A stretch of 33,278 bases of DNA from Pseudomonadota bacterium (GTDB taxonomy: Bacteria; Pseudomonadota; Gammaproteobacteria; Burkholderiales; JABEVD01), in contig JAJZRP010000020.1 of assembly GCA_021802655.1 (NCBI GenBank), positions 1 to 33,278 on the forward strand. Reading direction: 5' to 3'. The notes under the pieces are model-generated. The model was not told where the DNA came from. It saw only the letters and a program-made list of their open reading frames with translations, and ran no database searches. Positions within the stretch are counted from its first letter, which is position 1, and each line of letters begins with the position of its first letter. This document shows, piece by piece, positions 1 through 33,278 of the stretch. A program made the position numbers and the translations under genes.

Positions 1-1817
1 AGGCTCATGCAATAGGTATGGATGCCGCTGCGCCGCGCCTCCTCCACCGCCTTCTTCGCGTCATGGCGCAGGTAATGCGAATCGCGCACGTCGACATCGG
101 CAGGTTCCCCGTCGGTGATCACCATCATGAGTTTCTTGCCGGATTTCTGCATGTCCAGGTAATGGGTCGCATGGCGTATCGCTGCCCCCATGCGGGTGGA
201 AAGCTGCCCGGTCATTCCGGCCAGTTTTGCCCTGGATAGATCGTTGTAGGGCTGGCCGAAATCCTTGAGCCGGAAATATTCGACATGGTGCCGGCTGTCC
301 GAGCAGAAACCATGGATGGCGAACGGATCGCCGACTTTCTCGATGGCATCCGCCAGCAGAACGCAGGCCTCCCGGGTGAGCTGCAGCACGGTATGCTCCT
401 GCCCCTGGACCCTCCCGTTCGTCGACTTGGAAAGATCCAGAAGCACCATCACCGAAATGTCCCGGGTCTTCCTGACCGAACTCATCATGATCCGGCTGTC
501 GGGCGGAATGCCCAGCTTGATGTCGATCTGGGCGCGGATGGCGGCATTGATGTCGATTTCGTCGCCCTCCTCGAGTTTCCTGATGCGCTGCACGCCTTCC
601 GGCTGGATGGCATCGAGCAGAATTTTCATGCGGGAAATGAGATGCCTGTTTCGGGCGATGATGTCTTCGATGATCTTCAGGTCGCCCTCCCTGGCCCGTT
701 TTTCCAGAACCAGAACCCATGACGGACGCTCGATCTGTGCCCGGTAGTCCCATTCGGCATAATGAAAGGGGGCGGAGACAGACTCCCTGCTTTCCTGTTC
801 GCTGATGTTGCCGAAATCCAGCTTGAAATTGAATATGGCTGCCAGAACCGATGATTTCTTGGCAGCTTCTCCTTCCGCTCCGTCGGCCACAGTATTGGTC
901 ATCCCGAATAGACTGGCGTACTTGAGCACTTTCTTTCGGGTATTTCGTCCGGCATTGATCGCCTTGCTGAAATCGAACTTTTTGGACTCCCATAGATGGC
1001 GGTTGTCGTCACGGTAGGGAATATTCAGCAAATCCTCATGAAGCCTGAAAGGAATATTTTTTTCCCTGAAAGAATGCGCAAGGATCACGCCGATCTCACG
1101 GGAAATCAGGTTATTCTCCAAATCGTCCACTGCATTGAAAAGCGCCCGCCCCTGCACAACCCAGGGATCCGTGTCCGGATAGGTTTCGTCCAGCAGCGCA
1201 CGAGCGAGGCGGCTGAGGTAATCGCCTGCAGTTCCCGCCTGCCCTGGGGTAGCCGTATGCAGTTTTGCCCAGGTCCGTTTCAGGCCGGGAAATTTGCGTA
1301 TTGCCAATGTTTCAACGCGAGCATCCTCGATGACGGAAATCACCGCAATCTGCCAGTTGTCGAGCGATCCCTGGGAAAAAGAACCCCTGGAAAAAACGAT
1401 GTGGGAAGCGGCATGAGCTGCAGCCGCACGATAAACCAGGCTGGCGGGAATCTCTCCGAAATCCTCATAGGCATCCGGTAACCAGATGATGCCATTTACA
1501 ACGGAGGGCCTGAAGCCGTCGCGGTTCTCATAATCGCGGCCGCTGGCCGCGGTAGTGAGTTCCCGTGCCCACAAGGCCCGCAGATACAGGTTGATGCGGC
1601 GCTGCACGTCAGTGAAGGCAATGCCCCTTCGTTCCTTGTGCAATACGCCTGGCGCCTTCTTTTCCAGGCCGAAACGTTTGAGCAGTAACCGCGCGATGCG
1701 GTTGAGGTTGTGGACGCTCACGCCCGCTCTCTTTTCGCTCAGCAAGAAATCATCAGTGCAACGCCCCGCATTGCACCTGAACACGGGTTTTCTCCATCCG
1801 GTACCGGCTATTGACAT
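1..1817 (-). CDS. NorD/CbbO-family VWA-domain protein, partial (C-terminus runs off the left edge)
   Basis: Manual minus-strand translation from ATG at 1817 (MSIAGTGWRKPVF...) is open to the window edge. It contains a MIDAS-like motif VMVLLDLSKSTNERVQG and the C-terminal VWA stretch MMVITDGEPADVDVRDSHYLRHDAKKAVEEAR, typical of NorD/CbbO. It is absent from the ORF track because no stop lies in the window. Start is 4 bp past the stop of the upstream FeS gene. Confidence 0.8.
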   Translation of the reverse strand, partial: MSIAGTGWRKPVFRCNAGRCTDDFLLSEKRAGVSVHNLNRIARLLLKRFGLEKKAPGVLHKERRGIAFTDVQRRINLYLRALWARELTTAASGRDYENRDGFRPSVVNGIIWLPDAYEDFGEIPASLVYRAAAAHAASHIVFSRGSFSQGSLDNWQIAVISVIEDARVETLAIRKFPGLKRTWAKLHTATPGQAGTAGDYLSRLARALLDETYPDTDPWVVQGRALFNAVDDLENNLISREIGVILAHSFREKNIPFRLHEDLLNIPYRDDNRHLWESKKFDFSKAINAGRNTRKKVLKYASLFGMTNTVADGAEGEAAKKSSVLAAIFNFKLDFGNISEQESRESVSAPFHYAEWDYRAQIERPSWVLVLEKRAREGDLKIIEDIIARNRHLISRMKILLDAIQPEGVQRIRKLEEGDEIDINAAIRAQIDIKLGIPPDSRIMMSSVRKTRDISVMVLLDLSKSTNGRVQGQEHTVLQLTREACVLLADAIEKVGDPFAIHGFCSDSRHHVEYFRLKDFGQPYNDLSRAKLAGMTGQLSTRMGAAIRHATHYLDMQKSGKKLMMVITDGEPADVDVRDSHYLRHDAKKAVEEARRSGIHTYCMS

Positions 1818-1820
1818 CGT

Positions 1821-3053
1821 TCATGGCTGTTCCTCGATAGGTGGTTTGGATGACGGCAACGTCACGTTCGAGCCCAACGCCTGCGCATGCGCAGTATTGC
1901 TTTGAACGCATTGCCGCCATGAGTCGGCGAGAACATTAAGCGGATCCTGCTGCAGGGAACAGGCGCATTTGCAGGCTGCCGCACGATAGCATCCTGCGAT
2001 ATTCTTGCCATTGCAGGTTAATTGCAGCGGCGCGCACTGACTGTTGCAGATATGGGCGACTCTCTGGATCTTTTGCTGCTCCAGCAGCAGCTTTTTCTGG
2101 TCTACCGATTTTTGCGTGACGATCCCCCATGCCATCATGGCGCATCCCAGCAGGAACAAAGCGCCTACCAGCCAATTGAATCCTGAAAAAACCTTGCCGA
2201 GCTTTCTGCGCCAGGTCGTTCCACTTTCGCTTTCGCCGATTTCGAACTTCAGCAACCCCCTTGTTGCGGATTTCGCATGCAGGCGGTCGCATGCGTCGAT
2301 GCATTCTCCGCAATCGATGCAGGCATCGTATATCTTGATGTCGGTCGGCTGGATGCCGGTAATGCAGCTTGTTGCGCAGTAATTGCATTTGGTGCAATCG
2401 GACGAGCGCGAAGCATCATAGGTTACATGGAGTGCATCCCGGCTCTTGAACAGCCTCTGCCCGACACGGTACAGGCAGGCGTAATCGCACAGAAAATAGC
2501 GTATCGAAGCAATGTCTATGAAGATAAGAAAAACCGCAAACAGGTACATGACGAGCATGTTCGTCTGCCGATTTGCCCCTGCAGTGAGAAAGGCCCACAC
2601 ATCGCCAGGAGTATAGAAGAACATGAAGGCGACAAGGGCCAGCATCATCGAGGCAGCCAGAAAGCTTGTGCCGAGAATGAGCCAGTTGATCACCTTGTTT
2701 CTGGAGGCTGCGACAATCATGCCCTCCCCGTCCACCCTGACATCGGCGCGCTTTCCCAGAAGTTTACGGGTCAGGCCGTTCGCCCATTCCGAAAGCAGGT
2801 TCTGCGGGCAGGCCCATCCGCACCAGACAGCGCCTATGGTCATATACGTGATGATGGGAGCGGTAGCGGCCACAAGGGCCAGACCGATCAAGAATGGGAA
2901 ATTCGACCACCAGACCTGGCGCCCCAAGGTAAGGAAGCTCGCGGACGCGAGATCGATCCGGAATAATCCGAGAGCAGGAATCAGGCATAACAGCAACAGC
3001 GTGACCAACTGGGTGGCTTTTCTTTTCCAGTGATATCGTGGCGTATTCATCAT
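1821..3053 (-). CDS. Membrane 4Fe-4S binding protein, FixG/CcoG/NapH-like, with Cys-rich C-terminal tail
   Basis: 410 aa with several TM segments, CGWACPQN and CDYACLYR motifs, and two ferredoxin-type clusters CTKCNYCATSC and CIDCGECIDAC. The C-terminus carries CNSQCAPLQLTCNGKNIAGCYRAAACKCAC. Confidence 0.85.
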   Translation of the reverse strand: MMNTPRYHWKRKATQLVTLLLLCLIPALGLFRIDLASASFLTLGRQVWWSNFPFLIGLALVAATAPIITYMTIGAVWCGWACPQNLLSEWANGLTRKLLGKRADVRVDGEGMIVAASRNKVINWLILGTSFLAASMMLALVAFMFFYTPGDVWAFLTAGANRQTNMLVMYLFAVFLIFIDIASIRYFLCDYACLYRVGQRLFKSRDALHVTYDASRSSDCTKCNYCATSCITGIQPTDIKIYDACIDCGECIDACDRLHAKSATRGLLKFEIGESESGTTWRRKLGKVFSGFNWLVGALFLLGCAMMAWGIVTQKSVDQKKLLLEQQKIQRVAHICNSQCAPLQLTCNGKNIAGCYRAAACKCACSLQQDPLNVLADSWRQCVQSNTAHAQALGSNVTLPSSKPPIEEQP

Positions 3054-3076
3054 TCAAAAATTTACAGCTTTGATTT

Positions 3077-3089
3077 TGTTGCAGCAACA
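3077..3089. promoter_or_regulatory. Perfect 6-1-6 palindrome TGTTGC-A-GCAACA upstream of the FeS protein gene
   Basis: Direct reading; lies 24-36 bp upstream of the ATG at 3053. Confidence 0.3.
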
Positions 3090-3296
3090 GAAACCGAACC
3101 GGGAGAGTTATGAATCCGTCCGTCCATCCTTCGTTTCGGGCGAGTTCTCTTTCCGCAGCCATATCGGGCCCAGCCAGGATACAGCCGCAAAATCGGTCTA
3201 TACTAATATCACTTGAAAAGAAATGGAACAAGTTTGCGGAAATAGTCGGCTTCGCCGCTGCTCAGTTCATCCAAAAACAATCGACAGGGAAAAAGC

Positions 3297-3461
3297 ATGG
3301 GAACAGCACTGCGTTCACGGGCTTTATCGGAACTTCCCTGCTGCAAGGCAGTGGTACGAAAAAGCCCCAGTTGCGAACTTGTGGCGTTCGCCCGCGAACC
3401 CGACGAAATGGAGCTGCTGGCGGAATACGGCGACGATCCTGTCGCCGTTGTGCCAATTTAG
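3297..3461 (+). CDS. Candidate small protein, 54 aa, unknown function
   Basis: MGTALRSRALSELPCCKAVVRKSPSCELVAFAREPDEMELLAEYGDDPVAVVPI*. An AGGGA Shine-Dalgarno-like sequence lies just upstream. Below the 60-aa cutoff of the ORF track. Confidence 0.4.
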   Translation: MGTALRSRALSELPCCKAVVRKSPSCELVAFAREPDEMELLAEYGDDPVAVVPI

Positions 3462-3480
3462 GGCCTGTTAACAGGCCCTA
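3459..3480. repeat. 22-bp perfect palindrome TAGGGCCTGTTAACAGGCCCTA (possible terminator stem or protein-binding site)
   Basis: Direct reading; 11-bp arms with no spacer, overlapping the stop codon of the 54-aa ORF, 17 bp beyond the tRNA-Leu 3' end. No clear U-tract on either strand. Confidence 0.7.
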
Positions 3481-3497
3481 CCCGCGAAACATTTACA

Positions 3498-3586
3498 TGG
3501 TGCCCGGAACCGGACTCGAACCGGTAAGAAAGTTTCCTTTCGGCGGATTTTAAGTCCGCTGTGTTTACCAATTTCACCACCCGGGC
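3498..3586 (-). tRNA. tRNA-Leu (anticodon TAA), CCA encoded
   Basis: Minus strand GCCCGGGTGGTGAAATTGGTAAACACAGCGGACTTAAAATCCGCCG...GGTTCGAGTCCGGTTCCGGGCACCA. Anticodon stem GCGGA/TCCGC with loop CTTAAAA, plus a long variable arm. Confidence 0.95.
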
Positions 3587-3598
3587 GGGAATTCCAAA

Positions 3599-3672
3599 TG
3601 GAGGCGGGGGTCGGAATCGAACCGGCGTCCACGGCTTTGCAGGCCGCTGCATAACCACTCTGCCACCCCGCC
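3599..3672 (-). tRNA. tRNA-Cys (anticodon GCA), CCA encoded
   Basis: Minus strand GGCGGGGTGGCAGAGTGGTTATGCAGCGGCCTGCAAAGCCGTGGACGCCGGTTCGATTCCGACCCCCGCCTCCA; anticodon loop CTGCAAA. Confidence 0.95.
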
Positions 3673-3699
3673 ATGCGACTACTGAGGCTTCCCTCAATT

Positions 3700-3724
3700 A
3701 AAAAGGGAAAGCGAACGCTTTCCC
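3700..3724 (-). terminator. Rho-independent terminator-like hairpin upstream of tRNA-Cys
   Basis: Minus strand GGGAAAGCG-TT-CGCTTTCCC-TTTTT: perfect 9-bp stem and 5 T's. Confidence 0.7.
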
Positions 3725-3741
3725 GTATTCGGCAAGGCAGG

Positions 3742-3770
3742 ATTCTAACATCTACGCGCCTCGCATACAA
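3742..3770 (-). promoter_or_regulatory. Sigma70-like promoter TTGTAT-17-TAGAAT between tRNA-Gly and tRNA-Cys
   Basis: Minus strand -35 at 3770-3765, -10 at 3747-3742, 17-bp spacer. Confidence 0.55.
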
Positions 3771-3950
3771 TCGCTTTCGCGGTTTCAGCGCCGCAGCATC
3801 CAAACATCATCGCATGAATCATAACGGATGCGGCCGAAAATATCATCGCCTCTACAAGAAAAACCGGCATCGAAGCTTCGACAACCGGATCTACCTTGAC
3901 TCGCCGGCGGGATGTCGATCGAAACGATTTGAATAAGTGGAAATTCGGAA

Positions 3951-4025
3951 TGGAGCGGGAAACGAGGTTCGAACTCGCGACCCCAACCTTGGCAAGGTTG
4001 TGCTCTACCACTGAGCTATTCCCGC
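3951..4025 (-). tRNA. tRNA-Gly (anticodon GCC), CCA encoded
   Basis: Minus strand GCGGGAATAGCTCAGTGGTAGAGCACAACCTTGCCAAGGTTGGGGTCGCGAGTTCGAACCTCGTTTCCCGCTCCA. Confidence 0.95.
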
Positions 4026-4039
4026 TTGAGAGAGACGCT

Positions 4040-4067
4040 ATTATAAAGGGGCGCACCCTTTTGTCAA
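4040..4067 (-). promoter_or_regulatory. Consensus sigma70 promoter TTGACA-16-TATAAT for tRNA-Gly; -35 overlaps the pgsA stop codon
   Basis: Minus strand CCTTGACAAAAGGGTGCGCCCCTTTATAATAGCGTC. The pgsA TGA (4066-4064) lies within TTGACA (4067-4062). Confidence 0.8.
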
Positions 4068-4633
4068 GGCTCCGTCGCTCCGGGTACTGCCATCTTCAGA
4101 TAGTAGGCCATGGAAACCAGGGTGAGAATGGCAGCCAGATAAATCAGCCAGGTGCCGACCCAGAAAGAGTCCAGGCCCATCACGCTGCCGTCGTAGAGCA
4201 GCATGAGAATCGCCACCATCTGGGATGCCGTCTTGACCTTGCCTATGAAGGAGACCGCGACGCTGCTGCTCTCGCCGATCTTCGCCATCCATTCGCGCAG
4301 CGCAGAGATTGCAATTTCGCGGCCTATGATGATGAAGGAAACCAGATCGTTCACGCGCCCGAGCTTCACCAACACGATGAGGGCTGCGGCGACCATCAGC
4401 TTGTCGGCGACAGGATCGAGAAAGGCGCCGAAGGCGGAAGTCTGCTCAAGCGCCCGTGCAAGGTAGCCGTCAAGCCAGTCGGTGATCGCAGCGAACAAAA
4501 AAATCAGCGCCGAGAAGAGGTTCTTGTTTTCCGCGGAAATCCAGGTGTCAGGAAAATAGAACATGCCGACGAAAAGAGGAATCAGGAGTATTCTGAGCCA
4601 AGTCAGCAGATTGGGAATGGTATAGGGCATCAA
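4064..4633 (-). CDS. pgsA: CDP-diacylglycerol--glycerol-3-phosphate 3-phosphatidyltransferase
   Basis: 189 aa. MPYTIPNLLTWLRILLIPLFVG and CDP-alcohol phosphatidyltransferase motif DWLDGYLARALEQTSAFGAFLDPVADK; uvrC-pgsA-tRNA-Gly synteny. Confidence 0.95.
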   Translation of the reverse strand: MMPYTIPNLLTWLRILLIPLFVGMFYFPDTWISAENKNLFSALIFLFAAITDWLDGYLARALEQTSAFGAFLDPVADKLMVAAALIVLVKLGRVNDLVSFIIIGREIAISALREWMAKIGESSSVAVSFIGKVKTASQMVAILMLLYDGSVMGLDSFWVGTWLIYLAAILTLVSMAYYLKMAVPGATEP

Positions 4634-6396
4634 TGCAAATGTCGGTATATTTTCTCTGCAAGCGCACGGCTGATCCCGTCCGTCTGCTCCAGTTCTTCTA
4701 CGCTTGCGGCAAGCACGCCCTTGAGTCCCCCGAAACGTGTCAGAAGGCGCTGCCTTCTCTTTCCGCCTATCCCCTCGATTTCCTCGAGCCTGGATGCGGT
4801 CCTGGCCTGTCCTCTTTTGGCGCGATGCCCGGAAATCGCAAATCGGTGTGCTTCGTCCCTGATTGTCTGGATGAGCAGAAGTCCGGGGTTATCGCGTTCC
4901 AATTGTAACGGTTTTTCAGCTCCCAAGAAAATCAGCCTGTCGTTTTCCGCACGCCTCCCCTCCCCCTTCGCCACCCCGATCATGCTCACCCCGGCGATGC
5001 CGAGCTCATGGAGCGTTTCACTGGCAGCTTTCAATTGCCCCTTTCCGCCGTCTATCAGGATGAGATCGGGCAACAGCCCTTCCCCTTTCCCGTAGCGCTT
5101 CTCGAGCGCAATGCGCATCGCCCCGTAATCGTCCCCGGGTATGCCTGCGATATTGTAGCGACGGTATTCCCCCTTCTGCATGGCGAACCTGTCGTAGACC
5201 ACGCAGGAAGCGATCGTCGCCTCCCCTTGAGTGTGGCTGATGTCGAAACATTCGATCCGTCCGGGTGCCCCCTCCAGACGCAGCGCCTCCCTCAGCGCTT
5301 CCAGCCTCGCCTCCTGGCCGAGCTTCTCGCCGAGCATCCGGCCCAATGCAAGCCTGGCATTCTCGATCGCCATATCCAGCCAGACGCGCTTCTCCCCGAC
5401 GGGGTCCGTGATGAACTGCACCTTTCTTCCCAGTTGTTCGGCGAGCAGCCCGACTTTTCCGTTCAGGATGATCTGCGAGGGAACCGGAAAAGACAGGTAA
5501 TGCTGGGAGAGGAAGGCTTCGAGCACGTCCGGAATTTCATATCCCTGCGCATTTTGCGGAAAGAAGCTCCTGTCTCCGAGATGATGCCCTCCCCTGATCA
5601 TCGCAAGATTAACGCAGATCGCATCCCCGCTGGAAGCGCATACCACGACATCGGCATCCACCGCATGGCCGCTCAGGACATACTGCTTTTCCTGGACGCG
5701 CCGCAGCGACTGCATCTGGTCACGGTAGAGCGCAGCCTGCTCGAAATCCAGTTTTTCCGCGGCCGCATTCATCTTGGCCGCGATGTCCTGCAGCAGTTCG
5801 TTCTGCCTGCCGTTCAGGAAGGCGCTCGCCGCCTTCACGTCTTCCGCATAGGATTCGTTCGACACCAGGCCCACGCAAGGCCCGCTGCAGCGACGGATCT
5901 GGTGGAGCAGGCAGGGACGCGAGCGGTTGGCGAAAACGCTGTCCTCGCAGGTTCTCAGGCGGAATATCTTCTGCAAAAGATGGATGGATTCCTTTGCCGC
6001 GCCCGCATTCGGGAAGGGTCCGAAAAACCGGCTCCTGCGGTCGAGCGCCCCCCGGTAATAGGCAAGACGGGGAAATTCGTGTCCGCTCAACTGAATATAG
6101 GGATAGGATTTGTCGTCTCTGAACAATATATTGTAGCGTGGGCTTAGCGACTTGATGAGGTTGTTCTCGAGGATCAGGGCCTCCGCTTCGGTGCGCGTCA
6201 CGGTGGTTTCGATCGATGCGATTTGCGACACCATCAGCCTGATGCGCGGAGAATGGTCTGTCTTCTGGAAATAGGAACTCACGCGCTTCTTGAGTTCGCG
6301 CGCCTTGCCGACATAGATCACCGTCCCTGCGGCATCGATCATGCGGTAGACTCCGGGCTGCATGGGGAGCCCGGCGGCATAAGCCTTCAGGTCCAC
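4630..6396 (-). CDS. uvrC: Excinuclease ABC subunit C
   Basis: GIY-YIG N-terminus (GVYRMIDAAGTVIYVGKARELKKRVSSYFQ) and C-terminal HhH. Probable GTG start at 6396 (VDLKAYAAGLP) overlaps the tautomerase stop, with AGGAGG upstream. The ORF track extends to 6435. Confidence 0.95.
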   Translation of the reverse strand: MDLKAYAAGLPMQPGVYRMIDAAGTVIYVGKARELKKRVSSYFQKTDHSPRIRLMVSQIASIETTVTRTEAEALILENNLIKSLSPRYNILFRDDKSYPYIQLSGHEFPRLAYYRGALDRRSRFFGPFPNAGAAKESIHLLQKIFRLRTCEDSVFANRSRPCLLHQIRRCSGPCVGLVSNESYAEDVKAASAFLNGRQNELLQDIAAKMNAAAEKLDFEQAALYRDQMQSLRRVQEKQYVLSGHAVDADVVVCASSGDAICVNLAMIRGGHHLGDRSFFPQNAQGYEIPDVLEAFLSQHYLSFPVPSQIILNGKVGLLAEQLGRKVQFITDPVGEKRVWLDMAIENARLALGRMLGEKLGQEARLEALREALRLEGAPGRIECFDISHTQGEATIASCVVYDRFAMQKGEYRRYNIAGIPGDDYGAMRIALEKRYGKGEGLLPDLILIDGGKGQLKAASETLHELGIAGVSMIGVAKGEGRRAENDRLIFLGAEKPLQLERDNPGLLLIQTIRDEAHRFAISGHRAKRGQARTASRLEEIEGIGGKRRQRLLTRFGGLKGVLAASVEELEQTDGISRALAEKIYRHLH

Positions 6397-6584
6397 TAGT
6401 CCTCCTCGTCGAGGAGTTTCCCTGCTATCGCCCAATTGGCGTCCGGCAGCTCGTCAAAGGCAATGTAGGTGTAGGATGCGGGCTTTTGCGCGATGCGCTC
6501 CAGCGTTTCGGTAATTTCTTGCGCGATCTTTTTCTTCTGCTCGCGCGTGAGCGTTCCCGCTATCCTGATGTTGACGTATGGCAT
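6396..6584 (-). CDS. 4-oxalocrotonate tautomerase family protein (62 aa)
   Basis: MPYVNIRIAGTLTREQKKKIAQEITETLERIAQKPASYTYIAFDELPDANWAIAGKLLDEED; Pro after the initiator Met is the family catalytic residue. Confidence 0.85.
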   Translation of the reverse strand: MPYVNIRIAGTLTREQKKKIAQEITETLERIAQKPASYTYIAFDELPDANWAIAGKLLDEED

Positions 6585-7207
6585 GGCTTCCTCCCTTTGC
6601 AAATTGCCTCGAAAACGGCCTCGAACATTTCCCGGGTCAGGCGCCTCGTCTGCGTATTGTAGCGGCTGCAATGATAGCTGTCGTGAAGCCCGAGTCCGCC
6701 AGGCAGATCGTGAATGTTGCCGTGCCCGAACGGATAATCCTTCGCCTTCAGCTTGAGTGCAAAGAGCACGGCATTGTGCGCGATCGTGCCGAGAGCGAGA
6801 ATCGCGCTGCCGTGATCGAGGTCGTCAATTTCCTGCGCCAGATAGGCATTGCATTGCCTGATCTCGGCATTGTCCGGCTTGTTCTGCGGGGGAAGACACT
6901 TCACCGCATTGGTGATCCGGCATCCCTTCAAGACCAGGGCATCCCCCACTTCGGATGCAGCCTGACTGGAAAAGCCGAATTTGTAGAGCGTCTCGTAGAG
7001 CAGTATTCCCGCATGATCCCCTGTGAAGGGGCGCCCGGTCCGGTTCGCCCCGTGCAGGCCGGGCGCAAGCCCCACCACGAGAAGTTCCGGGGAATCATCT
7101 CCGAAAGGTGAAACGGGCTTCGCATGATAACCCGGATGGGATACTTTCACTTCATCGAGAAAATTCGCAAGCCTCGGGCACAGGCGGCAGTTTTCGGAAA
7201 ATTTCAT
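6560..7207 (-). CDS. Uracil-DNA glycosylase superfamily protein (family 5/UDGb-like)
   Basis: CRLCPRL Cys motif, GLAPGLHGANRTGRPFTGDHAG motif, and late NAVKCLPP and GNIHDLPGGLGLHDSYHCSRYN region. Confidence 0.85.
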   Translation of the reverse strand: MKFSENCRLCPRLANFLDEVKVSHPGYHAKPVSPFGDDSPELLVVGLAPGLHGANRTGRPFTGDHAGILLYETLYKFGFSSQAASEVGDALVLKGCRITNAVKCLPPQNKPDNAEIRQCNAYLAQEIDDLDHGSAILALGTIAHNAVLFALKLKAKDYPFGHGNIHDLPGGLGLHDSYHCSRYNTQTRRLTREMFEAVFEAICKGRKPCHTSTSG

Positions 7208-7208
7208 T

Positions 7209-8108
7209 TCAGACCAGGTGCTCGGGGGCCAGCGCGCAGGGGTGCATGGGATCCCCGATTTCGACCTGCATCGTCGCGTGCCCGATACGGAAAAGATCGC
7301 GCAAATCCTGGGCTATTTTCGCCATGAAGGCATCCCCCGGGTGCCCCTGCGGCATCACGAGATGAACCGTCAAGGCGGATTCTGTCGTGCTCATCCCCCA
7401 GATGTGAAGATCGTGCACTTCATGCACACCGGCAAGGGAAGCAAAATAGTCCTTCACCCGCTTCGGGTCGATATTCGATGGCACGGCATGCAGGGCAAGA
7501 CCTGCCGAATGCTTGAGGAGATCCCAGGTGCCGTAGATTATGGCGGCGGATATCGCGAGGCTCACCAATGGATCCAGCCTGTAGAATCCGGTGAACAGCA
7601 TGATCGCGCCGGAAACCGCGACACCGAGGGACAGGGCGGCGTCGGACGCCATGTGCAGAAAAGCCGCCCTGACATTGAGGTCCTCCTCGTGCCTGTGATG
7701 CAAAAGGATTGCCGTGAAGAGGTTCACCAAAAAGCCCATGAGCGCGATTCCGATCACGGTTTTTCCGCCTATGGGGGCTGGATGGCTCAACCTGGCGAGG
7801 GCTTCCCAGATAATCCCTCCGGTGACGACGAGCAGCAGGAGCGCATTGAACAACCCCGCCAGGATGGAAGAACTCCTGAAACCGTAGGTGTAGCGCAGGG
7901 ATGGAATTTTTCTGGACAAAACAGCCGCCCCCCAGGCTGCGGCAAGCCCGAGCACGTCGCTGAAATTGTGGCCTGCGTCGGCGAGCAGGGCGAGCGAATG
8001 GCTCTGCAATCCGAAAAACAGCTCCAGGCAGACGAACACCGTATTGAGCGTCATGCCGATCCGGAAAGCCCTCGAATAATCGTGGGCATGAACATGATCG
8101 TGTCCCAT
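7209..8108 (-). CDS. Cation diffusion facilitator (CDF) family efflux transporter
   Basis: 299 aa with His-rich N-terminus MGHDHVHAHDYS, LLADAGHNFSDVLGL and HMASDAALSLGV motifs, and multiple TM segments. Confidence 0.9.
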   Translation of the reverse strand: MGHDHVHAHDYSRAFRIGMTLNTVFVCLELFFGLQSHSLALLADAGHNFSDVLGLAAAWGAAVLSRKIPSLRYTYGFRSSSILAGLFNALLLLVVTGGIIWEALARLSHPAPIGGKTVIGIALMGFLVNLFTAILLHHRHEEDLNVRAAFLHMASDAALSLGVAVSGAIMLFTGFYRLDPLVSLAISAAIIYGTWDLLKHSAGLALHAVPSNIDPKRVKDYFASLAGVHEVHDLHIWGMSTTESALTVHLVMPQGHPGDAFMAKIAQDLRDLFRIGHATMQVEIGDPMHPCALAPEHLV

Positions 8109-9155
8109 TTAGAGCGCCAGCTCTCCGTCCTTCACCCCGACCCCGGCCACCTGGCGGACGGCATCACAGTAATGCACATCTTCCCGTAGCTGGAACCATG
8201 TCTTGGGATGGGGTCTGCCGTGCATCCTGGCGAGCCTCGACATGGAAAGCGCGGGCATTTCCCATTTCAAGCCGGAAAGCAGTTCGTCCGCCGCAGCCGG
8301 ATCGTTGCACACGAGCACCATGTCGCAGCCGGCGCCAAGCGCAGCCTGCGCCCGCTCGACCACGCTTCCCGCAACCTTCGCTCCCGCCATGCTGAGGTCA
8401 TCGCTGAATATCACTCCTTCGAAGCCGAGTTGCCGGCGCAAAATCTTCTCCAGCCATATGCTGGAAAATCCTGCAGGCAGGGAATCGACTTTCGGATAGA
8501 TCACATGGGCCGGCATCACCGCGGTCATTCCGAAATCGATCATCTGCCTGAAGGGAACAAGATCCTTCCCGAACATTTCGTCGAGGCTGCGCTCGTCGAC
8601 GGGCACTGCGACATGCGAATCCGCCTCGGCATGTCCGTGCCCCGGAAAATGCTTGCCGACGCTGCCCATCCCGCCTTCCCTGAGCCCGATCGTCAGGCTG
8701 TGGGCGAGCGCGGCTATCGCCTCCGGGTCTTCATGGAAAGCCCTGTCTCCGATCACGCCGCTCCTGCCGTAATCGATGTCGAGCACCGGAGTGAAGCTGA
8801 AATCCACGCCGCAGGCGCGCAGTTCAGATGCCAGCACGAAACCGGCCAATCTGGCAAGGTGCTTCGCCCGGGCGGGATGCGTGTCCCAGATTTCCCCGAA
8901 TTCGCGCATCGGCGGAATGCGGGTGAAACCCTCGCGAAAGCGCTGCACCCTGCCGCCCTCGTGGTCGACAGCAATCAGGAGCGGGGGGGTGCGCAAGGCA
9001 TGGATGGCAGAACAGAGCTCGCGAACCTGCTCGACGGACTGGAAATTCCTGGAAAAAAGAATCACGCCTCCCGTTCCGGGATGCATCAGTCTTTCCCTGT
9101 CCTCAAGCGTCAGTTCCACTCCCTGAATGTCCAGCATGATCGGGCCGAGCGCCAT
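8109..9155 (-). CDS. nagZ: Beta-N-acetylhexosaminidase
   Basis: 348 aa GH3: VDHEGGRVQRFREGFTRIPPM, KHFPGHGHAEADSHVAVP, FSDDLSMAGA. Confidence 0.93.
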   Translation of the reverse strand: MALGPIMLDIQGVELTLEDRERLMHPGTGGVILFSRNFQSVEQVRELCSAIHALRTPPLLIAVDHEGGRVQRFREGFTRIPPMREFGEIWDTHPARAKHLARLAGFVLASELRACGVDFSFTPVLDIDYGRSGVIGDRAFHEDPEAIAALAHSLTIGLREGGMGSVGKHFPGHGHAEADSHVAVPVDERSLDEMFGKDLVPFRQMIDFGMTAVMPAHVIYPKVDSLPAGFSSIWLEKILRRQLGFEGVIFSDDLSMAGAKVAGSVVERAQAALGAGCDMVLVCNDPAAADELLSGLKWEMPALSMSRLARMHGRPHPKTWFQLREDVHYCDAVRQVAGVGVKDGELAL

Positions 9156-9539
9156 TTATTCTCCCTTTTCCAGGACCACGAAAGCGCAGGCGACGCTCCT
9201 CTCGTCGCTGATGCTGAGGTGGTGGTTCGAAATACCGCATTCCTTCAGGAACGCGTCCAGTTCGTCATGAAACCTGAATCCGGGCTTGCCCAGGGAATCG
9301 TTCACGACCGAAATAAGTCCGAAGCTGACGGGATGCCTGAGTCCAACGCCGAGCGCCTTGGAAAGCGCTTCCTTGGCTGCAAAGCGCTTGGCGAGATAAT
9401 GCACCGGGCTGGCACTCGCCTCGAAAGCTGTCCATTCTCCGAAAGACAGTATCCTCTTCGAAAATCGCTCGCCGAAGCGCTCCAGGAGCTTCGCGACTCG
9501 CCCGACCTCGATGATGTCGGTGCCTATGCCGTAGATCAC
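9156..9539 (-). CDS. acpS: Holo-[acyl-carrier-protein] synthase
   Basis: 127 aa: [43 protein letters not shown]; next to pdxJ. Confidence 0.95.
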
Positions 9540-10255
9540 CGGGCTTCCAGCATCAGCTGCTTCATGGAGCGAACCGCTTCGGGAAGCCCCACGAAAAGCG
9601 CGCGTGCGACGATGGCGTGCCCGATGTTGAGCTCTTCCACGTCTTCCATCGCCGCGATCCGTTGCACGTTGTGGTAGTCGAGACCATGTCCGGCATTGAC
9701 TTTGAGACCCAGCGCCACGGCGCTTTCCACTGCATTTTCTATGCGCAGGATTTCTTCTTCCCGTTCCCTCCCGCGCAGGTTCGCATAATGTCCGGTATGG
9801 ATCTCGATCACCGGCGCTCCCGCCTTCGCAGCCGCCTCGATCTGCGCGGTTTCGGCATCGATGAAAAGGGAGACCCGGATTCCGGCATCAAGCAGTTTTG
9901 AACAGGCAGCCCTGATGCGGTCATAATGCGTAATCACGTCGAGTCCGCCTTCCGTGGTCAGTTCTTCCCTGCGCTCGGGAACGAGGCAGATGTCCTGCGG
10001 CCTGATGCGCAGGGCGAATTCGATCATCTCTTGCGTCACCGCGGATTCGAGGTTCATTCTGGTCTGCAATATCTCGCGCAGAATCTCGACATCCCTGTCC
10101 TGGATATGCCGCCTGTCTTCCCTGAGATGCAGCGTGATCGAATCCGCTCCCGAACTTTCGGCGAGCAATGCGGCATGAATGGGGCTGGGGTAGGCCGTGC
10201 CGCGCGCCTGCCTGACCGTTGCGATATGGTCTATATTGAAACCGAGCTGAATCAT
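9536..10255 (-). CDS. pdxJ: Pyridoxine 5'-phosphate synthase
   Basis: [33 protein letters not shown]... Start chosen at 10255, ATGA overlap with the recO stop. The ORF track extends to 10381. Confidence 0.95.
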
Positions 10256-10971
10256 AATCTCTGCAAATCCTGAAGCAGGCGCCGCGTGTGCAAGGGCTGG
10301 GCGCCCAAATGGTGATTGATCAACATGCGCATCAGGGCCTTGCTCTGCTGCTGGGTAGTGGCATCCGAATAATTCCTGCACGCCATGTCGAGCAGCGTCT
10401 TGCCCGTGAGCCTGACGGAATTCGGGGTTGCTCCCTCATCCGGCACAGGCCCGCGCTCCAGTTGGTAAGTATAAACCCGTTCCGGCTCGATCGGCTTCCC
10501 CGTGACATCGGAGTCGAGAATGGGCGCATAGCCCATCTCCTTCAAAAGATCGACTTCGAAGCGCCTGAGTATGCCTTGCAGATCGCTGCCCCGCCCCATA
10601 GCCTTCAAGGTTTCCCGGTAATTGGCGAAAAGCCCTTCGTGGGCGTCGTCTCTGGGAAGAAGCCGCATCAGCAGCTCGTTCAGGTAGAGTCCGCAGATCA
10701 GTGCCATTCCCGCGAGCCCGGGCTGACCGCCCTGCCATTCGGCGCGGTGCAACGTTCTGAGCTCGGATTTGCCATACCAGGAAAGCAGCAGCGGCTGGAA
10801 GGGGAGCAGCAGTCCCCTGAAACTGGACGCAGGCCTGCGCGCGCCGCGCGCGACCAGCGCCACCCTGCCCAGATCCAGGCTGAACGCCTCGACAATCAGG
10901 CTCGTCTCGCGAAAGGGATAGCTGTGCAGGACGAAAGCCTCCTTCGCATCGAACCTTTCAGCCTTCTTCAT
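10252..10971 (-). CDS. recO: DNA repair protein RecO
   Basis: 239 aa: [36 protein letters not shown]; era-recO-pdxJ synteny. Confidence 0.93.
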
Positions 10972-11839
10972 ACCCCAGGCTCTTGATCACGCGCTCGTCG
11001 TCACTCCATCCCGATTTCACCTTCACCCAGATTTCGAGAAAGACCTTGCCGTCGAAAAGCTTTTCCATGTCCCGTCTCGCCTGGGTGGCGATCGCCTTCA
11101 GCTTTTCGCCCCCCCTGCCGATCACGATCGCCTTCTGGTTGGGCTTGTCGACGAGAATCAGGGCATGGATGCGGCGCATTTCCCCTTCCATCTTGAATTG
11201 CTCGATCTCGACAGCGGTCGAATAGGGGATTTCGTCCCCCAGGAGGCGAAAAAGCTTTTCCCTGACGAGTTCGGATGCGAGAAACCGCTCGCTCCTCTCG
11301 GTGATTTCGTCCTCCCCGAAAAGCGGCCCCCCTTCCGGAAGGGCAGGCTCGACAGCCTTCACCAGTTGGTCAAGTTGCAGATTCTTTTCGGCGCTAACCG
11401 GGATGATCGCGGCAAAGGGAAATTTGGATGCGACCTTTTCCATGAAGGGCAGAAGCTGCGCCTTGTCGGCCAGCCTGTCGATCTTGTTGATGACGAGAAA
11501 AACCGGCCTGTCATGAGGCAGGAGTTCGAGCACGATGGCATCGCGCTCGTCGAAATGTCCCGCCTCGATCACGAAAAGCACGGCATCGACTGCCTCCAGG
11601 CTGCGCTTCACGCTACGGTTCATCGCGCGATTGAGCGCATTCACATGCTGGTTCTGGAAGCCCGGCGTATCCACAAAAACCAGCTGGCTGCCGCTGGTCG
11701 TCAAAATCCCCGTGATGCGGTGCCGGGTCGTCTGGGCGCGGCTGGAAGTGATGCTGATCTTCTGCCCGACGATATGGTTGAGCAGGGTGGACTTGCCGAC
11801 ATTCGGCCTGCCCACGATGGCGACATATCCGGTCCTCAC
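10958..11839 (-). CDS. era: GTPase Era
   Basis: [54 protein letters not shown] domain [17 protein letters not shown] start at 11839 inferred from overlap with the rnc stop (GTGA). Confidence 0.95.
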
Positions 11840-12507
11840 TGGCTCGCCCGGGTGGCGCTGCGATAGGCGTCGAGCGCCGCTGACTGCTCCGCCCCGCGGC
11901 GGCTTTCCCCTTCGCCCATGGTGCGGATGCCGAGTTCGGCGATGCAGCATTCCACCTTGAAGCGCTGCCTGTGCGCTTCCCCGCTCGTCTCCACCACATG
12001 GTAGCGCGGGAGCGCAATTCTCCTGCCCTGCAAGTATTCTTGAAGCTGTGTTTTAGGATCCTTGACCGGCGAGCCGGAATCGATTTCGCCCATCGATTTC
12101 TGGTAAAGTTTGTCGATGACGGCCGATGCGGCGTCGAATCCGCCGTCGAGGAAAATCGCGCCAAAAACCGCTTCCAGGGCATCTGCCAGTATCGAAGGAC
12201 GCCTGTTTCCGCAGCTTTTCACTTCTCCCTCGCCCAGCAGCAGGCAGCTTCCGAGATCCAATCGAGTCGCGAGTTCGCAAAGACTCTGCTGGTTGACAAG
12301 GTTCGCCCTGATTCTCGAGAGATCCCCTTCCGGGAGCTTCGGAAATGCCCTGAAGAGCGTAGCGGCGATCACGCAATTCAAGATGCTGTCTCCAAGGAAT
12401 TCGAGGCGCTCGTTGTTCGGGCTGCCATGGCTGCGATGAGTCAGCGCCTGCCGTAGCAGCGTCTTGTCCCTGAATGCGTAACCCATCCTAGAGCAGAGCG
12501 CTTCCAT
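11836..12507 (-). CDS. rnc: Ribonuclease III
   Basis: 223 aa: [23 protein letters not shown] signature and C-terminal dsRBD. Confidence 0.95.
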
Positions 12508-12508
12508 G

Positions 12509-12868
12509 CTACTTCGACCCCTTGACCGCCTTGACTTCGAAATCGAAATGCAGGCCGAAATTCGTCACCAGCGGAACATTCACCACATATTTGACATGAA
12601 GCTGGAAAGGATCCCTGTCGATCTGGATATCCTGGGCAGTGACCGATGTGACGTCGTCCACCGACGCCTTCTTCGCAAAGGCATCGCGGATCTCGAGATC
12701 CGAGGCATCGGCCATGTCCGGATTGTTCACGATTTCGGTCATGTCGCGCTTGATGCTCTCGTATTCGGTATAGGCAGGGATGATCTTCATCGCAAGCAGA
12801 GCTGCCACGATGACAATCGTCGATGCCATCAGAAAACCTGTAAGGGTAATCCCGCTCTGCTTCTTCAA
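12509..12868 (-). CDS. DUF4845 domain-containing membrane protein
   Basis: 119 aa: [40 protein letters not shown]; between lepB and rnc as commonly seen. Confidence 0.85.
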
Positions 12869-12878
12869 AGGCTTCTCC

Positions 12879-13682
12879 TCAATTGATCACGGTCCCGATG
12901 CGCTTCAGGTCGCTGAAATTCCACCAGATCAGAAAAGCGCGCCCGACGATGTTGCGCTCCGGCACGAACCCCCAGTAGCGCCCGTCGCTGCTGCCGTCGC
13001 GGTTGTCCCCCATCATGAAATAATTGCCAGGGGGCACAACGCAACTGAACTCATGTTCGCTGTAGGTGCAGTTCTCCCTGTGCGGAAAATCCCTCACCCC
13101 TTCCAGATGGGCATTCGGTTGATCCGGATTGATCAGGATGTCGTGGACGTGCCCGCCCAGATTCTCCTTCATGCGGTTCAATTGCATAAAATTGAGCCCG
13201 CCTTCCACATAGCTGTATTTCCCGTCCGGTTCCTGGGAAGCTTCGGCGCCGTTCACGAACAGATGCTTGTCCCTGTAGATGACCGTGTCCCCGGGCAATC
13301 CGACAACGCGCTTGATGTAATCGACCGAAGGATCGTTGGGATAACGGAAGACCATCACTTCGCCGCGTTTGGGCTCGTTGATGTCGATGATTTTCTTGTC
13401 GATGACCGGTACCCTGATGCCGTAGGTGTACTTGTTGACGAGAATGAAGTCGCCCACGAGCAAGGTCGGTATCATCGAACCGGAGGGAATCTTGAAAGGC
13501 TCGACCAGGAAGGAGCGCAGCACGAAGACAGCCAGGATCACGGGGAAAAAGCTCTTGGGATATTCGACCCACCAGGGTTCCTTCTCGCCTGCAGGCCGGC
13601 TCTTTTTCAGCGAAAACCTGTCCAGCAGCCAGATCGCGCCAGTCACGAAAAGCAGGATCACCATGATTAAAGCAAAATCCAT
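12879..13682 (-). CDS. lepB: Signal peptidase I
   Basis: 267 aa: PSGSMIPTLLVGDFILVNKYTYG, RGEVMVFRYP, YIKRVVGLPGD, GDNRDGSSDGRYWGFVP. Confidence 0.95.
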   Translation of the reverse strand: MDFALIMVILLFVTGAIWLLDRFSLKKSRPAGEKEPWWVEYPKSFFPVILAVFVLRSFLVEPFKIPSGSMIPTLLVGDFILVNKYTYGIRVPVIDKKIIDINEPKRGEVMVFRYPNDPSVDYIKRVVGLPGDTVIYRDKHLFVNGAEASQEPDGKYSYVEGGLNFMQLNRMKENLGGHVHDILINPDQPNAHLEGVRDFPHRENCTYSEHEFSCVVPPGNYFMMGDNRDGSSDGRYWGFVPERNIVGRAFLIWWNFSDLKRIGTVIN

Positions 13683-13694
13683 ATTTCCCCCGAA

Positions 13695-15491
13695 TTATTT
13701 GTTGTCGATCTGCAGCACGGCGAGGAATGCTTCCTGCGGAATCTCGACGCTGCCGACCTGCTTCATGCGCTTCTTTCCGGCCTTCTGCTTTTCCAGGAGT
13801 TTGCGCTTCCTGGTGATGTCGCCGCCGTAGCATTTCGCCAATACGTTCTTGCGCAATGCCTTGATGGTTTCCCTCGCGATGATGTGTGCCCCGATCGCGG
13901 CCTGCACTGCGACATCGAACATTTGCCTGGGAATGAGCTCGCGCATTTTTTCGGCGAGCTGCCTGCCGCGATACTGGCTGTTCGAACGGTGCACGATCAG
14001 GGAAAGCGCATCGACCTTCTCGCCGTTGATCATGATGTCGAGCTTGACGAGATCGGACGCCTGGTATTCCTTGAATTCGTAATCGAGCGACGCGTAGCCG
14101 CGGCTGGCGGACTTCAGCTTGTCGAAGAAATCCATCACCACCTCGTTGAGCGGCATGTCGTAATTGAGCATCACCTGTCTGCCCATGTACTGCATGTTGC
14201 GCTGCACGCCGCGCTTCTGCACGCAAAGCGTCATCACCACGCCGACATATTCCTGGGGCACAAGTATGGTCGCGTTGATGATCGGCTCCCTGATCTCCTC
14301 GATCTTGGAAGGATCCGGCATCCTGGAAGGATTCTCGATCTCGGAAACCGCTCCGTCCTTGGCCACGACCTGATAGACGACAGTGGGGGCCGTCGTGATG
14401 AGATTCATGCCGTATTCGCGCTCCAGGCGCTCCTGCACGATTTCCATGTGCAACAGCCCCAGGAAGCCGCAGCGGAAACCGAAGCCCAGCGCCTGCGAAG
14501 TCTCGGCCTCGTAATTGAGGGAGGCATCGTTCAGCTTGAGTTTCTCGAGGGCGTCCCTCAAGGCATCGTACTCGCTGGATTCGACAGGATAAAGTCCCGC
14601 GAAAACCTGGGGCTGGATTTCCTTGAATCCCGGAAGGGGCAAAGCCGCCGGACGGGAAGCAAGGGTAATCGTATCGCCGACCTTGGCGGATTTCAGTTCC
14701 TTGATCCCGGCGATCACATAACCCACCTGCCCCGCGCTCAGGCTTTCCTTCGCCATCGATTTTGGAGTGAAAGTGCCGACTTCCTCGCAAAGATAGGAAA
14801 GATCGTTGGACATCAGCAGGATCTTGTCCTTCGGTCTCAGCACACCTTCCACCACGCGCACCAGCATCACGACGCCGACATAATTGTCGAACCAGGAATC
14901 GATGATGAGCGCCTTCAGCGGCGCATCGATGTCGCCCTTCGGCGGGGGAATTTTGAGAATCACTTCCTCCAGAATATCTTCCACCCCGACGCCAGTCTTC
15001 GCGCTTGCCCGTACTGCACCGTGCGCATCGATCCCGATGATGTCCTCGATTTCCTGTATGACCCTGTCAGGCTCGGCAGCCGGCAAATCGATCTTGTTGA
15101 GCACGGGAAGCACTTCCACGCCCTGATCCAGCGCAGTGTAGCAGTTGGCCACCGTCTGCGCCTCAACCCCTTGGGAAGCGTCGACCACCAGGAGCGCACC
15201 TTCGCAGGCGGCCAACGAGCGGGAAACCTCGTAGGAGAAATCGACATGCCCGGGCGTGTCGATCAGGTTCAGATAATAAGTCTCGCCGTTTTTTGCGACA
15301 TATTTCAGGGCTGCAGTCTGGGCCTTGATGGTGATACCCCGTTCGCGTTCGAGATCCATCGAATCGAGCACCTGGGATTCCATCTCCCGCTCGGAAAGCC
15401 CGCCGCAAAGCTGGATGATCCGGTCAGCCAGGGTGGACTTGCCGTGGTCGATATGGGCGATGATAGAAAAGTTGCGGATATGCTGCATCAT
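13695..15491 (-). CDS. lepA: Elongation factor 4 (LepA)
   Basis: [37 protein letters not shown]... Start at 15491 or 15488; a TTG-initiated extension to 15533 is also open. Confidence 0.95.
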
Positions 15492-15495
15492 GATT

Positions 15496-15524
15496 CGGAA
15501 AAAAGGGCACTTGAGGTGCCCTTT
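15496..15524 (-). terminator. Rho-independent terminator-like hairpin between degP and lepA
   Basis: Minus strand AAAGGGCAC-CTCAA-GTGCCCTTTTTT: perfect 9-bp stem followed by a T-run, ending about 5 bp before the lepA ATG. Confidence 0.75.
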
Positions 15525-15573
15525 GAATGTCAATCCCGGATTTTAGCGGATTTCGGCATGCAATGGTAATACT

Positions 15574-16949
15574 TCATCCAACTTTCATCGTCACGAAAAC
15601 CGCATTCCCGCCGCGCCATACAAGCAACGCGATGACTTTCCCCTTGGGAATCCTCGCAAGCAAATTATCGAACTGAGAGACGCTGTCAACGTCCTGGTTA
15701 TTGAGCGAGAGAATCACATCTCCTCTCATAATTCCGGCATCGGCCGCAGGGCCATCTTCAATATCCGAGACGACAAGGCCATGCGTGCTCTGGACCTGCT
15801 TCTTCTGGTCGGGAGTCAACTCGGCCAGATAAAGCCCCAGCCTGTCGGATTTCCTTGCGCTTCCCTGCTGCGCCCCGCCGGCGACAGTTTTGTCGGCCGG
15901 TATCTCACCCACGACAAGCGGCACTACGATACTTTTTCCCTTGCGCCAGATTTCCACATCGACTTTTGAGCCCGGCTTGGTCGCACCGACCATCTTGGGC
16001 AGGCTACCCGAATCGCTTACGGATTTTCCATTGAATTTCAGGATGATGTCTGAAGGTTGCAGACCCGCCTTGTCGGCGGGCCCGTCCTTTTCCACCTTGC
16101 TGATCAGCGCACCCCTGGGTTCGGAAAGCCCGAAGGATTCCGCAAGTTCCCGGCTCACGTTCTGGATCACGACGCCCATCCTGCCCCGGGTCACATGCCC
16201 CGTGCTGCGCAACTGGTCGACCACATTCATCGCGACATCGATGGGAATGGCGAAGGAAAGCCCCATGAATCCGCCCGTCCTGCTGTAAATCTGCGAATTG
16301 ATCCCGACCACTTCCCCTTCCATGTTGAAAAGCGGCCCGCCCGAATTGCCGGGATTGATTGCCACGTCGGTCTGTATGAAAGGCACATAATCTTCCTGGG
16401 GCAGTGCGCGTCCCTTGGCGCTGACGATTCCGGCAGTCACTGTATTGTCGAAGCCGAAAGGCGAGCCGATCGCGACCACCCACTCCCCGACCTTCAGTTT
16501 GGCTGGATCGCCCCTCGTCACGAAGGGCAGCCCCTGTGCCTTGATCTTGACGAGCGCGACATCGGAACGTTTGTCCACCCCGATCACCCTGGCCTTGAAC
16601 TGGCGCTTGTCGTTGAGCTTGACCATCACCTCGTCTGCCGAATCGACTACATGGGCATTGGTCAGGATATAGCCGTCTGAACTGATGATGAAACCCGAAC
16701 CCAGGGAGCGCGCTTCATAATCGCGCGGCATCTGAGGGCCGAAACGGCGGAAGAACTGGTAAAAGGGATCGTCGGGGGACAAGCCCGGCATCACCGGAAC
16801 CCCGGAATTGTGCACCATATGCGTGGTGCTGATGTTGACGACAGCCGGGCCTTCCTTGGCTGCGATCTGCGTGAAGTCCGGAAGATTCTGGGCATTTGCC
16901 GCAGAGATCATGAACAGCGTGAACAAAAAAACGTAAAATTTCGTCATCG
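15574..16949 (-). CDS. Periplasmic serine endoprotease DegP/MucD-like
   Basis: Signal peptide MTKFYVFLFTLFMISAANAQ; HVVD, DVALVKI and GNSGGPLFN catalytic-triad regions; two PDZ domains. Start at 16949 chosen. Confidence 0.93.
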
Positions 16950-16969
16950 GTCTTTCCTTTGCTTCAAAA

Positions 16970-17392
16970 TCATTTTTCCAGAATGAAGGGCTGGAAGCGG
17001 GGATTGCCGCGATTGATCGAGCTGTAGTGCCTTGCCCATAAAAAACCCAGGACAAGGCCCATGCCGCCGCCCAGAACGGCAACTCCATCCCCCCCGTAGG
17101 CATTGCCTGCAAGAGAACCCGCGAGGAGCGCCAGCATCGGCACCCCATAAACGGCAATCGACCCTTTCAGCAGGGCGCCATCCCGAACCCCTATCCACAC
17201 TTCATCGCCCACCTTGGTTCCCACTGGATCGATAACCTCGAACCTTCTGGGATTCGAGCAGAACAGCTTGGACATGGCGGACTTGCCGCAGCCTTTCGCG
17301 GTGTCGCAATGACCGCATCCCGCCTGCCTTTCGGCTTCGACCAGGGCGACCCCGTTACCGGCTTCGATCACTCTTGCGCGTGTTTCGATCAT
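16970..17392 (-). CDS. rseC: SoxR-reducing system/sigma-E regulator RseC family protein
   Basis: 140 aa: MIETRARVIEAGNGVALVEAERQAGCGHCDTAKGCG with two TM segments; after rseB. Confidence 0.88.
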   Translation of the reverse strand: MIETRARVIEAGNGVALVEAERQAGCGHCDTAKGCGKSAMSKLFCSNPRRFEVIDPVGTKVGDEVWIGVRDGALLKGSIAVYGVPMLALLAGSLAGNAYGGDGVAVLGGGMGLVLGFLWARHYSSINRGNPRFQPFILEK

Positions 17393-18351
17393 GGCTTTCC
17401 CTTGTAGGCGACCGAGTCGCCGATTTGTCTCACAGTGGTTTCGGGGACTTCCCCGACCACCGTAATCTGATACTGGTCTTCCGGACGAGCGTAAAGATTC
17501 ACCGCACCCTGCTTCGCCACCCCTTCCATGGGGCTTGCTCCCGACTTCAATGGCTCGATGAAAACCGAAACGGCCACGATGCCGTCGGAATAAACGAGAT
17601 GCGTCACAGGATCGGATTTGCCCCGAAACAGCCTTTTCATTTCAGCGATTTTTCTGAACCCGGAAGGCAGGTTATCGACTTCCCATCCACTCGACATCGC
17701 GTCATGGCGGGGAGCATTGTGCAGCATGGGCGCCTTTACCGGCAGGGTAGGCTTGAGCAGATTTCTGTCCAGACTGCCGCCAACTTTGACATAGGTGAAT
17801 GCGAATTGTTCGATGATGCCGCCATCCTCGCCGACCATGGCGACTTTCAGAAGCAGGTTGGTTGAAGGATCGATCCACAGCTTGTGTCCGTAGCGAAAAT
17901 CATCCCTGGGTATCAGGCGCAACACCCTGGTTTCGTAGCCGGCCAACCGTTCATTCCCGTCATTCTCAATCTGATAATTTTCCGAAAGCGTCTGCAGCTG
18001 CTCGGGCAACAGGGCGGGAAACCCTCTCTTCGCCACATCATGGCGCTCCGCCATCATGGATTTCTGATCGGGATAGTAGAACTGGTACTCATCCCCATTG
18101 AAGATGATTTCGCGAGCAGGCCCGTCCAGCCTGACCAGTTTCTCATATTCGCCAGAACGATCGGCCAGATGGTAGATTCGCGTGCTTTCTATGTGTCCTT
18201 CGCGCTGAAAGATGAAGGTTCCCTGATAGGTCACCTGACGTGCAGCTGCGGAGATTTTCTGCAGCAACTGGAGGGATTCCTGCGCCGGAAGCGGGGTCGA
18301 TGCAAACGCGGCATTGGCTAAAAGGCAGACCAGGAAAACAACAACTCTCAT
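17389..18351 (-). CDS. rseB: Sigma-E regulatory protein RseB/MucB
   Basis: MRVVVFLVCLLANAAFASTPLPAQESLQLLQKISAAARQVTYQGTFIFQREGHIESTRIYHL. Start at 18351, ATGA overlap with the rseA stop. The ORF track extends to 18537. Confidence 0.9.
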   Translation of the reverse strand: MRVVVFLVCLLANAAFASTPLPAQESLQLLQKISAAARQVTYQGTFIFQREGHIESTRIYHLADRSGEYEKLVRLDGPAREIIFNGDEYQFYYPDQKSMMAERHDVAKRGFPALLPEQLQTLSENYQIENDGNERLAGYETRVLRLIPRDDFRYGHKLWIDPSTNLLLKVAMVGEDGGIIEQFAFTYVKVGGSLDRNLLKPTLPVKAPMLHNAPRHDAMSSGWEVDNLPSGFRKIAEMKRLFRGKSDPVTHLVYSDGIVAVSVFIEPLKSGASPMEGVAKQGAVNLYARPEDQYQITVVGEVPETTVRQIGDSVAYKGKP

Positions 18352-18830
18352 CTGCCGTTTTCCTGATAGGTGTCGGAAACCTGCATGATGTTGGAATTCA
18401 TCATTTCGGATTCCCGGGAAACCTCCTGATGTGCAAGCAGATAGTCGCCCAGTCTGGATTTGATGACATCGAGATGCGTGGCCTGCGCGACCTGTTTCGG
18501 AACCGGGGAGTTGCCGGAGTTTTGCAGCGCAATCCATCCCACCAGCATGACCGCTGCAAAGGAGGCTGCAGCCGACCAGGCATAACGATTGGCCTTGTGT
18601 AGGTTCGTTTTATGCGGGACAGGAGCCAGTATGGTGGGTTCGGCATGGATGGCCTTGCTGCAATCCAGATCGAGATCGGCCCTGAATCCTTCCGGATCCC
18701 TGATAGCGTCCCCGATCAGATGATAGTACAGCCAGTCGTCCTGTTCCTGAGCTTTCATCCTGGACACCAGCGCGAGCGCTTCGTCATCGTCCAGTTCGCC
18801 GTCCATCAGCATCGAAATTTTTTCAGTCAT
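18348..18830 (-). CDS. rseA: Anti-sigma factor RseA/MucA
   Basis: 160 aa: N-terminal MTEKISMLMDGELDDDEA, one TM, C-terminal GDYLLAHQEVS; between rpoE and rseB. Confidence 0.88.
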   Translation of the reverse strand: MTEKISMLMDGELDDDEALALVSRMKAQEQDDWLYYHLIGDAIRDPEGFRADLDLDCSKAIHAEPTILAPVPHKTNLHKANRYAWSAAASFAAVMLVGWIALQNSGNSPVPKQVAQATHLDVIKSRLGDYLLAHQEVSRESEMMNSNIMQVSDTYQENGR

Positions 18831-18831
18831 T

Positions 18832-19431
18832 TCACCACCTCTTGTTCTTCCCGGGTTCCAACATCGGTCTCAACTTCTCTGCAATCACTTCCCTTGCACG
18901 AAAAATCCTGGAACGCACCGTTCCTATCGGGCAATCCATGATGTTCGCAATTTCCTCGTAACTCAAACCCTCGATTTCGCGCAGCGTGATCGCAGTCCTG
19001 AGCTCGTCAGGCAGGCTCTGCAGCGTGCCGTTCACCGTCTGGACGATCTGCTTGCTCATCAACTCGTTTTCCGGGGTGGTCACCTCCCATAATCCCTCCC
19101 CGTCCTCGGAACTTTCCACCTCCTCGTTGTCGAGCGCCGTCGTCGTCGGCGCCCGACGCCCTTGCGCCACCAGATAATTCTTCGCCGTATTGATACCGAT
19201 CCGATAGAGCCAGGTATAAAACGCGCTATCCCCCCTGAAGGCGGGCAAGGCGCGGTAAGCCTTGATGAAAGCTTCCTGCGTCACGTCCTCCACCTCAGCC
19301 GGATCGCGAATGAATCGCGAAAGCAGCCTGGCAAGCTTGCGCTGGTACTTTTCGACCAGCAGCCCGAACGCATGCTTGTCTCCGCGCTGCGCCCGTTCAA
19401 CCAACTGCTGGTCTACGCTCCTGTCCCCCAT
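18832..19431 (-). CDS. rpoE: RNA polymerase sigma factor RpoE (AlgU-type)
   Basis: 199 aa: DQQLVERAQRGDKHAFGLLVEKYQRKLARLLSRFIRD, EVEDVTQEAFIKAYRALPAFRGDSAFYTWLYRIGINTAKN; AGGGAA RBS. Confidence 0.96.
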   Translation of the reverse strand: MGDRSVDQQLVERAQRGDKHAFGLLVEKYQRKLARLLSRFIRDPAEVEDVTQEAFIKAYRALPAFRGDSAFYTWLYRIGINTAKNYLVAQGRRAPTTTALDNEEVESSEDGEGLWEVTTPENELMSKQIVQTVNGTLQSLPDELRTAITLREIEGLSYEEIANIMDCPIGTVRSRIFRAREVIAEKLRPMLEPGKNKRW

Positions 19432-19551
19432 GAATTTCCCTGAAATAGTACGAAAGGTTTCGATTCAGCTTCGATACGTATTGCGTATTCGCTTAAGTAT
19501 AACCTTTCAGGACATCGTTCATGAAGCACAAGAAGCATGCAATTTCAAACA

Positions 19552-19579
19552 ACAGACAACCCTGCAGGGACATTAGTTC
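19552..19579 (-). promoter_or_regulatory. Candidate sigma-E (AlgU-like) promoter upstream of rpoE
   Basis: Minus strand GAACTA-17-TCTGT, near the sigma-E/AlgU pattern GAACTT-N16/17-TCTGA. Confidence 0.45.
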
Positions 19580-19661
19580 ACCGAACACGCTCTGTTTTCA
19601 TAAAAAACAGCAGGAATGCATGATATATTTGTGACAGAAATATAACACAGGGTTTGAACGG

Positions 19662-21236
19662 ATGCGCTTTGACACGATCATCGTCGGCAGCGGACTCGCC
19701 GGTCTCTCCCTTGCACTCCATCTGGCCGAAAGGCAAAAAGTCGGCCTGATCACGAAAAAATCACTGCTCGGGGGAGCAAGCTACATGGCCCAGGGCGGAA
19801 TCGCGGCAGTCCTCTCCGAAGACGATTCGATCGAAGCGCATGTCAGGGACACCCTCGTCGCAGGCGCCGGCCTTTGCAACGAGGAAGTGGTGAGACATGT
19901 CGTGAGTGAAGGAAAAGAAGCCATCCAGTGGCTGATCGACAGGCATGTGCCCTTTACCCCCGACCCTGTGGACACCGGCCACTTCCATCTCACCAGAGAA
20001 GGCGGGCACAGTTTCAGAAGAATCATCCACGCCGCCGACGCGACGGGAAAAGCGGTCCAGCAAACCCTCGCTGACCAGGTAAAGGAAAATCCCAACATCA
20101 CCGTACTCGAAAACCACATGGCGATCGACCTGATCACGGGTTCGAAGCTCGGCTTCGCGAACAACCAGTGCCTTGGCCTGTATGCCCTGGATTCCGTGGA
20201 AAACCGGGTGAAGAGCATCGCTGCGGACAATACCGTCCTGGCGACGGGCGGTACCGGAAAGGTTTACCTTTACACCACGAATCCCGACACCGCGACGGGA
20301 GACGGCATAGCGATCGGATGGCGCGCCGGCTGCAGGGTAGCCAACATGGAATTCATCCAGTTCCATCCCACCTGCCTCTACCACCCCAAGGAAAAATCCT
20401 TCCTCATTTCGGAATCGCTCAGGGGAGAGGGCGGGATTCTGAGACTGCCGGACGGGACGCGTTTCATGCCGGACCACGATGAAAGGGCCGAACTTGCGCC
20501 GAGGGATGTGGTCGCCCGCGCGATCGATTTCGAAATGAAGAAACGCGGTATCGAATGCGTCTACCTCGACATGACGCACAAGGGTCCGGATTTTTTGCGC
20601 ACCCATTTTCCCAACATCTATTCCCGATGCCTGGAACTCGGCATCAATATCTCCAGCGAGCCGATTCCTGTCGTTCCCGCAGCGCACTATCTTTGCGGCG
20701 GCATCGTGACCGATCTTTCAGGCAGGACCGACGTCCCGAATCTCTATGCCTTGGGAGAAACCGCCTGCACCGGCTTGCATGGCGCAAACCGGCTCGCCAG
20801 CAATTCCCTTCTGGAATGTCTGGTTTTTTCGAAGGCCGCTGCAGGGGATATCCTCGCAAAGCCCCCCGGGGCAAGATGTGAACTGCCGCTATGGGACGAA
20901 AGCCGCGTAACCGATGCCGACGAGGAAATCGTGATCCATCACAACTGGTCTGAATTGCGCCGCTTCATGTGGAACTACGTGGGCATCGTGCGCACCAGGA
21001 AGCGCCTGGAGCGGGCACAGAACAGAATCAGGCTGCTTACCGAAGAAATCGAGGAGTATTATTCCAACTTCAGGGTCAGCCAGGATCTGCTCGAACTCAG
21101 GAACCTCGTTTTAACCGCGGATCTCATCGTGAGAAGCGCGATGCTGCGGCGCGAGAGCCGGGGTCTTCATTTCAGCCGGGATTATCCGGAAAAGCTCGCC
21201 GATGCCTTCGATACGGTGCTCAAAGCATTGCCATGA
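19662..21236 (+). CDS. nadB: L-aspartate oxidase
   Basis: 524 aa: FDTIIVGSGLAGLSLALHLAE, MAQGGIAAVLSEDDS, GEGGILRLPDG, TACTGLHGANRLASNSLLECLVF. Confidence 0.96.
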   Translation: MRFDTIIVGSGLAGLSLALHLAERQKVGLITKKSLLGGASYMAQGGIAAVLSEDDSIEAHVRDTLVAGAGLCNEEVVRHVVSEGKEAIQWLIDRHVPFTPDPVDTGHFHLTREGGHSFRRIIHAADATGKAVQQTLADQVKENPNITVLENHMAIDLITGSKLGFANNQCLGLYALDSVENRVKSIAADNTVLATGGTGKVYLYTTNPDTATGDGIAIGWRAGCRVANMEFIQFHPTCLYHPKEKSFLISESLRGEGGILRLPDGTRFMPDHDERAELAPRDVVARAIDFEMKKRGIECVYLDMTHKGPDFLRTHFPNIYSRCLELGINISSEPIPVVPAAHYLCGGIVTDLSGRTDVPNLYALGETACTGLHGANRLASNSLLECLVFSKAAAGDILAKPPGARCELPLWDESRVTDADEEIVIHHNWSELRRFMWNYVGIVRTRKRLERAQNRIRLLTEEIEEYYSNFRVSQDLLELRNLVLTADLIVRSAMLRRESRGLHFSRDYPEKLADAFDTVLKALP

Positions 21237-21418
21237 CAGCCTCTCCCTGCGTACGCAACTGCTGCCTGAACGAGAACGACATCTGCCTCGGCTGCTTCAG
21301 ATCGCTCTCCGAAATCGTGGCATGGAACGAGGCGGACGCAGCAAAGCGCCGCGCCATACTCGACCATGCCGAAAAGCGCAGGCGAGCCCATGAAATGAAA
21401 TATAAAAATCCCTTCTGA
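21233..21418 (+). CDS. DUF1289 domain-containing protein (61 aa)
   Basis: MTASPCVRNCCLNENDICLGCFRSLSEIVAWNEADAAKRRAILDHAEKRR; ATGA overlap with the nadB stop. Confidence 0.85.
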   Translation: MTASPCVRNCCLNENDICLGCFRSLSEIVAWNEADAAKRRAILDHAEKRRRAHEMKYKNPF

Positions 21419-21446
21419 GCGCAGCGTTTTTCGGCGCGAAGCCCTG

Positions 21447-21455
21447 TGCTAGAAT
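21447..21455 (+). promoter_or_regulatory. Extended -10 promoter element TGC-TAGAAT upstream of sodC
   Basis: Direct reading; 32 bp upstream of the sodC ATG, with AAGGAG RBS between. Confidence 0.4.
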
Positions 21456-21486
21456 CGGGACGAACACCCAGCCAAGGAGCCCGACC

Positions 21487-21999
21487 ATGAAAAAACTGAC
21501 CTTTGCCCTGCTTTGCCTCGCTTTCAGCGCCGCACACGCCGAAAGCGTCTCGGTAACCATGCATCTCGTCGATTCATCGGGCACCGGCAAGGCAATCGGC
21601 ACGATCCAGGCCGAGGACAGCCCTTACGGCCTGATACTCAAATCTGATCTTTCCGGCCTCACGTCAGGGATGCACGGATTCCATGTCCATCAGAATGGGG
21701 ACTGCGGCGCAAAAATGAGTGAAGGCAAATCAGTTCCGGGACTCGCGGCAGGCGGGCATTACGACCCTCGGAACACCGGGCGCCATGAAGGCCCTTATGG
21801 CAACGGGCACCTCGGGGACCTTCCCGCACTCTTTGTGGACGCAGAAGGGAGAGCCACCCTGCCCGTGCTCGCCCCCCGCCTCAAGGTGTCGGATCTCAAG
21901 GGCAGATCGCTCATGATCCACGCCGGCGGCGATAATTATTCCGACAATCCTGCCCTCGGTGGAGGCGGAATGCGCATGGCTTGCGGCGTAGTACAATAA
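21487..21999 (+). CDS. sodC: Superoxide dismutase [Cu-Zn], periplasmic
   Basis: 170 aa: signal peptide MKKLTFALLCLAFSAAHA, GMHGFHVHQNGDC, GGHYDPRNTGRHEGPYGNGHLGDLPAL, GGMRMACGVV. Confidence 0.95.
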   Translation: MKKLTFALLCLAFSAAHAESVSVTMHLVDSSGTGKAIGTIQAEDSPYGLILKSDLSGLTSGMHGFHVHQNGDCGAKMSEGKSVPGLAAGGHYDPRNTGRHEGPYGNGHLGDLPALFVDAEGRATLPVLAPRLKVSDLKGRSLMIHAGGDNYSDNPALGGGGMRMACGVVQ

Positions 22000-22000
22000 C

Positions 22001-22972
22001 TCAGGGCTGCGCCGGCACGAAAGGGTCGGCGTAGATGTCCCTCATCGATGCGCCGGCAAGGAAGGTCTGCTTCTTCGCTGCGTTCACCATGGCGGGATTT
22101 CCGCAAAGATAGACCCGCCAGCCTGAGAGTTCGGGAATATCCCTCAGCGCGACATCGAGCACGATTCCGCTAGAGAAACCGTCAGGAGCCGCCCCTTCCG
22201 AAACGCATGGCGTATAGGTGAAGTTGGAATAATCCCTCGCAAGCCGGCGCAATTCGTCGATCAGATAAAGCCCATCCACAGTTAGACTGCCGTGATAGAG
22301 CCGGATCGGCCCGGTGTGTCCGGCAAGCAGCGCATCCCTGACGATGCCGTAAAGGGGGGCAAGCCCCGATCCGGTTCCAATCAGGAGCAGCCCCTGCTCG
22401 GGGTTTCCAGGCACATAGAAGCAATCCCCCAGAGCTTCCGAGATATCCACGGTATCTCCGGGATTCAGGCATTCGTGTATCCAGGTGCTGACGCGCCCGT
22501 CTGGAATCTTGCGCACATGCAGCTTGATGCAATCATCCAGGTTGGCCACGCTCGCGAGCGAATAGCTTCTGGCGGTGGAGTCGTCGCGAAAAAAATTGAT
22601 GTACTGCCCGGCCCTGTATTCGAAAGGTCCGACAGGGCTGAGCTTCACGCACAAAATTTCCGAATTCAGCGGCTCCAGCCCTGCCACGGTCGCAAGTATT
22701 TTTCCCTTGCCAGCCTCGGGGAGAGCCACTTCGATATCTTCGGCAGGAGTACAGGAGCAGGCGAGAAAATAATTCTGCTCGATCAGGGTGGGTTTGAGCC
22801 CTTTCTGGGATTCGGGCGGCACCCGACCCGAAACGGCGCGCATCAGGCAGGTCTGGCAAACGCCGGCCTTGCATGAAGAAGGTACCGGCACACCATGGGC
22901 AGTGAGACAATCGAGAACCGATTCATTCTCCCCGCAGTCGTAGGACGCCTTATCGAAAGTAATCCTTGTCAT
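22001..22972 (-). CDS. 2Fe-2S ferredoxin / FAD / NAD(P) oxidoreductase
   Basis: 323 aa: plant-type ferredoxin cluster CKAGVCQTC...CSC, FAD motif RSYSLAS, NAD(P) motif GTGSGLAPLYGIVRDAL, C-terminal CGNPAMV...DPFVP. Confidence 0.9.
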   Translation of the reverse strand: MTRITFDKASYDCGENESVLDCLTAHGVPVPSSCKAGVCQTCLMRAVSGRVPPESQKGLKPTLIEQNYFLACSCTPAEDIEVALPEAGKGKILATVAGLEPLNSEILCVKLSPVGPFEYRAGQYINFFRDDSTARSYSLASVANLDDCIKLHVRKIPDGRVSTWIHECLNPGDTVDISEALGDCFYVPGNPEQGLLLIGTGSGLAPLYGIVRDALLAGHTGPIRLYHGSLTVDGLYLIDELRRLARDYSNFTYTPCVSEGAAPDGFSSGIVLDVALRDIPELSGWRVYLCGNPAMVNAAKKQTFLAGASMRDIYADPFVPAQP

Positions 22973-22989
22973 GATGCACCGGGTTTTCG

Positions 22990-23358
22990 TTATTTGCCGA
23001 GAACGTCTTTGCGGGTGCTCTCTGCGATCGCCGCAGCCTGGGCGATAAGATCCGCCGGCACCTTGAGTTCGGTGAGGGTTGCACCGATATGGCCCATGAT
23101 GGCATCAAAATGCGCATCGTTGAGCCCGCGTGCGACAAGATGCGCATGCCCGCGCCTCATGTCTTCACCCGTATAGTTGTGCGGTCCGCCGAACGCCATG
23201 GTGAGGAAGGCTTTCTGCTTGGCAGCCTGTTTATCCATATCGACGCCATCGAAGAATTTGTTGACCGTATCGTCAGCCAGCACCTTGCGGTAGAAGATGT
23301 CAACCGCAGCATTGACTGCGGCTTCGCCGCCGATTTTTTCATAGAGACTGCCACTCAT
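22990..23358 (-). CDS. Group 1 truncated hemoglobin (TrHbN-like)
   Basis: MSGSLYEKIGGEAAVNAAVDIFYRKVLADDTVNKFFDGVDMDKQAAKQKAFLTMAFGGPHNYTGEDMRRGHAHLVARGL. Contains a Tyr at the B10-like position and a His at the F8-like position. The ORF track extends upstream to 23484; start 23358 has GAAAGGAAG before it. Confidence 0.93.
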   Translation of the reverse strand: MSGSLYEKIGGEAAVNAAVDIFYRKVLADDTVNKFFDGVDMDKQAAKQKAFLTMAFGGPHNYTGEDMRRGHAHLVARGLNDAHFDAIMGHIGATLTELKVPADLIAQAAAIAESTRKDVLGK

Positions 23359-23444
23359 AGCGCTTCCTTTCGGTAGAATTGAAAATGCTCCCTTGTTATT
23401 TCCGGAATGCTTGATTAAGATCGAAGTCGAGACACGGTCACTTA

Positions 23445-23467
23445 AACATTCATTCAGAATACATGTT
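23445..23467. promoter_or_regulatory. Candidate NsrR operator (11-1-11 inverted repeat)
   Basis: AACATTCATTC-A-GAATACATGTT: arms match at 9 of 11 positions and resemble the known NsrR half-site AANATGCATTT. Lies between nsrR and the hemoglobin gene. Confidence 0.75.
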
Positions 23468-23491
23468 ATTTTTCGCCGATCCATTTGTCAA
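23463..23491 (-). promoter_or_regulatory. Sigma70 promoter TTGACA-17-TAACAT for the hemoglobin-reductase unit
   Basis: Minus strand -35 at 23491-23486, -10 at 23468-23463, exact 17-bp spacer; -10 overlaps the candidate operator. Confidence 0.75.
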
Positions 23492-23521
23492 CATAAATTT
23501 GAACCACTGGAAAAAGAAATC

Positions 23522-23962
23522 GTGCGCCTGACCCTCTACTCGGACTACTCCCTGCGTGTTCTGCTCTATCTCAGCCACAAGGAAGGAGAAACCGTGACGA
23601 TCACCGAGCTGGCCAATTTCTACAAGATATCCAGGAATCATCTGGTAAAGGTAGTGCACAACCTCGGGATCAACGGATTCATTTCCACATCGAGAGGGAA
23701 ACATGGCGGAATCAGGCTGGCGCGCCCTGCCCATGCAATCACGGTTGGGGACGTGGTTCGACACACCGAACCCGATTTCGATTTGCTGGAATGCTTCAAT
23801 CCCGAAACGGATCAGTGCGTGATCACCAATACTTGCAACCTGAAATCCATGCTTTTCGAGGCGAGGAGCGCCTTCATCGAAGTGCTGGATCGCCATACTC
23901 TGGCGGAAGCTGCAGCCAAAGCGTCCTCAGAATTCCGCTCCATCCCGATTCTTCAGGGCTAG
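23522..23962 (+). CDS. nsrR: Rrf2-family nitric-oxide-sensing repressor NsrR
   Basis: GTG start: VRLTLYSDYSLRVLLYLSHKEGETVTITELANFYKISRNHLVKVVHNLGINGFISTSRGKHGGIRLARPA. Three cluster Cys in ECFNPETDQCVITNTCNL. The ORF track starts upstream at 23393. Confidence 0.9.
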   Translation: MRLTLYSDYSLRVLLYLSHKEGETVTITELANFYKISRNHLVKVVHNLGINGFISTSRGKHGGIRLARPAHAITVGDVVRHTEPDFDLLECFNPETDQCVITNTCNLKSMLFEARSAFIEVLDRHTLAEAAAKASSEFRSIPILQG

Positions 23963-24856
23963 CCTCGCAGCCCCCAGCATGCCGGCCCTGTCCCGGGCTT
24001 TAGATACGCCGACTTGTGTTTTCCCGCGCAATACCGGAACCAGGTCTGCCTCCAGGCTCTCCCGGAAGGATTTTTCCATCAAATGCCAGGATTCGCTCAG
24101 CCCCCCTCCGATCACGACATGGGAAATATCCAGGACTTTCAGAATATGGGAAAGCGCACGGCCCAGCATTTTCCCGGCCAGATCGAATGCACGGAGGGCT
24201 TCAGGATCGCCGTTCCCGGCAAGATGGGCAATCTCCTTCGCTGAAAGATGCGCCCCGGCAAGCTCGAAGTAGGTTTTGACGATGCCGGAAGCCGAAGCAT
24301 ATTGTTCGAGGCAGCCGCAATTGCCGCAGCCGCATGTCCTCCCCCCCGGGGCCACGATGATATGACCGATTTCCATGGCAACGCCGTTTTCCCCGGGATA
24401 GGGATTGCCATTCAGAACCAGCCCTCCCCCGACGCCGGTCCCCAGCCCCATGTAAATCAGGCTTGAAGATTCACCAAGCGCATGCTCGCCGCAGGCTGCG
24501 GCGAGCGCATCGTTCTCGACGACAACAGGAATGCCGAATCGGCTCGAAAGCGGTGTCGCGATGTCGACATCCCTGAGATTGGGCAGATTGGGAGAGCTTG
24601 CGATGCGCATCGTTTCCGGATCGATGAAGCCCGGAAAGCCGATACCCACCGCCGCGATATCCGGAAAACGCTCCAGCGCGCCGGCTATCGCCGAGGCTAT
24701 CGTCGCGATGATGGAAGATTGCGCCTCGGCTGGGGATTTCGTGTTGCAAAGCAAAGAAAAATCCGCTTCGAAGCGCTTTTCCTCGAGCAAGTCCGTGCCG
24801 GAATAGACCCCTACCCTGAAATTCGTTCCGCCCACATCGATGCCGACCAGATTCAT
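23927..24856 (-). CDS. ROK-family sugar kinase (glucokinase/fructokinase-like)
   Basis: MNLVGIDVGGTNFRVGVYSG, GIGFPGFIDPE, ENDALAAACGE, GLGTGVGGGLVLNG, zinc motif CGCGNCGCLEQYAS. Start 24856 overlaps the upstream stop (ATGA). Confidence 0.92.
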   Translation of the reverse strand: MNLVGIDVGGTNFRVGVYSGTDLLEEKRFEADFSLLCNTKSPAEAQSSIIATIASAIAGALERFPDIAAVGIGFPGFIDPETMRIASSPNLPNLRDVDIATPLSSRFGIPVVVENDALAAACGEHALGESSSLIYMGLGTGVGGGLVLNGNPYPGENGVAMEIGHIIVAPGGRTCGCGNCGCLEQYASASGIVKTYFELAGAHLSAKEIAHLAGNGDPEALRAFDLAGKMLGRALSHILKVLDISHVVIGGGLSESWHLMEKSFRESLEADLVPVLRGKTQVGVSKARDRAGMLGAARLALKNRDGAEF

Positions 24857-26865
24857 ACCCGATCGACTTCGAAAGCGATAATAACGGGCCCTTTCAGCTC
24901 CTGCGGGCGACAGTTCAGGGAAATCGTCACCGCCTGCATGATCTTCTCGAACCCCGCCTCGGACTGCGAAACGCTGAAATGCGGCCTGGCATAGCATCCC
25001 ATTCCCTGATTCAGACGGATGAACACGCTACCGCCCAAAACGCTGTCTTCGAGCACCAGTGATTTAAGATCCTGCACCGTCAGTTCCTGACCGAATCCTC
25101 CCATGATGTCTTCCCCAATCCTGAATCTTCCGGCAGGGCCGTCGCAACTCGGCATGGCGAGATTGACTTCGACGCAGAACATGCCGTGTCCCATCTCATC
25201 GAATTCGTATTCGACGACGAGCCGGTTTTCGTCGAGGCGGATTTTCTTCCCGACTCTCCCTCCCCCGGCTTCCGCCCTGAATGAAAGCCCATAACGGGAA
25301 CGATCCGGAACCGGATCGTAGCATAGCTTCTCGACGCCGGAATCGGCAATCCATCTTTCCGTGAAGAGCGCCTTGCGCCCTTCGTCCACCTTCAAATCTT
25401 CCGGAAGTATCCTGTCCTTGAAGCTCACCCGCTCGTGCGGATTGGCTATTCCCTTGCCGTCGTGCGCACCGCTTTCCTGGAAATGGATCTTCCTGTGGTA
25501 ATGCTCGGAAGGGGCCGAGAGCGTATCGGCGAAATTGTGCTCCAGCTTGTAGGCGTCCCATTCGCAAATGGAAGCGCTGCCGTCGAGCCTGACTGCGATC
25601 TGCAAGGTGCCGTTCTGGATGAAAACTTCTTCGAAACCGTCGAGATCCAGATCGCAGACCTGCTTTTCGCTTCTTTCCGAAACCGAATCGAGCAGATGCT
25701 CCAGCTTCACGATCGCGCGGTAGATCGCGCGCCGCAAATGGGGCAGGTAAAGTCCTCCGAAAAGGCCGTGCCAGTAGGCATCGTTCGCCTGCGCTTCATA
25801 AAGCGCTTCCCGCATCTCGGCGGTTCTGGATTTTTTGGGAAGGGCATCGAGGCGGGCCGAGAGGGAAAGCATGCGCTTGTGCATCCAGTTCGATTCCGGA
25901 TAACGGCTGAAAAAATTCTTCCAGATCCCTCCGCGCAAAAAAGCCTTGTTCTGCTCGAATTTCCCGGCATTCTTGGATTCCTGCACCAGATCCGCATAAT
26001 GGTGCGCCGCGGGAACGGTCAGCGTCCACTCGTTCATCTCGATATAGGAAGTGGTCGGAAGATAAATTACGCCGTGCGTTCTCGCCTTTTTCCTGTAATC
26101 CGAATAGTGCATCGTCCTGACGAAGGGGGATGCCAGCACGCCTTCCACGAAATCCCTGAGCCAGCCCTTTTCGTAGACCCATGCGTAAGTCTCCGGCCAG
26201 ATACCGAATTTCTCGATGTCGTCGAAATAGATCGCGGCCGGATTCCCCTCCTCCTGCGCCAGTCCATCCAGATAGGCGACCACTTCCCGTGCTGGAGAAA
26301 ATGGCAATCTGTAGCGCAATGCTTCCGAAATCGGGAAGAGATCGACCTGCCTGCCGTCTTCTTCCGTGGTGAAAAATCCGTTGAGCTCCGATACCGTTTT
26401 ACCGCTGCACAGGAAATGGTAGTCGTCGACCGTGGTGTAGGCGATCCCGGAATCCGCCAGCGCCGGCACGACTGTCGCCTCCCATACCCGCTCTGTCAGC
26501 CATGCCCCTTCCGGCCTTTTTCCCAGCGCCTTTTCCAGCCTGACGGAGAGCCTTTCGATCTGCGCCACCCTGTCGCGATAGGGAATCGCGGCGAGCACGG
26601 GTTCGGTATAGCCCCCTCCGAAAATCTCGGCCTGCCCCCTCTCCACCATTTCACGCAGGAGCTTCATGTCCTTCGGATAGCGCAGCATGATGTCGTCGAA
26701 CAGCCATCCGCTGAAGTGGATCGAAAATCTGAACTCCGGATAGCCGTGCATGACTCTCAGAAAAGGGCCGTAACAGCGTGCCTGGGCATCGTCGACGACA
26801 TGACGAAAATTCCCGACGGGCTGGTGGGCATGAACGCCGAGAAGCAGGGACACGGTTTTTGGCAT
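24853..26865 (-). CDS. GH57 glycoside hydrolase, probable 4-alpha-glucanotransferase/alpha-amylase with C-terminal DUF1926-like domain
   Basis: 670 aa: HAHQPVGNF, GGYTEPVLAAIP, AWLTERVWE, YTTVDDYHF, YFDDIEKFGIWP motif series of GH57. Confidence 0.88.
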   Translation of the reverse strand: MPKTVSLLLGVHAHQPVGNFRHVVDDAQARCYGPFLRVMHGYPEFRFSIHFSGWLFDDIMLRYPKDMKLLREMVERGQAEIFGGGYTEPVLAAIPYRDRVAQIERLSVRLEKALGKRPEGAWLTERVWEATVVPALADSGIAYTTVDDYHFLCSGKTVSELNGFFTTEEDGRQVDLFPISEALRYRLPFSPAREVVAYLDGLAQEEGNPAAIYFDDIEKFGIWPETYAWVYEKGWLRDFVEGVLASPFVRTMHYSDYRKKARTHGVIYLPTTSYIEMNEWTLTVPAAHHYADLVQESKNAGKFEQNKAFLRGGIWKNFFSRYPESNWMHKRMLSLSARLDALPKKSRTAEMREALYEAQANDAYWHGLFGGLYLPHLRRAIYRAIVKLEHLLDSVSERSEKQVCDLDLDGFEEVFIQNGTLQIAVRLDGSASICEWDAYKLEHNFADTLSAPSEHYHRKIHFQESGAHDGKGIANPHERVSFKDRILPEDLKVDEGRKALFTERWIADSGVEKLCYDPVPDRSRYGLSFRAEAGGGRVGKKIRLDENRLVVEYEFDEMGHGMFCVEVNLAMPSCDGPAGRFRIGEDIMGGFGQELTVQDLKSLVLEDSVLGGSVFIRLNQGMGCYARPHFSVSQSEAGFEKIMQAVTISLNCRPQELKGPVIIAFEVDRV

Positions 26866-26889
26866 TTTTGGTTTCTTGTTATGGAAAAA

Positions 26890-28578
26890 TCAGGCCGAGC
26901 GGCGCATCGTCCCCCCGAGGGCGGGGTCCCCCTGGCCGACGCTGATCGCGCGTTCCAGCACATGCGGCACGGGAAGCTTCAGCAACCGGTAAAGATTGGC
27001 GAGGTTCAGACGGTAGAGCGCATCGAAGGAAGCCACGCTGATCGCCGAATTGTAGTCCCCGAACCACCAGAACCAGTCCGATCCCTCGCAATCGGAAAGC
27101 TGCTTCTCGGCAAGCGCCTCCTCCTCTTCGGTGAGGCGTCCGCTTGCCATGACCAGGTCGTAGCTCTTCTTGGCCTCGCACAGCAGATCCCAGCCGCGGT
27201 TCTTGTCATCCGACCCGATCCAGGTGCTGAAAGTTCCGTAGACCCAGCTTCCCGCCACGACTCCCGGAAGATTCCCTGCAGGATATTGCGAAATGCGGGC
27301 CGCGCATTCGGCGAAAGTGCTCATGCGGATGTCGGGATGATTGACCAGCGCATCGTAAAGGTCGGAAAGGAAGTAATAGCCGTTGTAGGGATAGGATTCC
27401 CAGGCATTTTCCCCGTCCAGAATGACGCTGACCACGGGATTCGCGTCCTGGGGGCTCTGGCGCAATATTTCCTCCAGGGAATGCACGAAATCGTTCGCCG
27501 CATCCCTTCCGTTCCATTTGGCATATTCGAATCCTATCCTGTCGGAAAGGTAGTCGTCCCTGAAAAAGCAACTGATTCCCCCGACCCGGTAGGGCCGGTA
27601 GAGATAATCCATCCTGCCGGGAAGCTCTCCGATTTTCTTCAGGCTGTTGGCCAGAACGGCCTCCCCCGTCGCGGCCCACGCGAACCCGTTTTCCGCAAGC
27701 ATTTTGAGCGCGCCGTCGGACACGCTTCCCTCCGAGGGCCAGACGCCCTGCGGAACATGGCCGAAAAGAGCCTGATGGCTCTCGATCGCACGGCTGACAT
27801 GATATTGCGCCCTGGTCCTTCCCCCCGGATAGGCATCGCATTTCGGCAGGGGCGCATCGGGCAAGGCCTCCCTTGCCGAGCCGAAATCCAGCAGAAGCGG
27901 CATGATGGGGTGACAATACGGCGTCGTGGAAAGCTCGATCCTGCCCGACTCGGCAAGCGCCTTGTAACGCGGGATGATCCCCCCGATCAATTCGCCCATC
28001 AGGTCGAAGAGCGCTTTCCTGTCGGCAAAGGTGAAGCGGGTGCCCTTCGCCATCAGGCGTGCGATCGTCTCGTGGGTTCTTCTCACGCTCTCCCCGGTCC
28101 AGGCGAGGTGATACCAGACCAGCAGGTCCGCCATGTATTGGGCGGAAAGATAGTCCAAGCCCCCGTTCTCCTTGGCCTCGAAGAACTGGAAGGCATCGAA
28201 AAGATTGCTGTAGGCGGGATAGGGCCTGATCATCTTGAGGTGGTTGCTCCTGAAGCAGCTGTCCAGAATATGCGTCCGCTCCTCGTTGCTCAGGCTGCCC
28301 ATGTCCTCCTTGACGAGCAGTTTCAGGAGGGGATCGCGGATTTTTCCGGAAGAAAACTGCTCTTCGTAATCCCTGATCTGCTCGAGCAGAATGGGAACGA
28401 AATTGAATACGGCCCTGGCACCTTCGCAGTTCTCCAGGTGGAAAGCCATGTCCGTGTAATCCTTGATTGCATGCAGATAGGTCCAGGGCAGCACATATTC
28501 GCCGCCGAGGTAATTCCGGTAGTCGGGCTGGTGCATGTGCCAGCACAACACGAGATCGAGCTTGCGCGGCACGCTCAT
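26890..28578 (-). CDS. GH57 alpha-amylase-like glycoside hydrolase
   Basis: [61 protein letters not shown] (nucleophile region) and [22 protein letters not shown]. Start 28578 overlaps the glgC stop (ATGA). Confidence 0.88.
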
Positions 28579-29855
28579 CGGCTTTGATGGATGCGCTGCC
28601 CGAGCATGTTCGGGGTGATCAGCGTCACACCGCGCTCGGTGACGTGAAATCGTTTCGCATCCTCGACAGGATTGAACCCCACTTCCAGTCCGTCCGGAAT
28701 GACGCAACGCTTGTCGATCACCACCTTGTTCAGCCGGACATAGCGCCCGATCTCGACGGAAGGCAGAATCACGGAATCGCTGATTTCGCTGTAGCTGTTG
28801 ACCCTGACGTCGGAAAACAGCAGGGAGCGGTGGATCGTCGCGCCGCTGATGATGCACCCTCCGGAGACCATGGAGTCGATGGCGACGCCGCGCCGCTCTT
28901 CGTCGTCGAAAACGAACTTGGCCGGAGGAAGCTGCTCCTGATGCGTCCAGATCGGCCAGGTCTTGTCGTAAAGGTTGAGGTCCGGCAGCACCTTGGTGAG
29001 TTCCATGTTGGCTTCCCAGTAAGCATCCACCGTCCCCACGTCGCGCCAGTAGGCGAGATTGCCCCCCATCCCGACGCAGCTATCCTCGAAGCGGTGGGCA
29101 TAGACGCGATAGCGCTTGACCAGATAGGGAATGATGTCGTGGCCGAAATCGTGCGTCGATTCAGGATCGTCCGCATCGCGCGACAATTGCTCGTAGAGGA
29201 AGCGCGTATTGAACACGTAAATACCCATGCTCACCAGCGACTTGTCCGGCTTGCCCGGAATGTGGGGGGGATTGGCCGGTTTTTCCACGAAATCCAGAAT
29301 CCGATCGCTTTCGTCCACCGCCATCACGCCGAAGGCGGAAGCCTCCGATACCGGCACATCGAAGCAGCCGACCGTCATGTCCGCCTTCGAGGTCACATGA
29401 AAAGCCAGCATTTTGCCGTAGTCCATCTTGTAGATGTGGTCCCCTGCCAGGATCACCACGAATTCCGGATCGTAGGAACGCAGGATGTCGATGTTCTGGA
29501 ACACCGCATCGGCGGTTCCCTTGTACCATTCTTCCTGGATGCGCTGCTGTGCGGGAAGCAGCTCGACGAACTCGTTGAATTCGCCCCTCAGAAATCCCCA
29601 TCCGCGCTGGATATGCTGGATCAGGCTGTGCGCCTTGTACTGCGTCACGACACCGATGCGGCGGATGCCTGAATTGATGCAATTGGAAAGCGGGAAGTCG
29701 ATGATCCTGAATTTTCCGCCGAAGGGCACGCCGGGCTTGGCGCGCCAGTCGGTCAGCTGTTTCAGCCGGGAGCCGCGTCCCCCTGCAAGAATCAATGCAA
29801 CCGTGTTCTTGGTCAGTACGCTGATGAAACGCGGGGAAGTCACTTCCTGCTGCAT
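28575..29855 (-). CDS. glgC: Glucose-1-phosphate adenylyltransferase
   Basis: [95 protein letters not shown]. Start at 29855. Confidence 0.96.
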
Positions 29856-29877
29856 TATCGATCCCCTGTATTCGAAG

Positions 29878-29907
29878 TTGGGTGTGGCATTGCAAGTCAA
29901 GTATAAT
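29878..29907 (+). promoter_or_regulatory. Candidate glgB promoter TTGGGT-18-TATAAT
   Basis: -10 TATAAT at 29902-29907 with a weak -35 at 29878-29883. Confidence 0.4.
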
Positions 29908-29928
29908 AAGCTTCAGGTAAAGTATCAA
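29900..29928 (-). promoter_or_regulatory. Candidate glgC promoter TTGATA-17-TATACT
   Basis: Minus strand -35 at 29928-29923, -10 at 29905-29900, 17-bp spacer; -10 overlaps the plus-strand TATAAT. Confidence 0.6.
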
Positions 29929-29990
29929 ACACCGCGCAGTGCCATAAAAAAAAATTCATAGAGGCGTTTCACAACCACGGAAAAATTGCC

Positions 29991-32159
<2,169 letters not shown>

Positions 32160-32169
32160 GAGCCCGATT

Positions 32170-33278
32170 ATGTCAGCCCTTACCCAATCAAAAACATGGA
32201 TCGCCCTTCTCTCCCACAAGGAAAAGCTTTCCGGTGTATCGATGCGGGAACTGTTCGATTCCGACCCTTCCCGGTTCGACCGCTTTTCCCTGGAATTTCG
32301 CGACATCCAGCTCGACTATTCCAAGAATCTCGTCACGCCCGAGACGATGAAACTGCTGTTCGAACTCGCCGGCGAGGCGGATCTCGAAGCCTGGCGCGAA
32401 AAAATGTTCCGGGGCGAGAAAATCAACTTCACCGAAAACAGGGCCGTGCTCCACACCGCGCTCAGGGCGGCGGTTGACCCGACCGGCAAGCCCGTCATCT
32501 GCGACGGCGAAAACGTGCTGGCCGATATCCGCCGGGTCCTGGAAAAAATGCGGACTTTTTCAGAAGCGGTCAGGAACGGGGCCTGGCTCGGCTACACGGG
32601 GAAAGCCGTCACGGACGTCGTCAATATCGGCATAGGCGGTTCCCATCTGGGGCCCTTCATGGTCACAGAGGCCCTCAAACCCTACGGAAAACCCGGTCTC
32701 GGTGTGCACTTCGTCTCGAACATCGACGGGGCCGATCTTGCCGCCAAGCTCGAAAAACTCGACCCGGAGGCCACCCTTTTCATCGTCGCTTCCAAGACAT
32801 TCACCACACAGGAAACGCTGGTCAACGCGAAATCCGCCAGAAAATGGTTCCTGGAAAAGGCGAAGGATCCCGCTCACGTGGCGAAACATTTCGTCGCGCT
32901 TTCGACGAATGCGCATGAGGTCGAGAAATTCGGCATCGATATCGAAAACATGTTCGAATTCTGGGACTGGGTCGGCGGACGCTATTCGCTCTGGTCAGCG
33001 ATCGGGCTTTCCATCGCGATTGCGGTGGGCATGGACAATTTCGAGGAACTGCTCCGCGGCGCTAACGAAATGGATATCCATTTCAGGCATACCCCGATGG
33101 AAGAAAACCTGCCCGTCGTGATGGGACTTTTGGGTATCTGGTATGTCAATTTCTTCGGCGCGGAATCCCATGCCATCCTGCCCTACGACGAATCCCTGCA
33201 CCGCTTCCCGGCCTACCTGCAGCAGGGCGACATGGAAAGCAACGGCAAATCCGTCGACAGGGAAGGCAATCCGGTCGA
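32170..33278 (+). CDS. pgi: Glucose-6-phosphate isomerase (partial, runs off the right edge)
   Basis: [22 protein letters not shown]...[63 protein letters not shown]. Confidence 0.95.

Follow-up and report, generated by a model that had tools for sequence, protein, structure and literature searches.

Results

Gene content of the locus

The stretch of DNA analysed here (33,278 nucleotides; referred to as the window) carries a gene for an Rrf2-family regulator that diverges from a gene pair encoding a truncated hemoglobin and a ferredoxin-type reductase. The features of this locus are:

22001..22972, minus strand: fdr, [2Fe-2S] ferredoxin plus FAD/NAD(P) reductase (Pfam Fer2, FAD_binding_6 and NAD_binding_1)
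22990..23358, minus strand: glbN, group-1 truncated hemoglobin of 122 amino acids (Pfam Bac_globin, 5.2e-20; cyanoglobin 2hz2, 7.7e-33)
23405..23422, minus strand: genus-conserved 18-nt leader block GATCTTAATCAAGCATTC (comparison of genus genomes)
23445..23467, no strand: NsrR-type operator, an imperfect 11-1-11 palindrome (sequence and conservation in relatives)
23463..23468, minus strand: glbN promoter -10 hexamer TAACAT (sequence and conservation in relatives)
23486..23491, minus strand: glbN promoter -35 hexamer TTGACA (conserved in relatives 16-18 bp from the operator arm)
23522..23962, plus strand: nsrR, Rrf2-family regulator with a GTG start, Asp8 and Cys91/99/105 (domain search and alignments)

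The Rrf2 protein matches PF02082, the Rrf2 winged-helix family, at 1.9e-34, and its best PDB match is Streptomyces NsrR. An earlier note had credited it with three NsrR-like cysteines and an NsrR identity. The cysteines are there, in the pattern C91-x7-C99-x5-C105, and line up together with D8 with those of E. coli NsrR; Streptomyces NsrR aligns as well. The NsrR identity is supported by the retention of the cluster ligand Asp8 and by an alignment with E. coli K-12 NsrR in which 44% of 130 residues are identical. Of the specific models, the NsrR equivalog scores best, at 129.5 bits, below its cut-off of 182, and the RirA model reaches 118.2 bits; model scores and alignment clearly separate the protein from both IscR and the SUF regulator. 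Three Rrf2 genes were found in the genome, the window's being the sole NsrR-like one. The second is IscR-like (205 bits with the IscR model, cut-off 207.55) and is followed by an iscS-like gene, while the third encodes a SUF regulator.

The glbN gene has an ATG start and a Shine-Dalgarno-like stretch, AAAGGAAG. Its product matches PF01152, and its PDB matches are cyanoglobins and group-1 truncated hemoglobins, among them Synechocystis GlbN (2hz2) and Chlamydomonas THB1 (4xdi). The alignment with 2hz2 preserves Tyr B10, Gln E7, Gln E11 and His F8, and puts a Lys at the position of the distal His (E10) of Synechocystis GlbN. The fdr gene, whose best NCBIfam match is the iron-sulfur-binding ferredoxin reductase PRK05713, under cut-off, lies 17 bp from glbN and is likely to encode its partner. 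The adjoining reductase gene is suggestive of NO dioxygenase activity in GlbN. No full flavohemoglobin scored over cut-off in the eight genus genomes, in which the matches cover the reductase part only. On its other side fdr adjoins, in convergent orientation, a gene for the Cu-Zn superoxide dismutase SodC (21487-21999). The genus also has a reductase-less trHbN paralogue with a hydrophobic N-terminus (G000:C29:2081-2599, which is L129, and L027, L052 and L094); in some genomes it is fused into a two-globin protein, and in several genus members weaker NsrR-like sites (14-17/20) lie upstream of it.

An operator that overlaps the glbN promoter

The sequence at 23445-23467, AACATTCATTCAGAATACATGTT, is an 11-1-11 inverted repeat, as the earlier note described it, with 9 of 11 arm positions matched and a T in place of the usual G in the left arm. 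On the minus strand, an exact TTGACA (23491-23486) is separated by a 17-bp spacer from TAACAT (23468-23463). The -35 hexamer agrees with the consensus at 6/6 positions and the -10 at 4/6, giving 10/12 overall. TAACAT runs into the right arm of the repeat, so that five of its six letters (23463-23467) fall within the operator. At up to 3 mismatches, AACATTCATTCAGAATACATGTT occurs a single time in the 2.01-Mb, 88%-complete assembly. The geometry of the repeat is not significant in itself, the window containing 11 repeats of the 11-1-11 form with at least 9/11 matches; likewise, chance alone would yield 0.7 promoter matches of this strength per 1.15 kb, against the one found. With such high chance levels, repeat and promoter in one sequence are suggestive, not decisive, and it is from their conservation in relatives that they draw their significance.

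Conservation of the shared letters

Relatives of glbN were gathered from 100 related genomes and from a genome collection; most are metagenome-assembled genomes. The loci most similar to that of the window belong to metagenome-assembled Gallionella, Sideroxydans and Proteobacteria, and to methanotrophs; by the similarity of this one gene, the host of the window appears to be a Gallionellaceae-like bacterium of the iron-oxidiser type. In most relatives fdr lies directly downstream of glbN, and in many nsrR is divergent upstream, making the divergent nsrR next to glbN-fdr a widely recurrent arrangement. The 56 divergent nsrR/glbN intergenic regions were thinned to 45 non-redundant ones, from Gallionellaceae-like and other Betaproteobacteria, methanotrophs and other Gammaproteobacteria, and scored against the NsrR consensus AANATGYATTYNRAATRCATNTT over its 20 specified positions, with first-order Markov controls as the null.

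Of the 45 regions, 44 contain an NsrR-type site with a score of 16/20 or more, a count that, like those below, does not represent independent events, the compared regions being mutually related. Under the null, the probability per region is 0.008 for a score of at least 16 (0.8% of the controls) and 0.0007 for at least 17. The NsrR-site identity proposed for the operator is thereby supported. The -10 was then defined as the base before the operator arm plus the arm's AANAT, in the 43 regions with room for it. In 39 of the 43, this outer-arm -10 (mostly TAASAT) is preceded at a distance of 16-18 bp by a TTGACA-like -35; such a -35, with at least 5/6 matches, is found at spacers of 16, 17 and 18 bp in 2, 27 and 10 regions, respectively, and in 0 or 1 region at each of the other spacers (8-15 and 19-29 bp). 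The T before the arm, which the -10 requires and the palindrome does not, is kept in 40 of 44 sites; the mirror-image A is kept in 24. From the retention of this T and the spacing of the -35 it follows that this arm of the operator also serves as the -10, in the glbN direction. The proposed promoter, its orientation and the lodging of its -10 in the repeat are accordingly all upheld by the comparison. Despite the relatedness of the regions, their spread over Beta- and Gammaproteobacteria makes a strong case for this fusion of operator and -10. The nsrR/glbN cassette may have moved horizontally.

The glbN leader

The 18-nt block GATCTTAATCAAGCATTC is identical in six of the eight genus genomes and has 2 mismatches in the other two; within the window's genome it occurs at the glbN promoter only. 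Read on the plus strand, the block looks similar to an FNR/DNR box (CTTGAT-TAAG-ATC), and three proteins of the genome match HTH_Crp_2 over cut-off. No known RNA family was found in the leader, the one match, a chance one, being far under the gathering score. Other Gallionellaceae-like loci (L037, L045, L051, L056, L057, L063 and others) have a small GC hairpin, GCCGGA..TCCGGC, about 20-45 nt before glbN, followed in L063 by a T run. In 13 relatives 86.7% of its cells are paired; covariation does not rise above that of shuffles, and for this reason we make no claim for it. Methylobacter-type loci (L071, L082, L091, L107, L111) carry a second, shorter GATGTATTTTAAACATC-like palindrome between operator and glbN.

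Other candidate NsrR sites

A scan with the NsrR consensus at up to 3 mismatches returned four NsrR-like sites in the genome, two of them on contig C61 (G000:C61, L127). One precedes genes for a DsrC-like protein and an EmrB-like (MFS) transporter; the other lies ahead of the gene for an unannotated, secreted-looking protein, which is followed by one for a TlpA/thioredoxin-like protein. The two sites flank the TlpA-like unit. In another genus member (G002), an NsrR-like site stands before the DsrC-like gene, the equivalent of that on C61, and nnrS comes next; Rodionov et al. 2005 (PMC1274295) count NnrS among the well-conserved targets of NsrR. Single sites of this kind, at 17-18/20, carry less weight than the glbN operator. 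The suggestion that the regulon might include norD found no support within the window, which contains no second site at up to 3 mismatches and hence, at that threshold, none close to the norD-like gene. This gene (3-1817, minus strand) is NorD-like by eye, matched no family in an NCBIfam search of its protein, and is adjacent to a gene for a CcoG/NapH-like ferredoxin-type membrane protein (1821-3053, minus strand). A search for the NnrS family gave no match in the window's genome or in any control genome, and a survey for COX1/NO-reductase gave a short partial match alone in this 88%-complete genome.

Discussion

Proteins of the NsrR family bind DNA in an Fe-S-dependent manner and lose this ability with NO (PMC9338935). 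One can envision the Fe-S-loaded NsrR dimer sitting on the palindrome at 23445-23467 and keeping RNA polymerase off the glbN promoter, the outer arm of the palindrome being also the -10. Damage of the cluster by NO would release the protein from DNA and allow the glbN-fdr operon to be transcribed. The truncated hemoglobin would then oxidise NO to nitrate and be re-reduced by the ferredoxin-type reductase, so that GlbN and Fdr together might take the place of the flavohemoglobin apparently missing from the genus. That glbN is repressed through a blocked -10 and relieved by NO is a well-supported inference; binding by NsrR, the response to NO and the capacity of GlbN and Fdr to act as an NO dioxygenase are predicted from sequence. 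We consider it highly probable that this account, taken as a whole, is correct.

The same operator could serve a two-way switch, repressing nsrR as well, which would be compatible with NO-relieved repression of glbN. Its centre precedes the nsrR start by about 66 bp, and in Streptomyces an operator for NsrR is found at the nsrR gene itself (PMC9338935). Against this, the 43 regions hold no conserved -35 toward nsrR at 17-18 bp, and three at most at any spacer, and the distance from operator to nsrR varies from 36 to 206 bp among relatives. On balance we give autoregulation slightly less than an even chance. It is less likely still that the 18-nt leader block is the site of another regulator or an RNA control element, through which glbN-fdr would integrate NO with a further signal such as oxygen.

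The Rrf2 protein might instead be a RirA/IscR-like iron or redox sensor, in which case the operon would answer iron or O2, not NO, and the globin would serve O2 handling or a terminal oxidase. The RirA score is close to that of the NsrR model, and the 2013 Sideroxydans/Gallionella genome paper preferred a terminal-oxidase role for the trHbN of Sideroxydans ES-1 (PMC3770913). However, the resemblance to E. coli NsrR, Asp8 included, the agreement of the operator with the published NsrR consensus, the recurrence of the motif at the DsrC-nnrS unit of a genus member and a reductase partner that suits an NO dioxygenase make this improbable, and our findings speak against a terminal-oxidase role for the reductase-paired trHbN copy. 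Chance matches, for which the abundance of similar repeats and promoters might plead, can be rejected with near certainty in view of a sequence kept in 44/45 regions and a spacing kept in 39/43, across two proteobacterial classes.

NO-relieved repression by NsrR would place the locus among known systems. The published NsrR motif is gATGyAT-N5-ATrCATc, with a G-to-T variant in Neisseria (Rodionov et al. 2005, PMC1274295), as in the window's left arm. E. coli NsrR sites use the 11-1-11 form, for example AAGATGCATTTAAAATGCATCTT at ytfE (PMC5320621). The window resembles the E. coli system (hmp, ytfE and hcp sites) in having a AAGATGCATTTAAAATGCATCTT-type palindrome and a related regulator, in which the first cysteine spacing is x7 in place of x4; the E. 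coli target is a one-chain flavohemoglobin, whereas here globin and reductase are encoded by two genes. The closest parallel is glbN-lpg2536 of Legionella pneumophila, predicted to be the sole NsrR target there and proposed to function in NO oxidation (Rodionov et al. 2005, PMC1274295), a prediction repeated by Gardner 2012 (PMC3820574). Both loci combine an NsrR site, a truncated (cyano)globin and a ferredoxin reductase, in organisms that lack hmp, that of the window apparently so. Compared by published gene content, the window differs in that nsrR is divergent and adjacent; in addition, its host is Gallionellaceae-like and the fusion of -10 and operator is seen to be conserved. This kind of switch is thus already known, and what is new is the host group and the conserved fusion.

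Taken together, these data make a strong sequence-based case that the reductase-paired truncated hemoglobin of Gallionellaceae-like bacteria and methanotrophs is an NsrR-controlled NO-defence enzyme. The promoter's -10 and the repressor site share letters that have been kept across two proteobacterial classes, and these shared letters make the blocking mechanism directly testable.
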